Assembly: GCF_003713065.1 (NCBI RefSeq)
Contig: NZ_CP033433.1
Span: 3,845,001-3,909,000, forward strand
Source: Cohnella candidum
Lineage (GTDB): Bacteria; Bacillota; Bacilli; Paenibacillales; Paenibacillaceae
Length of the DNA: 64,000 nucleotides
Direction: 5' to 3'
Of this stretch, positions 1-64,000 are shown in pieces. The position numbers and the translations under genes were made by a program. The notes beneath the pieces are model-generated. The model was not told the DNA's origin. It saw only the letters and a program-made list of their open reading frames with translations, and did not search any database. Position 1 is the stretch's first letter. The number at the start of each line of letters is the position of its first letter.

Positions 1-1394
1 GCGAATAGGATACCCAGCACGCCGATCGCGGTCATCCATTTCATCGAACCGAACAGTCCGAGGAACGCCAGAAACTCCCCGACGAAGCCCGAAAGTCCGG
101 GCAATCCGAGCGATGCCAGCCCCGCGGTCAGCAAAATGCCCGACAAGAACGGCACCGATTTCGCCAACCCGCCCAAATCCTCAAGCTGCGTCGTGCCCGT
201 ACGTTCGTACAAGCTGCCGACGAGCAGGAACAGCAACGCCGAAATGAGGCCGTGAGAGACGGATTGGTAAACCGCGCCCTGCAAGCCGACCTCGTTCAAA
301 GACGCGAGACCGAGAAGCACGATGCCCATGTGGCTGATACTGGAGTAGGCCAGCACGAGCTTGAACTCCTTCTGCACGCAAGCCAGCACGGCACCGTACA
401 GGATGTTGATGACGCCGAGCAGCGCGATGACCGTCGACCAATCGTCAAGCTGAGCCGGAAGCAACCCCGCTCCGAAGCGGATCAGACCGTAGACGCCCAT
501 TTTGAGCAGAACGCCGGAGTGGATCATGACGATGGAAGGCGGCGCCTCCGTATGGACGCGCAGCATCCACGTATGGAGCGGGAAAATCGGAATCTTGATG
601 CCGAACGCGACCAGAAGCAGAATGAAGGCCGTCCACTTCAGGTTGCCGGACAAATAGACGCCGAGACCGACGGACTGAGCATTGTTCGCGTAAGAGGCCG
701 GATCCGCCAAGTTTTTGAGCAGAACGTCGTAACTGCCGCTGAACTGCACGGCGAATCCGCTGTCCGACCCCACGGCGGTAAAGCCGGCCGTCGCGATGAG
801 AATCAGGAATCCGAGCAGCATGGCCGCGGAGCCTACTCCGTTGTAAACCAGGAACTTCGTCGCCGCTTTCTCGCGGCCGAAGTAGCCCCAGATGCCGATC
901 AAGAAGAACATCGGGATCAGCGTGAGTTCGAAGAAGATGAAGAACTCGATCAGGTCGCGGGCGAGGAAAACGCCGTACATGCCGGTTTCCAGCAAGAGAA
1001 ACAGCGCATAATAAGTTTTCCAGCGCTTCCGGATATGGACCGAGGCGAGCACGGCCATCGCCGACACGATCGACGACAACAGCAGCAGCGGAAGCGAAAT
1101 GCCGTCCACCGCGAGAGAATAGTCGAACGCCAGCTGCATCGACGTGATGCTGGTATCCACTTCTTTGTTCAGCGGAATGGTCAACCAAGTGTAATGTTCG
1201 GCGAACGCTCCGCCTCCCACCCCAGGCTGGTAGGCCGCGAACAGCCACAAGCACAAGGCAAGCGGAATGAGCGTGAACACGAGCGCCGCGGTTCTGAGCC
1301 AAGCGCTCCGCTGCGCGGGCAGCAGAAGCACGAGCAAGGCGCCGACCAATGGAGACAACAGAATGAGCGATAAGACCGGAATGTCCTCGAGCAT
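1..1394 (-). CDS. nuoM: NADH-quinone oxidoreductase subunit M (partial)
   Basis: Antiporter-like, proton-pumping membrane subunit of respiratory complex I. The reverse strand read from the ATG at 1394-1392 starts MLEDIPVLSLILLSPLVGAL and stays open to the window edge (464 codons). It carries the conserved membrane glutamate in FFELTLIP (about residue 156) and the HTWMLRVHTEAPPS loop typical of NuoM. The start shares one base with the nuoL stop (TAATG), so the two are translationally coupled. Only the C-terminal part is missing, cut by the window. nuoN would be expected next, outside the window (inference). Confidence 0.95.
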   Translation of the reverse strand, partial: MLEDIPVLSLILLSPLVGALLVLLLPAQRSAWLRTAALVFTLIPLALCLWLFAAYQPGVGGGAFAEHYTWLTIPLNKEVDTSITSMQLAFDYSLAVDGISLPLLLLSSIVSAMAVLASVHIRKRWKTYYALFLLLETGMYGVFLARDLIEFFIFFELTLIPMFFLIGIWGYFGREKAATKFLVYNGVGSAAMLLGFLILIATAGFTAVGSDSGFAVQFSGSYDVLLKNLADPASYANNAQSVGLGVYLSGNLKWTAFILLLVAFGIKIPIFPLHTWMLRVHTEAPPSIVMIHSGVLLKMGVYGLIRFGAGLLPAQLDDWSTVIALLGVINILYGAVLACVQKEFKLVLAYSSISHMGIVLLGLASLNEVGLQGAVYQSVSHGLISALLFLLVGSLYERTGTTQLEDLGGLAKSVPFLSGILLTAGLASLGLPGLSGFVGEFLAFLGLFGSMKWMTAIGVLGILF

Positions 1395-3259
1395 TACCAG
1401 AACCTCCTTCCGGCGATCGCGAGAGCAAGAATGACAAGGCCGATGAGCGCCGTGAGGACGTAACCTTGCACTTGGCCGCTTTGCAGCCGCGAGTTCAGTC
1501 GGCCGAGGGCCGATACGGAGTAGCCCGTCATCCGGACGGCTCCGTCGATCACGTAATCGTCGAAGGCGTTCAGCAGCTTGCCGAGTCCTTCAAGCGGTTT
1601 CACGAAAATCGCATGGTACAGTTCGTCGATGTAATATTTGCGCTCCAGCAATCGGACGAGACCCGGAACCCGGGACGACACGATGTCCCGGCGAAGCGTG
1701 CCTTTCGCGTAGATCAGCCATCCGATGTAGATGCCCAGAAGACCCACGGCGGCGGAGACGACGATCACCAAAGCGCTGCCATGCTCTTGTTCGGCATTGC
1801 CCGTCAGCCATTCGCCGAACCAACCGTTAAACGGCGTTTGCACGAAACCGGCGACGACGGCCAACACGGCCAGCACGAGCAGCGGAACGGTCATGACGGC
1901 TGGAGATTCGTGCGCTTCCGCGTCGTTTCTCGGCTGGCCCGTGAAGACCAGGAAGAACAGGCGCGCCATGTACAGTGCCGTGAAGAAGGCGGCAATGGCT
2001 CCGACCACGAAGTAAATCGGGTTCGCGTCCATCGCTGCGGTAAGAATCGCGTCTTTGGACCAGAAGCCGGCGAACGGCGGGATTCCCGACAGCGCCAGGG
2101 CGCCGATGCCGAACGTCCAAGCCGTGATTTTCATTTTGCCGCCGAGCCCGCCCATTTCGCGGATGTCCTGCGTATGTACGCCGTGGATGACGCTGCCCGC
2201 CCCGAGGAACAGCAGCGCTTTGAAGAAGGCGTGCGTGAACAGATGGAACATCGCGCCGGTGACGGAACCGACCCCGAGCGCCAGCATCATGTAGCCGAGC
2301 TGGCTGACGGTGGAGTAAGCCAGGATGCGCTTGATGTCGTTCTGTGCTAGGCCAATTGTCGCGGCGAAAATCGCGGTGAATGCGCCGATGATCGCGACGG
2401 TGTCCATGGCCGCTTGGGAAGCATGGAAAACATCAAAAGTCCGCGTAACGAGGAATACGCCGGCCGCGACCATCGTGGCGGCGTGGATCAGCGCACTGAT
2501 CGGCGTAGGGCCTTCCATCGCGTCCGGAAGCCACACATGCAGCGGGAACTGACCGGATTTGCCGACAGCGCCGAGGAAAATCAGCAGCGCGATCAACGTG
2601 GTGATGCCCGTCGAAATGACGCCCGTCTGATTGCCGAACACGTTGTGCAGGTTCGTGAAGTCCAGCTCATGGTTCGGCATGTACCAGAACAGGAGCAGGA
2701 TGGCGATCAGCAGACCGAGGTCCCCGATCCGGGTGACGATGAACGCCTTCTTGGCGGCGGCCTTCGCTTCCGGCTTGTGGAACCAGAACCCGACCAGCAG
2801 GAACGAGCAGACGCCGACGAGTTCCCAGAAAATATACATCGTCAGCAGATTGTAGGAAAGAACGAGTCCGAGCATCGAGCTGGTGAACAGCGCGACGTAG
2901 GCGAAGAAAGTGGAAATCCTTTCGTCGTCCTTCATATAGCCTTGGGAGTACAGATTGACGAGGAAGCTGACCAGCGTTACGACGACGAGCATCAGGCTCG
3001 TCAGGTTCGTCACTTCGAAACCGAGCGGCAGCGTGAAATTGCCGGCCTGGATCCAATCGAAGTGGCTGCTGTACTCTTCCGCCGTTCCCGATAAACGCTG
3101 ACCCGCGATGATTAAGGACAGGATCAGGGAAATCAGGCTGGCGATCGTTCCGATCCAAGCGCCCGTGCGCCCAGCCCCGCGGCCCATAGCCGTCAGGACG
3201 GCGAACGCCGCGGCCGGGATGAGCGGAACGAGCCAGGCGTATTCTGCCATGGAACTCAT
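1394..3259 (-). CDS. nuoL: NADH-quinone oxidoreductase subunit L
   Basis: Largest antiporter-like subunit of complex I, 621 residues, close to the family's usual length, with many hydrophobic segments throughout. The block MYIFWELVGVCSFLLVGFW carries the key glutamate of the channel, and GQFPLHVWLPDAMEGPTPIS with the following SALIHAATMVAAGV block is the diagnostic NuoL/MrpA motif. The C-terminus has the long amphipathic and final membrane helices expected for L (ending LALAIAGRRFW). The start ATG at 3259 is preceded by GGAGG six bases upstream. It lies 3 bp after nuoK and shares a base with nuoM, inside a single operon. Confidence 0.97.
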   Translation of the reverse strand: MSSMAEYAWLVPLIPAAAFAVLTAMGRGAGRTGAWIGTIASLISLILSLIIAGQRLSGTAEEYSSHFDWIQAGNFTLPLGFEVTNLTSLMLVVVTLVSFLVNLYSQGYMKDDERISTFFAYVALFTSSMLGLVLSYNLLTMYIFWELVGVCSFLLVGFWFHKPEAKAAAKKAFIVTRIGDLGLLIAILLLFWYMPNHELDFTNLHNVFGNQTGVISTGITTLIALLIFLGAVGKSGQFPLHVWLPDAMEGPTPISALIHAATMVAAGVFLVTRTFDVFHASQAAMDTVAIIGAFTAIFAATIGLAQNDIKRILAYSTVSQLGYMMLALGVGSVTGAMFHLFTHAFFKALLFLGAGSVIHGVHTQDIREMGGLGGKMKITAWTFGIGALALSGIPPFAGFWSKDAILTAAMDANPIYFVVGAIAAFFTALYMARLFFLVFTGQPRNDAEAHESPAVMTVPLLVLAVLAVVAGFVQTPFNGWFGEWLTGNAEQEHGSALVIVVSAAVGLLGIYIGWLIYAKGTLRRDIVSSRVPGLVRLLERKYYIDELYHAIFVKPLEGLGKLLNAFDDYVIDGAVRMTGYSVSALGRLNSRLQSGQVQGYVLTALIGLVILALAIAGRRFW

Positions 3260-3262
3260 GCG

Positions 3263-3571
3263 CTACCTCCTCAACTCGTCGAATTCGTCCACGTTCACGG
3301 AGGTCCGGGCGCGGTAGATCGCCACCAGGATCGCAACGCCGACGGCGGCCTCGGCCGCGGCGACGGTCATCGTGAAGAGAGAGAAAATTTGTCCGGCGAG
3401 CGAAGGATGCACGCCGTATTTGGAGAACGCGACCAGATTCAGGTTCACCGCGTTCAGCATCAATTCGATGGACAGCAGAACGATAATGGCATTGCGTTTC
3501 GTCAGGACGCCGTACAGACCGACGCAGAACAGGACGGCGGCCAGCGTCAGGTAGGAGGCGAGCATGTTCAT
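3263..3571 (-). CDS. nuoK: NADH-quinone oxidoreductase subunit K
   Basis: Small membrane subunit of the complex I proton path, 102 residues with three hydrophobic helices. The motif [16 protein letters not shown] contains the conserved helix-2 glutamate of NuoK, and the last helix has [17 protein letters not shown] with the second conserved glutamate. Its ATG overlaps the nuoJ stop by four bases (ATGA), indicating translational coupling. Size, motif and position between nuoJ and nuoL make the call firm. Confidence 0.97.
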
Positions 3572-4089
3572 TGCGGATCCTCCTCCTTCTTGGCGAGCGC
3601 GATCGCGCCGATGAAGGCGACCGTGAGCAACACGGAAACGAGCTCAAACGGAATCGCCATCTGCGTGAACAGCAGTTTCCCGATTTCACGCGTGCTGTCG
3701 GCCGGCAGATTGCCGACTTCCGTAGGGAAATCGGCGTCGCGGATCGCGAAGATCAGAATGCCGAGCAAGCACAGGCACCCGATCGCGGCCAGCGTTTCGA
3801 GCAGCGGCCGTGTCGGCTCCTGCCCTTCGCCCTGGTGTTTGGTCATCATGATGCCGAAAATCATCAGGATCGTAATCGCGCCGACGTACAGCAGCACTTG
3901 GACGAAAGCGACGAATTCGGCGTCAAGCACCACGTACAAGCCGGCCAGCGAAATGAACGTGAACGCGAGGGATATCGCCATGTGCACGACTTTCGTGAAG
4001 TTCAGCGCCAGCACTGCGCCGACGATCGCGCAAACCGCGAGGACGAAGAAGGCGACGAACTCCCCCGTCAAATCGATGTTGAAATTCAT
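3568..4089 (-). CDS. nuoJ: NADH-quinone oxidoreductase subunit J
   Basis: Membrane subunit J of complex I, 173 residues with about five hydrophobic segments. The start chosen is the ATG at 4089 ([20 protein letters not shown]), which overlaps the nuoI stop by four bases; the same frame stays open 105 codons further upstream but only as an out-of-frame shadow of nuoI. The [19 protein letters not shown] helix is characteristic of NuoJ. A Lys/Glu-rich tail (KKEEDPQ) closes the protein and overlaps nuoK. Confidence 0.95.
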
Positions 4090-4538
4090 TCGCCTTTGGC
4101 TCCCCTCTGGGGCGCCCCGATATTGTTGTTGTCCTGGCGGACGTTCTCGGTGTTGCTGCCCAGCCATTTGAGGTCCTTGAACAAGTCGTCCCGGCTGTAA
4201 GCGGCGAGCTCGAAATTGTTCGTCATGACGATCGCCTCGGTCGGACAGACCTCCGTGCACAGGTCGCACAGGATGCAAATCTCGAAATTGATGTCGAACG
4301 TGTCGAGGACTTTGCCCTTCTTCTCCGGATCCGGATTGGGTTTGCCGGTAAGCGTTATGCAATCCGTCGGGCAGATCCGCGCGCATTGGTTGCACACGAT
4401 GCATTTATCCTCGTCCACGTACTGGATTCCGCGGAACCGGTCCGGCATCTCGATCGGAACGTCGGGATAGGACAAGGTTACTTTTTTGGCACCCAGCGTC
4501 TTGAGCGTAACGCCGAGGCCTTTGATCATCCCTTTCAT
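4086..4538 (-). CDS. nuoI: NADH-quinone oxidoreductase subunit I (2x[4Fe-4S])
   Basis: Peripheral-arm subunit that carries electrons to the quinone site. It has two ferredoxin-type CxxCxxCxxxCP motifs, C46/C49/C52/C56 and C88/C91/C94/C98, the ligands of clusters N6a and N6b. At 150 residues it is a normal, slightly short NuoI. It begins four bases after nuoH ends and overlaps nuoJ by four bases. Soluble, membrane-associated on the cytoplasmic face (family knowledge). Confidence 0.97.
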   Translation of the reverse strand: MKGMIKGLGVTLKTLGAKKVTLSYPDVPIEMPDRFRGIQYVDEDKCIVCNQCARICPTDCITLTGKPNPDPEKKGKVLDTFDINFEICILCDLCTEVCPTEAIVMTNNFELAAYSRDDLFKDLKWLGSNTENVRQDNNNIGAPQRGAKGE

Positions 4539-4542
4539 GTCG

Positions 4543-5559
4543 TCAACCTCCCATTCCGAACAATTCGATGCAAGCGGCCGTGATGAAAATGTTGAGGATG
4601 GCGAGCGGCAGCAGCACTTTCCAAGCCAGTCCCATCAGCTGGTCGACGCGCAGGCGCGGGAACGTCGCCCGGATCCAGAACAGGCAGAACACGATAAACG
4701 AGAACTTCAGGAAAAACCAGATGATGCCCGGAATGAAGTCGAGCTGAGGAATCGGAGGATTCCAGCCGCCCAGGAAAAGCAGCGTCGTCAGGCTCGCGAT
4801 GGCGTAGACGTACACGTACTCCGACAGCATGAAGAACGCGAACCGGAATCCGCTGTACTCGACGTGGTAACCGGCGACCAGCTCCGACTCGGCTTCCGGA
4901 AGGTCGAACGGCGTGCGGTTCAGCTCCGAAATCGCGGCGATGACGAAGACCGCGAAGCCGACGATCTGGGGCAGGAAGTTCCAGTGCCAAAAGTACCCTG
5001 CCTGAGCAGAAACGATGTCGCGCAGATTCAGGCTTCCGGCGAGCATGACGCAGCCGACGACGGAGATGACGAGCGGAACCTCGTAGCTGATCATCTGCGC
5101 GGCGGAGCGCATGCCCCCGAGCAGGGCGTATTTGTTGTTCGACGCCCAGCCGCCGATCACGATCGCGATGGTCGTGATGCCGGAGAGCGCGATGTAATAC
5201 AGGAAGCCGATGTTCAGGTCGGCGAATTGCAGGTTTTGGCTGTACGGGATGAACGCGAGCACCACGAACGACGGGACGAACGCCAGAATCGGCGCCAAAA
5301 CGAAAAGCCCGCGGTCGGCTTTAGCCGGGATCGTGTCTTCCTTGAGCAGCAGCTTGGCGACGTCCGCCACCGACTGCAGCAGGCCGAGCGGACCGGTCCG
5401 GTTGGGGCCTTTGCGGAATTGCATCCAGCCGATGAATTTCCGTTCGAAATAGATGGCGTACGTTACGAACAACAGTACGAACGCCAGAAGGACGACGGCC
5501 CCGATGACGTAAATGGCCGCGCTGCCCCAGCTCAGTGGCTCGTTGATCCAATGCTCCAT
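4543..5559 (-). CDS. nuoH: NADH-quinone oxidoreductase subunit H
   Basis: Membrane subunit forming part of the quinone-binding chamber of complex I, 338 residues with about eight hydrophobic helices. Diagnostic motifs are YFERKFIGWMQFRKGPNRTG near residue 45 and the acidic loop NRTPFDLPEAESELVAGYHV, which lines the quinone entrance. The ATG shares one base with the nuoD stop (TGATG). Length and motifs match the family. Confidence 0.97.
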   Translation of the reverse strand: MEHWINEPLSWGSAAIYVIGAVVLLAFVLLFVTYAIYFERKFIGWMQFRKGPNRTGPLGLLQSVADVAKLLLKEDTIPAKADRGLFVLAPILAFVPSFVVLAFIPYSQNLQFADLNIGFLYYIALSGITTIAIVIGGWASNNKYALLGGMRSAAQMISYEVPLVISVVGCVMLAGSLNLRDIVSAQAGYFWHWNFLPQIVGFAVFVIAAISELNRTPFDLPEAESELVAGYHVEYSGFRFAFFMLSEYVYVYAIASLTTLLFLGGWNPPIPQLDFIPGIIWFFLKFSFIVFCLFWIRATFPRLRVDQLMGLAWKVLLPLAILNIFITAACIELFGMGG

Positions 5560-6659
5560 CAGCAGTCGACCTCCCCGAGGACGATATCGATGCCGCCGAG
5601 AATCGTGACCAGGTTCGTCATGCTCTCGCCGACGAGGAGCTTGGGCAGGATTTGCAGGTTCACGAAGGATGGCCTGCGGAACTTCAGCCGGTATGGCTCA
5701 GCTTTGCCCTTGGAGACGATGTGGCAGCCGATTTCGCCGCGCGGCGATTCGATGCGCACGTAAATCTCTCCGCCCGGCGGCCGGATGACGCGCGGCACTT
5801 TGCCCATCGTTTCCCCTTCCGCCGGGAACTGCTCGAGCGCTTGCTCCAGGATGCGGATGCTTTGCTCGATCTCTCCCATGCGGCAGAGGTAGCGGTCGTA
5901 GCAATCGCCGTTCTTGCCCGTGACGACGTCGAACTCGAAACGGCTGTACAAGCTGTACGGTTCGGTTTTGCGAAGGTCCCAATCCACGCCAGTGGACCGC
6001 AGGTTCGCGCCGGACAAGCCGTAAGCGATCGCCGTGTCCGCGTCGTATTTACCGATGCCTTTGATCCGGGACAGGAAAATTTCGTTGCCGCTGACGAGGT
6101 TGTGGTACTCGTCGAGGCGCAGGCGCATGTCTTTCACGAATTGCTTCGCGCGGTCGATCCAGCCCTCCGGGGCATCCCATTTGACGCCGCCGACGCGCAT
6201 GTAGTTGTAAGTGAGGCGCGCGCCGCACAGTTCGTTGAACAGCTGGAGGATGCGCTCGCGGTCGCTGAAGGCGAACAGGAACGGGCTCATCGCCCCGATG
6301 TCGAGCAAGTACGTTCCCCACCATACGAGGTGGCTGGCGATCCGCTGCAGCTCCATCACGATCAGGCGCAGGAATTCCGCGCGTTCCGGAATTTCGATCT
6401 GCATCATTTTCTCGACGGCATGGCAGAGCACGTAGTTGTTCGTCATGGCGGACACGTAGTCCATCCGGTCGGTATAAGGAATGATTTGGGTAAAGTTCAG
6501 GTTTTCGGCCAGCTTCTCGGTCCCGCGGTGCAAATAACCCATGACCGGCGTTGCTTCCGTAATGATTTCCCCGTCGAGCTTGACCACGATCCGGAACACG
6601 CCGTGCGTGCTGGGATGCTGCGGGCCGACGTTCAGCAGCAGTTCTTCGGTACGAATCAC
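5559..6659 (-). CDS. nuoD: NADH-quinone oxidoreductase subunit D (49 kDa)
   Basis: Quinone-site subunit of the peripheral arm, related to NiFe-hydrogenase large subunits. The N-terminal GPQHPSTHG block forms the quinone-binding beta hairpin, followed by MGYLHRGTEKL and YTDRMDYVSAM, all typical of NuoD. Length is 366 residues, as expected for a stand-alone D (not a CD fusion). Translation starts at GTG 6659 with GGAGGTG about nine bases upstream, inside the end of nuoC. It is coupled to nuoH by a one-base overlap. Confidence 0.96.
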   Translation of the reverse strand: MIRTEELLLNVGPQHPSTHGVFRIVVKLDGEIITEATPVMGYLHRGTEKLAENLNFTQIIPYTDRMDYVSAMTNNYVLCHAVEKMMQIEIPERAEFLRLIVMELQRIASHLVWWGTYLLDIGAMSPFLFAFSDRERILQLFNELCGARLTYNYMRVGGVKWDAPEGWIDRAKQFVKDMRLRLDEYHNLVSGNEIFLSRIKGIGKYDADTAIAYGLSGANLRSTGVDWDLRKTEPYSLYSRFEFDVVTGKNGDCYDRYLCRMGEIEQSIRILEQALEQFPAEGETMGKVPRVIRPPGGEIYVRIESPRGEIGCHIVSKGKAEPYRLKFRRPSFVNLQILPKLLVGESMTNLVTILGGIDIVLGEVDC

Positions 6660-6665
6660 GCTAAC

Positions 6666-7568
6666 TTACACCTCCGGGTCGAGCGGGACGTAGTCTTTGC
6701 GGAGCGGATGGCCGACCCAGTCGTCGGGCATCATGATGCGCGTCATGTTGGGATGACCGGGAAAATCGATGCCGAGCAGGTCGTAAATTTCGCGCTCGTT
6801 CCAGTTCGCCGTCTCCCATACGGGGGTGGCGGAAGGAACGGCCGGCTGTTCGCGGTCGGTACGGACCTTGATGCAGTAGGTCTCGCGGCGCTCCATGTTG
6901 AGCGGGTAATACACAACCTCCATGTACGTCTCGTAATCCACTCCGGATACGTTGCGCAGATAGCGGCAGGCGAGTTCTTCGTGCTCGAGGAACAGCCGGG
7001 CGGCTTGCGCCCATCGGTCGTTCTTCACGACGAGCGTCGGAAGATGGTCGTTCAGCTCGTTGATAGACGCTTCTTCAACCGCGTCCTCGGCGACCAGCTC
7101 CCTCAGGAGGGCGACGGCCCGGTCCAGCCGGGGCTGGTTCGGCGACGGCGGTTTCGGAGGCGGTGGCGGCGCAGCGGCGGCTTCGCCCGCGCCTTCCGCG
7201 GACGCTGGCGCGGCTGCAGGTGCTGCAGCGGGTGCGCCGGCGGCTTCGGCGGCTTTCGCCATGGCTGCGGCGGCCTTGGCCGCTTCCTTCGCGGCGAGAG
7301 CGGCTGCGCGGCGGGCGGCTTTCTCCTCATCCGTCTCTTTGCGGCGGGGAGCGGCCTCGCCCGACTCACCGGCGGCCGCCGGTGCAGCCGGAGCGGTTTC
7401 GGCAGCAGGCGGCTCTGCCGGAGCTTGAGCGGGCGTTTCCGCCGGCGGCTGCGGGTGAGCTTGCGCTTCGGCAGGCGCCTCGGCTTGAGGCTGCTCTTGC
7501 GCGGGCGTCGCAGGTTGCTGTTCCGGCGCCGCGCCTGCCTCGTTCTCGCGTTTCGGTTCGTCGCTCAT
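6666..7568 (-). CDS. nuoC: NADH-quinone oxidoreductase subunit C with long low-complexity N-terminus
   Basis: Peripheral-arm subunit of complex I. The conserved part is residues 147 to 300 and ends in the family signature around [20 protein letters not shown] and [11 protein letters not shown]. The first 146 residues are an extension made almost only of Ala, Pro, Glu, Gln and Lys, with an Ala/Lys/Glu stretch (about residues 75-110) that could be helical and a Pro-rich end ([10 protein letters not shown]). Stand-alone NuoC proteins in other phyla mostly lack it. The start is fixed by the TGATG overlap with nuoB. The role of the extension is unknown. Confidence 0.95.
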
Positions 7569-8083
7569 CAGCCGGTCACCTGCTTCCCGGTCTTGGCTTC
7601 ATAACGGATCTTCTCCTGCAGCTTGTTGATTCCGTAAATGAGGGCGGCAGGGTTGGGCGGACAGCCCGGAATATAGACGTCGACCGGCACGAGCTGGTCC
7701 ACGCCTTTGACGACGGAATACGATTTGACGTACGGGCCGCCGGCCGTCGCGCACGAACCCATCGCGATGACCCACTTCGGTTCCGGCATTTGATCGTACA
7801 GCCGTTTGAGCAGCGGCCCCATTTTTTTGGTGACCGTCCCCGACACGATCATGACGTCCGATTGCCGCGGAGATGTCCGGAACATGACGCCGAACCGGTC
7901 CAAATCGTAGTGGGGCGCCCCGGCGGTCATCATTTCGATGGCGCAGCAGGCCAAACCGAAGGTCAGCGGCCACAGGGAATTGCTCCTGGCCCAGCCCTTC
8001 AACTGCTCGATGGTGCCGAAAAACACGTTGCGTTCGATCTCCTGACGCTCTTCCGGCGTCACCTTCTCTAAATCGAATTCCAT
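7568..8083 (-). CDS. nuoB: NADH-quinone oxidoreductase subunit B (cluster N2)
   Basis: Carries the terminal [4Fe-4S] cluster N2 next to the quinone site. The ligands are visible as the tandem cysteines in [11 protein letters not shown], the cysteine in [10 protein letters not shown] and the one in IPGCPPNP. The ATG at 8083 ([20 protein letters not shown]) gives 171 residues, the normal length; the frame stays open another 37 codons upstream but those overlap nuoA. The start overlaps the nuoA end by 16 bp, and the stop shares a base with nuoC. Confidence 0.97.
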
Positions 8084-8439
8084 TGCAGCACCTTCTTCTT
8101 CCAGGCGTAGATCAGGCCGACGAGAAGCAGCCCGACGAATATGACCATTTCCGTCAACGCAAATAAGCCGAGCTGACGATACGCTACGGCCCAAGGGTAG
8201 AGGAAAACGGTTTCGACATCGAAAACGACGAACATGAGAGCATACAAGTAGTAACGCACGTTGAAGCGGATCTGGCTGTCCCCGACGGGATCGTTCCCGC
8301 TTTCGTAAGTCGTCTCTTTATCGGGAGACGGTTTGTGGGGGCGAAGCTGTTTGCCGAGCCAAAGGACGATGATGGGAAATGCGGTGCCCAAGATGACGAA
8401 AATAGCCACGATGACGTACGAATTGATGTACTTCTCCAC
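8068..8439 (-). CDS. nuoA: NADH-quinone oxidoreductase subunit A
   Basis: First gene of the complex I operon. It encodes a 123-residue protein with three membrane helices. The loop [20 protein letters not shown] and the helix [16 protein letters not shown] are NuoA signatures. Translation begins at GTG 8439 with GGAGGT six bases upstream. A promoter lies 72 bases before the start (8511-8539). No nuoE, F or G lies upstream; the neighbour is a divergent lipoprotein gene. Confidence 0.96.
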
Positions 8440-8510
8440 CTGCTTACCTCCGCGCTCGAAGATGAGAAAAGCTCCGCCCGGCTTGGCCTGACGGTCATTT
8501 TTCCTTCACA

Positions 8511-8539
8511 ATTATAGCAAATGCTCCCATCGGCGTCCA
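8511..8539 (-). promoter_or_regulatory. Sigma-A promoter of the nuo operon
   Basis: On the reverse strand a perfect -10 TATAAT (8516-8511) follows a -35 TGGACG (8539-8534) with 17-bp spacing. Transcription would start near 8504 and give a leader of about 65 nt before nuoA. Only about 70 bp separate it from the divergent -10 at 8591, so the two promoter regions lie back to back. Confidence 0.7.
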
Positions 8540-8587
8540 TGGAAAAAGCGTTTTCACGTATCCGCTTGGAATGGCTGGGCCCGCGAA

Positions 8588-8596
8588 TGCTATAAT
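8588..8596 (+). promoter_or_regulatory. Extended -10 promoter of the 8620 lipoprotein gene
   Basis: TGCTATAAT is a textbook extended -10 (TGnTATAAT) with no good -35 at 16-18 bp. It predicts a start near 8603, which argues against translation from the TTG at 8599 and for a start at 8605 or 8620. Confidence 0.6.
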
Positions 8597-8619
8597 GGTT
8601 GGCGATGATACGAGAAGGG

Positions 8620-9195
8620 ATGAACAACTTGCACAACCTAAAATCGGCGCTTCGGGCGCCTCGAATGGCTTTCACGCTGCTGCTCGCGGCCGGTTTGACG
8701 ATCGGCCTTGCCGCTTGCGGATCCGGCGGCGCTTCGAACGAAGCGGCTTCCTCTTCACCCGCTGCCGCTACCGCCTCCGCTACGCCGTCAGGCCCAGCGC
8801 CTTCGACTTCCGGGGCGGTCACGCAAGGAAACCCGTATGAAGTCGCCGGCATTACCGATCCCGCGGCATCCCGCAAAATGTTCGAAACCGTAAAAGACGC
8901 CGCCGCACGCAACGACAAGGAACTGGCCGCCGAAAACGCGCTGTACCCGATCCGTGTCAACGTCGGCAAAGTCGCCGTGGAAGTAAAAACGAAAGAGGAT
9001 TTCGTGAGGCAGTACGACCGCATCTTCACCGACAAGGTCCGCAAAGCGCTGGCCGACCAAGACGTAAACAAGCTGTTCGTGAACGACGAAGGCGTCATGG
9101 CCGGCAACGGCGAGGTTTGGTTCGGCGCGACGGCCGATACCCCGCAGCGCTACGGTATCGTCACCGTAAACGTGGGAGAAGCGCAGCGGTATTAA
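8620..9195 (+). CDS. Lipoprotein of unknown function, divergent from nuo
   Basis: Secreted lipid-anchored protein, about 191 residues. The hydrophobic segment MAFTLLLAAGLTIGLAAC ends in a lipobox (LAAC), followed by an Ser/Ala/Pro/Thr-rich linker typical of exported Firmicutes lipoproteins. The folded part (from about residue 80) has no motif I recognise; it contains VNVGKVAVEVKTKEDFVRQYDRIF and ends with a GEVWFGA-type beta segment, as in small extracytoplasmic domains. The start is uncertain: ATG 8605 and ATG 8620 are possible, neither with an ideal ribosome site; 8620 is preceded by GAGAAGGG. Followed by a bidirectional terminator. Confidence 0.8.
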   Translation: MNNLHNLKSALRAPRMAFTLLLAAGLTIGLAACGSGGASNEAASSSPAAATASATPSGPAPSTSGAVTQGNPYEVAGITDPAASRKMFETVKDAAARNDKELAAENALYPIRVNVGKVAVEVKTKEDFVRQYDRIFTDKVRKALADQDVNKLFVNDEGVMAGNGEVWFGATADTPQRYGIVTVNVGEAQRY

Positions 9196-9202
9196 TCCAC
9201 GC

Positions 9203-9250
9203 AAAAAGCCAGACGCGGAGCCCATCGGGGCATCCAACGTCTGGCTTTTT
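9203..9250. terminator. Bidirectional Rho-independent terminator
   Basis: AAAAAGCCAGACG (9203-9215) pairs perfectly with CGTCTGGCTTTTT (9238-9250). It gives a T-run in both directions and serves the lipoprotein gene (forward) and dps (reverse). Confidence 0.9.
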
Positions 9251-9267
9251 CCTTCACGCCGCAGCGA

Positions 9268-9744
9268 TTACTTGCCGAGCGTCGCTTTCAGCATCCAAAT
9301 CTGCTTCTGCAGTTCCTCGACTTGGCCGTACAGCAGATCCGCCGTCGGGCCGTCCTCGGCTTCTTCCTCGGCCATCGTGCCGGCTTCCTTGAGGCCTTCC
9401 GCCATTTTCTCGAAGTCCGCTACGACGATCTCCAGCATGTCGGCTTCGTTACCGCCGGTTTTGCCGCCTTCCTTGATCGAGGCAAGGGAGAGATACTCCT
9501 TCATCGTCGAAGCAGGCTCCAGCCCGATCGCCAGCATGCGCTCGGCGAGCTCGTCCAGCTTCAGCGCGGACAAATTGTACAGCTCTTCGAATTTCGCGTG
9601 GAGCACGGGGAAATGCGGACCTTTCACGTACCAATGGAAATGATGAAGTTTGAAATACGCCACCGACCAGTTCGCCAGCTGTTCGTTGAGCGTCTGCTGC
9701 AGTTGTTTCGCCGGCTTCGCGAGATCTTTTTCCTTCACGGCCAT
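9268..9744 (-). CDS. dps: Dps/ferritin-like DNA-binding stress protein
   Basis: Iron-storage and DNA-protecting dodecamer protein that oxidises Fe(II). The region KLHHFHWYVKGPHFPVLHAK followed by LDELAERM matches the Dps ferroxidase signature (His, His, Asp, Glu at the subunit interface). The C-terminal EVEELQKQIWMLKATLGK helix is typical. The ATG at 9744 (MAVKEKDLAKPAKQLQQTL) gives 158 residues, the normal size; a GTG two codons upstream is possible because the purine-rich GAAGGAAAGG lies about 11 bases before the ATG. It sits directly after the iron-uptake operon, but a terminator separates them. Confidence 0.93.
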   Translation of the reverse strand: MAVKEKDLAKPAKQLQQTLNEQLANWSVAYFKLHHFHWYVKGPHFPVLHAKFEELYNLSALKLDELAERMLAIGLEPASTMKEYLSLASIKEGGKTGGNEADMLEIVVADFEKMAEGLKEAGTMAEEEAEDGPTADLLYGQVEELQKQIWMLKATLGK

Positions 9745-9844
9745 TACGGTCACAACCTTTCCTTCAATTGTGCTGTTTCTTCCGTCATACTTTACCCGAT
9801 CGCGCCCTCGTCCAACCAATAAAGCTCTCGAAACCTAGCCAAAT

Positions 9845-9879
9845 AAAAAACCGAACCCCCGCTCCAAGCGAAGATTCGG
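9845..9879 (-). terminator. Terminator of the iron-uptake operon
   Basis: On the reverse strand, CCGAA (9879-9875) and TTCGG (9855-9851) enclose an inner CGCT/AGCG stem and are followed by six T (9850-9845). It lies about 20 bp after the FTR1 stop. Confidence 0.7.
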
Positions 9880-9900
9880 TAATGATTTCGTATCCGATCC

Positions 9901-10863
9901 TTAAGCCCCTTGCCGCTGAACCGGCGCGTTTCCGACCGTTTCCGGCCCTTCCGCGCCCTCGGAAACGGAAGCGGCCGTATCCGGTTTTTTGCGACGCGTC
10001 AGGACGAGGAAGACGAAGAAATAATACGCCCAGTAGACGCCGAACTCCTCCAACGACGGATTGTGCGTGTACCCCAGGAACGCTTTGAAAAAGACGCCGA
10101 CTTGCCCGTTGATCAGCGGATGATGCCCCGTGTCGCGGATATAGTGGGCCTCATCGTTCGGATGCTCCGGCATGAACCATTCGATGTTGTAAACCTCGGC
10201 GATCTGCCCGCCGGCCGTACGGTAAGCGGAACCGATGATGCCGATATCCTGCATGATGCCGACCGCCTGCACGAGCAAGCCTCCGGCGATCAGCATCAGG
10301 AACACGCTGGTCACGCGGAAATAATGCTTCAAGGAGATCCGCTTGGTTCCCCGGAAAAACAGATACCCGATCACGCACGCCGTAACGAGGCCAAGAAGCG
10401 CACCCCAGTTGTTCATCGCCGACTGGATGTCGCCGCCGCCGATCGCCGCGAAGAAAAACACCGTCTCCACGCCTTCCCGGAGCGTAATCAGGAAAGAGTG
10501 GATCACCATATTGAGAATGCCGCCCGTCGTCAGAATCGCGGCGACCTTCGTCTGCACGCTGAGCTGATGGCTGCGGCCTTGCTTCGTCATGAACAAAATC
10601 ATGTGCGTCAGCAGCGCAGTTGAAGCCAGCATGATGCCGATGCGCAAGTAGTTTTGGTTCGACATGCTTTCATATCCGGTGAGCGCAACCTGGAACAGGA
10701 GCGCGACCCCGTAACTTGCGACCAAGGCCAGCACGACGCCTACCCATACCCATTTGCTCCAGCGGGTTTCGCCGATTCTTTTCAGGTAGGTCAAAATCAC
10801 GCCTACGATCAGAATCGCTTCCATCGCCTCGCGGAACGTAATGAGAAATGCCTGCAAATTCAC
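9901..10863 (-). CDS. FTR1-family iron permease
   Basis: High-affinity iron permease of the EfeU/FTR1 type in the cytoplasmic membrane. Two REXXE iron-binding motifs are present, REAME (residues 11-15) and REGVE (129-133), each at the start of a hydrophobic helix. About seven membrane helices are visible in 320 residues, then a short Ala/Glu-rich cytoplasmic tail. It is the last gene of a Fur-boxed operon with two extracytoplasmic proteins. No EfeB peroxidase is encoded nearby, so iron delivery differs from classical EfeUOB (inference). Confidence 0.92.
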   Translation of the reverse strand: MNLQAFLITFREAMEAILIVGVILTYLKRIGETRWSKWVWVGVVLALVASYGVALLFQVALTGYESMSNQNYLRIGIMLASTALLTHMILFMTKQGRSHQLSVQTKVAAILTTGGILNMVIHSFLITLREGVETVFFFAAIGGGDIQSAMNNWGALLGLVTACVIGYLFFRGTKRISLKHYFRVTSVFLMLIAGGLLVQAVGIMQDIGIIGSAYRTAGGQIAEVYNIEWFMPEHPNDEAHYIRDTGHHPLINGQVGVFFKAFLGYTHNPSLEEFGVYWAYYFFVFLVLTRRKKPDTAASVSEGAEGPETVGNAPVQRQGA

Positions 10864-10902
10864 GAGATCACTCCTGTTGCCAGTTTAACGTGCGATTGGG
10901 GA

Positions 10903-12096
10903 TTACAGTTTGGACAGGGCGGCGAGAATCGCGTCCGCCTGCTTCTTCGCTTCGTCGGCGTTGCCGTCGTCGATCGCTTTGACGTAGGCTTCGCTCGCGG
11001 AGGAGACGGACGCGTAGCCGGCGCCGAGGAACACCTCGTGCGCGGATACGAACATGGCCGCTTCCATGGCATGGACGCGCGAGTCGTCTTTTTTGCCGTC
11101 TTTCAATTCTTGCTGGGATTCCTGCAAATATTCCTTCACTTTACCGGTCAAGGCCGTGACGAGCGAAGCTTTGATCTTGGCCGGTACGACCTTGGAGGCA
11201 TCGCCCGATCCGAACGCGTCTTTGACGGCATCGGCGTCGGCTTCGCTTCCGCCTTTCAAATACTGGTACACCGGCAGGAACAGGAAGTAGCCTTCCGTCA
11301 TTTCTTTGGCTTGTTCGGCCTTTTCGACCGTCGGCATCTTCTCTCCGTAATTGTACGTCGCGAGCGTGAACGCTTTGATCATCGTTTTGTCGAGCATTTG
11401 GCGATGCACGTTAAAGTCGGCGACGTTGCCGGCCTTCACGTCCGCTTGAAGCGCCGGGATGACGGCACTTGCGATCGAATCCTTCATCGTCGTGTTGAAC
11501 TTGGCGTCACGTTTTTCGACGAAAGGCTCCAGCACTGCTTTATAAGCTTGAATTGCCTGTTCCAGAAGCGCGGATGCTTTGGCGGAGTCTCCGTCTTTGA
11601 GAGCCGGTCCGGCCTGCTTGTCGACGAGGTTTTTCACTTGGAAGTAGAAATACCAGATCAGGCCTTTCTCTACCGCTTCGGCTACCTGATCCGCGTTCAT
11701 TTCGCCGGAAACGCCATGGTCGAGCACGAACGAAATGTTCTCGTCGATTCGTGGAGCGCCTTCCGCCAGCGTGGCGTCAATCGCTTTCACGTAGGTTTGG
11801 AAGTTTTGCACATAGGTTTGCTGAATCGTCTTGACGTCTTTTTTCGCTTCTGCCATTTCCACGATCTCATTGAAGTTGGAGGATAGCTTAGAGACGTCGA
11901 TCGCAAGAGGTTCGTGCGACGGCGTCGCGGTTTCGCTTGGCGAAGCCGATGGCGATGCGGACACCGCAGCCGAAGGAGATGCGGAAGCGGACGAGGCCGC
12001 AGGCGCGGATGATGCAGCATCCTTGTTTTTGGATCCGCAAGCGGAAAGCGTTGCGGCGATGATCAGAACGGATAGAGAAACGGAAATCTTATTCAT
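10903..12096 (-). CDS. Iron-operon lipoprotein of unknown fold
   Basis: Lipid-anchored extracytoplasmic protein, about 397 residues. The signal MNKISVSLSVLIIAATLSAC ends in a lipobox cysteine (SAC), then a Ser/Ala/Pro linker (residues 20-60). The rest is predicted helical, with paired segments such as VHAMEAAMFVSAHEVFLGAG near the end. I see no EfeO imelysin HxxE motif or cupredoxin site. Its place between the membrane-anchored protein and the FTR1 permease, behind a Fur box, suggests it binds or delivers iron to the permease (inference). Start 12096 is chosen over the ATG seven codons upstream because the signal peptide begins there. Confidence 0.8.
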   Translation of the reverse strand: MNKISVSLSVLIIAATLSACGSKNKDAASSAPAASSASASPSAAVSASPSASPSETATPSHEPLAIDVSKLSSNFNEIVEMAEAKKDVKTIQQTYVQNFQTYVKAIDATLAEGAPRIDENISFVLDHGVSGEMNADQVAEAVEKGLIWYFYFQVKNLVDKQAGPALKDGDSAKASALLEQAIQAYKAVLEPFVEKRDAKFNTTMKDSIASAVIPALQADVKAGNVADFNVHRQMLDKTMIKAFTLATYNYGEKMPTVEKAEQAKEMTEGYFLFLPVYQYLKGGSEADADAVKDAFGSGDASKVVPAKIKASLVTALTGKVKEYLQESQQELKDGKKDDSRVHAMEAAMFVSAHEVFLGAGYASVSSASEAYVKAIDDGNADEAKKQADAILAALSKL

Positions 12097-12136
12097 GATA
12101 GGAAAACCCCGCGTCATTATTATTTTGGCAAAGATA

Positions 12137-12910
12137 TTAGGACTTGCGGCGGCGCATCCGCCAGAACAGCAGACCGGCCAGCGCGAGCACGACGATAATC
12201 GCCGCGATCGTGACCGTGCCGTTCGTTTTGTTGGTTTCTTCCATCGGCGCGTGAGCCGCCGGAGAAGCGGCCGGGTCCAGAGAAGCCTCGCCAGCCGTGA
12301 TCCCGTTGGCCATCGGGAACAGAGGCGCTACCGTATCGTAAATCAATTTGATGTTTTGTTTGAATAGGTCCGGGTTCGGTTCTTTCTTGCCGACGCCGAG
12401 AAGTCCCGGGTTGCCAAGCCCTTCGAGCGCCTTGTCGAACGCCTGGTCGAGCTCCTCCTGTTTCCCTTCCGCCGGCGTGCCGGACAGATAGGGCTTCAAG
12501 GTTTCATAAGTCGCGCGCGCTTTAGCCAACAGCAGCTTGGCATCGCTGTAGTTATTGAACCCTTGCTCCGCATACGTAAAGCGCCTGTCGAGGTTCAAGA
12601 CGAGTACGCCTTTCCAGTCCTTCAGGACGCGATCCTTGTCTTTGGCCGCGAACGCATCGTCCATTTCCTTCGTGACATCCTTGCCGAAATGGGAATCGAG
12701 CTCCGAACGGAGTTCGGCATAAGCCGCGTTGGCGGCCGTCCAGTCGGGGCTGTCCGCGCTCAGCTTGGAGGCGATCAATTTAAACGTTTCGGCCACGGCC
12801 TCCGTATTCGCGTTCCCGTAGGAATAAGCGCCGGCGGATGCAGGAAAGATTCCGGCCAGAAGCAGGGCCGAAACCAAAGCGATTAACATGCGGACTTTAA
12901 GCAAATTCAT
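12137..12910 (-). CDS. Membrane-anchored extracytoplasmic protein of the iron operon
   Basis: First gene of the Fur-boxed operon, 257 residues. It has an N-terminal signal peptide (MNLLKVRMLIALVSALLLAG, cleavage near AGAYS), a helical extracytoplasmic domain, and a single C-terminal membrane anchor (residues about 230-250) ending in MRRRKS. ATG 12910 has AAGGTGG five bases upstream. The domain is rich in Lys/Asp/Glu and Tyr and resembles the soluble domain found fused to some FTR1 permeases (weak recollection, unchecked). I infer a role in extracellular iron capture or oxidation; the exact family is unrecognised. Confidence 0.8.
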   Translation of the reverse strand: MNLLKVRMLIALVSALLLAGIFPASAGAYSYGNANTEAVAETFKLIASKLSADSPDWTAANAAYAELRSELDSHFGKDVTKEMDDAFAAKDKDRVLKDWKGVLVLNLDRRFTYAEQGFNNYSDAKLLLAKARATYETLKPYLSGTPAEGKQEELDQAFDKALEGLGNPGLLGVGKKEPNPDLFKQNIKLIYDTVAPLFPMANGITAGEASLDPAASPAAHAPMEETNKTNGTVTIAAIIVVLALAGLLFWRMRRRKS

Positions 12911-13003
12911 CGTTCCACCTTCCGGTCGATCCGAGCTGCCGAATCGAGGGTTATGTATCCCCGATGGCGCCGAACGCGGTTCTCGTATCCCGTCGGCTCC
13001 AGA

Positions 13004-13036
13004 GGTAATGATAATCATTTTCAATTAGAGTGTCAA
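13004..13036 (-). promoter_or_regulatory. Fur-repressed sigma-A promoter of the iron operon
   Basis: The reverse strand has TTGACA (13036-13031), a 17-bp spacer and TATCAT (13013-13008). The 19-bp sequence at 13004-13022 reads GGTAATGATAATCATTTTC, matching 17 of 19 positions of the Fur box GATAATGATAATCATTATC, and it covers the -10. Repression by iron-bound Fur is therefore very likely. Confidence 0.9.
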
Positions 13037-13081
13037 TAGAGTGGAGGATCATTCCGAAAATCGTTCACAGAATGCCCACTT

Positions 13082-14590
13082 TTACCGGATCCACTCGTAC
13101 AACTCAATTTTGCCGTAAACGGGGTCCAGTCGGTCATCGGATTGGAATGCCCCCAGCCGTCGAACCTTGGTGTCCGGCAAATCGGCTTGCTTACGGAATT
13201 CCTCCCACACGCTTCCCGTAAGAAGGATCCGGGCATTCCGCTCAGCCTCGATGTTGGCGAGGAAGTAAGAGTATGTGAAAATGGGGCGTGTCTCAACGGG
13301 TACGTTCAGATAGCGAAGAACCCGTTCTTCTTCCCATGTATACAGCACCGTCGAAGGGCTGACATCTTGGGCTGACGCATCCGCAAGTTGATAAACGGCT
13401 GGCTCTTCCTTGTGTTGAAGAACGACGAGACGGGCACCCTCCGCCGTTTGCACCAAGGCGAGCACCGTGAGGAGAACAGCCGTAACGGGCTTGGCTGCCT
13501 TCAACCGCCCCGCGCAAACGGCCAGTGCGAATATCGACATCGCTGCAAGCGGCGCGATGTGCCGGGTCTTGGCGATGTTTTGCCCGAGGAGCGCCCAGAG
13601 GGCGTAGGCGATCGCGCAGACGATCAGGATGCCCGCGGGAGATACGGCGAACCTGCGAAGCCTCCCGACGCTCAGACGATTGCTGGGTTTCCGCCGATAT
13701 GCCGCCCATACCGTCCAAGCGAGCAACAAACCGGCCGCGGCGGCGAGCCATGCCGAGCGTGCAAACAACCCCGTCCACAGCCAGTTATCCGCCGCGAACC
13801 GCCAAATCCGTTCGCCGAGCGGCAACCCTGGCTGCGCCACGCCGCCGCCCCATTCGGTGAAGTGCCCTTCTCCGAATCCCGCGAACAAGCGCAGCGTCTC
13901 GGCAAGGCTCCCTTCGGCGGCGCCGACGGCGAACACCCACAGGAATTGGAACGCCGACACGGCGGCTGCCCATCCCGTTAATCTTGCCGCCTTGGCCCTT
14001 ACTGACAGTCTCGCGTCACGCCATACGCCTGCCCATATGATCAACAAACCTATGCCGAAAGGAACATAAGAGAGCCGCGTTCCCATCAGCAAGCCGAATA
14101 GGAACGCCGCGACAAGCCACCTGCCGCTTGAGCGTTTCTCCGCCAAACGTACAAGCGACCAAAGATACCACCATAATATCGCGAGCGCCGCCCCGTCCGA
14201 CATCGGCCGGACGGCAAGCGTCCAGTTCATCGGAACGGTCAGCACGATCGCCGCGGCCAAGCAGGCATACGGGATGGTGAGCCATCGTCTCCCGATCCGA
14301 TATACCGCGAAAGCCGACGTGCAAGCGAGCAGCAGATTCCATCCCCCGAGAGCCTTGACGGGGTCCTCGATGAACGATCGAATCAGCTGCCCGCCCAATA
14401 CGAAATAAGGGTATCCGGGTGCATGAGGCTGCATGGCCAGGAGGTCGAACCGGTCCAGCGCCAACACGAAGTCGACTTCGTCCCACGAGGCCGCCCAAGG
14501 GGACAGAAGAAGCGCTCCGAACGCCGCATAGGCGATGAGAAGTACCGCGCATATGGCCCATCCGATTTTAGCCGCCCATGCCCCCCGCAT
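13082..14590 (-). CDS. GT39-like integral membrane glycosyltransferase
   Basis: Polytopic membrane protein, 502 residues with about ten hydrophobic helices. The first extracytoplasmic loop has the acidic SWDEVDFVLAL motif, like the catalytic Asp-Glu of PMT/ArnT-type lipid-linked-sugar glycosyltransferases (GT39/GT-C fold), and a later MSDG motif. The C-terminal 120 residues form a soluble domain outside the membrane. The gene overlaps the GT2 gene by 23 bp. Together with the flippase-like and phosphohydrolase genes it probably transfers a sugar from a polyprenyl carrier to an envelope acceptor (inference). Confidence 0.8.
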   Translation of the reverse strand: MRGAWAAKIGWAICAVLLIAYAAFGALLLSPWAASWDEVDFVLALDRFDLLAMQPHAPGYPYFVLGGQLIRSFIEDPVKALGGWNLLLACTSAFAVYRIGRRWLTIPYACLAAAIVLTVPMNWTLAVRPMSDGAALAILWWYLWSLVRLAEKRSSGRWLVAAFLFGLLMGTRLSYVPFGIGLLIIWAGVWRDARLSVRAKAARLTGWAAAVSAFQFLWVFAVGAAEGSLAETLRLFAGFGEGHFTEWGGGVAQPGLPLGERIWRFAADNWLWTGLFARSAWLAAAAGLLLAWTVWAAYRRKPSNRLSVGRLRRFAVSPAGILIVCAIAYALWALLGQNIAKTRHIAPLAAMSIFALAVCAGRLKAAKPVTAVLLTVLALVQTAEGARLVVLQHKEEPAVYQLADASAQDVSPSTVLYTWEEERVLRYLNVPVETRPIFTYSYFLANIEAERNARILLTGSVWEEFRKQADLPDTKVRRLGAFQSDDRLDPVYGKIELYEWIR

Positions 14591-15314
14591 GTTTGCCCCT
14601 CCTTTTATTTTCCTTCGTTCGTCCTTCCGTCGGCAAACGCAATTCTCTCCAAATGGCCGGAAGCACGCGGGAGACGTAGGCCCGGAACTTGATGAAGGAC
14701 TCGCCTTGCGTCCTGACGCGGTAATCGATCGGGATCTCTTGCATCCGGAAACCTTGCCGGATCAGATTCAAAGTCAGAACCTGAGCGTAGTTGTAGTCGT
14801 GCACGATCCGGGCGGCTTCCATGGCCCGGCGGCTGAATCCGCGCATGCCCGATTGGCCGTCCCAGATCCATCTCCGTAACAGCAAGGTTTGCAAAAACGT
14901 AAACGTATAATTGCCAAGGCGGCGAAGCAGCGTCATGCCACGAATCGTCCCTTTGAAGCGTGAGCCCATGGTATAGTCGGCCGTTCCTTCGAGAATGGGG
15001 GCAAGCACATCCGGTATCTGTTCCGGCGGATACTCGTTGTCCGCATCGATCATGAGTCCGATGTCGGCGCCCATCTCGACGCAGAGTCTGAGCCCTTCCC
15101 GAACGGCCGCACCCAGTCCCATGTTCTTAGGAAGTGACACGACGTGGTCGGCGCCGGCGCGACGGGCCGCTTCGGCGGTGCCGTCCACGGACCCGTCGTC
15201 CACGACCAGTACTTCCACGGTGACACCCGGACGAAACTCCCGGGGAATTCTCGCGACGACGTCGCCGATATTCATGGATTCGTTATAAGCAGGCAGAAAC
15301 ACGATGATTTTCAT
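14568..15314 (-). CDS. Family 2 glycosyltransferase (dolichyl/polyprenyl-phosphate sugar synthase type)
   Basis: Cytoplasmic GT-A glycosyltransferase, 248 residues. The start MKIIVFLPAYNESMNIGDVV, the VVDDGSVDGT loop and the catalytic DADNEYPPEQI motif match the DPM1/polyprenyl-phosphate mannose synthase group. No C-terminal membrane domain is present; the tail is short and basic. It likely loads a sugar onto polyprenyl phosphate as donor for the GT39-like neighbour, with which it overlaps by 23 bp (inference). Confidence 0.9.
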   Translation of the reverse strand: MKIIVFLPAYNESMNIGDVVARIPREFRPGVTVEVLVVDDGSVDGTAEAARRAGADHVVSLPKNMGLGAAVREGLRLCVEMGADIGLMIDADNEYPPEQIPDVLAPILEGTADYTMGSRFKGTIRGMTLLRRLGNYTFTFLQTLLLRRWIWDGQSGMRGFSRRAMEAARIVHDYNYAQVLTLNLIRQGFRMQEIPIDYRVRTQGESFIKFRAYVSRVLPAIWRELRLPTEGRTKENKRRGKHAGGMGG

Positions 15315-15321
15315 GAGGGAT

Positions 15322-16794
15322 TTATCCTTTGTCTATTTCGTTTAGAGCGTCCGAAAGAACGGGCCCCCTGCTATGACTCGGATACGGCGCACCCAGTAAG
15401 TAGGCGAGCGTTGGCGCCATGGAGACGAGCGTCTGCGGCGTTTCGATGGTGACGCCTTTCCGGACGCCGTGACCGGACATGAAAAACGGCACCCATCTCT
15501 CGCCTTCATCCAGATGCCCATGGCCGCCGATCCCGATCGCCTGGCCATGGTCCGCGCAGACGATGACGGTCGCTTCCTCCATCGCCCCCCGGCTCTCGAG
15601 CCAGCCGACGAATTCCTCCAGCAGCCGGTCCGCTTGTTCGATTTTCGTTCGGTATTCGTCATACAAGGCACCCCGGCTGTGGCCGATTTGGTCGGTGCCG
15701 ATCAGCTGCAGGACGAGCAAATCCGGGTCATGCTCTTCCACGACCTGCTTTGCCAACGCGACCGCCATCGGGTCGGCTTCGTCGAAGTGGGCCACCGCCG
15801 TGACCGCGTCCACGTCGTCCCCCATCGAATCGATCAGATGCGCGATGCCGACAAGACGCCCCTTTTTGCCAACCTTCCGAAGCGAATCGAAAATCGTCTC
15901 CGTCCGGACGCCCAGCCGCCAGACCATGTTCGAAGCGATGCCATGCTCCCGCGGATACGTTCCCGTGAACATCGAAGAGAAGCAGACGACCGTTCGGGCG
16001 GGATACACGGTTTCCATGGCCGTATATTCGGTCCCTTCGGCCCGAAGCTTCTTGAGGAACGGAGCATCGGCCTCCTCAAACCTGTCCTTGCGCATGCCGT
16101 CGACCACGAGCACGTAAACCTTGCGGCTGACTGCCCCCTCTACCTTCGGCAGAGTCGCCGGGGATTCGTTCCGTTCCTCCGGCTTCCAATCGAATAGATA
16201 CCAGTGCAGCACCCACGCATATACAAGCACGGCCGCTTCGAAAATGATCGCCTCAAACCAGGCGTTAGAGATCGTGCCGAAAGGAGAGGCGCTCCAGCGG
16301 TAGAGCATTTCCATCAGATAGAGCAGAAGCAACGTTTTGGGGAGCTGCTCCTGCGCATTGCCGCTCGTCGAATCGCTGTGCTGCAGCACCAGCTTCCAGA
16401 ACCTCGTGAAGTTCAGCCAGGAGGTGCCGATGCGAAGATGATAGTAGAAGGTCCCCCAGAAAAACACCGTGAAAAAGAAGAACAGGCCGATCCCCGTCAG
16501 CCACAGCCCCAGCATCTCCCGGGCACCGCCCCAAATGACGAGAGCGGCCACAAGCGGAAGCCACAGATAGTTTCGCAGATAGAGCGGAAAATCATAGGCA
16601 AAATAAACGGCGAACAGCAGCAGCGTGCCCAGCAGCGCCACGGCGGCATCCGTCCAAAAATTCGCGTCAGCCCAACTTCCCGCATGGAACAGCAGGAATG
16701 TGCCCAAGACGAAGATCGGCGTAAAAGGACGCCCTTCGTTCAGCAAGTTCCAAGCTCTGGCGGCGACGATTTCGAAACCGGAAGCGCGTTTCAT
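15322..16794 (-). CDS. Membrane alkaline-phosphatase-superfamily hydrolase
   Basis: 490 residues. The N-terminal half has about six membrane helices; from residue about 235 there is a type I phosphodiesterase/alkaline-phosphatase-like domain. Metal-site elements are VLVVDGMRKDRF, the nucleophile region VYPARTVVCFSSMFTGTYPR with HGI, and the metal-binding CADHGQAIGIGGHGHL. The substrate may be a phosphoglycan or lipid head group (inference). The ATG at 16794 overlaps the upstream stop by four bases (ATGA); an in-frame upstream codon inside the neighbour is rejected. Confidence 0.85.
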   Translation of the reverse strand: MKRASGFEIVAARAWNLLNEGRPFTPIFVLGTFLLFHAGSWADANFWTDAAVALLGTLLLFAVYFAYDFPLYLRNYLWLPLVAALVIWGGAREMLGLWLTGIGLFFFFTVFFWGTFYYHLRIGTSWLNFTRFWKLVLQHSDSTSGNAQEQLPKTLLLLYLMEMLYRWSASPFGTISNAWFEAIIFEAAVLVYAWVLHWYLFDWKPEERNESPATLPKVEGAVSRKVYVLVVDGMRKDRFEEADAPFLKKLRAEGTEYTAMETVYPARTVVCFSSMFTGTYPREHGIASNMVWRLGVRTETIFDSLRKVGKKGRLVGIAHLIDSMGDDVDAVTAVAHFDEADPMAVALAKQVVEEHDPDLLVLQLIGTDQIGHSRGALYDEYRTKIEQADRLLEEFVGWLESRGAMEEATVIVCADHGQAIGIGGHGHLDEGERWVPFFMSGHGVRKGVTIETPQTLVSMAPTLAYLLGAPYPSHSRGPVLSDALNEIDKG

Positions 16795-17750
16795 TCGGCA
16801 GGCCCTACCTTTCCGAGCCGGCGGCGGGACAGCCAACCGGATCCTTCTTTCCAGGATATCGGCAGAATGAGCCAGGATATGGCGCCTGCCGCGAACGAGA
16901 ACAGAAATTTGTAGCCATGGGAGACGACCGCCACCGCCAATGCGGTTTCGCCGTCCATGCCCAAAGCGGCCAAAGAAGCGGACATCGTCGTTTCATACGT
17001 GCCGATCCCACCTGGCGTCACGTGGAATATCTGGCCCGCCACCGTCATGCTGCCCGCCCACACCGCTTCCACGAAGGAGACGGAGGCGTGCAGAACGTGA
17101 AGCACGCCGTAAGGAACGAAGCCCTCCAGCACCCAACTGACCGCGGTCACGAGCCAGGCCGCCAATGCTTTCCCGCTGCGAAGGCGGCCGAGCAGCTCCC
17201 ATTGGCGAAGGGCGAAGCTGCTGCCCTTCCGCGCGGCTGTACGAAGCGCAAGCAGGACGATCACCGCGCCTAGAACGCTTGCCGGGACCAGCAGCCAAGC
17301 GGCACCGGGCACCCAAGCGACGCCGAGCAGGGCCAAACCTAGCACACCATACAACGCCAATACGGAAACGTCCATCGCTCTCATGACCGCAACCGTATGG
17401 AGGGCTTCGTCGTACTTCTTTCCTTCCATTTTCGCCGCCAGTCCGGTTCGAACGAGATCGCCGGCCTTCACCGGCAGCAAATGGTTGATGAGCAAGCTGT
17501 ACCCGATCGGCGCCAAGTGCTTCCATACCGGCTGTCCGGCACCCGCGTAAATCTTCCAAGCCCATGCCTTCACATAAAATGAAAGTGCATAGGCGAGACT
17601 CATGAGCACAAGCGTCCAAGGGGATCGGAGCAAGGACTCCATGACGGAAGAGAGTTCACCGCCGTGAAGGAAACGCGCCGCAAGCAACACGAAAACCGCC
17701 AGCATCAAGATGCCGACGGTTCCTTTAACGCGCTTCCCTATCGCTGTCAT
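16791..17750 (-). CDS. Flippase-like membrane protein (lysylphosphatidylglycerol-synthase TM type)
   Basis: Membrane protein, 319 residues with about eight hydrophobic helices, related to the transmembrane (flippase) half of MprF/AglD-type proteins. Signatures visible are INHLLPVKAGDLVRTGLAA near residue 90 and the late FHVTPGGIGTYETTMSASL motif. It lacks the catalytic aminoacyl-transfer domain of MprF. First gene of the four-gene envelope module with its own promoter; probably translocates a polyprenyl-linked sugar or lipid (inference). Confidence 0.85.
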   Translation of the reverse strand: MTAIGKRVKGTVGILMLAVFVLLAARFLHGGELSSVMESLLRSPWTLVLMSLAYALSFYVKAWAWKIYAGAGQPVWKHLAPIGYSLLINHLLPVKAGDLVRTGLAAKMEGKKYDEALHTVAVMRAMDVSVLALYGVLGLALLGVAWVPGAAWLLVPASVLGAVIVLLALRTAARKGSSFALRQWELLGRLRSGKALAAWLVTAVSWVLEGFVPYGVLHVLHASVSFVEAVWAGSMTVAGQIFHVTPGGIGTYETTMSASLAALGMDGETALAVAVVSHGYKFLFSFAAGAISWLILPISWKEGSGWLSRRRLGKVGPAE

Positions 17751-17777
17751 GGCGACGCCTCCGTCAAGCCCCGTACA

Positions 17778-17792
17778 TGAGAAACATTCTCA
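17778..17792. promoter_or_regulatory. Palindromic operator-like site (Fur-like)
   Basis: TGAGAAACATTCTCA is a 7-1-7 inverted repeat with one mismatched pair. It differs at three of 14 positions from the Bacillus Fur consensus TGATAATnATTATCA and lies at about +5 to +19 of the predicted transcript, a typical repressor position. Regulator identity is uncertain. Confidence 0.4.
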
Positions 17793-17803
17793 ATGTCTCA
17801 ACC

Positions 17804-17832
17804 AGTATACTTGGACGGTCTCTTTGCGTCAA
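17804..17832 (-). promoter_or_regulatory. Sigma-A promoter of the envelope module
   Basis: Reverse-strand TTGACG (17832-17827), exactly 17 bp, then TATACT (17809-17804). The -35 overlaps the ypdA stop codon. The predicted start is near 17797. Confidence 0.75.
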
Positions 17833-18809
17833 TTCTTGGCGGCTAAATGAGCCGCGATTTTGCGGCCATGAAAACGTCCGCTTTCGATGAAAATTTCATT
17901 CGCGTCCCGTCCGGTCGATACGACGCCGGCCAAATACAGACCAGGCACGTTCGTCTCCATCGTTTCCGGATCATGCGTCGGCGGAATGTCGCCGTCCGGG
18001 GCGTGAACGCCCATTGCCCGCAGAAACCCGCGATCGGGGCGGAAACCCGTCAGTGCGAGCACGAAGTCGCAGCCCACGATCTCGCTGGAATCTCCCGACT
18101 GCACCGTCACTTCTTCCGGGCGAATGGCCGTCACGCGGGATTGAAGCCGCAGTTCAATACGACCCTTATTGACCAGCCCTTCAAACAAAGGACGAACCCA
18201 TGGTTTAATGTTCGCCGAAACGGATTCCCCGCGGTAGACGACCGTCACCTTCGCCCCTACTCGCTCCATCTCGAGCGCCGCATCGACCGCGGAGTTGCTG
18301 CCTCCGATAATGACGACGCGCGTACCCGCGTAAGGGTGAGCCTCCCGGAAAAAGTGCGTGACGTGAGGCAAATCCTCTCCGGGGATGCCAATACGGTTTG
18401 GATGATCGAAATAGCCGGTGGCCACGATGACCGCGCGCGCCCGCGTTTCCAGCGCTTCGCCGCCGCGGCGGACGGAGCGGACGACGAATTCTCCGGACGG
18501 CGTTTTCTCTACGGCGGTCACTTTCTCGTATCTTCGGATCCGCAGGTTCCGGCGCTCGGACACGGTCCGGTAATAGTGAAGTGCCTCCAACCGCGAAGGC
18601 TTGTCATGAGGAGTGATGAAAGGCACCCCGGCGATCTCCAGCAACGCGGGCGTGCTGAAGAACTGCATGTTGATCGGATAGCAGCTGATCGAGTGAACGA
18701 CGTTCTCCTTCTCGATGATCAGCGGGTCGAATCCTTTATCCTGAAGCTCCGCGGCCGCGGACAACCCGCAAGGCCCGGCGCCGATGATGATGACGTCTTC
18801 TGCTTTCAC
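17829..18809 (-). CDS. ypdA: YpdA-family bacillithiol disulfide reductase
   Basis: FAD/NAD(P)H flavoprotein of 326 residues. It starts VIIIGAGPCGLSAAAEL (FAD GxGxxG) and has a second dinucleotide site VVIIGGSNSAVDAALEM near residue 165. The STPALLEIAGVPFIT block after residue 50 is typical of YpdA. Family members reduce bacillithiol disulfide with NADPH and lack the thioredoxin-reductase CxxC, which is also absent here. Start is GTG 18809 with GGGAG ten bases upstream. It follows the XRE regulator gene with an 91-bp gap that contains TTGCTT and TAAAAT at 17-bp spacing, so it may have its own promoter. Confidence 0.9.
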   Translation of the reverse strand: MKAEDVIIIGAGPCGLSAAAELQDKGFDPLIIEKENVVHSISCYPINMQFFSTPALLEIAGVPFITPHDKPSRLEALHYYRTVSERRNLRIRRYEKVTAVEKTPSGEFVVRSVRRGGEALETRARAVIVATGYFDHPNRIGIPGEDLPHVTHFFREAHPYAGTRVVIIGGSNSAVDAALEMERVGAKVTVVYRGESVSANIKPWVRPLFEGLVNKGRIELRLQSRVTAIRPEEVTVQSGDSSEIVGCDFVLALTGFRPDRGFLRAMGVHAPDGDIPPTHDPETMETNVPGLYLAGVVSTGRDANEIFIESGRFHGRKIAAHLAAKN

Positions 18810-18900
18810 GTTTCTCGCGCTCCCAACCTGCTGTTTTTCTTATCCGTAAATTTTACTGCAACGCCATGGAGGAAGCAAAAACGAACGGAGAGCCGGTCCG

Positions 18901-19743
18901 CTATCTCGGGTCCATCTTTCTTCGGAGTTTATTTTCGGTAGACGAATCCGGAGCCGGCGTGTAGACGCTGCACCGCAAATCCGCGCTGCCCTGAACTTGC
19001 AGCGAGGTGAGATGGAAGAGCATTTTCCCCGCTTTGGCGTGCCGGAATTCGATCAGCACCTCCGGAGCGGATTTCACCTCGCTCTGCTCCCATAGGGAAG
19101 CAAAATCGGGATGCACTTCTTTCATCTCGTCCACGAAACGACCGTACCAAGGATCCTCCACGTATTGGCCGTAATAAGCGCGGAATATGGCCAGATACCC
19201 TCGGATGAAATGCTCCCAATTCACGGCCAACCTGCGAAGCTCATTCCGCGTAAACAAGAGCCTGATCATATTGCGGCTATCAAATGGAATCTGTTCGAAA
19301 TCCAGGAAAACATAGGAGGCCGCTTCGTTCCAACCGACAATGTTAAATCTCCTATCCGTGATCACCGTCGGACAATAGCGCAGCTCGTCCATGATTTTAC
19401 GAAGGGGTGGGCTGATCTCCGGGCGTTCTTCTTGCTGCTGCATGGCTGTGCCCAAACCCGACTCCAGCGCCAAGGCATGCAAGTATTTTCGTTCGTCGAC
19501 CGTCAGCCGCAACGCCGAAGCGATGCAGTCCAACACCTGAGCCGACATGCGAATGTCCCTCCCTTGCTCCAACCAGGTATACCATGTCGTGCTGACACCC
19601 GCCAACTGGGCGACCTCTTCCCTGCGGAGGCCTGGCGTCCTTCTGCGGCCGCCCGGGGCTAGACCGACGGACTCCGGCTGGATTTTGACTCGTTTTGCTT
19701 TTAAAAAAACGGACAACGCTTGAAGTCTCGCTTCCCTGTCCAT
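18901..19743 (-). CDS. XRE-family regulator with MmyB-like ligand domain
   Basis: DNA-binding regulator of 280 residues. The N-terminal helix-turn-helix has the typical RRTPGLRREEVAQLAGVSTTW then YTWLEQGRD, the hallmark of the MmyB subgroup. The C-terminal half has the ligand-domain features WNEAASYVFLDF and RNMIRLLF, with VEDPWYGRFVDEM. Start ATG 19743 has GAAGGGTG upstream; earlier in-frame codons lack one. It is divergent from the FabF-like gene, and MmyB-type domains are known to bind fatty acids, which suggests control of that gene (inference). Confidence 0.88.
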   Translation of the reverse strand: MDREARLQALSVFLKAKRVKIQPESVGLAPGGRRRTPGLRREEVAQLAGVSTTWYTWLEQGRDIRMSAQVLDCIASALRLTVDERKYLHALALESGLGTAMQQQEERPEISPPLRKIMDELRYCPTVITDRRFNIVGWNEAASYVFLDFEQIPFDSRNMIRLLFTRNELRRLAVNWEHFIRGYLAIFRAYYGQYVEDPWYGRFVDEMKEVHPDFASLWEQSEVKSAPEVLIEFRHAKAGKMLFHLTSLQVQGSADLRCSVYTPAPDSSTENKLRRKMDPR

Positions 19744-19772
19744 CTCTTCACCCTTCTCGTCTATTCTGATCG

Positions 19773-19789
19773 TGGTACTCTCTGTACTA
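19773..19789. promoter_or_regulatory. Candidate operator between regulator and FabF-like gene
   Basis: TGGTAC-N5-GTACTA forms an inverted repeat (five of six pairs) in the middle of the 125-bp divergent intergenic region. It is a plausible binding site for the XRE regulator. No convincing sigma-A promoter could be fixed for either gene. Confidence 0.35.
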
Positions 19790-19868
19790 TGATAAACGAT
19801 ATCTTGTAATAGGATAACCGGCATGGCAAGATATTTTCAGATTTTGACGGGAATGGGTGGGTGACGGC

Positions 19869-21107
19869 ATGGAACGCGTGGTGATTACGGGGATGGGCGT
19901 TGTCTCTCCTCTCGGAAACAGCGTGGAAAGCTATTGGAATCGGTTGATTCGGGGAGAATCCGGGATTTCGCGGATCGATAGGTTCGACGTTTCCCGGCAC
20001 AAGTCCCGAATTGCCGGCCTTGTCCGTGATTTCGACGGGGAGGCGTTATTCGGCCGGAAAGAGGCCCGGCGCATGGACCGCTTCTCCCAATTCGCTCTGG
20101 CGGCCGCCGAGCAGGCGATTGCGCAATCCGGACTAGAGTTCGAACGGGTGAATAGCGAACGGGTCGGCGTTTTCGTCGGCTCCGGCGTAGGCGGCTTGCA
20201 GACTTTAGTGGATCAGGACACCCTGTTGCACGAGCGGGGACCCGAGCGCGTGAGTCCCCTCTTGGTGCCCATGATGATTTCGAATATGGCGGCGGCCATG
20301 ATCAGCATCAAGTACGGCATAACAGGTCCGACGATGTCTCCGGTTACGGCTTGCTCCATCGGCAATACATCGATCGGAGAAGCGTTTCGGTCGATCCGCT
20401 GGGGCGTATTGGATGCGGTCGTTGCTGGTGGAGCCGAAGCAGCCGTCACGGAGCTTTCGCTCGCGAGCTTCGGCAACGCGACGGCTTTATCGAGCCGCAA
20501 CGACGAACCGGCTAAAGCCAGCCGACCGTTCGATGCAGGACGGGACGGGTTCGTCATGGCGGAAGGAGCGGGGATTCTCGTGTTGGAGTCGCTCTCTCAC
20601 GCCTTGCGTAGGAACGCGCCGATCTTCGCGGAAGTGATCGGTTACGGTGCCACCTCGGACGCTTACCATATGGTGGCCACTCATCCGGAGGGGACCGGAG
20701 CTTACAATGCGATGAAGCTGGCGATTCAAGAAGCCGGCATTCAACCCGCAGACGTATCGGTCATCAGCGCGCACGCGACGAGCACGGAGATCGGTGACAT
20801 TTCCGAAACTTTGGCCATTAAAAAGCTGTTCGGCGAAACAGCCGGCCGAATCCCGGTGACGGCGAACAAGTCCATGACCGGTCATTTGCTTGGCGCATCG
20901 AGCGCAGTGGAAGCGATCGGTTTGGCGCAATCCTTGCGACACGGCATCATTCCGCCAACCATCAATCTCGAGCAGCCTGATCCCGCGTGCGATTTGGACT
21001 ATGTCCCGGAACGGGCAAGGGAAGCCGAGTTGTCCATCGGGTTGTCCAATTCCTTCGGCTTTGGCGGCCATAACGCGGTTATCGCGCTTAAATCTTGGCG
21101 AGCATAA
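19869..21107 (+). CDS. fabF: Beta-ketoacyl-ACP synthase II-like enzyme
   Basis: Condensing enzyme of the thiolase fold, 412 residues, elongating acyl-ACP with malonyl-ACP. The catalytic triad is intact: C162 in TACSIGNTSIG, H302 in AHATSTEIGD and H339 in MTGHLLGASSAVE. The family's usual HGT motif is changed to HAT. It stands alone, with no acpP, fabG or fabD beside it. So it may be a second, regulated copy rather than the housekeeping fabF, and the symbol is given by homology only. The ATG at 19869 (MERVVITGMGVVSPLG) follows GGGTGGGTGACGGC; the GTG four codons upstream is less likely. Confidence 0.88.
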   Translation: MERVVITGMGVVSPLGNSVESYWNRLIRGESGISRIDRFDVSRHKSRIAGLVRDFDGEALFGRKEARRMDRFSQFALAAAEQAIAQSGLEFERVNSERVGVFVGSGVGGLQTLVDQDTLLHERGPERVSPLLVPMMISNMAAAMISIKYGITGPTMSPVTACSIGNTSIGEAFRSIRWGVLDAVVAGGAEAAVTELSLASFGNATALSSRNDEPAKASRPFDAGRDGFVMAEGAGILVLESLSHALRRNAPIFAEVIGYGATSDAYHMVATHPEGTGAYNAMKLAIQEAGIQPADVSVISAHATSTEIGDISETLAIKKLFGETAGRIPVTANKSMTGHLLGASSAVEAIGLAQSLRHGIIPPTINLEQPDPACDLDYVPERAREAELSIGLSNSFGFGGHNAVIALKSWRA

Positions 21108-21129
21108 GTCATGACTCCCTGATGAGAAA

Positions 21130-21173
21130 AAAAGCCCATCGTCTCCCTTGAACAGGGAAAGCGATGGGCTTTT
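21130..21173. terminator. Bidirectional terminator between fabF-like gene and atpC
   Basis: AAAAGCCCATCG (21130-21141) pairs with CGATGGGCTTTT (21162-21173), with an inner TCCCT/AGGGA stem. It ends the forward gene and the reverse atp operon. Confidence 0.9.
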
Positions 21174-21187
21174 CGTTATTGTTGGCC

Positions 21188-21589
21188 TTATTCGCCGCCG
21201 GCGGCGGAGATCCGGCTCAGCGCACGCTGCAGAGCGAGCTCCGCGCGTTTGTGATCCAGCTCGGTCGACCTGTCGGTCAGACGACGCTCGGCGCGTTCCT
21301 TGGCTTGTTGGGCACGGACGACGTCAATGTCATGGCCCAGCTCGGCCGCTTCCGCCAGAATCACGACTTTGTCCTTGCGGACTTCCATGAAACCGCCATG
21401 AACGGCCAAGTACTCATCTTTGCCGTCGATTTTGGCTTTCACGGGCGCGATCTTGAGCGGGGTGACGAGCGGAACGTGGTTCGGCAAAATACCGAGCTCG
21501 CCGCCGACGCCTTTGACAACGACCATGTTGACGTCTTTCTCGTACACCTTGCGTTCAGGCGTGACGATTTCGAGTCGTAGGGTGCTCAT
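21188..21589 (-). CDS. atpC: ATP synthase epsilon subunit
   Basis: Central-stalk subunit of the F1 sector, 133 residues. The N-terminal beta-sandwich has [35 protein letters not shown] and HGGFMEV, then a C-terminal helical hairpin rich in Arg/Ala/Glu. Last gene of the operon, 27 bp after atpD, and followed by a terminator. ATG 21589 has GGGAGGA upstream. Confidence 0.97.
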
Positions 21590-21616
21590 TTCGATTCCTC
21601 CCTGGCCGTCGGCGGA

Positions 21617-23134
<1,518 letters not shown>

Positions 23135-24007
23135 TTATGCTTGCGCATTCGCGCCGCCGACAATTTCCGCAATTTCCTGGGTAATTGCCGCTTGGCGCGC
23201 GCGGTTGTAGGTCAGCGTGAGCTGCTGAATCATTTTCGTGGCGTTTTTCGTCGCATTGCCCATCGCCGTCATCCGCGCACCGTGTTCGCTTGCCTTGTTG
23301 TCCAGCAGCGCGCTGTACACCAAGGTTTCCGCGTACTTCGGAAGCAGAACTTGGAGAACTTCCTCCGCGGACGGCTCGTATTCGTAGTCCGCCTTCGCGC
23401 CATTGCCGGCGCCGTTAAGCTCGCTCGCGTCAAGCGGAAGCAGCTTTTGCAGCGTCGGGATTTGCGTAATGGCGTTGCGGAACTCGTTATAAACCAGGAC
23501 CAATTCGTCGTAGGTTCCGTTCTCGAATCCCTGGACGGCGGCTGCCGCGATCGGTTTCACGTCCGCGAACGTCGGGGAATCGCTCATTCCGGTCACTTCT
23601 TCCACGATCGGAATGTCCCGTCTCTTCAGGAAGTCGCGGCCTTTGCGCCCGATGACGAACACGGCGTACTGATCCTTCGAGCTGTGCCTTTCGCGAATCG
23701 AGATCAGAAGCTTGCGGAGCAAGTTGGTGTTCAAGCCGCCCGCCAGACCGCGGTCGGAAGTGATCACCAGGTAAGCCGTCCGCTTCACCTCGCGATTCTG
23801 GAGCATGGGATGCTTTACGCCGCTGGAGCCGGACGCGATGCTGAACACCACCTCGCGGAGCTTGTCGGCGTAAGGCCGGGAAGCGAGCGCCGCGTTCTGC
23901 GCGCGTTTGAGCTTCGCCGCCGAAACCATCTCCATCGCTTTGGTGATCTGCTTCATGTTCTGCTTGCTCTTGATCGAGCGTTTGATTTCGCGCATGCCTT
24001 TAGCCAA
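23135..24007 (-). CDS. atpG: ATP synthase gamma subunit
   Basis: Rotor shaft of F1, 290 residues, with long N- and C-terminal coiled-coil helices: MREIKRSIKSKQNMKQITKA at the start and NATKMIQQLTLTYNRARQAA with EIAEIVGGANA at the end. ITSDRGLAGGLN is the conserved middle motif. Translation starts at TTG 24007 with AGGTGG eight bases upstream; no ATG lies at the right place. Confidence 0.97.
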   Translation of the reverse strand: MAKGMREIKRSIKSKQNMKQITKAMEMVSAAKLKRAQNAALASRPYADKLREVVFSIASGSSGVKHPMLQNREVKRTAYLVITSDRGLAGGLNTNLLRKLLISIRERHSSKDQYAVFVIGRKGRDFLKRRDIPIVEEVTGMSDSPTFADVKPIAAAAVQGFENGTYDELVLVYNEFRNAITQIPTLQKLLPLDASELNGAGNGAKADYEYEPSAEEVLQVLLPKYAETLVYSALLDNKASEHGARMTAMGNATKNATKMIQQLTLTYNRARQAAITQEIAEIVGGANAQA

Positions 24008-24072
24008 TCCAATTCACCACCTTATTGCCGGGACGTGCCGCTAGGAACGGTCCCGGCCGCCTGTATCGCGTC

Positions 24073-25593
<1,521 letters not shown>

Positions 25594-25660
25594 TCACCCC
25601 TGTTTCTACGACGCAACCGCGTACCGGCGGCCACGCCGCGGCCGGTTGCCCGTTCATATA

Positions 25661-26206
25661 TTACACGGACGCTTGCAATTGCTTGGAAAGCCGATCCAGC
25701 TTGCCGCGAAGGCTTCCGTCGTACAAGGTATCCCCGATGCGGACGGTGAGCCCGCCGAGCAGCGCTGCATCGACGACGTTTTCTACGCGCACGGTTTTAC
25801 CGATCAGCGATCCGAATTGGGTCGCCAATTTGGTTTTCTCATCCTCGGTCAGCGGTTTAGCGGAAGTGACCACCGCATCCGCGCGCCCGAGCACGCTGCC
25901 CGACACGAGACGGTACGCGTCCAGCAAGGACGCAAGCTCGCCGTGACGGCCGCGTTCGATCAGCAGGCTGATCGTATTGAGAACGATCGCGGACGCCTTG
26001 TCGCCGAATGCGGCTTGAAGCGCCTTGATCTTGTCAGCCGTCGTGATGCCCGGAGCAGCCAGGAACGCGCGGATTTCGGCGTCTTTCTGCGTGGCTTCGA
26101 CCACGGCTTGCAATTGGATTTCGGTTTCCGCCACAAGCCCTTGTTCCCGGGCCAGCTCGAACAGCGCCTTGGCATAGCGCCGCGCTACGACTGTCCCCCG
26201 GCTCAT
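25661..26206 (-). CDS. atpH: ATP synthase delta subunit
   Basis: Peripheral-stalk subunit connecting b to the F1 crown, 181 residues. N-terminal VARRYAKALFELAREQG and the C-terminal LLGGLTVRIGDTLYDGSLRGKL are typical of AtpH. Its ATG overlaps the atpF stop by four bases. Confidence 0.96.
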   Translation of the reverse strand: MSRGTVVARRYAKALFELAREQGLVAETEIQLQAVVEATQKDAEIRAFLAAPGITTADKIKALQAAFGDKASAIVLNTISLLIERGRHGELASLLDAYRLVSGSVLGRADAVVTSAKPLTEDEKTKLATQFGSLIGKTVRVENVVDAALLGGLTVRIGDTLYDGSLRGKLDRLSKQLQASV

Positions 26207-26688
26207 GACTTATTCCCTACCTCTTGAAGGTATTGTTCGACCAACTGTTGCTGCGTTTGCTCATCGACTTGCTTCTCGATGATCTTGGACGCGATCAGGA
26301 CGGACAAGCCGCTGACTTGCGCTCTAAGAGCGGCAACCGCTTTGTTCTTCTCGCTCTCGATGTCGCGGAGAGCCTCTTCTTTCAAACGGCCGGCTTCGTT
26401 GCGGGCGGCCGCGAGAATGTCGTCCGCTTGCTTGGAGCCCGTCGACTTCGCTTGCTCGATGATGTCGTAAGCTTCCTTGCGAGCTTGTTGAAGGGCTTGT
26501 TTCTGCTCTTCGATATATTGGTTCGCTTCGTCACGGTTTTTCTGAGCGCTTTCCATCTGCTCCAACACCATTTGGCGGCGCTTCTCCATGACTCCGAACA
26601 ACGGTTTGAATGCAAAACGCTGCAGAAGGAAGAACAGGACAGCGAATGCGATCAACTGAATCAGGAAATTTTCCCATAAGAAACTCAA
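26203..26688 (-). CDS. atpF: ATP synthase b subunit
   Basis: Peripheral-stalk subunit, 161 residues: one N-terminal membrane helix (FLIQLIAFAVLFFLLQRF) followed by a long charged coiled-coil helix (from about residue 35 to 150), as in AtpF. There is no ATG in front of the membrane helix; the TTG at 26688 has AAAGGAG ten bases upstream and is the start. It is the third atp gene with a TTG start besides atpA and atpG. Confidence 0.95.
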   Translation of the reverse strand: MSFLWENFLIQLIAFAVLFFLLQRFAFKPLFGVMEKRRQMVLEQMESAQKNRDEANQYIEEQKQALQQARKEAYDIIEQAKSTGSKQADDILAAARNEAGRLKEEALRDIESEKNKAVAALRAQVSGLSVLIASKIIEKQVDEQTQQQLVEQYLQEVGNKS

Positions 26689-26791
26689 CGGACCTTCACT
26701 CCTTTCACACGGCTAATCTCATCTTGCGTGCGTTAATGGCAAAAGGAAGGCGAGGAGGCTCCAGGCACTCCGCGCCTTGCGGTTCGATAGA

Positions 26792-27046
<255 letters not shown>

Positions 27047-27814
27047 TTAATGATCCTCTTCATGGACAATGGATTGCGAGATGTAAACCATCGTCAGCAT
27101 GGTGAATACGAAAGCCTGAATGCAGCCTACGAAAATACTGAATCCTTGCCATACGATCATGGCCGGAATGCCGATCGCGCCCATCCCGAGAATAACGCCG
27201 ATCATGACTTCGCCGGCAAAAATGTTGCCGAAAAGACGCAAGCCGAGCGTCAGGGGCTTGGACACGATTTCGATCAGGTGGATCGGAAGGAAAACGATGT
27301 TCGGGTTGTGCGTGTAATGCTTGAGATAGTGCTTCGTGTTGTGGCGCAAGCCTTGGATGTGCGACAGGACGATGACGATCAGAGCGAGAGCCATGGTCAT
27401 CGAGGCGTCGGCCGTCGGAGACTTCCACCAATTGAAGGCCAGGTGTTCAGGCTGCCCTTCCACGTACAGTTGCTGCCCGAGGAAGGTCGCATGACCGGCG
27501 TCGTGCGCTTCCGTTACGATGCCGAACGGAAGGCCGAGCATGTTGGACACGAAAATGTACAGGATCAGCGTCAAGCCCAGAGCCAAGTAAGGTTTGCCTT
27601 TCTTGAAGTCCATCGCTTGCCCGATGATTCCTTGCACGAATTCGACGACCCACTCCAGGAAGTTCTGGAGTTTGCCCGGATTCTCGACCGACGCGTTCCG
27701 CACGGCCAAGCGGCACAACACGAATACGATAAGGCTCGACAGGACGATCATGAAAAGGGCGGCCAAGTCCAATCTGAATCCGCCGATCTTGAGCAAAGGC
27801 GCTAAATGTTCCAT
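27047..27814 (-). CDS. atpB: ATP synthase a subunit
   Basis: Stator channel subunit for proton passage, 255 residues with about six membrane helices. The essential arginine is in KPLTLGLRLFGNIFAGEV, and the last helix has GCIQAFVFTMLTMVYIS. ATG 27814 lies one base after the atpI stop (TAAGATG), so it is coupled; an in-frame ATG eight codons upstream is rejected because it overlaps atpI. Confidence 0.97.
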   Translation of the reverse strand: MEHLAPLLKIGGFRLDLAALFMIVLSSLIVFVLCRLAVRNASVENPGKLQNFLEWVVEFVQGIIGQAMDFKKGKPYLALGLTLILYIFVSNMLGLPFGIVTEAHDAGHATFLGQQLYVEGQPEHLAFNWWKSPTADASMTMALALIVIVLSHIQGLRHNTKHYLKHYTHNPNIVFLPIHLIEIVSKPLTLGLRLFGNIFAGEVMIGVILGMGAIGIPAMIVWQGFSIFVGCIQAFVFTMLTMVYISQSIVHEEDH

Positions 27815-27815
27815 C

Positions 27816-28229
27816 TTATTGCTTCTCACCCCTTTCATCGGAGGAGTGACCGCCGGATTGGCGGCTTATGGCGAATAATCCCAATAACAGTGTGACCAAC
27901 GGCCCCGCTAATAAACCGACCGCCGTCGCCGGGAGATTGAACTCCAGGTAGCGGACGGAAATCACCGCGGCCAACACGCCGATTGCAGCGCGGGACACGA
28001 AGCCGAACGTTCCGAAACGGCCGCGTCGTCCGGTCGCGGCTTTCGCCGCGATGGCCTGCACCTTCCATGCCAGATGCAGGGACATGAGATAGCCCCCCGC
28101 CACTCCCATCAAGAAACCTCCGAAAACCGGCTTCCAATCGGGCCGGAATACCATGCCCAAGAAACCTACGGACAAAAAAAAGAACGTCAAACGCGTATTC
28201 CTTCGCATCAAAACGGGCAAGTCGTTCAT
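27816..28229 (-). CDS. atpI: ATP synthase I-like protein
   Basis: Small membrane protein of 137 residues with four hydrophobic helices, in the usual first position of atp operons. Family members help assemble the c-ring. A charged loop (about residues 58-72) and a hydrophilic tail (SRQSGGHSSDERGEKQ) are visible. It shares one base with atpZ (TAATG) and is one base from atpB. Confidence 0.88.
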   Translation of the reverse strand: MNDLPVLMRRNTRLTFFFLSVGFLGMVFRPDWKPVFGGFLMGVAGGYLMSLHLAWKVQAIAAKAATGRRGRFGTFGFVSRAAIGVLAAVISVRYLEFNLPATAVGLLAGPLVTLLLGLFAISRQSGGHSSDERGEKQ

Positions 28230-28477
28230 TACGTCCTCCGTTCCCCCGAAAACTTGCGGATTAGCGCGACGGCGGAACCGATGCCGGCCACGAGCCCGAC
28301 GATGACGCCCGTCAGGTATCCGAAATCGGTACCGTTCCGTTCGTCATACACCGTCCCCAGCCACCAACCGAGTCCGACGCATACCGCAAGCTCCACTCCG
28401 AGCCCCATAACCAGTCCCGCGGTTTTCCACGGGTTGATGTCCTGAGGCGGCTTGTTCCGCTGAGGGGAGTCCGTCAT
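28229..28477 (-). CDS. atpZ: AtpZ/AtpI-family membrane protein
   Basis: 82 residues, two membrane helices separated by a short acidic loop (YDERNGTDFG). This matches the AtpZ group (PF09527), which with AtpI can move Mg2+/Ca2+ in alkaliphiles (family knowledge). First gene of the operon; the leader of about 75 nt follows a strong promoter. Confidence 0.85.
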   Translation of the reverse strand: MTDSPQRNKPPQDINPWKTAGLVMGLGVELAVCVGLGWWLGTVYDERNGTDFGYLTGVIVGLVAGIGSAVALIRKFSGERRT

Positions 28478-28556
28478 TTCTACTCGCTCCTTCGATGCCC
28501 ACGGAAGTCGAAAAAGCCCGGAAAGTAAGCCTTTTCTCCCCCATGTTCCACGTTTT

Positions 28557-28586
28557 ATTGTATCTTTCGGTTACGACGTTTGTCAA
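28557..28586 (-). promoter_or_regulatory. Sigma-A promoter of the atp operon
   Basis: Perfect -35 TTGACA (28586-28581), 18-bp spacer, -10 TACAAT (28562-28557). The start would be near 28550. Confidence 0.85.
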
Positions 28587-28663
28587 TGAAACGAAATTCA
28601 AAAATTGTGTGAACGGACAAGCCCGGAAACCCTGATAAATCAAGACTTTTCGGGTTTTCGAAC

Positions 28664-28682
28664 CATACAGTTCGACTGTATG
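28664..28682. repeat. Perfect inverted repeat CATACAGT-TCG-ACTGTATG
   Basis: An 8-3-8 palindrome in the 356-bp gap between the atp promoter and mnaA. No gene, T-run or known consensus explains it; a protein-binding site is possible. Apart from this site, the atp promoter and the hairpin at 28777, I see nothing else in this gap. Confidence 0.6.
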
Positions 28683-28776
28683 CTGTATGCCGGTTTGCGG
28701 GATGGTAGAAAGACTTTGGAAGCCTTTTCCTCGGCAAACGTCCCGCAGCACGTCGAAAAGTCGGCGGATACACGAC

Positions 28777-28814
28777 GGGAACCCTCCTCCTCCGCTCCGG
28801 AGGAAAGGGTTCCC
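28777..28814 (-). terminator. Strong hairpin after mnaA, without clear T-run
   Basis: GGGAACCCT (28777-28785) pairs with AGGGTTCCC (28806-28814), with inner CCTCC/GGAGG. It lies 20 bp after the mnaA stop on its transcript. The lack of a T-run makes an intrinsic terminator uncertain. Confidence 0.45.
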
Positions 28815-28833
28815 GACTATGAGGGCCGACGAT

Positions 28834-29970
28834 TCAGCGGAACGAATCCGGCCTTTCGCCTTTGCCGAAATGATGGAGGATCGCCTGCACGATCCGCCTG
28901 GAGGCTTGTCCGTCCCCGTAAGGGTTGGCGGCTTTGCTCATGCGTTCGTACAGCGCGGGCTCCGTCAACAGAGCTTTGGCCCTGCCGTATACATGATCTT
29001 CATCGGTTCCGACCAGCTCGAGCGTGCCCGCCTCGATGCCTTCCGGACGCTCCGTCGTATCGCGGAGCACGAGAGTAGGAACGCCGAACGAAGGCGCTTC
29101 TTCCTGCAGCCCGCCGGAATCCGTCATGATCATGAACGTATGCGGATAGAAGTTATGGAATTCGAACACGTCGAGCGGCTCGATCAGCTTGACCCGCGGA
29201 TGGGAGCCCAGGATTTCGTTCGCCGGCTCCCGCACGGCCGGATTCGGGTGCACCGCGTACACGACGGCGACGTCCTCGAATTCGTCGGCAATGCGCTTGA
29301 CGGCGCGGAAAATGTTGCGGTGCGGCTCTCCGATCGCTTCGCGGCGGTGAGCCGTCATGAGGATCATCCGCTTGCCCTTCGCCCACTCCAAAACAGGGTG
29401 TTCGAAGCCCGGATCCACCGTGTACTGGAACACGTCAGTCGCCGTGTTGCCCGTGACGTAGATTTTGTCGGCGGGTTTATTTTCCTTCAGCAAGTTCGCC
29501 GCCGATTGCTGCGTCGGAGCGAAATGAACGTCGGACAAGACGCCGGCCAGCTGGCGGTTCATTTCTTCGGGATACGGGGACATTTTGTTCCAAGTGCGCA
29601 GGCCCGCTTCGACGTGCCCGACTTGGATCTGCTGAATGAAGGCCGCGTAGCTGCCCAGGAAACAAGTTTGGGTATCGCCATGGACGAGCACGATGTCCGG
29701 CTTGGATTCGGCGAGCACGGGCTCCAGCCCTTCCAATACGCGGATGGTCGTACCGGTCAACGTCTGGCGTTGCTGCATGACGTTCAGATCGTAGTCGGGA
29801 CGGATCTCGAAAAACTCCAGCACCTGGTCGAGCAGCTGCCGATGCTGAGCCGTTACGCATACGATGGAATCGATCTGTTCCGGAAACTTCTGAAGCTCGA
29901 GCACGAGCGGCGCCATCTTCACCGCTTCCGGCCTGGTGCCGAAAATCGTCATGACCTTGATCTTGCTCAC
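28834..29970 (-). CDS. mnaA: UDP-N-acetylglucosamine 2-epimerase (non-hydrolysing)
   Basis: Interconverts UDP-GlcNAc and UDP-ManNAc for wall teichoic acid linkage units or capsule sugars; cytoplasmic. Signatures are TIFGTRPEAVKMAPL, HGDTQTCFLGSYAA, TAHRREAIGEP and the C-terminal TDSGGLQEEAPSFG. The GTG at 29970 (MSKIKVMTIFG) has AAAGGAGAG nine bases upstream, better than a TTG ten codons earlier; this gives 378 residues. It lies 33 bp after upp, in the standard place just upstream of atp. Also called wecB. Confidence 0.94.
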   Translation of the reverse strand: MSKIKVMTIFGTRPEAVKMAPLVLELQKFPEQIDSIVCVTAQHRQLLDQVLEFFEIRPDYDLNVMQQRQTLTGTTIRVLEGLEPVLAESKPDIVLVHGDTQTCFLGSYAAFIQQIQVGHVEAGLRTWNKMSPYPEEMNRQLAGVLSDVHFAPTQQSAANLLKENKPADKIYVTGNTATDVFQYTVDPGFEHPVLEWAKGKRMILMTAHRREAIGEPHRNIFRAVKRIADEFEDVAVVYAVHPNPAVREPANEILGSHPRVKLIEPLDVFEFHNFYPHTFMIMTDSGGLQEEAPSFGVPTLVLRDTTERPEGIEAGTLELVGTDEDHVYGRAKALLTEPALYERMSKAANPYGDGQASRRIVQAILHHFGKGERPDSFR

Positions 29971-30003
29971 GTTGTCGGTCTCTCCTTTAACCTTGGGCAA
30001 TCC

Positions 30004-30633
30004 TTAGTTGGTGCCGTACAGGCGGTCTCCCGCGTCTCCGAGACCCGGCACGATGTAGCCTTGCTCGTTGAGCTTCTCGTCCAGCGCCGCCAGATAAATG
30101 TCCACGTCCGGGTGGCGTTCCTGCACGGCTTTGACGCCTTCGGGAGCGGCAATGAGGCACATCAGCTTCGTCGGGCGGCAGCCCCGCTTCTTCAGCATGT
30201 CGATAGCGGCGTTCGCCGAGCCGCCGGTAGCCAGCATCGGATCGATGATGATCAGCTCCCGCTCTTCGACGTCGGTCGGAAGGCTGATGTAATATTCGAC
30301 CGGCTGCAGCGTTTCGTGATCGCGGTACATGCCGATATGCCCCACCTTCGCGGAAGGCAGGATTTGCAGCACCCCGTCGACCATGCCGAGTCCCGCGCGC
30401 AAAATCGGAACGAGGCCCATCGTTCTGCCGGCAATGCGGCGCCCGACGGCCTCCGAAACCGGCGTATGTACGGTGATTTCTTCCAAAGGCATGTCCCGGG
30501 TCAGCTCATAAGCCATGAGCATCGCGACCTCATCGACCAATTCCCGGAACTGTTTCGTATTCGTTTCCTTGTCCCTTATAATCGTTACTTTATGCTGGAT
30601 CAGCGGATGATCGCAAATCACGAGTCGCCCCAT
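30004..30633 (-). CDS. upp: Uracil phosphoribosyltransferase
   Basis: Pyrimidine salvage: uracil + PRPP to UMP, 209 residues. Motifs are [11 protein letters not shown], the PRPP loop [15 protein letters not shown] and the uracil-binding [16 protein letters not shown] end. GGGAGG is six bases before the ATG. In Bacillus glyA lies directly upstream; here namA and an MFS gene come between. Confidence 0.97.
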
Positions 30634-30714
30634 GATTTTCCTCCCTTTCGAATGGAGGCCCGACGGGTAACGCTTGGATGCGGCGGTCGGCCTCGGCTAT
30701 GTGACTTGCCCTTC

Positions 30715-30723
30715 ATTATAACA
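30715..30723 (-). promoter_or_regulatory. Extended -10 promoter of upp-mnaA
   Basis: Reverse-strand TGTTATAAT (30723-30715) is a perfect extended -10. The best -35, TTGCGC, is 19 bp away. The leader is about 75 nt. Confidence 0.6.
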
Positions 30724-30803
30724 TTGTCTCCCGAAGCTTGCGCAACTCTCTTGCGGACATGCCCTGACGCCGGAAACGCATCCGATTTCCGCACGGGAAC
30801 CGC

Positions 30804-30841
30804 GATAGCGGGCTTTCGTTTTTGTTGCCGCTATCTTTTTT
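30804..30841 (+). terminator. Terminator-like hairpin with no upstream gene
   Basis: GATAGCGG (30804-30811) pairs with CCGCTATC (30828-30835), followed by six T. It points forward, but no forward gene precedes it; its T-run forms part of the namA -35 region. It may end a short untranslated RNA or be a relic. Confidence 0.5.
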
Positions 30842-30868
30842 GCAGTAGGAATGCCGAACCTGTAAAAT
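30840..30868 (+). promoter_or_regulatory. Sigma-A promoter of namA
   Basis: TTGCAG (30840-30845), 17-bp spacer, TAAAAT (30863-30868). The transcript would start near 30875, about 34 nt before the gene. Confidence 0.65.
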
Positions 30869-30908
30869 GATAAACATATCCTATTCCCTACCGTCAGGAG
30901 GCGTTCCC

Positions 30909-31934
30909 ATGAGCCATTTGGGCCAACCTTACAAACTGAAAAGCCTGGAGCTGAAAAACCGAATCGTCATGAGCCCCATGTGCCAATACTCCGTGGATGC
31001 GGAAGACGGCAAGCCGAACGATTGGCACTTCGTCCATTATGCCACGAGAGCGATCGGCGGCACCGGCCTCATCATCATCGAAATGACGGACGTCGAGCCG
31101 GACGGACGCATCAGCAACCGGGATCTCGGCATCTGGTCGGACGATCACATCCCCGCATTCCGCCGCGTCATCGACGAGATCCATAAATACGGCGCCAAAG
31201 CCGCCATTCAGATCGCCCATGCCGGCCGCAAGGCGCTCGACGCGGAAGTACCGGTCGGTCCGGGCGACGAGCCATTCGCCCCCGACGCCAAAAAGCCGCG
31301 GCCGCTGACGACCGAAGAGGTTTGGCAAATGGTCGGCAAATTCGCCGACGCCGCCCGCCGGGCGGTCGAAGCCGGCGTCGACACGATCGAGCTGCACGGG
31401 GCGCACGGCTATCTCATCCATCAGTTCCAATCCCCGGGCATCAACAAGCGGACGGACGAATTCGGCGCCTACTACGCCAAATTCGGCGTAGAGATCATTC
31501 GAGCCGTCAAAAAAGTATTACCCGCGGATATGCCGTTGATTATGCGGGTCTCGGCCATTGAGTATATGCAAGGCGGATACGGACTCGAGCATTCGTTGGA
31601 AATGTGCCGGGCGTACCGAGACGCAGGCGTCGACATGTTCGATATCTCCACCGGCGGCGAAGGCGGACCGGCGGGTCCGCGCAAACCGGGCAACTACCCC
31701 GGCTACCAGCTTCCGTACGCTCGGGCCGTGAAGGAGCAGCTTGGCGTGCCGGTCATGACCGTCGGCATGATGGAAGACCCAGCCTTGGCCGAACACGCGG
31801 TCGCCGGCGGAGACGCCGACCTCGTCGCGATCGCCCGGGGCCTGCTGCGCCAGCCGTATTGGGCGATCGACACCCTGCGCGCGCTGGACGGCAAAGCCGA
31901 CATCGTGAAGCAATACGAGCGCGGTTATAAGTGA
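30909..31934 (+). CDS. namA: NADPH dehydrogenase, Old Yellow Enzyme family (NamA/YqjM type)
   Basis: FMN-dependent ene-reductase of the cytoplasm, 341 residues, reducing activated C=C bonds of enones and nitro compounds with NADPH. The N-terminal MSPMCQYS has the redox-sensing cysteine and tyrosine typical of the YqjM subclass; IELHGAHGYLIHQFQSPGIN is the family signature. The ATG at 30909 is seven bases after AGGAGG; an in-frame upstream ATG lacks such a site. Forward strand, unlike all its neighbours. Confidence 0.95.
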   Translation: MSHLGQPYKLKSLELKNRIVMSPMCQYSVDAEDGKPNDWHFVHYATRAIGGTGLIIIEMTDVEPDGRISNRDLGIWSDDHIPAFRRVIDEIHKYGAKAAIQIAHAGRKALDAEVPVGPGDEPFAPDAKKPRPLTTEEVWQMVGKFADAARRAVEAGVDTIELHGAHGYLIHQFQSPGINKRTDEFGAYYAKFGVEIIRAVKKVLPADMPLIMRVSAIEYMQGGYGLEHSLEMCRAYRDAGVDMFDISTGGEGGPAGPRKPGNYPGYQLPYARAVKEQLGVPVMTVGMMEDPALAEHAVAGGDADLVAIARGLLRQPYWAIDTLRALDGKADIVKQYERGYK

Positions 31935-31940
31935 ATAAAG

Positions 31941-31988
31941 AAAAAGATGGCGAGGCAAGAGGGTTCTCCTCTGCTTCGCCATCTTTTT
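31941..31988. terminator. Bidirectional terminator after namA
   Basis: AAAAAGATGGCGA (31941-31953) pairs with TCGCCATCTTTTT (31976-31988), with inner pairing GGCAAGAGG/CCTCTGC. It lies 7 bp after the namA stop. Confidence 0.9.
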
Positions 31989-31995
31989 CTCTACT

Positions 31996-32180
31996 TTAAC
32001 GGAACTCAGCGACCTTATTCCGGTTATTTGAGCCCATTTGATAGACTAACGGAACTCTACGCCGCTATTCAGCCATTATGAGGTTAATTCTTCGTGAAAT
32101 ACGGACTATAACGTCACTGAGTTCCGTTAGATTTTCAAAATGACCTTTGTCCGACGAATAACGCTTTTCAGTTCCGTAAG
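31996..32180. repeat. Array A: four degenerate 50-bp repeat units (two forward, two inverted)
   Basis: Forward units begin at 31996 and 32046. Inverted units read on the reverse strand from 32130 and 32180. All start with (C/T)T(A/T)ACGGAACT followed by a core ending near TTATTC, about 25 bp, then about 25 bp of variable sequence; the period is exactly 50 bp in each orientation. Two forward and two reverse units face each other, and the two middle units overlap. The array fills the gap between the 3' ends of namA and the MFS gene. Confidence 0.8.
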
Positions 32181-32186
32181 CTCTCG

Positions 32187-33341
32187 CTAATTCGAGGGAG
32201 ACGCAGAGGCGAAGCCCTTCCACTTTCTCACTGCGATCAAGAGAATCGTTGCGCACAGACTCATCCCGAACAGCAGCAAGTAGAGCGTCGACCCGCCCCA
32301 AATCTCCAGCACCGCTCCCCCTGAAGCATTTCCGATGATCCCGCCCAACCCATAGGTCAAAGCCGCGAAAGCCGCTTGCGACGTCGCTTTCGATTTTTCG
32401 TCGGACAAGTCGTTGACGACCTCTACCGCAACGCCCGCGAACAGAGCGTAGGAGACGCCGTCCAGCAGTTGGAGCGCCATCGTCAGCGCCATGTTGTCGA
32501 ACGCGAAGAGGCAAAAACATTTTAGCGCATAACAGCCGGCTGCGAACGCCAGAATGGGAAACCGGCCGAAACGGCCCACCAAGCGAGCGGACAACCCGAA
32601 CATGGGCACCTCGATCAGCGCCGCAACGGAATAAGCCGTGCCGACGAAGCCGAGGTCGAACCCTTTTTCCCGGAAGTACAGCGGCAAGAAGGAGGAGTTC
32701 ACCGCCATCGAGGTCATCAGCAAGAAACCCATGAAAACGAACAGCAGGAACGGCCGGTTACTCGCCGCGGTACCCGCTTGCTCGATCAGGGACGGCCTTT
32801 TGCCCGAAGAACGCGGCACCGCCGGAAGCCTCAGCATCGATACGAGGATCGGAATGCTCATGGCGAAAAAGATCAGGAAACTGACCGGATAGCCGGTTTC
32901 CTTGTAAATAAACCCGGTGATGAACGATCCGATGGCGTAACTGAGCGCCCCCCACAGCCGAACGCTGCTGAACGAGAAGCCTTCTCGGCTTCCGATCTGG
33001 ACCGCCGCGGAATCGGTCAAGGGCATCGCAGATGACGAAAACCAGGAAAACAAGATGGCCAGCGCCAAACAAACGGCATACCCGCCCGAAAAGTAAAATC
33101 CGAGCCCGATCACCGGCATGACGACCACGCACACTCGAAGGAGGGTCAGCGGGTTGCGGAGCCGGTCGTTGATCATGCCCATGACCAGCGGTGAAACCAC
33201 TCCCGAGACGGCCCACGCCGACAGAAGCAGTCCGGTCGCCGTGCCGCTGAATCCTTTGGACTCGAAGTAGAGGCTGAGAAAAGGAGAGTACATCGACATG
33301 CCTAAGTAATAAAAGAAATAGAATACGGATAAATTCTTCAA
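32187..33341 (-). CDS. MFS transporter
   Basis: Major facilitator of 384 residues with about twelve membrane helices, of the group with MFS_1_like/LacY-type proteins. The first helices read FYFFYYLGMSMYSPFLSLYF, and the loop 2-3 motif is GMINDRLRNP. Substrate unknown; a sugar, nucleoside or drug is possible. Start is TTG 33341 with GAGGA nine bases upstream; no ATG precedes the first helix. An extended -10 TGTTACAAT lies at 33382-33374. Convergent with namA. Confidence 0.85.
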   Translation of the reverse strand: MKNLSVFYFFYYLGMSMYSPFLSLYFESKGFSGTATGLLLSAWAVSGVVSPLVMGMINDRLRNPLTLLRVCVVVMPVIGLGFYFSGGYAVCLALAILFSWFSSSAMPLTDSAAVQIGSREGFSFSSVRLWGALSYAIGSFITGFIYKETGYPVSFLIFFAMSIPILVSMLRLPAVPRSSGKRPSLIEQAGTAASNRPFLLFVFMGFLLMTSMAVNSSFLPLYFREKGFDLGFVGTAYSVAALIEVPMFGLSARLVGRFGRFPILAFAAGCYALKCFCLFAFDNMALTMALQLLDGVSYALFAGVAVEVVNDLSDEKSKATSQAAFAALTYGLGGIIGNASGGAVLEIWGGSTLYLLLFGMSLCATILLIAVRKWKGFASASPSN

Positions 33342-33373
33342 CCTGCAGGATCCTCTCTGGATAGCATGCGGTC

Positions 33374-33382
33374 ATTGTAACA
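33374..33382 (-). promoter_or_regulatory. Extended -10 promoter of the MFS gene
   Basis: Reverse-strand TGTTACAAT; no clear -35. It lies 33 bp before the TTG start and after the glyA terminator. Confidence 0.45.
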
Positions 33383-33411
33383 CAGGACAGCGCCGCTTCG
33401 GCGCCTGGAAA

Positions 33412-33451
33412 GAAAAACATCCCGCTCCGCCGCGAAGCGGGAGCGGGATGT
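33412..33451 (-). terminator. Terminator of the rpiB-ywlG-glyA operon
   Basis: Reverse-strand ACATCCCGCTCC (33451-33440) pairs with GGAGCGGGATGT (33428-33417) and is followed by a T-run. It begins 15 bp after the glyA stop. Confidence 0.85.
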
Positions 33452-33465
33452 CCGAATGGCTGGGA

Positions 33466-34713
33466 TTAATATTGCAGGCCCGGGTACAGCGGATATTGCG
33501 CCGTCAGGTCGCGAACGAGATCGCGGGCTTGCCGGAGCGTCGCTTCGTCCTTCGGGTTTTTCAGCGTCATGGCGATGACCTTGGCGATCGTCTTCATCGC
33601 TTCGGCGCCCATGGCGCGGGAAGTGACGGCCGGCGTGCCGATCCGGATGCCGCTCGTCACGAACGGGCTCGTCGGGTCGAACGGGATCGCGTTCTTGTTG
33701 ACCGTGATGGCGACGGAGTCGAGGACATGCTCGGCGTCTTTTCCCGTGATGTTCAGGTTGCGGGTGTCGATCAGCATCAGGTGGTTGTCCGTACCGCCGG
33801 ATACCAGGTTCAGGCCTTCCGCCAGCAAGGCTTCGGACAGCACCTTCGCATTGGAGACGATGTTGCGTGCGTAGTCTTTAAACGACGGCTGCAGAGCCTC
33901 GCCGAGGGCGACCGCCTTGGCGGCGATGATGTGCATCAACGGTCCGCCTTGGGAGCCCGGGAATACGGCTTTGTCGATCGCCGCCGCCCACGGCTGGCGG
34001 CACAAGATCAGGCCGCCGCGGGGACCGCGGAGCGTTTTGTGCGTCGTCGTCGTGACGAAGTGCGCGTGCGGAACCGGGCTCGGATGCTCGCCGGCCGCCA
34101 CGAGGCCCGCGATATGCGCCATGTCGACGAACAGGAGAGCGCCGACGTCGTTGGCGATTTGGGCCATTTTTTCGAAATCGATGATGCGCGGGTACGCGCT
34201 CGCGCCGGCGACGATCATGCGCGGGCGATGTTTGAAGGCCGCTTTGCGGACTTCGTCGTAATCGATCGTGAACGTATCTTCGCTGACGCCATAAGCGACG
34301 AAGTTATAGAACAGGCCGGACGCGTTGACCGGGCTGCCGTGCGTGAGGTGGCCGCCGTGCGCCAGGTTCATCCCGAGCACGGTGTCGCCGGTTTTGAGCG
34401 CGGCCAGGTAGACGGCCATGTTCGCTTGCGCGCCGGAGTGGGGCTGCACGTTCGCATGCTCGGCGCCGAACAGCTCTTTCGCGCGGTTGCGCGCGATGTC
34501 CTCGGCGATGTCGACGTATTCGCAGCCGCCGTAGTAACGTTTGCCGGGATAGCCTTCGGCGTATTTATTCGTGAGCACCGTGCCCATCGCTTGCAGGACG
34601 GCGGGGCTGACGATGTTCTCGGAAGCGATCAGCTCGATGTTGTCGCGCTGGCGGCCGAGCTCCAGGTTTAACGCTTTGACGATTTCGGGGTCTTGCTGGC
34701 GCAATTGATCCAT
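33466..34713 (-). CDS. glyA: Serine hydroxymethyltransferase
   Basis: PLP enzyme converting serine + THF to glycine + 5,10-methylene-THF, the main one-carbon source; 415 residues. Signatures are the N-terminal [31 protein letters not shown], and the PLP lysine in [20 protein letters not shown] lies ten bases before the ATG. It is the last gene behind the ZTP riboswitch, and 81 bp from ywlG. Confidence 0.98.
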
Positions 34714-34794
34714 GACGGGAAAACCTCCAATATTCGAATGGGATAGGGACGAAAATGAAAATTTATCGGTAGATGTTCGGTCGATCCGTACGAT

Positions 34795-35382
34795 TTAATC
34801 GCAAGTTCCGCTCGAGGACGTCTCGGTTGGCAGTTCATATACCGCCCTCGCTCCGCCGATCAGCTTCGGACGGCTGTAGGCGGCCGTCACGCGGGCTTCG
34901 CCGATCCACCGGACGGAAGGCCGAAACGGTACGGCGACGACACGCAGGTGCATGCCGATCAGCGTTTCGCCGATGTCGAGGCCCGCATGGACCTGCACTT
35001 GTTCGACGAGGCAAGGGTCTTTCATCCGGCGGTAGGCATACGAGGCCATGGAGCCTCCGGCCTTCGGAACGGGCACCGCCGACACGATCGTCCAGCCCAT
35101 CGCTTCAGCCAGTTGGCGTTCCATGACCAGAGCGCGATTCAGGTGCTCGCAGCATTGCCACACCGCGGCGAAGCCGATCTTGGCACGGGCCCGCTCTACG
35201 CCTTCGTGGATCTCGGCGGCCACCGTCTCCGCTCCGGACGTGCCGATGCGGCGTCCTTGCACTTCGCTGGTGCTGGTCCCGATGACGACCAGCTTGCCGG
35301 AGCCGATGCCGCCGGCTTCCGCCAGCTCGGTTAACGCTTGCTCGACCAGATCGGCGATCGGCGCTTGTTCCTTCGTCGTCAT
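34795..35382 (-). CDS. ywlG: YwlG/UPF0340 family protein
   Basis: Conserved protein of unknown function (TIGR01440), 195 residues, almost always between rpiB and glyA in Firmicutes. Motifs seen are VVIGTSTSEVQGRRIGTSG, FAAVWQCCEHLNRALVMER, and CLVEQVQVHAGLDIGETLIG with a VAVPFRP segment. ATG 35382 has GGAGGTGA exactly six bases upstream; the ATG six codons earlier, which overlaps rpiB, lacks that spacing. Family membership is firm but the activity is unknown. Confidence 0.92.
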   Translation of the reverse strand: MTTKEQAPIADLVEQALTELAEAGGIGSGKLVVIGTSTSEVQGRRIGTSGAETVAAEIHEGVERARAKIGFAAVWQCCEHLNRALVMERQLAEAMGWTIVSAVPVPKAGGSMASYAYRRMKDPCLVEQVQVHAGLDIGETLIGMHLRVVAVPFRPSVRWIGEARVTAAYSRPKLIGGARAVYELPTETSSSGTCD

Positions 35383-35399
35383 GCCGGTCACCTCCGACA

Positions 35400-35858
35400 T
35401 CAAGGATGCAAAGCCTGTTTGTCTTCGAGCCCCATCACTTTGCGGATCCGGTTCAGATGGCGTTCGCCTTGGGAAAACGGCGTGTCCAGCCAAACTTTGA
35501 CGATCTCCTCGGCAAGGCCCGGACCGACGACTCGTTCGCCCATGGCGAGCACGTTGGTGTCGTTATGCTCGCGGGTCGCTTTGGCGGAGAACAAGTCGTG
35601 CACGAGCGCGCAGCGGATGCCCGGCGTTTTGTTGGCCGCGATCGACATTCCGATCCCCGTGCCGCAAATCAGGATCCCCCGCTCCGCTTCGCCGTTCACG
35701 ACCATGTCGCAAACGGGAATCGCGTAATCCGGATAATCGACGGAATCCGCGCAGTCGCAGCCGACGTCGAGCACTTCGTGGCCCAGCTGCTTCAGCATCG
35801 GAACGATGACGTCTTTCAGACGGTAACCGGCGTGATCGGCACCAATCGCTATTTTCAT
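35400..35858 (-). CDS. rpiB: Ribose-5-phosphate isomerase B
   Basis: Interconverts ribose-5-P and ribulose-5-P; 152 residues. Signatures are IAIGADHAGYRLK, the catalytic Cys region ILICGTGIGMSIAANK and VHDLFSAKATREHNDTNVL. GGGAGGT lies seven bases before the ATG. First gene after the riboswitch, supplying ribose phosphate for purines, which fits with ZTP control. Confidence 0.95.
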   Translation of the reverse strand: MKIAIGADHAGYRLKDVIVPMLKQLGHEVLDVGCDCADSVDYPDYAIPVCDMVVNGEAERGILICGTGIGMSIAANKTPGIRCALVHDLFSAKATREHNDTNVLAMGERVVGPGLAEEIVKVWLDTPFSQGERHLNRIRKVMGLEDKQALHP

Positions 35859-35902
35859 GGATGACTACCTCCCAAGGATAAACGGCTCGTATTCACAAGG
35901 GT

Positions 35903-35908
35903 ATTATA
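35903..35908 (-). promoter_or_regulatory. Possible internal promoter of rpiB
   Basis: A perfect TATAAT lies 45 bp before rpiB, downstream of the riboswitch terminator. The -35 is poor (TTGGCC at 15 bp). If active, it would bypass the riboswitch. Confidence 0.4.
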
Positions 35909-35977
35909 CCTGAATTGTCCGCCGGCCAACAGTTGAGGGCATTCCTCCTTCGACACGCAAATTTTGCCGAAAAAGAC

Positions 35978-36014
35978 AAAAAAGAGCGAGCGCGTCGTCA
36001 AACGCACTGCTCTT
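35978..36014 (-). terminator. Terminator hairpin of the ZTP riboswitch
   Basis: Reverse-strand AAGAGCAGTGCG just after the aptamer pairs with CGCGCTCGCTCTT and ends in T6 (35983-35978). It is the likely expression platform: binding of ZTP would favour read-through. Confidence 0.8.
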
Positions 36015-36090
36015 CGCCCAGGCGACCGGCCGTCATTCCGATGCTCCCCCGTGGTTCCACCCACTTCGCGTCGCCAGTCACATCGGAACG
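36015..36090 (-). ncRNA. ZTP (pfl) riboswitch aptamer
   Basis: The reverse strand shows the conserved parts in order: TGTGACTGGCG, a GTGGGTGGAACCAC hairpin followed by GGGGGAGC, then CATCGG, which pairs with the upstream CCGATG, and finally the 3' CGCCTGGGCG. These match the pfl/ZTP consensus. ZTP riboswitches control purine and one-carbon genes and typically lie ahead of glyA. Here it precedes rpiB-ywlG-glyA. Confidence 0.9.
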
Positions 36091-36094
36091 TTAA

Positions 36095-36100
36095 ATTGTA
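36095..36100 (-). promoter_or_regulatory. Promoter -10 of the ZTP leader
   Basis: TACAAT on the reverse strand, five bases before the aptamer, so transcription starts at the aptamer's 5' end (near 36088). The -35 is weak. Confidence 0.55.
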
Positions 36101-36130
36101 CCCTCATCATAACGGGTCCGAAGGTAAAAA

Positions 36131-36727
36131 TCAATCCGGTTTCCGGTGTTCCGCGTCCTCCAACTTGTCCAGCAGGCGCAGCACGGCATTTTCGATCTCG
36201 TCCGCGCTTTTCTCATAGAAGCTGAGCGGTCCCCCGAAAGGATCGGCGATGTCGAAATCCGGCAGCCGGCGTTCCAGCTCCTCGAGACGGCGGCGCTCCT
36301 CTTCGCTGAGATTCTGGCCGAGCGCGCGGCGAATCTGCCATTCGGAGTACAGGCGCTCCGCCTCTTCGAGGTCGGCGGCCAACGCTCCGTCCCGAAGCGC
36401 GAACTCCTTCAGCGTGTAGGTTTTATCCGCGGCGTCCGGGTGGCGCCGTACGATCGCCTGCTTATGAGACGACGTCATCGTGAGAATGAGATCCGCCCAA
36501 GCGATTTGATCCGCGGACAAGGCCCGGGACGGACCGGGGACCGGCAGCTTGCGGCGGCGAAGCGTCTCGGCGGCGTTGGGGGAAACGGGATATCCATCCA
36601 CGGCTCCCAGGCCGGCCGAACGGACTTCGACCGCCTTCCCGGCGCGGCCCGCCAAATCTCTCAGCATCGCTTCCGCCATCGGACTCCGGCAGGTGTTGCC
36701 CGTGCATACGAACAGAATGGTGCGCAT
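36131..36727 (-). CDS. ywlE: Low-molecular-weight phosphatase, YwlE protein-arginine-phosphatase type
   Basis: 198 residues. The P-loop is FVCTGNTCRSPMAE: cysteine nucleophile C8 and T12, the threonine that gives YwlE preference for phosphoarginine. It would counter the McsB kinase. The general-acid region is DIADPFGGPLSFY. It is about 45 residues longer than YwlE of Bacillus; the extra part is a charged helical insert between about 115 and 160 (LEEAERLYSEWQIRRALGQN then a Glu/Arg-rich run). ATG 36727 follows a GGAGGG site. Placed in the usual ywlE location. Confidence 0.9.
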   Translation of the reverse strand: MRTILFVCTGNTCRSPMAEAMLRDLAGRAGKAVEVRSAGLGAVDGYPVSPNAAETLRRRKLPVPGPSRALSADQIAWADLILTMTSSHKQAIVRRHPDAADKTYTLKEFALRDGALAADLEEAERLYSEWQIRRALGQNLSEEERRRLEELERRLPDFDIADPFGGPLSFYEKSADEIENAVLRLLDKLEDAEHRKPD

Positions 36728-36751
36728 ATTTCCCCCTCCCTCTTACCGTAT

Positions 36752-37312
36752 TCATAACAGAAAAAGCAGCCCGAACGCAAATAGGATCACGCCGCCGAAC
36801 GCTTCGCCGTATCCTCCGAGGGAACGGCCGACCTTGCGTCCGAGCAGCAGGCCGAGCACGCTCATCAACCCTCCGAATAACCCGAACATCAACACCGTGA
36901 ACAGCAAATGCCCGGAAAACATGCCGAGCGACACGCCCACCGAAAATGAATCGATGCTGACGCTTAAGGAGAACACGATCAGTCCCCATCCGGTGCGATG
37001 GTCGATCGATTCTACCTGTTCCCCCCGCAGCGAACTGTACACCATATGCCCGCCCAGCAGCAGAAGCAACGCCCCAGCGGCAGACGTCGCCACGCCTCCG
37101 AGCAGCGAGCTCACGTATTGTCCCGTCACCATCCCGCCCAGCGGCATCAGGATGTGGAAGAGCGCGATGACGGAGCTTAGCTTGAGCACGTCCAAGAGCC
37201 TGACGCCCTTCATCCCGATGCCGATGCCCAGCGAAAAAGCGTCCATGCCCAAGGCGATCGCCATCAGCAGGATGGCGATCAGGTGGCCGGCGGACGCGGA
37301 CATCTCCAACAT
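36752..37312 (-). CDS. mntP: Manganese efflux pump MntP
   Basis: Membrane exporter of Mn(II), 186 residues with six helices. The two DUF204 halves show the key aspartates: ALGMDAFSLGIGIGMKG (first) and SVSIDSFSVGVSLGMF (second). Normal size. No yybP-ykoY manganese riboswitch is visible upstream. ATG 37312 follows GGGGG about nine bases upstream. Confidence 0.94.
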   Translation of the reverse strand: MLEMSASAGHLIAILLMAIALGMDAFSLGIGIGMKGVRLLDVLKLSSVIALFHILMPLGGMVTGQYVSSLLGGVATSAAGALLLLLGGHMVYSSLRGEQVESIDHRTGWGLIVFSLSVSIDSFSVGVSLGMFSGHLLFTVLMFGLFGGLMSVLGLLLGRKVGRSLGGYGEAFGGVILFAFGLLFLL

Positions 37313-37438
37313 TAGCTTATCCCCCCCGCGCGTTCCGGAAACGGCGGATGCCGATCGATCCCGGACGCGAAATCCGCCTTCGCTCTTTTCTGAGCATATG
37401 CGGACAAGAGGGGGAACATGACCCGCCGCGGGGACAGG

Positions 37439-38530
37439 TTACGGTTGGGGGACAGACCTCACGCGGCCGCCGGCGGCTTTGCGCATGCGGTTCATGAGCG
37501 CGGCTCCGATTCCCCGCTCGGGAAACCCTTCGGCGACGATGAAGTCGAGACCGAGCCTGTCGCATTCCCGAAGCGTCGCGTAAAGCTGCTGCGCCGCCGT
37601 CTCGGGCGCTTGCCTGGAGCCGCAGACGAGGATTTCGTCCGCTGCTCCCTCGTAGCGGCCGGCGTGCTCGCCTGCCGCGATGATGCCGACTTTGCGGCCT
37701 GCGTCCCGGGCTTGGCGCGCTGTTTCGCGTACCGCTTGGATCAGGGCGTCGTCGTTATCTGCCGTGATGAGCAGCATTTCGCCTTCGGGGGCGTAATGCG
37801 TGTATTTCACGCCGGGCGAGCGGGGCTGCTCCGCCGTTTGCGCTTCCGGAGCGCCTTCGGCCGCCGATTCGCCGCCGGTTTCGACGCGGGCTTCCGGACC
37901 GGCCGCTGCTTGCAGCTGCTCCGCGGTGACGCCGCCCGGTCTGAGGATGTGAATGACGCCGTCCAGCACCCGCACGACCGTGGACTCCAACCCCACCCCC
38001 GTGGGACCGCCGTCCAGCACGCCGTCGATCCTGCCATCAAGGTCTTCCATCACGTGGGCAGCGGCCGTCGGGCTCGGGCGACCGGACCGGTTCGCGCTCG
38101 GCGCGGCCAGCGGGCAGCCGGACAGCTCGATGAGCCGTCTGGCCGTTTCATGCGAGGGCATGCGCACCGCTACGGTGTCGAGACCCGCCGTGACGAGCGG
38201 GGACACGGCGACGGTCTTCGCAGGAAGCACGAGGGTCAGCGGTCCGGGCCAGAAAGCGCGAATGAGCTTTCTTTCCAGATCGTTGACCTGTTCCGCGAGC
38301 GAATCCAGCGCTTCTTCCGACGCCACATGCACGATCAGCGGGTTGTCGGACGGGCGGCCCTTGGCCTCGAAAATCCGCCGGACCGCGTCCGTGTTCCGCG
38401 CGTCGGCGCCGAGACCGTATACCGTCTCGGTCGGGAATGCAACAACGCCGCCGGCGGCGAGGGCCGCGGCGGCTTCTTTCAAGCCCGAGGACGATTCGTC
38501 GTCCGCCGGCCAATATTTCGTGTTCGTCAT
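37439..38530 (-). CDS. ywlC: Threonylcarbamoyl-AMP synthase (Sua5/YwlC)
   Basis: Makes threonylcarbamoyl-AMP for t6A37 of tRNAs, 363 residues. N-terminal YrdC domain: AGGVVAFPTETVYGLGADA, FEAKGRPSDNPLIVHV, WPGPLTLVL and PLAAPSANRSGRPSPTAA. From about residue 240 the extra Sua5 domain follows (SPGVKYTHYAPEGEMLLI), joined by an Ala/Glu linker. AAGGATGG lies ten bases before ATG 38530. Usual neighbour of spoIIR. Confidence 0.95.
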   Translation of the reverse strand: MTNTKYWPADDESSSGLKEAAAALAAGGVVAFPTETVYGLGADARNTDAVRRIFEAKGRPSDNPLIVHVASEEALDSLAEQVNDLERKLIRAFWPGPLTLVLPAKTVAVSPLVTAGLDTVAVRMPSHETARRLIELSGCPLAAPSANRSGRPSPTAAAHVMEDLDGRIDGVLDGGPTGVGLESTVVRVLDGVIHILRPGGVTAEQLQAAAGPEARVETGGESAAEGAPEAQTAEQPRSPGVKYTHYAPEGEMLLITADNDDALIQAVRETARQARDAGRKVGIIAAGEHAGRYEGAADEILVCGSRQAPETAAQQLYATLRECDRLGLDFIVAEGFPERGIGAALMNRMRKAAGGRVRSVPQP

Positions 38531-38617
38531 GGCGCGATATCCATCCTTGAGGTTTCTCGTCGCGATTATAGCATATTTTGGCGGGAGGCCGAAGCGCGAT
38601 GTCCGGGGGCGGCCGAT

Positions 38618-39421
38618 TTACGAGAAAATCGAGCCCAGGAACTCGCCGAATTTTTGCAGCAGCTCCCACAGGAAGAACCGGGGCTTCGGTTTGTCGGCGT
38701 CGCTGTCGGCATCGGCCGCTTTGCCGGCTGCATCGTCGTTTGCGTTCGCTTGTGCGGAAGCTAATCTCACAGAAGTTTTAACCGGTGTTTTCGTGGATGC
38801 TTTGCCGACCGTCGCTTGGGCTTCCGCCGGTTTGGCCGTAGCGGCTTCTTCCGATTTCGTCGCCGCGGTCAGGCACAGCGGAGGAAACAACACGCACCAC
38901 CAGTTGGCACCTTGCGCCCCGCCCAGTGAGATCCGCAGCGCTTCATAGTTGCCGGATGGGTAGCTGCGTCCTTCGAACGTTTTTTCCGGAAAAGGCACCT
39001 TAGCCAGCTCCGTTGCGGCGCCATAATCCACGCCCCACTCTTGCAGCGTTTGGTCGGCCGTTTGCTGAATTTCATTCAAGTGGGAGGCGATCAACGCACG
39101 AGCTTGTTCATGGGTCCCCGGCATCGGTCCCCAAGACAAAATAAGCGCCTCCACCCGGTCGCGAACATCGCGCTTCACCTTCTGATCGAAGTCCGAGTCG
39201 GAATTGGCCAAAATGCGGATGCGGATCGCGTCCGGCGGAATCGCGGTTTCCTCATCTTCTGAGGAGGAGGCTTGAGCCGCAGCTCCCATAGTGGAAGACA
39301 ACAACGGCACTAGGATCAAGCATACAAGGACGGCTTTCGCCGCAGCCTGGAAATTCAAGTTCGGGAAGATGGCAGCAAACTTCGTACGGATAAAAGTAAA
39401 ATGATGGCCTTGACGTCGCAT
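38618..39421 (-). CDS. spoIIR: Stage II sporulation protein R
   Basis: Secreted forespore signal (made under sigma-F) that triggers pro-sigma-E processing by SpoIIGA in the mother cell. 267 residues: a signal/anchor helix (AAKAVLVCLILVPLLSSTMG), then the conserved domain IRIRILANSDSDFDQKVKRDVRD, KTFEGRSYPSGNYEALRISLG and GANWWCVLFPPLCL. An Ala/Lys/Asp-rich linker (about residues 195-245) precedes the final FLWELLQKFGEFLGSIF. The gene marks the organism as an endospore former. Confidence 0.93.
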   Translation of the reverse strand: MRRQGHHFTFIRTKFAAIFPNLNFQAAAKAVLVCLILVPLLSSTMGAAAQASSSEDEETAIPPDAIRIRILANSDSDFDQKVKRDVRDRVEALILSWGPMPGTHEQARALIASHLNEIQQTADQTLQEWGVDYGAATELAKVPFPEKTFEGRSYPSGNYEALRISLGGAQGANWWCVLFPPLCLTAATKSEEAATAKPAEAQATVGKASTKTPVKTSVRLASAQANANDDAAGKAADADSDADKPKPRFFLWELLQKFGEFLGSIFS

Positions 39422-39484
39422 AGGGATTCTCTCTCCTTGAGCACCCGTCGGCGCTCGCTATGCGTTCCGGAACGTCTTAGCCAT

Positions 39485-39494
39485 CATTATGTCC
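39485..39494 (-). promoter_or_regulatory. Candidate sigma-F -10 of spoIIR
   Basis: Reverse-strand GGACATAATG fits the sigma-F/G -10 GGnnAnAnT. The matching -35 at 15 bp is not convincing. The start would be about 57 nt before spoIIR. Confidence 0.4.
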
Positions 39495-39541
39495 AGTCGG
39501 CGAATCTATAAACCTAGCAAATCGGAAAAAGGGAGGGGCGC

Positions 39542-40444
39542 TTACCTCACGGCGATGACGTGCCGGTTGATGCCGGCGTAGTCGACGACGAAGCGGATGC
39601 GCTCCCAGTCCGCCGCTTCACGCAGCAGCGCCGCGACGTCCTCCGCTTGGCCGGCGCCGACTTCCCAGGCGACGATCTGAGGTAGCTGCGGGAGCCGCCC
39701 AAGCTGCTCCGCCATCCGGCGGTACGGCGTCAAGCCGTCATCTCCGCCGTCGAGCGCCAGATGCGGCTCGAAATCGCGGACTTCCCGCTGCAAGTCGGGC
39801 ATTTCGCCGGATGCGATGTACGGCGGGTTGGAGACGAGCACGTCGATCGGCTCCCCTCCCGCTTCCGCCATGAACGGTTCGAGCAGGTCTCCCTGCACGA
39901 ACCGGATCCGCTCCTCCGCGCCCAGCAGAGCCGCTGCGTTGCGCTTCGCCATCCCCAGCGCGTCCGCGGACAAATCGCTGGCGGTCACCCGCCACGTCGG
40001 CCGCTCGGCCGCCAGCGTCACCGACAGAGCGCCGCTGCCGGTCCCGACGTCGAGCACGCGCGGAACCGCGCCGCTGCCTGCCGGCCACTGCCTGTCCGCC
40101 TCAAGCAGCACCGCTTCCGCGAGCAGCTCCGTCTCCGGCCGCGGAATCAACACCTGCGGTCCGACTTCGAACCGCCGCCCATAAAAATACTGCTCCCCCG
40201 TCACATACTGCACGGGTTCGCCGCTCCCCCTGCGGCGCAGCAGCTCCTCCCACGCCGCATCCAACCCGGCGCCCGCCGGCCACGGCTCGCGCCAATCCCT
40301 GAGCAGCTCGGCCTTGCTCTTGCCGAGCAAATGCAAAAGAAGAAGCTCCGCGTCCGCGGCCGCTTCTTCCACTCCTGCTTGCTCCAATCTCGCTTTCGTT
40401 TGGGACCATGCGTCCCGCAGCGTCTTCCTCGTCTCCGCGCTCAA
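39542..40444 (-). CDS. prmC: Release factor glutamine methyltransferase
   Basis: Methylates the GGQ glutamine of release factors using SAM; 300 residues. SAM site VLDVGTGSGALSVTLA and the catalytic VSNPPYIASG (NPPY) motif are intact. The N-terminal helical domain has the ELLLLHLLGKSKAELL block. It lies 32 bp after its substrate gene prfA. Confidence 0.95.
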   Translation of the reverse strand: MSAETRKTLRDAWSQTKARLEQAGVEEAAADAELLLLHLLGKSKAELLRDWREPWPAGAGLDAAWEELLRRRGSGEPVQYVTGEQYFYGRRFEVGPQVLIPRPETELLAEAVLLEADRQWPAGSGAVPRVLDVGTGSGALSVTLAAERPTWRVTASDLSADALGMAKRNAAALLGAEERIRFVQGDLLEPFMAEAGGEPIDVLVSNPPYIASGEMPDLQREVRDFEPHLALDGGDDGLTPYRRMAEQLGRLPQLPQIVAWEVGAGQAEDVAALLREAADWERIRFVVDYAGINRHVIAVR

Positions 40445-40476
40445 ACCGGGAGCCCCCTTGCGTTCTATCCGGGCGA

Positions 40477-41550
40477 TCAGCCCATGTTCTCGCGTTCGAG
40501 CACCGCTTGCTGCTCGGCGAGCGTCAGCGTCTGCACGATTTCTTCCATGTCGCCGTTCAGCACGGAATCGAGCCGGTGAAGCGTCAGCCCGATCCGATGG
40601 TCGGTTACCCGGCTTTGCGGGAAATTGTACGTCCGGATCCGTTCGGACCGGTCGCCGGTTCCGATCTTCTCGCGGCGTTCGCCCGCGTACTTGGCTTCCT
40701 CTTCTTGCATCTTGATGTCCATGATGCGGGCGCGCAGCACTTGCAGCGCTTTGGCCTTGTTATCGTTCTGCGATTTGCCGTCCTGGCACGTCGCTATAAT
40801 GCCGGTCGGGATGTGCATCACGCGCACGGCCGACTTCGTCGTGTTGACGGACTGTCCGCCGGCGCCGCTGGAGCAGAACGTATCGACTCGAATATCCTTG
40901 TCGAGGATTTCGATGTCGAGTTCCTCCGCCTCCGGCATGACGACGACCGTGGACGTGGAAGTATGGATGCGCCCGCCGGATTCCGTTTCCGGAACCCGCT
41001 GCACGCGGTGCGCCCCGCTCTCGTATTTCATTTTGCGGTAAGCATCGGAACCGGATACTTGGAAAATGACTTCCTTGAATCCGCCGAGATCGCTGACGTT
41101 CGCCTCCAGCAGCTCCGTGCGCCAGCCTTGGCTGTCCGCGTATTTGGCGTACATCCGGTACAGATCCGCCGCGAACAGGTTGGCTTCCTCGCCGCCGGCG
41201 GCGCCGCGGATTTCCACGATGACGTTTTTGCCGTCGTTGGGATCCTTGGGCAGCAGCAGGATACGGACGCGGTCTTCCAGCTCCGCGCGCCGCTCATCCA
41301 GCTCATCGATCTCCAGCTTAACCATTTCGCGCATTTCGTCGTCCAACTTTTCTTCGAGCATCGCCTTGGCGCCGGCCAATTGCTCCAGCACCGTTTTATA
41401 TTCCTGATAGCCCTGGTACGCTTCCTCAAGGCCGGATTGTTCCTTCGCATAAGAACGAAGCCGCGCGGAGTCGTTCACCACGTCGGGATCGCACAGCAGC
41501 TCGCTCAACTTTTCGTATCGATCCGCCAAAGCTTGCAGACGGTCCAGCAC
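40477..41550 (-). CDS. prfA: Peptide chain release factor 1
   Basis: Terminates translation at UAA and UAG, 357 residues. GGQ motif in [19 protein letters not shown], and the domain 2-4 blocks [16 protein letters not shown] and [19 protein letters not shown]. Start is GTG 41550 with GAGGAGAA just upstream. First gene of the prfA-prmC unit, with an extended -10 promoter at 41610. Confidence 0.98.
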
Positions 41551-41609
41551 TTCTCCTCAACCTCCGTTGTTTGCCGCACCATTCATGATGCGTCGGTTTT
41601 GCAACCTTT

Positions 41610-41618
41610 ATTATATCA
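41610..41618 (-). promoter_or_regulatory. Extended -10 promoter of prfA
   Basis: Reverse-strand TGATATAAT (41618-41610), a perfect extended -10, about 60 bp before the start codon. No good -35. Confidence 0.55.
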
Positions 41619-41745
41619 CATCCTTGCAAGTGATTGATGCCCGGTTCCCGGCAGAAAGATTGCGTGGCAATCTACGGCCCGAATCTTTAAAATAGACGCA
41701 TAAAGACGCGAAAATGCACGGAAACCTGCAGGGAAGGTGAAATTG

Positions 41746-42204
41746 GTGTCGGAACTGAACATTCGGGAAGTGGCGCCGGGCGACCCGGAATTGGCCTATC
41801 TCATCGGTAAGTTGGACGAGGACTTACGGGCCAGATATCCGCATGAAACGATTTACGGCGTGGACTTTGGCGATCCGAAGGTCCGCAAAATGACGTTCGT
41901 CGTCGCCCGCGCGGACGGCCAACCCGTGGGCTGCGGCGGCATTCGTCCGTTGGACGGTTCACAGGCGGAGCTCAAACGGTTTTTCGTGGATTTGGCCTAC
42001 CGGGGGAGCGGCATCGCCAAGGAGATGCTGGACGCGCTCGAAAACGCCGCCCGCCGCCGCGGCTTCGCCGACCTGCTGCTGGAAACCGGCGTTAGGCAGC
42101 CGGAGGCGATCCGATTCTATGAGAAAAACGGCTACCATCGCATCGAGCCGTTCGGGGAGTACGCAGGTGACGAGCTGAGCGTCTGCTACCGGAAAACCTT
42201 ATGA
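41746..42204 (+). CDS. GNAT-family N-acetyltransferase
   Basis: Acetyl-CoA-dependent transferase of 152 residues; acceptor unknown. Motifs: VGCGGIRPL (beta4), the acetyl-CoA loop DLAYRGSGIAKEMLDALE and the final ETGVRQPEAIRFYEKNGYHRI. GTG 41746 has GGGAAGG eight bases upstream; the GTG three codons earlier abuts that site. The stop overlaps the WYL regulator start by four bases, so they form an operon. Confidence 0.88.
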   Translation: MSELNIREVAPGDPELAYLIGKLDEDLRARYPHETIYGVDFGDPKVRKMTFVVARADGQPVGCGGIRPLDGSQAELKRFFVDLAYRGSGIAKEMLDALENAARRRGFADLLLETGVRQPEAIRFYEKNGYHRIEPFGEYAGDELSVCYRKTL

Positions 42205-43142
42205 AGCTCGACCGCCTGCTCGCCATTACGATGCTGCTGCTCAACCGCAAGCGTGTCAGCGCCAAAGAACTGTCGGACCGCTTCGAGGTTTCCCTGCGAA
42301 CGATTTACCGCGACGTGGAAACGATCCAATTCGCCGGCATCCCCGTCGTGTCCTATGCCGGCACCTCCGGCGGGTACGAAATCGCGGACCGATACCGGCT
42401 CGACCGTCAGGTTCTCTCGTTCGAGGAACTGGGCTCGATCGTCATCGCCCTGCGCGGCATCCGCTCGACGCTGGAAGACCGGGAAATCGAGCCCTTGCTC
42501 GACAAGGTCGGCGCGATGCTGGGCAAGTCCGAGCACGAACGGCTGGGGGAAACGTCGGAGCATCTCTCAATCGACATCAACCCTTGGAGCCGGGGACAAG
42601 AGGATAAAGAGAAGCTGGCCGGCCTGCGGGATGCGATTCGAGACCGTCGAATCATCTCTTTCGCTTACGTCAGCGGAGACGGCGACCAAACCACACGGTC
42701 CTGCGAGCCGATGAAGCTGGTGCTTAAAGGCTACGTCTGGTATTTGTACGGCTATTGTTTATTGCGCGAGGATTTCCGGATTTTCCGGCTGTCGAGAATC
42801 CGGGAGCTGGCGGTCACGGGTCCCTCTTTCGTGAGAAGGGAGCTGCCGCCGAGCGGGGACTATCTCAGATGGGAGCACCGGATCCACGGCAACATGATCG
42901 ATCTGGTGCTGCATTTCGGGCCGAGGTCACGGGCTAAGGCGGTGGACGCTTTCGGGGCGGACGCCATCGAGGATTTGCCGGACGGCTCCTTTCTCGTGCG
43001 GGCATCACGTCCGGACGAGCCGTGGCTGTACGGTCACCTGCTCGGTTTCGGAGCTGACGTGAAGGTGTTGGAGCCGCGGGAAGCGGCCGAGACGATGCGG
43101 AAGAAAGCCGAAGAAATTTTGAACCTGTACGCGGATCGCTGA
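42201..43142 (+). CDS. YafY-type HTH/WYL transcriptional regulator
   Basis: 313 residues. N-terminal winged helix (LNRKRVSAKELSDRFEVSLR then TIYRDVETIQ), followed by a WYL domain (about residues 145-215) with ISFAYVSGDGDQ, VLKGYVWYLYGYC and FRIFRLSRI. Such regulators often govern an adjacent DinB gene, as here. A perfect 8-2-8 palindrome overlaps its stop codon. Confidence 0.9.
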   Translation: MKLDRLLAITMLLLNRKRVSAKELSDRFEVSLRTIYRDVETIQFAGIPVVSYAGTSGGYEIADRYRLDRQVLSFEELGSIVIALRGIRSTLEDREIEPLLDKVGAMLGKSEHERLGETSEHLSIDINPWSRGQEDKEKLAGLRDAIRDRRIISFAYVSGDGDQTTRSCEPMKLVLKGYVWYLYGYCLLREDFRIFRLSRIRELAVTGPSFVRRELPPSGDYLRWEHRIHGNMIDLVLHFGPRSRAKAVDAFGADAIEDLPDGSFLVRASRPDEPWLYGHLLGFGADVKVLEPREAAETMRKKAEEILNLYADR

Positions 43143-43156
43143 CAGCCTGCTGTCAG
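43139..43156. promoter_or_regulatory. Palindrome CTGACAGC-CT-GCTGTCAG
   Basis: A perfect 8-2-8 inverted repeat covering the WYL regulator stop and followed by a CTTTTTG stretch. It may be an operator for the WYL regulator at dinB, a weak terminator, or both. Confidence 0.5.
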
Positions 43157-43230
43157 TGGTCTTTTTGTATGCTGTTGTCGTGATGTCCGCTTGGCGGCAT
43201 CCAACCTATCGGAGAACGGGAGGAATACAC

Positions 43231-43734
43231 ATGTTTCACACGATCGAAGAATTCATGAAAGAGTGGAACCACGAGTCCGCATCCACCAAAAAACTTTTCG
43301 CCGCCCTGACGGACGAAGCCCTGAACCAGCAGGTCGGCGCGGGGCGCCGGACGATCGGTCGTCTCGCTTCCCACTTGATCGTATCCCCTCACGAGATGCT
43401 GACCCGGACGGGCCTTCATTTCGAAGCCCCATTCGGCTACGACCATGTTCCCGCCTCCGCTGCCGAGATCGTCGAGGCATACCGGATCGCCGAACAATCC
43501 ATGCGGGAAGCGATCCGGACTCAATGGACCGACGAAAATCTAAGGGATGTCCACGACATGTACGGCGAGCAATGGTCGAATGCCGTGACGCTGAGAGTCG
43601 TCATCCAGCACGAGGTCCATCACCGCGCCCAAATGACCGTGCTGATGCGGCAAGCCGGCCTCAAGATCCCGGGCATGTACGGTCCCGTATACGAGGAATG
43701 GGAAGAATTCGGCATGAAGCCGCCCGTCGTTTGA
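43231..43734 (+). CDS. DinB-family protein
   Basis: Four-helix DinB/YfiT-like metalloprotein, 167 residues, possibly a thiol (bacillithiol) transferase. The metal-ligand histidines fit SHLIVSPHEML (about residue 51) and the late VIQHEVHHRAQMTVLMRQAG motif. ATG 43231 follows GGGAGGA by seven bases; the frame is open further upstream but without a good site. Convergent with the next gene. Confidence 0.9.
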   Translation: MFHTIEEFMKEWNHESASTKKLFAALTDEALNQQVGAGRRTIGRLASHLIVSPHEMLTRTGLHFEAPFGYDHVPASAAEIVEAYRIAEQSMREAIRTQWTDENLRDVHDMYGEQWSNAVTLRVVIQHEVHHRAQMTVLMRQAGLKIPGMYGPVYEEWEEFGMKPPVV

Positions 43735-43736
43735 AA

Positions 43737-43780
43737 AAAGGCAGTCCGTTTTCCGCCTTGGCGGCTTCCGGACTGCCTTT
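43737..43780. terminator. Bidirectional terminator
   Basis: AAAGGCAGTCCG (43737-43748) pairs perfectly with CGGACTGCCTTT (43769-43780), with an inner GCC/GGC stem, between two convergent genes. Confidence 0.9.
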
Positions 43781-43782
43781 GT

Positions 43783-44613
43783 TTATTTGCCGGGAGCGAC
43801 GTCGTCCAACACGACGATCGTGTCGATCGGGGCTTGCGGCGGGATGCTCTTCGAGACGGCCGGCCCGTAATACGCCCGGATCCGCATGCCTTTCTTGAGA
43901 TCGGTCCAAGAGAGCGGGTCGCCTTTCGAGGAGATGACCGTGGATTCTTTGCCGGCGTTCAGGACGAGATCGGTATGGAACTCATTGCCTTCTCCGGTGC
44001 CGAGAATAAGAGAAGTCCCTTCGTCGGTAATCCGAATATCGCCGAGCTTGTCTTCGCGGATAAGCCTTTGCGTTCCCACGACGATATTCTGCGCGAATGC
44101 GCTTCCTGGCAGGCTAGCCGACACGAAAGGTCCGTAATCGACCGCGACGTGAACGCCGGGCTTGAGCGCATCCAATCCGGCCGGACGGCCCTCTTCATCC
44201 GTGATAACGGATGATTTAGCGTTCGCATGGAATATCATCCGCCTGTTGGCATCGTTTGGCGACCGCCCGAGGAAATCGAACCTCACCCTGCCGTCTCCTT
44301 CTTGCTCTACGCTCGTGATAACGCCGTTGTCCTTAAAAAATGTGGATTCATCCTCCAGCAGCACCACCTTGTGTTCCTCAACCCAAGTGATTTTATACCC
44401 GAACTTCTGCGCAACCTCCCGCGCCGGCAGGTAAGCTTTGCCATCGATGAATACGGGTACCATGCCCGAGTCGAGTCCGCCCACGACGACCATCACGTCC
44501 TTGCGCAGAAGCCCGCTCACTTTCGAGGTCAAGCCAGAAGCGCCGGCGGCAGCCGTCACGGTGAGCAGTCCCGCCGCGGTCAGCACCAGTACCGTTCGAA
44601 TCCTTTTCCTCAT
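43783..44613 (-). CDS. Secreted copper-amine-oxidase N-terminal-like domain protein
   Basis: Exported protein of 276 residues with a signal peptide (MRKRIRTVLVLTAAGLLTVT). From about residue 50 there is a stalk domain, VPVFIDGKAYLPAREVAQKF then GYKITWVEE, as in proteins labelled copper amine oxidase N-terminal domain in Paenibacillus. It is not an oxidase. Two beta-rich repeats follow, each with HADLGPG-like 'DALKPGVHVAVDYGPFVSAS' and 'DLKKGMRIRAYYGPAVSKS' elements, indicating an internal duplication. Start 44613 has AGGGAG upstream. Possibly a wall-binding or surface protein. Confidence 0.82.
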   Translation of the reverse strand: MRKRIRTVLVLTAAGLLTVTAAAGASGLTSKVSGLLRKDVMVVVGGLDSGMVPVFIDGKAYLPAREVAQKFGYKITWVEEHKVVLLEDESTFFKDNGVITSVEQEGDGRVRFDFLGRSPNDANRRMIFHANAKSSVITDEEGRPAGLDALKPGVHVAVDYGPFVSASLPGSAFAQNIVVGTQRLIREDKLGDIRITDEGTSLILGTGEGNEFHTDLVLNAGKESTVISSKGDPLSWTDLKKGMRIRAYYGPAVSKSIPPQAPIDTIVVLDDVAPGK

Positions 44614-44701
44614 CCCCACGCACTCCCTTTTCGATGGATTTTCGCCCATAATATTCCATTCATTCTAACGGATACGAAGCCGAAAAGTTGCTAGACAAAA
44701 C

Positions 44702-44723
44702 AAAAAAGCGGCCCGAAGGCCGC
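44702..44723 (-). terminator. Terminator of ychF
   Basis: GCGGCC (44723-44718) and GGCCGC (44713-44708) on the reverse strand are followed by six T (44707-44702), 24 bp after the ychF stop. Confidence 0.85.
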
Positions 44724-44746
44724 CCCTAAGCACTGTAACGCTGCGA

Positions 44747-45847
<1,101 letters not shown>

Positions 45848-45953
45848 TGATTAGACCACTCCTCTACAATTCTCAGCACATTATATCGCAGATTGCGAAC
45901 GCCCGCCATTGTCCGATCCGGCATCTCCTTCTCGAAAGCCTCGAATGCGCATG

Positions 45954-45986
45954 AAAAAAGCCGGGCTCCCGTGCGGGGAGCCCGGC
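45954..45986 (-). terminator. Terminator of the 45999 gene
   Basis: GCCGGGCTCCCC pairs with GGGAGCCCGGC on the reverse strand (45986-45960), followed by six T (45959-45954). Confidence 0.9.
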
Positions 45987-45998
45987 GCGTCAGGCCGG

Positions 45999-46205
45999 TC
46001 AATAGGCGGAGGCGGATCGGCGCCGGCGGATCATCCATTCGCTCGCCTGCCGGATCGCTTGGTCGTCCTGACGGCGGCCGCTCTGCTGCTCCAGCAGGTC
46101 GATCCATTGCACGACTCCGTCGTAATCGAAAGGCGTCAATTTATTTTGTTCCAGCGCGGCTTGGGCCACCGCCCGGATCATCGGAATACGGATGAAACGA
46201 ACCAC
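45999..46205 (-). CDS. Small conserved-looking basic protein, unknown
   Basis: 68 residues, mainly helical, with no signal peptide or membrane segment. Sequence VVQWIDLLEQQSGRRQDD and a C-terminal basic run MIRRRRSASAY stand out. Start is GTG 46205 with AAGGAG nine bases upstream; a strong terminator lies 13 bp after the stop, so it is a real transcription unit. I do not recognise the family; it may be a DNA- or RNA-associated small protein. Confidence 0.7.
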   Translation of the reverse strand: MVRFIRIPMIRAVAQAALEQNKLTPFDYDGVVQWIDLLEQQSGRRQDDQAIRQASEWMIRRRRSASAY

Positions 46206-46248
46206 GGATCCACGCTCCTTTTGGATCCGATATTACCATAAATTGGGC

Positions 46249-47052
46249 TTAGGCGCCACTGGCATTCGCTTCTTCGCCCAAGTGCTCGCCGGCCAGCCGC
46301 TGCACCGTGTTCACCTGCTCCTGGAAGATTCCTTCGAACAAGACGCCGTAAAGCTCGCACAGCAGCTCGACCTCGCGGCTCATCGCCTGGATGCCGTCCA
46401 CGGTCAGCACGACCCAGGTGCTCACCGGCACGCAAATGAGCGAAGCGTAGGGCGATTTCGAGTCATGGTTCGGTTCCCAGTCGTCGTCTTCGGTGACGTC
46501 GTCGACATGGATCATCTGCCTTTTGCGCAGGCATCGGCCGGCGATCGATCGATGGATGTGGAGCCTGCGGTTGCCGGGATGCGTTTTGGGAAACCCCGAG
46601 CTCGCGAACACCAGAAGCAGCTCCTCTTCCTGCTGCACCCAAAGCGCGCAGCGGTGGCGTCCGCCCGCGCTGACCTTGATGTCCGACGAGAGCGTGTCGA
46701 GGCACCGCTGCGCGAGCGATTCGATCTCGTTCATCCGCGTCATCAGGTTCAGGTGGGAGCGCAGCGCGTTCAGCTGATGCAGCAAGGGACTCAGGTTGCC
46801 GCAAGCCGTCGCCAGCTGGGAGGCCACGTTGTCCTGCCTCTCCGCGCGCCGGATCGCTTCATGCAGCCTGTCATGCAGCTGCTCGATGCGCCGGTCGCGG
46901 CTCATGATGCTGTGCATCGCCCTCGTAATCCTGGAAGCTCCGAACAAGGTCATTCCGAAAAAGATGATGAGCACCAAGAGAAACAATACCGCGGACACGC
47001 TGTAAAACCAAGGCGGCAGCTTGTCCAGGATTCCTTTCAAAAAACCGTCCAT
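46249..47052 (-). CDS. Membrane-anchored GAF-like sensor protein
   Basis: 267 residues. One N-terminal membrane helix (WFYSVSAVLFLLVLIIFFGM), a coiled-coil stretch (about residues 45-110) and a GAF-type domain ending about residue 240: RRLHIHRSIAGRCLRKRQMI, VDDVTEDDDWEP, YASLICVPV. No histidine-kinase, GGDEF or other output domain follows, so it may act through a partner. GGGGGGAG lies three bases before the ATG. Ligand unknown. Confidence 0.75.
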   Translation of the reverse strand: MDGFLKGILDKLPPWFYSVSAVLFLLVLIIFFGMTLFGASRITRAMHSIMSRDRRIEQLHDRLHEAIRRAERQDNVASQLATACGNLSPLLHQLNALRSHLNLMTRMNEIESLAQRCLDTLSSDIKVSAGGRHRCALWVQQEEELLLVFASSGFPKTHPGNRRLHIHRSIAGRCLRKRQMIHVDDVTEDDDWEPNHDSKSPYASLICVPVSTWVVLTVDGIQAMSREVELLCELYGVLFEGIFQEQVNTVQRLAGEHLGEEANASGA

Positions 47053-47221
47053 GAACTCCCCCCTTTTCGATTGGCAATCGCCTCCAGTTTATTTCAGAAT
47101 GCGGACAACTTCAAGATTCTGGAAACCTATTTCCGGAAACCAAAATAGCCGTCGTGCCTTCCTTGGGAGAAGGAAACGGCGGCGCGGGGAGAGATGCGGG
47201 AGTCCGACCGGGCCTTATGGA

Positions 47222-48145
47222 CTATTCGCTGTCGTCACCTGAAACATCGGAATCGATTTCGGGCGCGTCTTTCGCTGCCGCCGGCACGACGACGGGTTCG
47301 GCCGCATTAGGCTTGCTGTACGTGCCCCAAAACGTCTGCTTCAACGTGGATGGTTTGCCGGCTTCATATTCAATCGTCATGGTCGAATCGATTCGGTACG
47401 AGGTGGGCCAGCGTTTAACGGGATCGAGGACGATTTCGACCTTCAGGCTGCCGAGCTTGATGCTATCCTGCACTTTCTGCTCCAGACCGGACAAGCCGAG
47501 CGTGCTCTCGAGCACCTTCTCGAGGAAAGCTTTTGCCTCGGCTCCGTTGCCTTCGAATGTGATTTTGTCTCCTTCCAAACGCAGTCCGTCCCCAAGAGCC
47601 TGGACGTCGAGCAGGGCTTGGTCGGGATCCACCTGGAAATCGGACAGCGTCTTGACCATCTCGGCCGTATCGCTTTTCGTTGTCCGGCTCCATCCCTCTA
47701 AATCCTTATCGTACATATAATAAGCATCCGGCGTCAGTATCGCCCTGAGATCATAAGTATCTTCGTCGATCACGCTTTTTACCTGCTGGTCGAGCTTAAG
47801 AGGAGAGGTCTCCACGCGCCCGTTCGAGTTCACGGTAACGTTGGAATTGCTGTCCGCGCTCTCTCCGGTCAAATGCTGCGTCAGGTCCATTTTGAAATAA
47901 TAATTCTTCAAGCTTTTCGCCGCCGTTTCCGCCTGTTTCAGCGCCTTGACCGCTTCCGACTGTTCGGGTGACGGCGAAGGCTGCGGGGTTGCCGCGGAAG
48001 AAGCGGGAGGGGAAGAAGAGGACGGATCTGCGGACGCTCCGGAAGATGAGCAGCCGGCGCCGCCGAGAACCGCTGCGGTCAATACCGCTGCCAACAGCAG
48101 TGAGCGGGACGAGTATCGGAAGAGCGGCAGAACGGGCATTTTCAT
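47222..48145 (-). CDS. LppX/DUF6612-like lipoprotein
   Basis: Lipid-anchored extracytoplasmic protein, 307 residues: signal SLLLAAVLTAAVLGGAGC with a lipobox, then a Ser/Pro/Ala linker (about residues 33-65). The folded part (AETAAKSLKNYYFKMDLTQH; DEDTYDLRAILTPDAYYMYD; EYEAGKPSTLKQTFWGTY) resembles LolA-like domains annotated DUF6612 in Paenibacillus (recollection, unverified). It is assigned from the ATG at 48145 after AGGAGG. Confidence 0.8.
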   Translation of the reverse strand: MKMPVLPLFRYSSRSLLLAAVLTAAVLGGAGCSSSGASADPSSSSPPASSAATPQPSPSPEQSEAVKALKQAETAAKSLKNYYFKMDLTQHLTGESADSNSNVTVNSNGRVETSPLKLDQQVKSVIDEDTYDLRAILTPDAYYMYDKDLEGWSRTTKSDTAEMVKTLSDFQVDPDQALLDVQALGDGLRLEGDKITFEGNGAEAKAFLEKVLESTLGLSGLEQKVQDSIKLGSLKVEIVLDPVKRWPTSYRIDSTMTIEYEAGKPSTLKQTFWGTYSKPNAAEPVVVPAAAKDAPEIDSDVSGDDSE

Positions 48146-48226
48146 GATGAGATAAACCTCCTGGCGGATAACATCGGAAAAGAATGCGCACAATCACAAG
48201 CGTACCCCTATGAGGAGGAATCGCCA

Positions 48227-48391
48227 ATGGAAAATGAATCGCATAGAGGCAATTACAAGGGAACGACCCAAATGAAGGCGGAAAACCAGGATATGGCTTT
48301 CGTGAACGACACGCTCGAAAATACGAAATCCGTCGCTCCCGTTCCCCGTAAAAAGAAGAAAACCGATTAATGGGTTAGACTCTCATCATTA
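48227..48391 (+). CDS. Small hydrophilic protein of 54 residues
   Basis: A short ORF below usual length cut-offs: ATG 48227 with GAGGAGG eight bases upstream, beginning MENESHRGNYKGTTQMKAEN and ending in RKKKKPINGLDSHH. It is strongly charged with no signal or membrane segment. A terminator follows 47 bp later. The spacing of ribosome site, ORF and terminator suggests it is translated; no family is recognised. Confidence 0.6.
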
Positions 48392-48437
48392 ACATACCCG
48401 AAAATAGGGAGTCAAGCGCAAACCCGCCGATAACGAC

Positions 48438-48478
48438 AAAAAGCTGTCCCGCGGCAACCGATGCCGGGACAGCTTTTT
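48438..48478. terminator. Bidirectional terminator
   Basis: AAAAAGCTGTCCCG (48438-48451) pairs perfectly with CGGGACAGCTTTTT (48465-48478). It serves the small forward ORF and the reverse oxidoreductase gene. Confidence 0.9.
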
Positions 48479-48494
48479 CTTTGCAACGCGGCAG

Positions 48495-49775
48495 TTAGAG
48501 GGGCACTCCCTTGCCTTTCAGCCAGGCGTCGTTGTCGTAACCCCGCTCCTCCCAATAACCGATATGCTCTTGGTCGATCAACTCGATTCGGCTCAGCCAC
48601 TTTACGGACTTGTAGGCGTACATTTTCGGAACGATCAACCGCACGGGACCGCCGTAATCGCGGTGGATGGGCTTGCCGTCATGGAGCACCGCCACCATCA
48701 CGTCATCCATGTTCGCTTGTTCGAGCGTCAGCGCGTCCGTGTACACTCCGTCGCCGGAGTAGAACTTGACCGTCTTCGCGCCGGGCTTCACCCCGACCTC
48801 TTGCAATAAACGAGAAAGCGGGATTCCTTCCCAAGTGTTGCGGTACACCGACCAGCCCGTTACGCAGTGGAAATCGCTGACCTGCACGATGCGCTTCTGG
48901 GCGAGGAACTGCTCCCAGTTCCATATAACCGGCTTCTCCACCAGCCCGTCGATCGTGAACGACCACATATCGGAAGTGAAAGCAGGCAGCCTGGTGACGG
49001 TGTACATCTCGAAGCGTCCTTCCGCGCCTCCGCCGATGACGTTCGCCGAGTCCGGAAGAGGCTGGGGCGCGGGCAGCATTCGGTTCGGATCCGGATCGGG
49101 CGCAGCCTCGCCGCCGCCGGAGATGGAGATCGCGCCGCCGGACGCCGACCCCAGCCATCGGAAAAACGGAGGCAGCACGGTTACGGCCAGCGCCGCGCCG
49201 AGCGTGATTTTGAGAAACTGGCGGCGGTCCATCCAAGGGCCGGGCGCTTCGGGTCCCGCGGATGCCGGCCATTCGCCTTGAATCGGCTGCCCCGGATCCA
49301 ACGCGGGATCCGACGTCCGGACCGCCCTCCTTCCGGGCTGCTTCATCCATTTCAAACGCGTGACGGAATGATACAAGATATAAGGCAGCCCTAAGTAGGT
49401 TAACAACTGATGGACGAGACGCGCGTTGTTCGCCCACCGCGGCGGAAAGTGGCGAAGCTGCCAGAGAATGATGCCGGATACGAGCCAACCGATGAGAAGA
49501 AAGAGGATGAAACCCAAGTTGCCCTTCTGCCGGGGACGCTGCCTGATCTGCTTCAGGTGGCGCCGTCCGAGCGGTACGTACAACACGATCAAAATGCCGG
49601 AGATGACGCCCAGCGCGATGTGAAGCTGCTTGATCCAGATTCGGCCTTCGCCGAGCTCCCGAATCGCTCCCCAAGCCAGCAGCACCCCGCTGACGGCCAG
49701 CGCCAAGACAATCCACGCGTTCCAGCGGTGCAGCTCCGCCAGCTGTTTGCCGAACCCCGCTTTTTTGCGATTCAT
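48495..49775 (-). CDS. Heme b membrane domain fused to Tat-exported molybdopterin oxidoreductase
   Basis: 426 residues in three parts. Residues 1-145: four membrane helices with candidate heme ligands H16, H52, H122 and H136, like cytochrome b561 or MsrQ. Residues 183-205: a twin-arginine motif DRRQFLK and a hydrophobic stretch. From about 255: a sulfite-oxidase-type molybdopterin domain with the ligand cysteine C304 in VSDFHCVTGWSVY and DYGGPVRLIVPKMYAYKSVK. Electrons could pass between quinone, heme and the outside Mo centre, as in MsrPQ, but in one chain (inference). The substrate may be sulfite or methionine sulfoxide. It overlaps the histidine-kinase gene by four bases. Confidence 0.85.
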   Translation of the reverse strand: MNRKKAGFGKQLAELHRWNAWIVLALAVSGVLLAWGAIRELGEGRIWIKQLHIALGVISGILIVLYVPLGRRHLKQIRQRPRQKGNLGFILFLLIGWLVSGIILWQLRHFPPRWANNARLVHQLLTYLGLPYILYHSVTRLKWMKQPGRRAVRTSDPALDPGQPIQGEWPASAGPEAPGPWMDRRQFLKITLGAALAVTVLPPFFRWLGSASGGAISISGGGEAAPDPDPNRMLPAPQPLPDSANVIGGGAEGRFEMYTVTRLPAFTSDMWSFTIDGLVEKPVIWNWEQFLAQKRIVQVSDFHCVTGWSVYRNTWEGIPLSRLLQEVGVKPGAKTVKFYSGDGVYTDALTLEQANMDDVMVAVLHDGKPIHRDYGGPVRLIVPKMYAYKSVKWLSRIELIDQEHIGYWEERGYDNDAWLKGKGVPL

Positions 49776-50854
49776 GCCCTTTCCCTCCTTTCCGTATCAG
49801 ACAAGACGGCGAGCGGAACGGTGAACCAGAAGACGCTTCCCGTCCCCGGACCGGGCTCGACGCCGATTGCTCCTCCATGCCGCTCTGCCAACGCCTTGGC
49901 GATGGCGAGACCCAACCCTCCGCCGCTTCCGTCCCTGCGCCGGCTCGGGTCCGCCCGGTAAAAGCGTTCGAAAATCCGCTCCCGCTCCGCTTCCGGTACG
50001 CCTTCTCCTTCATCCTGCACGCGGACGACCAACAGATGTCCGCCGATGTCCGCCGCCGATATGAGGATCGATCCTCCCTCGGGAGAATGCCGGATGGCGT
50101 TGTCCAGCAGGTTGCCGACGATCCTCCGCAGGCTCCGGTCCATCGTCTCGACGATGGGAGTCGGTTCGGGCAGCGTAACCCTGGCCTCCAGCCGTTTCCC
50201 CTCAAGCCTGGGCGCGTACGCGTTCAAGGTTTCGACCAGCACGTCCTCCAAGCTGATCTTATCCGGGCGGTAAGCCTCGGCTCCCGCGTCGATGGCGGAT
50301 AACTCGAACAAGTCCTGGACCAAGCCCGCCAGCCGGACTGATTCCGACCGAATCGTTCCCAAATAACGCCGGACCGTCTCTTCATCCCGCACCACGCCGT
50401 CCTGAAGGGCTTCCGCATGCGATTGCAGCAACGCAAGCGGGGTCCTGAGATCGTGCGCGACGTTGGCCACGAGCTCGCGGCGCGAGATCTCGGCTTGGCG
50501 AAGGCGGGAAAAGCTCTCGGCCAGCCGCCGGCTCATTCCGTTGAAACGTCCGGCCAACTGGCGGAATTCCGCCGGGCCGACGATCGGAACTTCGGCGCCG
50601 TAAGCCCCTGACGCGATCTCCTTGGAAGCTTCTCCGATGCGGTTCACCGATCGTTCCAGCGGCCGTATGAGCGCGTAATGGACCGCGAAGGACAACAGCC
50701 CCGCCGCCAGCGTGGCGCCGCCCAGCCAGAGGAAGGCTTCGCGGTTCAGGATCATCCGGCTGTAGCAGAAGAACAGCAGCCCGAGGACCGTGACCAAGCT
50801 GACGGCGTTCGCGGCGAGCAAGTAGGGCCTTAGCTTGACGCCTCTCCATTTCAT
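49772..50854 (-). CDS. Sensor histidine kinase
   Basis: OmpR-class kinase of 360 residues. Two membrane helices near the N-terminus with almost no loop between them (LAANAVSLVTVLGLLFFCYS, then REAFLWLGGATLAAGLLSFA), a HAMP region, a HisKA domain with the phospho-His in VANVAHDLRTPLALLQSHAE, and an HATPase with NAIRHSPEGGSI and GGGLGLAIAKALAERHGG. The tiny external part suggests it senses the membrane or a partner protein. ATGA overlap with the response regulator and with the oxidoreductase gene, so all three are coupled. Confidence 0.95.
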   Translation of the reverse strand: MKWRGVKLRPYLLAANAVSLVTVLGLLFFCYSRMILNREAFLWLGGATLAAGLLSFAVHYALIRPLERSVNRIGEASKEIASGAYGAEVPIVGPAEFRQLAGRFNGMSRRLAESFSRLRQAEISRRELVANVAHDLRTPLALLQSHAEALQDGVVRDEETVRRYLGTIRSESVRLAGLVQDLFELSAIDAGAEAYRPDKISLEDVLVETLNAYAPRLEGKRLEARVTLPEPTPIVETMDRSLRRIVGNLLDNAIRHSPEGGSILISAADIGGHLLVVRVQDEGEGVPEAERERIFERFYRADPSRRRDGSGGGLGLAIAKALAERHGGAIGVEPGPGTGSVFWFTVPLAVLSDTERRERA

Positions 50855-51582
50855 GGAAGCGGCCTTCCTTCGAATTTATAGCCGATTCCCCACACGGTTT
50901 TGATCCATTGGGGCTCCGACGGCTCAGGCTCGATCTTCTCGCGGAGCCGGCGGATGTGCACCGTCACCGTCGTGGTGTCTCCCTCGAAATCCACGTCCCA
51001 CACGCGGCTGAGCAGCTGGTTCCGCGAGAACACTTGGCCCGGATGCCGGACGAACCAGTGCAGCAAGTCGAACTCCTTCACCGTCAACTCGGCTTCGCGC
51101 CCGTCCAAGGCGACCCTGCGCTGGGCCGGAAACAAGGAAAGCCCCTGGAAGTGCCTCTCCTCCAACCGAGTTTCCGCAGGTGCGCTTGGGCTGCCCGCGG
51201 AAGCCGGCCTTTCTTTGGCGGACCTCCGTAAAATGTTCCGAACCCGGAGGACGAGCTCCCGCGGACTGAACGGCTTCGTCAAATAATCGTCGGCGCCCAG
51301 CGTGAGGCCGAGCAGCCGGTCGCTCTCTTCCCCGCGCGCCGTCAGCATGACGATCGGAATATCTTCGCGGTCCCGAATGGCGGCGCAGACGTCCCAGCCG
51401 GACTTGCCCGGCATCATGAGGTCGACGACGACCAGATCGGGCCGATGCTCCTCCCACAGGGACAACGTCTCCAAGCCGTCGCCCGCCGTCAGGACGCGGT
51501 AGCCCTCCCGCTCCAAATAGCGGCGGCACACGTCGGTAATGTCGCGTTCGTCATCCGCCACCAGCACCGTTTCCCCCGGCAT
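50851..51582 (-). CDS. OmpR-family response regulator
   Basis: 243 residues. Receiver domain with LVADDERDI, the phospho-acceptor Asp in PDLVVVDLMMPGKSG and a late TKPFSPRELVLRV lysine; C-terminal winged helix with LTVKEFDLLHWFVRHPGQVF and VWDVDFEGDTTTVTVHIRRL. Start ATG 51582 has GGAGGGGG upstream; another in-frame ATG seven codons earlier is less good. First of three coupled genes behind an extended -10 promoter. Confidence 0.95.
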   Translation of the reverse strand: MPGETVLVADDERDITDVCRRYLEREGYRVLTAGDGLETLSLWEEHRPDLVVVDLMMPGKSGWDVCAAIRDREDIPIVMLTARGEESDRLLGLTLGADDYLTKPFSPRELVLRVRNILRRSAKERPASAGSPSAPAETRLEERHFQGLSLFPAQRRVALDGREAELTVKEFDLLHWFVRHPGQVFSRNQLLSRVWDVDFEGDTTTVTVHIRRLREKIEPEPSEPQWIKTVWGIGYKFEGRPLP

Positions 51583-51616
51583 GCCGCAGCCCCCTCCGCC
51601 CATTTTTGATAACCAA

Positions 51617-51625
51617 AGTATAGCA
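51617..51625 (-). promoter_or_regulatory. Extended -10 promoter of the two-component/oxidoreductase operon
   Basis: Reverse-strand TGCTATACT (51625-51617) about 35 bp before the regulator gene. Confidence 0.55.
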
Positions 51626-51668
51626 TAACAGGGGGCTCCCGAACGGGAAGCCCTCCTGCCGGCGCGAA

Positions 51669-51953
51669 CTATTTGTTGTCCGTCATTTTGCCGTCATCCA
51701 TCTTCTTGCCGTCGTCCATCTTCTTGCCGTCGTCCATCTTCTTGCCGTCGTCCATCTTCTTGCCGCCATCCATCTTCTTGCCGTCGTCCATCTTCTTGCC
51801 GTCGTCCATCATTTTCCCGCTGTCCATCGGCGTTTCCATCGGGGTGCTTTTGCCGCCGTCCTGCATTTTGTCGTCCATCTTGTCTTTGCCGCAGGCGGCG
51901 AGCCCGATGACGAGCAGCAAGATCAGCGGCAGCCACCATTTTCTTTGTCCCAT
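51669..51953 (-). CDS. Small lipoprotein with tandem Met/Asp/Gly/Lys repeats
   Basis: 94 residues. Signal MGQRKWWLPLILLLVIGLAAC ends in a lipobox; then about seven copies of a hexapeptide K(K/M)MD(D/G)G fill residues 47-90, encoded by nearly identical 18-bp direct repeats (51681-51815). The methionine and aspartate richness suggests metal binding or a flexible spacer. It lies just upstream of the regulator gene but is separated from it by a hairpin and the extended -10 promoter. Function unknown. Confidence 0.85.
   Translation of the reverse strand: MGQRKWWLPLILLLVIGLAACGKDKMDDKMQDGGKSTPMETPMDSGKMMDDGKKMDDGKKMDGGKKMDDGKKMDDGKKMDDGKKMDDGKMTDNK
51681..51815 (-). repeat. 18-bp tandem repeats inside the lipoprotein gene
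   Basis: About seven near-perfect copies of an 18-bp unit (GTCGTCCATCTTCTTGCC on the forward strand), with single-base changes such as GCCATC for GTCATC. Such repeats expand and contract by slippage, in frame because 18 is a multiple of three. Confidence 0.9.
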
Positions 51954-52192
51954 GTTCCAACCTCCTCGGAATGTCGCTTCAGGGACAATGTACCGCCTAA
52001 GGATAACCGCGCTCTAACCCTTTTCGTAAGCCGCCCTTACATTTTCCTTACGAAAGTCTTTCGGCGTCCCGCAGCCAGCCAAAAAAGCAATCCCTAAAAT
52101 TGGGCAATGAAAATGTGCATTCCGTCCTTTTTCGAGCGGAACATCCGGCTTACTTCTGCGTCTAAAACATTACGAACAGCAAGGAGGAATAC

Positions 52193-52921
52193 ATGATGCG
52201 CAAAACGATCCCTTACCTGCTTCTTCTGGCGCTTATGGCGCTTCTCTTAGCCGGCTGCGGCGATAAGCAGGCCAGCGGCAGCTCTTCGGACGAGGGCGGC
52301 ACGCCCGTCGTCCCGGCAACCGAATCCGCTTCGGCAGGCACGGACGCGGGAGCTCCCCCGACGGAATCGTCCGCCCCTTCGCCCGAACCGTCCGGTTCCG
52401 CTTCCCAATCTCCGGATACGAAGCCTGACAGCCAGCTCAAACAGACCGCCCAGGACGTCGTGGACGCCCTTCGCGACCGGGACCTGGAGCGGTTGTCCGA
52501 AGCGGCCGATCCCGAAGGCTTGCGGTTCTCCCCTTCCCTGCACATCGACGAGAAAACTTCGCTCGTGTTCAAGGCAGGAGAGCTCCCGTCCTTCAAAGAC
52601 ACCAAGAAGCTCACTTGGGGGTCTTACGACGGCAGCGGGGAACCGATCGACCTGACGTTCCGGGACTATTTCGAGAAATTCGTGTACAGCCAGGATTTCT
52701 CGAGCGCTCCGGACGTGAGCGTCAACCAACTACTCGGCAAAGGCAACACCCCCTTCAACGGCACGGAGGTTTATCCGGGAGCTTCTTATGTGGAGTTCCA
52801 CTTTCCGGGCTTCGACAAGAAGAACGAGGGCATGGACTGGGAAAGTCTCGTCCTCGTGTTCCGCCAAGTTTCGGGAGAGTGGAAGCTTGCCTCCGTCGTT
52901 CACGGCTCATGGACGATCTGA
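52193..52921 (+). CDS. Lipoprotein of unknown function
   Basis: 242 residues: signal MMRKTIPYLLLLALMALLLA with lipobox LAGC, an Ser/Pro/Asp-rich linker (about residues 25-80), then a mixed alpha/beta domain (VVDALRDRDLERLSEAADPE; SFKDTKKLTWGSYDGSGEPI; FREYFEKFVYSQDFSS-like part) resembling the NTF2-like extracellular domains of Firmicutes lipoproteins (recollection). AAGGAGG lies five bases before the ATG. A perfect terminator follows. Confidence 0.85.
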   Translation: MMRKTIPYLLLLALMALLLAGCGDKQASGSSSDEGGTPVVPATESASAGTDAGAPPTESSAPSPEPSGSASQSPDTKPDSQLKQTAQDVVDALRDRDLERLSEAADPEGLRFSPSLHIDEKTSLVFKAGELPSFKDTKKLTWGSYDGSGEPIDLTFRDYFEKFVYSQDFSSAPDVSVNQLLGKGNTPFNGTEVYPGASYVEFHFPGFDKKNEGMDWESLVLVFRQVSGEWKLASVVHGSWTI

Positions 52922-52928
52922 TCCACGC

Positions 52929-52958
52929 AAAAGGCGGTCCCCGCATGGGACCGCCTTT
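52929..52958. terminator. Bidirectional terminator
   Basis: AAAGGCGGTCCC pairs with GGGACCGCCTTT between the convergent lipoprotein and antiporter genes. Confidence 0.9.
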
Positions 52959-52983
52959 CCTTTTGCATTTGCGATATAACGAG

Positions 52984-54213
52984 TTAACCCTTCACTTCCA
53001 ACCCCAGCTTGCGGGCCGCCCATGCCGTGGTGCTCGCCTGCAGCAGGATCGTCAGCATGATGGCCATGAACGTTACGGAAGCAATCACGTCTGCGTGAGG
53101 AATGCCGCTCGCCGCGATCATGCCCGACAACGCGGCGGGGATGACGCCCGTCTCCCGCACCCAAACCATGAACAGCAGCTCCTTGCCCGCCCACTCGGCT
53201 TTTCGGTCCGGCAAGGCGCAAGCATACACCGTAAGAGGCCTCGCGACGAACATCAGCACGAGCACCGCAAGCAGGCTTTGCCACCAGTATTCGGCCAGCA
53301 AGCCGAAATCGACCTGACTGCCCAGCAGCACGAAAATCAGCATGCGCATGATGACCGTCAAATTTTCGGCCAGATGGGTCATTTCCGTTTCTTTATGCGC
53401 GAGATGGACGCCGAACGTCGAGGCGTTGCCCCAGATCAAGCCGGCGACGAACGTCGCCATAAAACCGCTCACGTGCAGCAGATCGCCGATGACGTAAGCC
53501 GCCAGCGCCAGCACCAGCATGGCGATGCCCGTATAGTCGCCGAATACGCCGATGCGGACATGCCCGACCAGGTACATCACTACGAATGCCAAAACCACGC
53601 CGACGACGATACCTCCGAGAGCCGTTTTCAAAAACTCCCCGATCATCGGCCCCGCTTCCAGCGCTTGCTTGCCCGTCACGGCCGCAAGCAAGGCGAACGT
53701 CACGATCGAGCCGGTCGCGTCATTGAAGGCGGATTCGCTTTCCACCGTCTCCCGGACTTTGTCGCGGATCCGGACTTGCCGGAATACGGGAATGATCGAC
53801 GCCGGGTCCGTGGAAGCGATAACGGCGGCAGCCAGCAGCGAATACAACCAATCGATCCCGAATATGTAATGGATGGCGGCCCCGGTGGCCGCGACCGTGA
53901 TGAGCACGCCCGGCACGCTGAGCAGCCCCACGGTGAGCCCGACTTTCCGCAGCCCTTTCAGCCGAATGTTTCTGCCCCCGTCGAACAGAATCAGCGCCGA
54001 ACCCCCGACCAAGATGAGCTGGTTGGTTACGGACGTGCTCATTTCGTTTACCCAATGAAGGCCCTGCCCAATGACCATGCCCGCCACGATGAACATCGCG
54101 ACGTCGGGAAGCCGTAGCCATTCCGCCAGTTTGCCCGCCACCACGCCGGTCGTGACGATGATGAGGAACAGCAAAAACAAATGATGGATCATTTCCGTCG
54201 CTTGGCTTTCCAT
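52984..54213 (-). CDS. CPA1-family Na+(K+)/H+ antiporter
   Basis: Monovalent cation/proton antiporter, 409 residues with about twelve helices. CPA1 motifs are AAVIASTDPASIIPVFRQV and ESAFNDATGSIVTFALL (with the ND ion-binding pair). No C-terminal TrkA domain follows. Start 54213 (MESQATEMIHHLFLLFLII) is uncertain; ATG 54192 is also possible, and a GTG at 54258 overlaps a TATAAT sequence. Next to ktrB/ktrA, it forms a potassium/sodium homeostasis cluster. Confidence 0.88.
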   Translation of the reverse strand: MESQATEMIHHLFLLFLIIVTTGVVAGKLAEWLRLPDVAMFIVAGMVIGQGLHWVNEMSTSVTNQLILVGGSALILFDGGRNIRLKGLRKVGLTVGLLSVPGVLITVAATGAAIHYIFGIDWLYSLLAAAVIASTDPASIIPVFRQVRIRDKVRETVESESAFNDATGSIVTFALLAAVTGKQALEAGPMIGEFLKTALGGIVVGVVLAFVVMYLVGHVRIGVFGDYTGIAMLVLALAAYVIGDLLHVSGFMATFVAGLIWGNASTFGVHLAHKETEMTHLAENLTVIMRMLIFVLLGSQVDFGLLAEYWWQSLLAVLVLMFVARPLTVYACALPDRKAEWAGKELLFMVWVRETGVIPAALSGMIAASGIPHADVIASVTFMAIMLTILLQASTTAWAARKLGLEVKG

Positions 54214-54262
54214 GTTGATTTTCCGCATCCTTCGCGCAAGAATTCCTTTATTATACACCCTT

Positions 54263-55606
54263 TTACCCGATGATGAGCTTCCCTTCCGGATAACGGTACA
54301 ACTCTTTCTCGGACTTGGGGCCGAGCGCGTAAGCCAGCGTTAACGGACCGAGCCTCCCGGCGAACATCATGCACGCGATCAGGACCCGGCCCGCGTCGCT
54401 GAGATCGGGCGTCAGTCCCGTTGACAATCCGACCGTCGCGAAAGCGGAGACGGTTTCGAAGAATACGCGGATGAACGCCGCATTCTCCGTCACGCACAAC
54501 GCCATGGTAACCGCCGCGATCAGCGCCATCGCCAGCATCGTGATGGTCAGGGCTTTGAGCAGCCTGCCGCGGGCAAGCCGATAGCGGAAAAAGACGATGT
54601 CGTCCTTGCCGCGCACCATCGCGTGAACGCCGCCCACGAGCGTCGCGAAAGTGGTCACTTTAATGCCTCCGGCCGTCGATCCCGGGGCGGCACCCACGAA
54701 CATGAGGAAGATGACGAAGAACAACGTCGCCTGATGAAGGGCGGAGATGTCGACCGTATTCGCCCCGGCCGTCCTCGCGGTTACGGATTGGAAGAAAGAC
54801 GCCAGGATTTTGCCGGTGCCGCCTAGCGGCCCAAGCGTATTTCCGTACTCGAACGCGAAGACGGCAATCGCTCCCGAAACGATGAGGATTCCCGTCATGC
54901 AGAGCACGATTTTGGAATGAAGCGACAAACAGCGGGACTTGGGATACTCCAGCAAATCCGCCAGGACCACGAACCCGAGGCCGCCCAATACGATCAAGGC
55001 CATCGCGATCAAGTTCACCATGGGATCTTCCGCGTACGTGGTTAAGCTGTGATACTCCCCGAACAGATCGAACCCTGCGTTGTTGAAAAACGAGACCGCG
55101 TGGAAAACGCCGAAGTACGCCGCTCGCCCGATCGGCATGTCGAGAGACCACCTGAGGGTGAACAGCAAAGCGCCCGCGGCTTCGATGGCGACGGAGTAAC
55201 GGAACACCCGGCGGATCAGCTGAACGATTCCCTGCATGCTCGGCTGGTTCATCGCCTCCTGCAAAATCATCCGTTCCCGCAGCGAAATCCGTTTCCGGAG
55301 CACGAGCGCAAAGAGGGTGGCCATGGTCATGAAGCCGAGCCCGCCGATCTGGATCAGGAGCAGGAGGACGACTTGGCCGAAAATGGAGTAATACGTGCCC
55401 GTGTCGACGACGACCAATCCGGTCACGCAGGTGGCGGAAGTGGCGGTGAATACGGCGTCCAGATAACGGAGAGAGGTTCCTTGCGCGGAGGAGACGGGCA
55501 GGGATAAGACGAGCCCGCCGAGCAGAATAATAACCGCGAATCCGCAGACGAGAAAACGCGGCGGAGACCATTTGGACAGATCGAACAATCCGGCGAACAC
55601 CGTCAT
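54263..55606 (-). CDS. ktrB: Potassium channel subunit KtrB
   Basis: K+ translocating subunit of the Ktr system, 447 residues. The four pore repeats show their selectivity glycines: TATSATCVTGLVV, VSFFNNAGFDLFG, VTARTAGANTVDIS and ATVGLSTGLTPDL. The ATG at 55606 (MTVFAGLFDLSKWSPPRFLV) gives the standard length; the longer upstream frame is a shadow of ktrA. It is transcribed away from ktrA, 88 bp apart. Confidence 0.94.
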   Translation of the reverse strand: MTVFAGLFDLSKWSPPRFLVCGFAVIILLGGLVLSLPVSSAQGTSLRYLDAVFTATSATCVTGLVVVDTGTYYSIFGQVVLLLLIQIGGLGFMTMATLFALVLRKRISLRERMILQEAMNQPSMQGIVQLIRRVFRYSVAIEAAGALLFTLRWSLDMPIGRAAYFGVFHAVSFFNNAGFDLFGEYHSLTTYAEDPMVNLIAMALIVLGGLGFVVLADLLEYPKSRCLSLHSKIVLCMTGILIVSGAIAVFAFEYGNTLGPLGGTGKILASFFQSVTARTAGANTVDISALHQATLFFVIFLMFVGAAPGSTAGGIKVTTFATLVGGVHAMVRGKDDIVFFRYRLARGRLLKALTITMLAMALIAAVTMALCVTENAAFIRVFFETVSAFATVGLSTGLTPDLSDAGRVLIACMMFAGRLGPLTLAYALGPKSEKELYRYPEGKLIIG

Positions 55607-55694
55607 CCCCCCACTGGCCGTTATCCAACAGACATAGGGTTTCCCCATTTTCGGGCCGATATCAGATACTCGCCTGCCGCATAAGGAGGAACCG

Positions 55695-56360
55695 ATGAAA
55701 TCCAACCAATTCGCCGTGATCGGCCTGGGCCGGTTCGGCTCCAGCCTTGCCCGGGAGCTGATTCGGCTGGGGCACGAGGTGCTGGGCGTGGACCGGAGCG
55801 AACAGGTCGCGGACGAGATGAGCGCCTTTCTGACCCATACCGTCATCGCGGACACGACGGACGAAGAAGCACTGCGCTCGATCGGCATCCGCAACGTCGA
55901 TTGCGCGGTCGTCGCGATCGGCAACGATATTCAAGCGAGCATCCTCACCTCCATCCTGCTCAAGGAGCTCGAAGTCCGGAAGGTGGTGGCCAAGGCGTTG
56001 TCCGGCCTTCACGGCAAGGTGCTCCAGAAGATCGGCGTGGACCGGGTGATCTTTCCCGAGCGCGACATGGGAGTTCGGGTCGCCAACCAGCTCGTCTCGC
56101 CGAACCTGCTGGACTACATCGAGCTTTCCAAAAACTACACGATCGCGGAACTGTCGGCCACCCGGAAACTGGCCTGCCGCTCCCTGAAGGAGCTCGATAC
56201 ACGCGCCCGCTTCGGCTGCTCCATCGTCGCCATCAACAAGAAGAACGACCAGGTCGTCATCGCTCCCGCCGCGGAGGATCTGGTGGAGGAAGGCGACGTC
56301 ATGGTCGTCATCGGCACGAACGAGCAGATCGACAACTTCGAAAGCTCGGTCAACGCATAA
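55695..56360 (+). CDS. ktrA: Potassium uptake regulator KtrA
   Basis: Cytoplasmic RCK ring that gates KtrB by ATP/ADP and cyclic di-AMP binding, 221 residues. Rossmann site FAVIGLGRFGSSLARELIRL, then a TrkA-C domain (about residues 135-221). AAGGAGG lies six bases before the ATG. Divergent from ktrB and followed by a terminator shared with trxA. Confidence 0.95.
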   Translation: MKSNQFAVIGLGRFGSSLARELIRLGHEVLGVDRSEQVADEMSAFLTHTVIADTTDEEALRSIGIRNVDCAVVAIGNDIQASILTSILLKELEVRKVVAKALSGLHGKVLQKIGVDRVIFPERDMGVRVANQLVSPNLLDYIELSKNYTIAELSATRKLACRSLKELDTRARFGCSIVAINKKNDQVVIAPAAEDLVEEGDVMVVIGTNEQIDNFESSVNA

Positions 56361-56361
56361 A

Positions 56362-56388
56362 AACCGCCGGTCTTTGTGACCGGCGGTT
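56362..56388. terminator. Bidirectional terminator
   Basis: AACCGCCGGTC (56362-56372) pairs with GACCGGCGGTT (56378-56388) between the convergent ktrA and trxA genes. Confidence 0.85.
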
Positions 56389-56420
56389 CTTGTTGCGGCG
56401 TGATCGGCGAAGATGCGCGA

Positions 56421-56732
56421 TTACACCAGGTTTTGGATTTTGGATTGCAGAGCCGCTTTGCTTTGCAGACCCACGAGCTTGTCGACCGGTTGGCCGTCCT
56501 TGAACAGGATCAGCGTCGGGATGCTCATGACGCCGAATTGGCTGGCCAATTCCGGCTCTTCGTCGACGTTTACTTTCGCGATCGTCGCTTGGCCTTTCAG
56601 TTCTTCAGCCAGCTCTTCCACGATCGGGAGCTGCATTTTGCAAGGTCCGCACCAAGGAGCCCAGAAATCCAGAAGGGATACCCCTTGCGCGACCGTTTCG
56701 TTGAAGTTGTCTTTCGTGATGGCGACTGCCAT
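56421..56732 (-). CDS. trxA: Thioredoxin
   Basis: Cytoplasmic thiol-disulfide reductant of 103 residues with the classic active site FWAPWCGPCKMQLP (C28/C31) and the SIPTLILFKDGQPV cis-proline region. No signal peptide, so it is the general intracellular type. Preceded by an AGGAGAGA site. Confidence 0.97.
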   Translation of the reverse strand: MAVAITKDNFNETVAQGVSLLDFWAPWCGPCKMQLPIVEELAEELKGQATIAKVNVDEEPELASQFGVMSIPTLILFKDGQPVDKLVGLQSKAALQSKIQNLV

Positions 56733-56820
56733 GTCACATCTCTCCTTCAGGTAAAATGGGAATCGAGAAAATTCACCTATGATGATCGGGCAACTCTAAT
56801 ATACCCGTTACATCCTTCGC

Positions 56821-57246
56821 TCAAGCCTGTTGCTTGGCCTTCACCTTGTCCAGCATGCCGCCGATGGTGATTTGCCCGAAATAAGCTTCCAGGTGGCGGT
56901 CCGCTCCGCAGAACACGGAGGTCATCACCTCGGCCATGTTGGAGCTGACGACGCAATCTTTCTCCGGATCGCCGCTGCACCAGCTCGGTGCCAGGGAACC
57001 CGCGGCAAGCGCCCGGTAAACGTCGGCGAGCGTGACTTCTTCCGGCCGGCGGCACAGCTTGTATCCGCCGCCCTGCCCCTCCCGGGTGTCGACGAAGCCA
57101 TGCTTGCGAAGGCAGCTCATCACTTTGCGCACCCGCACCGGATTGGTGCAGACGTTCTCCGCGATCTCTTCGCTGGTCGCCATTCCTTCGGGTCGGTACG
57201 CAAGCAGCACGAGACCGTGAACGGCTATGACGAATTCACTGTTCAT
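56821..57246 (-). CDS. Rrf2-family transcriptional regulator
   Basis: 141 residues. The winged helix has ATSEEIAENVCTNPVRVRKV and the wing TREGQGGGYKLCRRPEEVTL, typical of the Rrf2 group. Cysteines C90, C98 and C113 lie where IscR has its Fe-S ligands, but the spacing differs (CX7CX14C), so a cluster or redox switch is possible and uncertain. The gene has a strong promoter and a perfect inverted repeat over its -10, pointing to autoregulation. Confidence 0.9.
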   Translation of the reverse strand: MNSEFVIAVHGLVLLAYRPEGMATSEEIAENVCTNPVRVRKVMSCLRKHGFVDTREGQGGGYKLCRRPEEVTLADVYRALAAGSLAPSWCSGDPEKDCVVSSNMAEVMTSVFCGADRHLEAYFGQITIGGMLDKVKAKQQA

Positions 57247-57267
57247 GGCTTCTCCTCCCCGTCGGTT

Positions 57268-57302
57268 ACTGTAATAATATCAGTTACAGTTAAAGTTGTC
57301 AA
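57268..57302 (-). promoter_or_regulatory. Promoter and operator of the Rrf2 regulator
   Basis: Reverse-strand TTGACA (57302-57297), 17 bp, TATTAT (57279-57274). A perfect repeat ACTGTAA-N9-TTACAGT (57290-57268) covers the -10, the expected position for a repressor such as the Rrf2 protein itself. Confidence 0.8.
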
Positions 57303-57356
57303 CGCTGCGCATTGTCTATTGTTCCGTTCCGGCCTCGCCGATATGTCCGGGTTGTT

Positions 57357-58184
57357 TTAGAAATCAAAGTTGTCCGGATCTGCGCCGAAACGGCGGTCTT
57401 CGTTGAGCGAATCGATGAGAACCATGTCCTCGGGAGCCAGCTCGAAGTCGAAGACGTCCGCGTTTTCGCGGATCCGGGCCTCGTTGACCGATTTCGGAAT
57501 CGTCACGACTCCCTGCTGGAGGTGCCAACGGAGGATGATTTGGGCCGGCGTTTTGCCGTATTTGGATGCCAGCTCGGCGATCGCGGGCACATCCAGCCTG
57601 CCTTGCATGAGGGGTCTCCAGGATTGCACCTGGATGCCTTCCTTGCGGCAGAACATGAGCAGTTTCTTCTGCGTGAGCAGGGGATGCAGTTCGATTTGGT
57701 TGACCATCGGCTTGATGCGGCAGGCGCCCATCAAGTCCTCAAGGTGATGGGCCTGGAAGTTGCTGACGCCGATGGCGCGGACCCGGCCTTGGTCGTAGAG
57801 CTCTTCCAGCGCGCGGTAAGTCTCTTTGTACTTCTCCTTCACCGGCCAATGAACGAGGTACAGGTCGACGTAGTCCAGCCCCAGCTTGTCGTTGCTTTCC
57901 TCGAAAGCTTTAAGCGTACTGTCGTAGCCCTGTTGGTTGTTCCATACTTTCGTCGTCACGAACAGCTTATCGCGCGCAATGCCCGATGCGCGGATCGCGC
58001 TTCCGACGCCAGCTTCGTTTCCGTACATGGACGCGGTGTCGATGAGCCGGTAACCGGCGTTCAATGCGGAGGAGACCGCCCGTTCGACTTCGTCGCCCTC
58101 TTGGGTCCGCCAGACACCCAGCCCCAGACGCGGCATGTCCACTCCGTTCAGCAGCTCCGCCGTCGAATCGATCGTCAATTTCAT
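57357..58184 (-). CDS. Aldo/keto reductase
   Basis: NADPH-dependent carbonyl reductase of 275 residues, AKR5-like. Catalytic tetrad visible: Asp and Tyr in LIDTASMYGNEAGVG, Lys in FVTTKVWNNQ, His in DLYLVHWPVK. Also the TIPKSVNEARIRENADVFDF coenzyme-binding motif. The ATG at 58184 follows AAGGGTGGGA. Substrate unknown, probably a broad-range aldehyde reductase. Confidence 0.93.
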   Translation of the reverse strand: MKLTIDSTAELLNGVDMPRLGLGVWRTQEGDEVERAVSSALNAGYRLIDTASMYGNEAGVGSAIRASGIARDKLFVTTKVWNNQQGYDSTLKAFEESNDKLGLDYVDLYLVHWPVKEKYKETYRALEELYDQGRVRAIGVSNFQAHHLEDLMGACRIKPMVNQIELHPLLTQKKLLMFCRKEGIQVQSWRPLMQGRLDVPAIAELASKYGKTPAQIILRWHLQQGVVTIPKSVNEARIRENADVFDFELAPEDMVLIDSLNEDRRFGADPDNFDF

Positions 58185-58250
58185 GTTTCATCCCACCCTT
58201 TCGCAAACTCAACATTTTCCATTTTAACACGGCAGAAGGGGCGCCGCACG

Positions 58251-58279
58251 TTGTACATGGGCGTTCCGTCTGCCATACT
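58251..58279 (+). promoter_or_regulatory. Promoter of the DsbA-like gene
   Basis: TTGTAC (58251-58256), 17-bp spacer, CATACT (58274-58279). The start is about 40 bp before the gene. Confidence 0.6.
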
Positions 58280-58324
58280 GGGGGTATGACTTAGGCATGG
58301 CGCTCAGAGAGGGGATTTGTGGTA

Positions 58325-58966
58325 ATGCGAATCGATTTATATTCGGATATGGTTTGTCCTTGGTGCCGCATCGGCAAGAAAAATATGTACGACGCCATCA
58401 TGGCCTGGGCGTCTGAAGTGAACGAGACCATTCCCGTCACTTTCCACGCCTACCAGTTGGATCCGAGCGTTCCGCCGGAAGGCAAGTTGTTTCGGCAGGA
58501 CATGGAAGCCAAGTTCGGCGGAGCGGAGCGGCTGGATCCGATGCTTCAGCGGGTGACGGATGCCGGCGCGGACGTGGGGCTGACGTTCCGGTTCGATAAA
58601 GTGACGCGGATGCCGAATACGCTGCTGGCCCATCGCATCACCGCCATCGTGCCGGCGGACCGCCAGCAAGAGTGGGTCAATGCGGCCATGGACGCCTACT
58701 TTGAAGAGGGGCGGGACCTTGCTCAGCCGGAAGTGCTGCTGGAGCTGGCCGCCGGCATCGGCCTGGACGCGGAAGATATCCGCCGCCGGCTGGATGCCGG
58801 GGAAGGCATCCAGGAGACGGAGCAAGACTTCGAAACCGCGCGGAACATGGGCATTACGGGCGTGCCGTTCTTCGTCATCAACGGGAAGTATGCCCTATCC
58901 GGCGCCTATCCCGCCGCGCAGTTCCTGGCCGCGTTCCGTAAAATTTCGCAGCAAGAGAACGCTTGA
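58325..58966 (+). CDS. FrnE-like DsbA-family oxidoreductase
   Basis: Cytoplasmic thioredoxin-fold protein of 213 residues with the CPWC active site (C11, C14 in DMVCPWCRIGKKNM) and the cis-Pro region GITGVPFFVINGKYALSGA. No signal peptide, unlike secreted DsbA; this is the FrnE/2-hydroxychromene isomerase-like branch. The start may instead be GTG 58319, which also has GAGGGG nearby. It is followed by a terminator and then repeat array B. Confidence 0.92.
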   Translation: MRIDLYSDMVCPWCRIGKKNMYDAIMAWASEVNETIPVTFHAYQLDPSVPPEGKLFRQDMEAKFGGAERLDPMLQRVTDAGADVGLTFRFDKVTRMPNTLLAHRITAIVPADRQQEWVNAAMDAYFEEGRDLAQPEVLLELAAGIGLDAEDIRRRLDAGEGIQETEQDFETARNMGITGVPFFVINGKYALSGAYPAAQFLAAFRKISQQENA

Positions 58967-58983
58967 GCTATGCGCATGTGAAG

Positions 58984-59011
58984 AACCCCCGAGACTTCGG
59001 TCTCGGGGGTT
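58984..59011 (+). terminator. Terminator of the DsbA-like gene
   Basis: AACCCCCGAGAC-TTCG-GTCTCGGGGGTT is a perfect 12-bp stem with a tetraloop, followed by TTG. It lies 18 bp after the stop. Confidence 0.9.
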
Positions 59012-59060
59012 TTGTGCGTTTATGGTGGGCGGAAAGTCCGCTGCAGTGTCGCTGGCATGA

Positions 59061-59265
59061 CGTTAACCGGTTTTTCCGGTTATCTCGCTCATTCGGGGGC
59101 CACTCGCAGTGCCGTTAAACGGTTTTTCCGACTAACTCGCGTTTTTGAAGCCTTCGGAAGCGCCGTTAGCTGGATTTTCCGGCTATCTCGTGCGATTCGG
59201 ACCCGTTCGCAGTGCCGTTAACCGGTTTTTCCGACTAACTCGGGTTACCTAGGACGGTTCCACCG
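59061..59265. repeat. Array B: four degenerate repeat units, 51-52 bp period
   Basis: Units start at 59061, 59113, 59164 and 59216. The core is CGTTA(A/G)(C/A)(C/T)GG(T/A)TTTTCCG(A/G)(C/T)TA(A/T)CTCG (27 bp), followed by about 24 bp of variable sequence that often ends in GCAGTGC or GGAAGCGC. In unit 1 the core forms a perfect hairpin TAACCGG-TTTTT-CCGGTTA. The array starts 50 bp after a terminator and fills the gap to the convergent FAD dehydrogenase gene. Apart from these units the 319-bp gap holds no gene. Confidence 0.8.
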
Positions 59266-59285
59266 TCTTATGGCTTCATCGCCCC

Positions 59286-60722
59286 TCACACCGCTGCTTG
59301 CTCGGCGATGGCGCGGGCGATCCAGACGCCGGCGGCGCCGGCTTGCGCCAAGCCGCGCGTGACGCCGGCTCCGTCGCCGCCGCAGTACAGGCCGGCGATC
59401 TCCGTCTCCAGCGTTTCGCTCAGCTTCGGACGCGCGGAGTAGAACTTCGCTTCCACGCCGTAGAACAGCGTGTGTTCGGACGCGATGCCCGGCGTCACTT
59501 TATCCAGCGCTTCGACCATCTCGATCAGGCTCTTCATCGTGTTGTACGGCAGCACGAGCCCCAGATCTCCCGGCACGGCTTCCTTCAATGTCGGCTCGAT
59601 GAAGCCTTCCTTGATGCGTCCCTCGGTCGAACGCCGCCCGCGCAGGATATCGCCGTACTTCTGCACGATCACCCCGCCGCTCGACAAATCGTTCGCCCGC
59701 TTGCAGATCTCCCGGGCGTATTCGTTCGGCTTGTCGAACGGCTCGGTGAACTTGTGCGAAACGAGCAGCGCGAAGTTCGTGTTTGCCGAGCCCAGCGCGG
59801 GGTCCTTATAAGCGTGCCCGTTCGCCGCCATGACGCCGCTGTGGTTCTCCACGACGACGTGGCCCGACGGGTTGCTGCAGAAAGTCCGAACACGCGTCCC
59901 CACGGACGTATTGAATATGAATTTGCCTTCGTACAGATGCTCGTTGATTTCCCGCATGACGACGTCCGACGTCTCCACGCGAACGCCGACGTCCACTTGG
60001 TTGTTCACCATTTTCAGACGGCGCTTCTTCAGCACCTCGGACAGCCAAGCGGAACCGTCGCGGCCGGGCGCGACGATGACCCGCCCCGCTTCGATCTCCT
60101 CGCCGTTCTTCAGCAGGATCCCCCGAACGCGATGAGTGCCGTCTTCCTTCACGGTCAGCAGATCCGCCACTTCCGTTTTGAAGCGCATGTCGATGCGGCT
60201 GGTCAGGTAATCATAGATCGACTTCAAAATCTCCAGGTTCTGCTCGGTCCCCAAATGGCGGACCTGCGCGCGCAGCAGCTTCAAGCCGGCCGCGTAGCCG
60301 CGGTGCTCGATCTGCCGCACGACGTCGGTCGTCGGATCGGTTACGTGGGGCGTTGCCCCGTGCTCCAAGTTGATCTCGTCCACGTACTTGATCAACGCGA
60401 GCACTTGGGACGGCGGCAAATAATCCGTCAGCCAGCCGCCGAACTCGGTCGTGATGTTGAATTTGCCGTCGCTGTATGCTCCTGCGCCGCCGAAGCCGGC
60501 GGTGATCGAACAAGCCGGCAGGCAGCCGGCGAATTCCTTCTTGCCGGCCGGCGGCGGGCAGAGCTCGATTTTATTTTCCAAGATGGGACAATGCCGGTGA
60601 TGGATGTCGTGACCCTTATCCACGAGCAGCACCTTCATGCCGGGCGCTTTCCTCGTCAGCTCGTAACAAGCGAAAATGCCGGCAGGCCCGCCCCCGACCA
60701 CGATTACGTCATATTGATTCAT
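59286..60722 (-). CDS. FAD-dependent dehydrogenase (COG2509 type)
   Basis: Cytoplasmic flavoprotein of 478 residues. N-terminal FAD site VIVVGGGPAGIFACYELTRK, the cysteine-rich CPPPAGKKEFAGCLPACS followed by ITAGFGGAGAYSDGKFN (signature of the COG2509 group) and a C-terminal CGGDGAGVTRGLAQAGAAGV dinucleotide motif. Substrate unknown. The ATG at 60722 has GGAGG eight bases upstream. It sits behind a purine riboswitch, which suggests a link to purine or flavin metabolism (inference). Confidence 0.9.
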   Translation of the reverse strand: MNQYDVIVVGGGPAGIFACYELTRKAPGMKVLLVDKGHDIHHRHCPILENKIELCPPPAGKKEFAGCLPACSITAGFGGAGAYSDGKFNITTEFGGWLTDYLPPSQVLALIKYVDEINLEHGATPHVTDPTTDVVRQIEHRGYAAGLKLLRAQVRHLGTEQNLEILKSIYDYLTSRIDMRFKTEVADLLTVKEDGTHRVRGILLKNGEEIEAGRVIVAPGRDGSAWLSEVLKKRRLKMVNNQVDVGVRVETSDVVMREINEHLYEGKFIFNTSVGTRVRTFCSNPSGHVVVENHSGVMAANGHAYKDPALGSANTNFALLVSHKFTEPFDKPNEYAREICKRANDLSSGGVIVQKYGDILRGRRSTEGRIKEGFIEPTLKEAVPGDLGLVLPYNTMKSLIEMVEALDKVTPGIASEHTLFYGVEAKFYSARPKLSETLETEIAGLYCGGDGAGVTRGLAQAGAAGVWIARAIAEQAAV

Positions 60723-60766
60723 GTTGTCGCCTCCATCCGAATGTTCCGATTCTGCCAGCGGCAGAC

Positions 60767-60823
60767 AAAAAATTCCCGACTGCCGAAGGGTGTGGGCAAG
60801 CCACATCCTCGTAGTCAGGAATT
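60767..60823 (-). terminator. Terminator of the purine riboswitch
   Basis: Reverse-strand AATTCCTGACT (60823-60813) pairs with AGTCGGGAATT (60781-60771, one G-U pair), then six T (60772-60767). Its 5' arm is the 3' strand of aptamer helix P3 plus J3/1, so terminator and aptamer exclude one another: ligand binding should turn the gene on. Confidence 0.75.
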
Positions 60824-60877
60824 CAACGGTTCCTGGTAGAGACCTCCGGCCCTGTTGCCGGAGATATACGATGGATG
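60804..60877 (-). ncRNA. Purine (guanine-class) riboswitch aptamer
   Basis: Helix P1 pairs CATCC-A-TCGTA with TACGAGGATG (one bulged A). P2 is CTCCGGC/GCCGGAG. J2/3 reads TCTCTACC, P3 is CAGGAA/TTCCTG with CC in the loop, and the specificity element is CTGACTACGAG. The C in GACTA is the guanine-type base. The parts match the purine riboswitch consensus. Confidence 0.88.
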
Positions 60878-60908
60878 AATCCGGTCACGCGATCGCGTTC
60901 CCTTGAGT

Positions 60909-60937
60909 AGGGTAACGCAAATCGACGTACGCGTCAA
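60909..60937 (-). promoter_or_regulatory. Promoter of the purine riboswitch leader
   Basis: Reverse-strand TTGACG (60937-60932), 17-bp spacer, TACCCT (60914-60909). The -10 is weak but the position, 26 bp before the aptamer, is right. Confidence 0.5.
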
Positions 60938-61091
60938 GAACTAAATCTATATATTATTCGGTTTATCGGGCGTTTATCCCAAACTCATTCCTCAACTTGT
61001 CCAAAACAACCGTCTAAATCCGAACATTCACGACATCAGCCACATGAAACCGAATATTCTCTTACACGATTTCCCTTGGCGCCTTCCGCTG

Positions 61092-61100
61092 TGCTACAAT
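61092..61100 (+). promoter_or_regulatory. Extended -10 promoter of the CDF leader
   Basis: TGCTACAAT is an extended -10. The transcript would start near 61107 and run through a leader of about 150 nt before the CDF gene. Confidence 0.6.
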
Positions 61101-61143
61101 GGAAACCAATCAAAATGCCCAACAGAGAGGGCGGTTGTCCGAC

Positions 61144-61194
61144 ATGAACGGCATCGCAATCCTAAACGACGATAAAATGGATACAAGCCTTTGA
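61144..61194 (+). CDS. 16-residue leader peptide of the CDF gene
   Basis: ATG 61144 begins MNGIAILNDDKMDTSL and stops at TGA 61192-61194. GAGAGGGCGG lies about ten bases upstream. The stop codon is inside the left arm of the hairpin at 61183-61215, an arrangement typical of translational attenuators. Whether it is translated is unproven. Confidence 0.45.
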   Translation: MNGIAILNDDKMDTSL

Positions 61195-61215
61195 CCCTAC
61201 CGGTCGAAGGCTTGT
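61183..61215 (+). promoter_or_regulatory. Attenuator-like hairpin in the CDF leader
   Basis: ACAAGCCTTTGACC (61183-61196) pairs with GGTCGAAGGCTTGT (61202-61215; one wobble pair), followed by a T-rich TTGTTTATTTG. It could terminate transcription unless a ribosome at the leader stop opens it. Confidence 0.55.
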
Positions 61216-61260
61216 TTGTTTATTTGCACTCGGCAAACTCTTTTTGAAGGAGCCATCATT

Positions 61261-62154
61261 GTGGCAGACACGCACAAACAGAGCTTGACCGCGATCTGGG
61301 TCAGCTTGATCAGCAACATTGTCCTTACCGCCATGAAGCTCGCCGCGGGCCTCGTGTTCGCGAGCCCCGTCCTTCTCGCCGACGGCGTGCACAACGCGGG
61401 TGACATCATCGCCACCGTCGCCGCTCTGACCTCCTCCATGGTGTCCAAGAGACCGGCCGACGAAGACCATCCCTACGGGCACGGCAAAGCGGAGGTGGTC
61501 GCCTCCGCCCTCGTGGCCGTCATCCTGGCGCTGGCCGCGTTCTGGATCGGCTTGCAGTCGATCCGCGCCCTGTTCGAGCCGGCGGAAGGGGAAAGCGTAC
61601 TGGCGCTGGGCGCCGCTTTCATCTCGCTGATCTGGAAGCAGGCGCTGTATGTCTACACGATACGCATCGGCCGCGCCGCCAAAAGCAAAAGCGTGCTCGC
61701 CACAGCGTATGACCATCTGGCGGACGTCTACGCTTCCCTGGCCGCCGTGGTGGGCATCGGACTCGCGGTGCTCGGCGACCATTTCGACTGGGCTTGGGCT
61801 GCGTACGGCGACCCGCTTGCCGGAATCATCGTATCGCTGCTGGTCATGAAGCTCGCCTTCCAAATGGGCCGCGAATCCGTCGATATCCTCATGGAGAAGA
61901 ACGCCGCCGCCGAGAAGATCGAGGCTTATCAAAACATCATCCTCGCGGTCGGCCACATCAAACGGATCGACCGGATCCGCGCCCGCGAACATGGGCACTA
62001 CATCACGGTTGACGTACGGGTCGGCGTGCCGGGCGATTTCACGATCCAGGAAGGCCACGACATCAGCCGCGAAATCCGCAACCGCATCATGGAGGCGGAC
62101 CCCGACGTCATCGAAGTGCTCGTCCATCTCAATCCCTGGTACGAAGGCGAATAA
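61261..62154 (+). CDS. Cation diffusion facilitator
   Basis: Metal/proton antiporter that exports divalent cations from the cytoplasm, 297 residues with about five to six helices. The metal sites are HxxxD (ADGVHNAGD in helix 2) and DxxxD (YDHLADVYAS in helix 5); this mixture fits Mn, Fe or Zn. The C-terminal cytoplasmic domain has HYITVDVRVGVPGDFTIQEG. GTG 61261 has GAAGGAG eight bases upstream; the frame stays open earlier, but only through the leader hairpin. Confidence 0.9.
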   Translation: MADTHKQSLTAIWVSLISNIVLTAMKLAAGLVFASPVLLADGVHNAGDIIATVAALTSSMVSKRPADEDHPYGHGKAEVVASALVAVILALAAFWIGLQSIRALFEPAEGESVLALGAAFISLIWKQALYVYTIRIGRAAKSKSVLATAYDHLADVYASLAAVVGIGLAVLGDHFDWAWAAYGDPLAGIIVSLLVMKLAFQMGRESVDILMEKNAAAEKIEAYQNIILAVGHIKRIDRIRAREHGHYITVDVRVGVPGDFTIQEGHDISREIRNRIMEADPDVIEVLVHLNPWYEGE

Positions 62155-62175
62155 CCGCACATCGCGCAAAGACGC

Positions 62176-62208
62176 AAAGAAGCGAGCCCGAATCGGGCTC
62201 GCTTCTTT
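62176..62208. terminator. Bidirectional terminator
   Basis: AAAGAAGCGAGCCCG (62176-62190) pairs perfectly with CGGGCTCGCTTCTTT (62194-62208), between the convergent CDF and cyoD genes. Confidence 0.95.
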
Positions 62209-62224
62209 GTCTTTTTTCGCTCGT

Positions 62225-62554
62225 TTATCCTACGTTGTTGTAAGTCATGATCCAGATCGATCCTCCGACGATCGTGATCAGGATGATGATCCCTAGAATA
62301 AGGGCCAACAGGTTGTAGCGAGGTTTCTTCTCTTCGCGCAGGTGCATGAAGAAGACGAGCTGGACGACGAACTGCAGCACCGCGCAAATGAGCAGCACCG
62401 CGCGCGCTCCGGTTCCCTGCATCCAGTCGTTCAGCACGACGGCCAGCGGGATCGCGGTCAGAATGAGCGACAGGACGAAACCGATGACGTAAGACTTCAG
62501 CGAGCCGTGGGACTCGTGCTCATGCTCGCCATGGCTTGCGGTATGCTGCGCCAT
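62225..62554 (-). CDS. cyoD: Quinol oxidase subunit IV (CyoD-like)
   Basis: Small subunit of the cytochrome bo3-type quinol oxidase, 109 residues. It has a histidine-rich N-terminus (HTASHGEHEHESHG) and three helices, with VVQLVFFMHLREE and GGSIWIMTYNNV close to CyoD. Its ATG is one base after the cyoC stop (TAAGATG). Last gene of the operon in this window. Confidence 0.92.
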   Translation of the reverse strand: MAQHTASHGEHEHESHGSLKSYVIGFVLSLILTAIPLAVVLNDWMQGTGARAVLLICAVLQFVVQLVFFMHLREEKKPRYNLLALILGIIILITIVGGSIWIMTYNNVG

Positions 62555-62555
62555 C

Positions 62556-63164
62556 TTACATCACCCCCATCAGGTAAACGATCGTGAAGACGAAAATCCA
62601 GACGACGTCGAGAAAGTGCCAGTACAGGCTGATGACGTTCACTTTGCGGCGGGTCACCGGCGTGATGCCGTGCCGGCCAATCTGGATCATCAAGGCAATC
62701 ATCCAGCAAAGGCCGATCGAAACGTGAAGTCCGTGGGTACCGACCAGCGTGAAGAACCCGGAAAGGAACCCGCTCGTGCTAATCTTGGCTCCCTCGTGAA
62801 CCATGTCGACGAATTCCGTCACTTCGAGCGTGATGAAGGATGCGCCGAGCAGAACGGTCACGATCAGCCAGCCGATCAAACCCTTACGATTGCCTTGGTT
62901 CATGGACAGAACCGCGAGCCCGCTCGTGAACGAGCTCGTCAGCAGGATGAACGTCTCGGCGATGACGCCGTTCATTTTGAACAGCTCGTGTGCCGTCGGG
63001 CCGCCTGCCGTATTGGCGTGCAGGACGATATACGTCGCGAACAAGCTGCCGAACAGGATACAGTCGGTCATCAGGAAAATCCAGAAGCCCATCGACCGCA
63101 GCGATTCCAGGTCGTGATGCCCCTCATGCGAATGGGAGTGGGCGTTCGCGTTTCCGTGCGCCAT
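62556..63164 (-). CDS. cyoC: Quinol oxidase subunit III (CyoC-like)
   Basis: Membrane subunit III, 202 residues with five helices. Close to CyoC: GFWIFLMTDCILFGSLFATY, AETFILLTSSFTSGLA, SGFLSGFFTLVGTHGLHV and YWHFLDVVWIFVFTIVYLMG. The His-rich start (HGNANAHSHSHEGHHD) recalls metal-binding tails. The ATG shares a base with the cyoB stop. Confidence 0.94.
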   Translation of the reverse strand: MAHGNANAHSHSHEGHHDLESLRSMGFWIFLMTDCILFGSLFATYIVLHANTAGGPTAHELFKMNGVIAETFILLTSSFTSGLAVLSMNQGNRKGLIGWLIVTVLLGASFITLEVTEFVDMVHEGAKISTSGFLSGFFTLVGTHGLHVSIGLCWMIALMIQIGRHGITPVTRRKVNVISLYWHFLDVVWIFVFTIVYLMGVM

Positions 63165-64000
63165 CAGACAGCCCCCCTTGCCGCAGCTTCCGTGCGTTCG
63201 ATCTCGTCCACCGGAATGTAGTAATCGGTATTATAGTTAAACGAATGCGCCAGCATGCATGCCGCTACGCCGATGAAGCCCGGTATCGCGATCCACAGCC
63301 AGTTGAACACGAGGCCGAAGCCCGCGAGGAACCAGCAGAACGACATGATGAACGGGATGCCGGAGTTTTTGGGCATGTGAATCGGCTCCAGAGGCGGCTG
63401 AGCCTTCGGCGCCTCGCCCCGCTCGCGGCGAAGCTTCTCTTCCCACCAAGGGTCCCTGCCGTCGACGATCGGAGTCAAGGCGAAATTGTAATGCGGCGCC
63501 GGGGACGGAATCGACCATTCCAGCGTACGGCCGCCCCACGGATCTCCCGTCGTGTCGCGTTCCATGAATTTGATGCTGTGAAGGATCTGCCATACTTGGA
63601 ACAGGAATGCGATCCCCATGATGAACCCGCCGATCGTGGAAACAAGGTTCATGCCCCACCAGCCGGTATCCCAGCCGTAGGTGCTGACGCGGCGCGTCAT
63701 GCCCATCAGGCCGACGGCATACTGCGGCATGAAGCAGACGTAGAACCCGATGTTCCAGAGCCAGAACGCCCATTTGCCGATTTTTTCGTTGAGCTTGAAT
63801 CCGAACACTTTCGGCCACCAGTAATACAGTCCCGCGAAATAAGAGAAAACGACGCCTCCGATCAGCACTTGGTGGAAGTGCGCGATCAGGAAGTAGCTGT
63901 TGTGGAACTGGAAGTCGGCCGGCGCGACGGACAACATGACGCCGGTCATGCCGCCGACGACGAAACAGAGAATCAATCCCATCACCCACAGCATGGGTGT
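63164..64000 (-). CDS. cyoB: Quinol oxidase subunit I (C-terminal part)
   Basis: Catalytic subunit I of the heme-copper quinol oxidase; 278 codons of the C-terminal half are present, the N-terminus is beyond the right edge. The heme ligands are in FQFHNSYFLIAHFHQVLIGG (H x H), followed by about five helices. The tail ends NYNTDYYIPVDEIERTEAAA. The quinol type is inferred from the cyoC and cyoD neighbours. Confidence 0.94.
   Translation of the reverse strand, partial: TPMLWVMGLILCFVVGGMTGVMLSVAPADFQFHNSYFLIAHFHQVLIGGVVFSYFAGLYYWWPKVFGFKLNEKIGKWAFWLWNIGFYVCFMPQYAVGLMGMTRRVSTYGWDTGWWGMNLVSTIGGFIMGIAFLFQVWQILHSIKFMERDTTGDPWGGRTLEWSIPSPAPHYNFALTPIVDGRDPWWEEKLRRERGEAPKAQPPLEPIHMPKNSGIPFIMSFCWFLAGFGLVFNWLWIAIPGFIGVAACMLAHSFNYNTDYYIPVDEIERTEAAARGAV

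Follow-up and report, generated by a model that had tools for sequence, protein, structure and literature searches.

The riboswitch of Bacillus subtilis pbuE, which reads adenine and switches ON the gene of a purine efflux pump, is described in PMC7707468 as a platform whose P1 and P3 give way as the terminator forms; strand exchange begins near the P4 hairpin that lies between, with a role for P4/L4, and is blocked by the ligand. Guanine-I riboswitches (xpt, purE, pbuG) are described as OFF in PMC9295807, where U22, U51 and C74 are given as the guanine-contacting residues. The same source describes several variant classes of guanine riboswitch as ON and mentions an 8-oxoguanine class. Guanine-II, xanthine-II and 2'-dG-III are, as set out there, also three-stem junctions of Firmicutes with a predicted ON direction; their joining regions contain insertions or changes, and 2'-dG-III departs from the guanine RNAs in all three of these regions.

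Analysis of the window, the whole stretch of 64,000 nucleotides of Cohnella candidum DNA studied here, indicated that the leader of a FAD-dependent oxidoreductase gene is probably a transcriptional ON riboswitch for a guanine-like purine. We refer to the gene as COG2509, the label of an earlier sequence-only reading, our own assignment being made from Pfam domains and the similarity to 3nlc. As in pbuE, the terminator competes with P1 and P3, and a P4-like hairpin lies between; unlike pbuE, the aptamer has C at position 74, as guanine RNAs do, and the gene codes for a flavoenzyme and not for an exporter. The pocket letters are identical to those of guanine-I, whereas the predicted direction is the opposite one. 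Neither the J2-3 and J3-1 insertions of guanine-II and xanthine-II nor the departures of 2'-dG-III are present in the window aptamer, and the guanine letters are kept both there and in 78 aligned leaders. A search of the open-access literature found no purine riboswitch in front of this enzyme and no guanine-pocket ON switch before it, although an earlier mention in a supplementary table or a subscription paper is possible.

Aptamer and terminator in the window

The search with RF00167 (gathering score 37) gave one match at E <=1 within 60640-61180, which spans the model over its full length, contains the three-stem junction of P1, P2 and P3 and has an E value of 4.2e-6 with the whole window as search space (Table 1). 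The assignment to the guanine class, which the sequence-only reading had based on the C of GACTA, was upheld, that residue being nucleotide 74. Alignment of the 78 other leaders revealed that 93.7% of the aptamer cells were paired. The GG loop of P2 presumably serves the L2-L3 contact, as in known structures, and the P4-like hairpin is a possible toehold for strand exchange by analogy with pbuE. The candidate promoter was absent from the output of a consensus scan, which gave 60982-60953 instead.

Table 1. Features of the flavoenzyme gene and its leader (window positions)
Feature	Position	Strand	Basis
FAD-dependent oxidoreductase gene, 478 aa	59286..60722	-	ORF; FAD Rossmann Pfams; PF21688; 3nlc
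Ribosome-binding site GGAGG	60730..60734	-	Sequence
Intrinsic terminator GAAUUCCUGACUACG...CGGCAGUCGGGAAUUU	60770..60824	-	Hairpin search, dG -27.6; covariation across 78 other leaders
P4-like hairpin directly after P1	60791..60805	-	Fold of 90-nt transcript
Purine (guanine-class) riboswitch aptamer	60792..60891	-	RF00167, 52.6 bits, positions 1-102 of 102
P1 3' strand UACGAGGAUG, also part of terminator	60804..60813	-	Sequence and fold
C74 of J3/1 (C of GACTA), guanine-specifying residue	60814	-	Sequence; invariant in 78/78 aligned leaders
P3 hairpin CAGGAA/UUCCUG	60816..60835	-	Sequence, RF00167 match, terminator search, fold
P2 hairpin CUCCGGC/GCCGGAG, loop GG	60844..60863	-	Sequence, RF00167 match, fold
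P1 5' strand CAUCC-A-UCGUA, one A bulge	60867..60877	-	Sequence and minimum-energy fold, 78-nt transcript
Candidate promoter TTGACG-17-TACCCT, uncertain	60909..60937	-	Read by eye

The terminator, which ends in a run of six U (60772-60767), has a 5' arm that begins 10 nt before C74 and consists of the P3 3' strand (UUCCUG, 60821-60816), J3/1 and the P1 3' strand, which confirms the overlap through P3 proposed earlier. Since these strands are reused, aptamer and terminator are mutually exclusive, and this is the layout of pbuE, from which switching ON by the ligand is predicted. Folding energies, which exclude ligand and tertiary contacts, gave the aptamer as the minimum-energy fold of a 78-nt transcript (-32.0 kcal/mol) and the terminator as that of a 114-nt transcript (-47.1 kcal/mol). 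In the 124-nt leader the value was -45.3 kcal/mol with the aptamer forced as compared with -47.1 kcal/mol for the free fold, so that the two states are near enough for a ligand to decide. Three purine switches were identified in this genome, and P3 overlap was observed only in the COG2509 leader.

Leaders of related genes and other purine riboswitches of the genus

The closest named relatives of the flavoenzyme gene belong to Cohnella, among 401 listed relatives that may omit records very near the window. Matches to the enzyme at E 1e-20 or better were present in 31 of 37 genomes of the genus, one of which (G032) carries only a 30%-identical paralogue, which leaves an orthologue in 30; at E 1e-100 the enzyme was present in 162 of the 296 genomes sampled in the order and in 139 of the 398 sampled in the class. 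With a covariance model derived from 31 leaders, an aptamer was located upstream of the enzyme gene and in its orientation in all 80 named loci (the best 80 of the 401 relatives); 20 of the 31 model sequences had been taken from these loci and match by construction. Rfam alone revealed the aptamer in all 20 non-Cohnella loci submitted, out of 63 such loci. A strict letter pattern, found in 18 of the 80 named loci, had indicated an aptamer nearly confined to Cohnella, and was overturned by both searches. In families outside the order the aptamer was found in 11 of 60 loci, which appear to include relatives of Brevibacillus, Ammoniphilus, Caldalkalibacillus and Tumebacillus, and none was detected before the orthologue in the other 49, so purine control of the enzyme is not a general requirement. 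The purine aptamer in front of the COG2509 gene is thus real, and its occurrence is wider than had been claimed.

Hairpins of -12 kcal/mol or better that precede a U-run and include the P3 3' strand were found in 88 of 91 leaders (the 80 named and the 11 from outside the order), with a 5' arm beginning 6 to 17 nt before C74 and a median energy of -28.3 kcal/mol. For the 84 of these 88 leaders that were of sufficient length, the sequence after the first 20 bases was shuffled; a hairpin of -17.4 kcal/mol was reached in 82 of the 84 real leaders as compared with 4 of 420 shuffled controls, which indicates that the P3 overlap exceeds chance. The alignment of 78 leaders comprises the 80 named loci minus L075 and L124, with the window's own leader outside it. 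In the alignment 78.5% of the terminator cells were paired (68% in the inner helix) and the covariation score was 0.246 as compared with 0.162 after shuffling, none of 500 shuffles being as high, in leaders from related species whose kinship can inflate covariation. Nucleotide 73 of J3/1, which the aptamer leaves without a partner, was found to covary with column 119 of the terminator (GC 28, AU 27, GU 8, UA 1, UG 1, other 13). Terminator pairs changed on both sides numbered eight, which is not above the shuffles (54 of 500 as high).

The three exceptions, L313, L314 and L315, come from one family outside the order (Tumebacillus-type) and retain the aptamer before the same enzyme. The minimum-energy fold of L314 contains a long-range terminator into which the P3 5' strand is drawn, and this leader, judging from its layout, would likewise be ON; the search for a terminator in L313 and L315 found none.

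Analysis of the 37 genomes of the genus with RF00167 gave 132 matches, of which all but G027:C33 were placed. The genes downstream of these 131 aptamers were pbuG-like permease (33), purE/purK (36), COG2509 (30), EamA transporter (19), xpt (7), PRT (2), 8-oxoguanine deaminase (2), Rieske (1) and IMPDH/guaC-like (1), the groups being labelled by eye with representatives of six groups checked and two single G007 leaders assigned by hand to purE and COG2509. These counts overlap in part with the named Cohnella loci and are not additive with them. A search for single hairpins showed a P3-including terminator in 29 of 30 COG2509 leaders, 18 of 19 EamA leaders (G029 was mis-anchored) and both 8-oxoguanine deaminase leaders. 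The remaining COG2509 leader, G030, was scored as having none, yet its terminator arms are visible by eye; for G033 the row given is a spurious early hairpin, and the proper hairpin is also in the list. Unlike the COG2509 leaders, those of purE/K showed P3 overlap in 0 of 36, the terminator being clear of the aptamer in 35 and none being found in one. The pbuG-like leaders showed P3 overlap in 0 of 33 (26 clear, 5 touching P1, 2 with none), the Rieske leader has one terminator clear of the aptamer, and this search found none in the 7 xpt, 2 PRT and 1 guaC-like leaders.

EamA-type transporter genes preceded by a purine aptamer (37 to 59.7 bits) were observed at L198, L207, L208 and 16 further loci, the assignment coming from PF00892 in one representative; from their layout these leaders would be a second ON-type purine switch, possibly for purine export. 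The 8-oxoguanine riboswitch is an ON switch of Paenibacillaceae, and the ON-layout aptamers of L185 and L197, before an 8-oxoguanine deaminase-like gene, agree with this class; the best NCBIfam match of the gene is 8-oxoguanine deaminase, over a 150-residue piece and under the whole-protein cut-off. The deaminase leaders of the genus have a P3-including terminator like that of the window, but differ in J2/3 and in the gene.

Direction of the switch and identity of the ligand

The ON direction, proposed in the sequence-only reading, is well supported as a prediction by the anatomy of the leader, in which the terminator overlaps P3, is kept across many genera and has covarying pairs. We infer a ligand-gated strand exchange like that of pbuE. 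While RNA polymerase synthesizes the leader, the guanine-type aptamer would fold before the terminator, and binding of guanine, hypoxanthine or xanthine would lock P1, the junction and P3; the locked P3 3' strand would be unavailable to the terminator and the mRNA of the flavoenzyme would be completed. When no ligand is bound, the strand after P4 would invade P1, then J3/1 and then P3, upon which the terminator would form and transcription would stop. The opposite direction would call for a further, unrecognized antiterminator that lets the ligand favour termination. Guanine riboswitches commonly lower expression when guanine is plentiful, according to PMC9295807, and an OFF layout of the classical kind is recognizable by eye in the three xpt leaders of the genus that were inspected; nevertheless, an OFF switch is very improbable here, as the arm of the terminator is the P3/J3-1/P1 3' strand of the aptamer itself in 88 of 91 leaders, so that the two structures cannot coexist, and no second terminator was found in the window's own leader.

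When the positions of U22, U51 and C74 were transferred from the naming of PMC9295807 onto the leader alignment, the three residues were found in the window aptamer and were invariant in all 78 leaders, and J2/3 was invariant in all 78 up to nucleotide 53, nucleotide 48 excepted. Guanine is therefore the likely ligand, with hypoxanthine or xanthine as alternatives. One extra J2/3 base was present in 3 of the 78 leaders and is absent from the window. The junction letters TATAT / GTCTCTACC / GACTA occurred within the genus in 24 of the 30 COG2509 leaders and in 22 of the 36 leaders of purE/K; U24 and C48 were considered as a new pocket signature and discarded, the purE leaders having the same.

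That the aptamer senses another purine (2'-deoxyguanosine, 8-oxoguanine or xanthine only), and that the enzyme handles that compound, appears unlikely. The account of PMC9295807 counts an ON logic and an unexpected associated gene among the pointers to 2'-dG-III and xanthine-II, and of the 62 non-Cohnella leaders 58 have A at nucleotide 54, opposite G72, and 46 have G at nucleotide 73; both nucleotides are, however, variable in the pbuG-like permease leaders too. A permease encoded upstream of the aptamer in five Cohnella loci scored best against the xanthine permease subfamily, below the cut-off. Against these points stand the invariant U22, U51, C74 and J2/3 core, a J2/3 and J3/1 in the window that are free of the guanine-II/xanthine-II insertion, and the different J2/3, GCUCUACU, of the 8-oxoguanine-deaminase leaders of the genus. 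The alternative of 2'-deoxyguanosine, raised in the sequence-only reading, was not sustained, since nearly all junction letters are invariant along with the three contacting residues, unlike in 2'-dG-III.

The flavoenzyme and its possible role

The flavoenzyme scored over the cut-offs of Pyr_redox_2, FAD_binding_2 and PF21688 (35.1 bits, cut-off 27) and so combines the Rossmann and FAD-depend_C domains, and it matched 3nlc with an E value of 3.4e-24. The structure nearest to its structure model is also 3nlc, an uncharacterised target; HI0933-, Thi4- and GidA-like fold matches of the model were set aside as functional clues, no function being shown by them, and no NCBIfam model scored over its own cut-off. 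The ATG at 60722 is the plausible start of the gene, and a longer ORF to 60806 was rejected because its start would fall within the leader hairpins. Four cysteines near the FAD domain, C45, C55, C67 and C71, were invariant in all 42 aligned proteins and may form a metal or redox site (residues 45-71). VP0956 (3nlc), an uncharacterised flavoprotein, differs from the window enzyme by a longer N-terminus and by a weakly aligned segment opposite the four cysteines that is free of cysteine.

An ON platform like that of pbuE, combined with a guanine-pocket aptamer and retained in front of one enzyme in many genera, suggests that the enzyme is most likely wanted when purine bases are abundant, and makes this uncharacterised protein directly testable. 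The leaders are also a natural collection of guanine-type ON switches that can be set beside the OFF-type switches found in the same genomes.

Whether the enzyme itself acts on purines is a separate matter, and the chance that it does not, purine abundance being only a signal of conditions such as rich medium or nucleic-acid breakdown, is close to even. Xanthine dehydrogenase (XDH) showed no association with the enzyme in the 296 genomes, of which 93 have both, 69 the enzyme alone, 78 XDH alone and 56 neither (p 0.91, kinship uncorrected), and a role in oxidative purine breakdown, considered on the ground of such co-occurrence, was discarded. No neighbour gene was kept throughout, the largest shared cluster being found in 13 of 80 loci (28 largest clusters) or 6 of 20 (18 largest), and the gene has no detected aptamer in 49 of the 60 loci outside the order; all three results agree with purines as a mere signal. 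On the other hand, the known ON purine switches described in PMC7707468 and PMC9295807 govern purine export, salvage or breakdown, and five of the 17 Cohnella loci (L075, L077, L078, L083 and L115) carry an NCS2-type nucleobase permease gene immediately before the aptamer; this gene is on the same strand, some 370-1900 bases ahead of the enzyme gene, and ends 370-503 nt upstream of the latter. No aptamer of the permease gene's own was found in these five loci. The permease is only a hint of a purine substrate, for which we lowered the chance of a pure signal slightly, from even, and raised somewhat that of a purine-handling enzyme. In the latter case, which we regard as doubtful, the riboswitch group would mark a so far undescribed flavoenzyme with a conserved four-cysteine site that carries out redox chemistry on guanine, hypoxanthine or xanthine, or on a compound that arises when these are in excess, and is induced by its own substrate. 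If so, it would be a substrate-induced enzyme across Paenibacillales, Brevibacillus and neighbours, and would provide a first point of entry to a protein family found well beyond them.

Several minor observations were made around the enzyme gene and elsewhere in the window. In three of 20 loci (L343, L344 and L356) a periplasmic-binding lipoprotein-like gene was observed at a distance of no more than about 5 kb from the enzyme gene, BMP-like in L343 and L344, a weak assignment with the name read from the sequence. Short repeated GTTAACCGGTTTTTCCG-like units occupy window positions 59020-59250, in the intergenic stretch downstream of the flavoenzyme gene. A ZMP/ZTP riboswitch (36009-36091, minus strand, 54.9 bits) lies upstream of an RpiB-like gene (35400-35858, minus strand) and a GlyA-like gene (33466-34713, minus strand), both names being read from the sequence.
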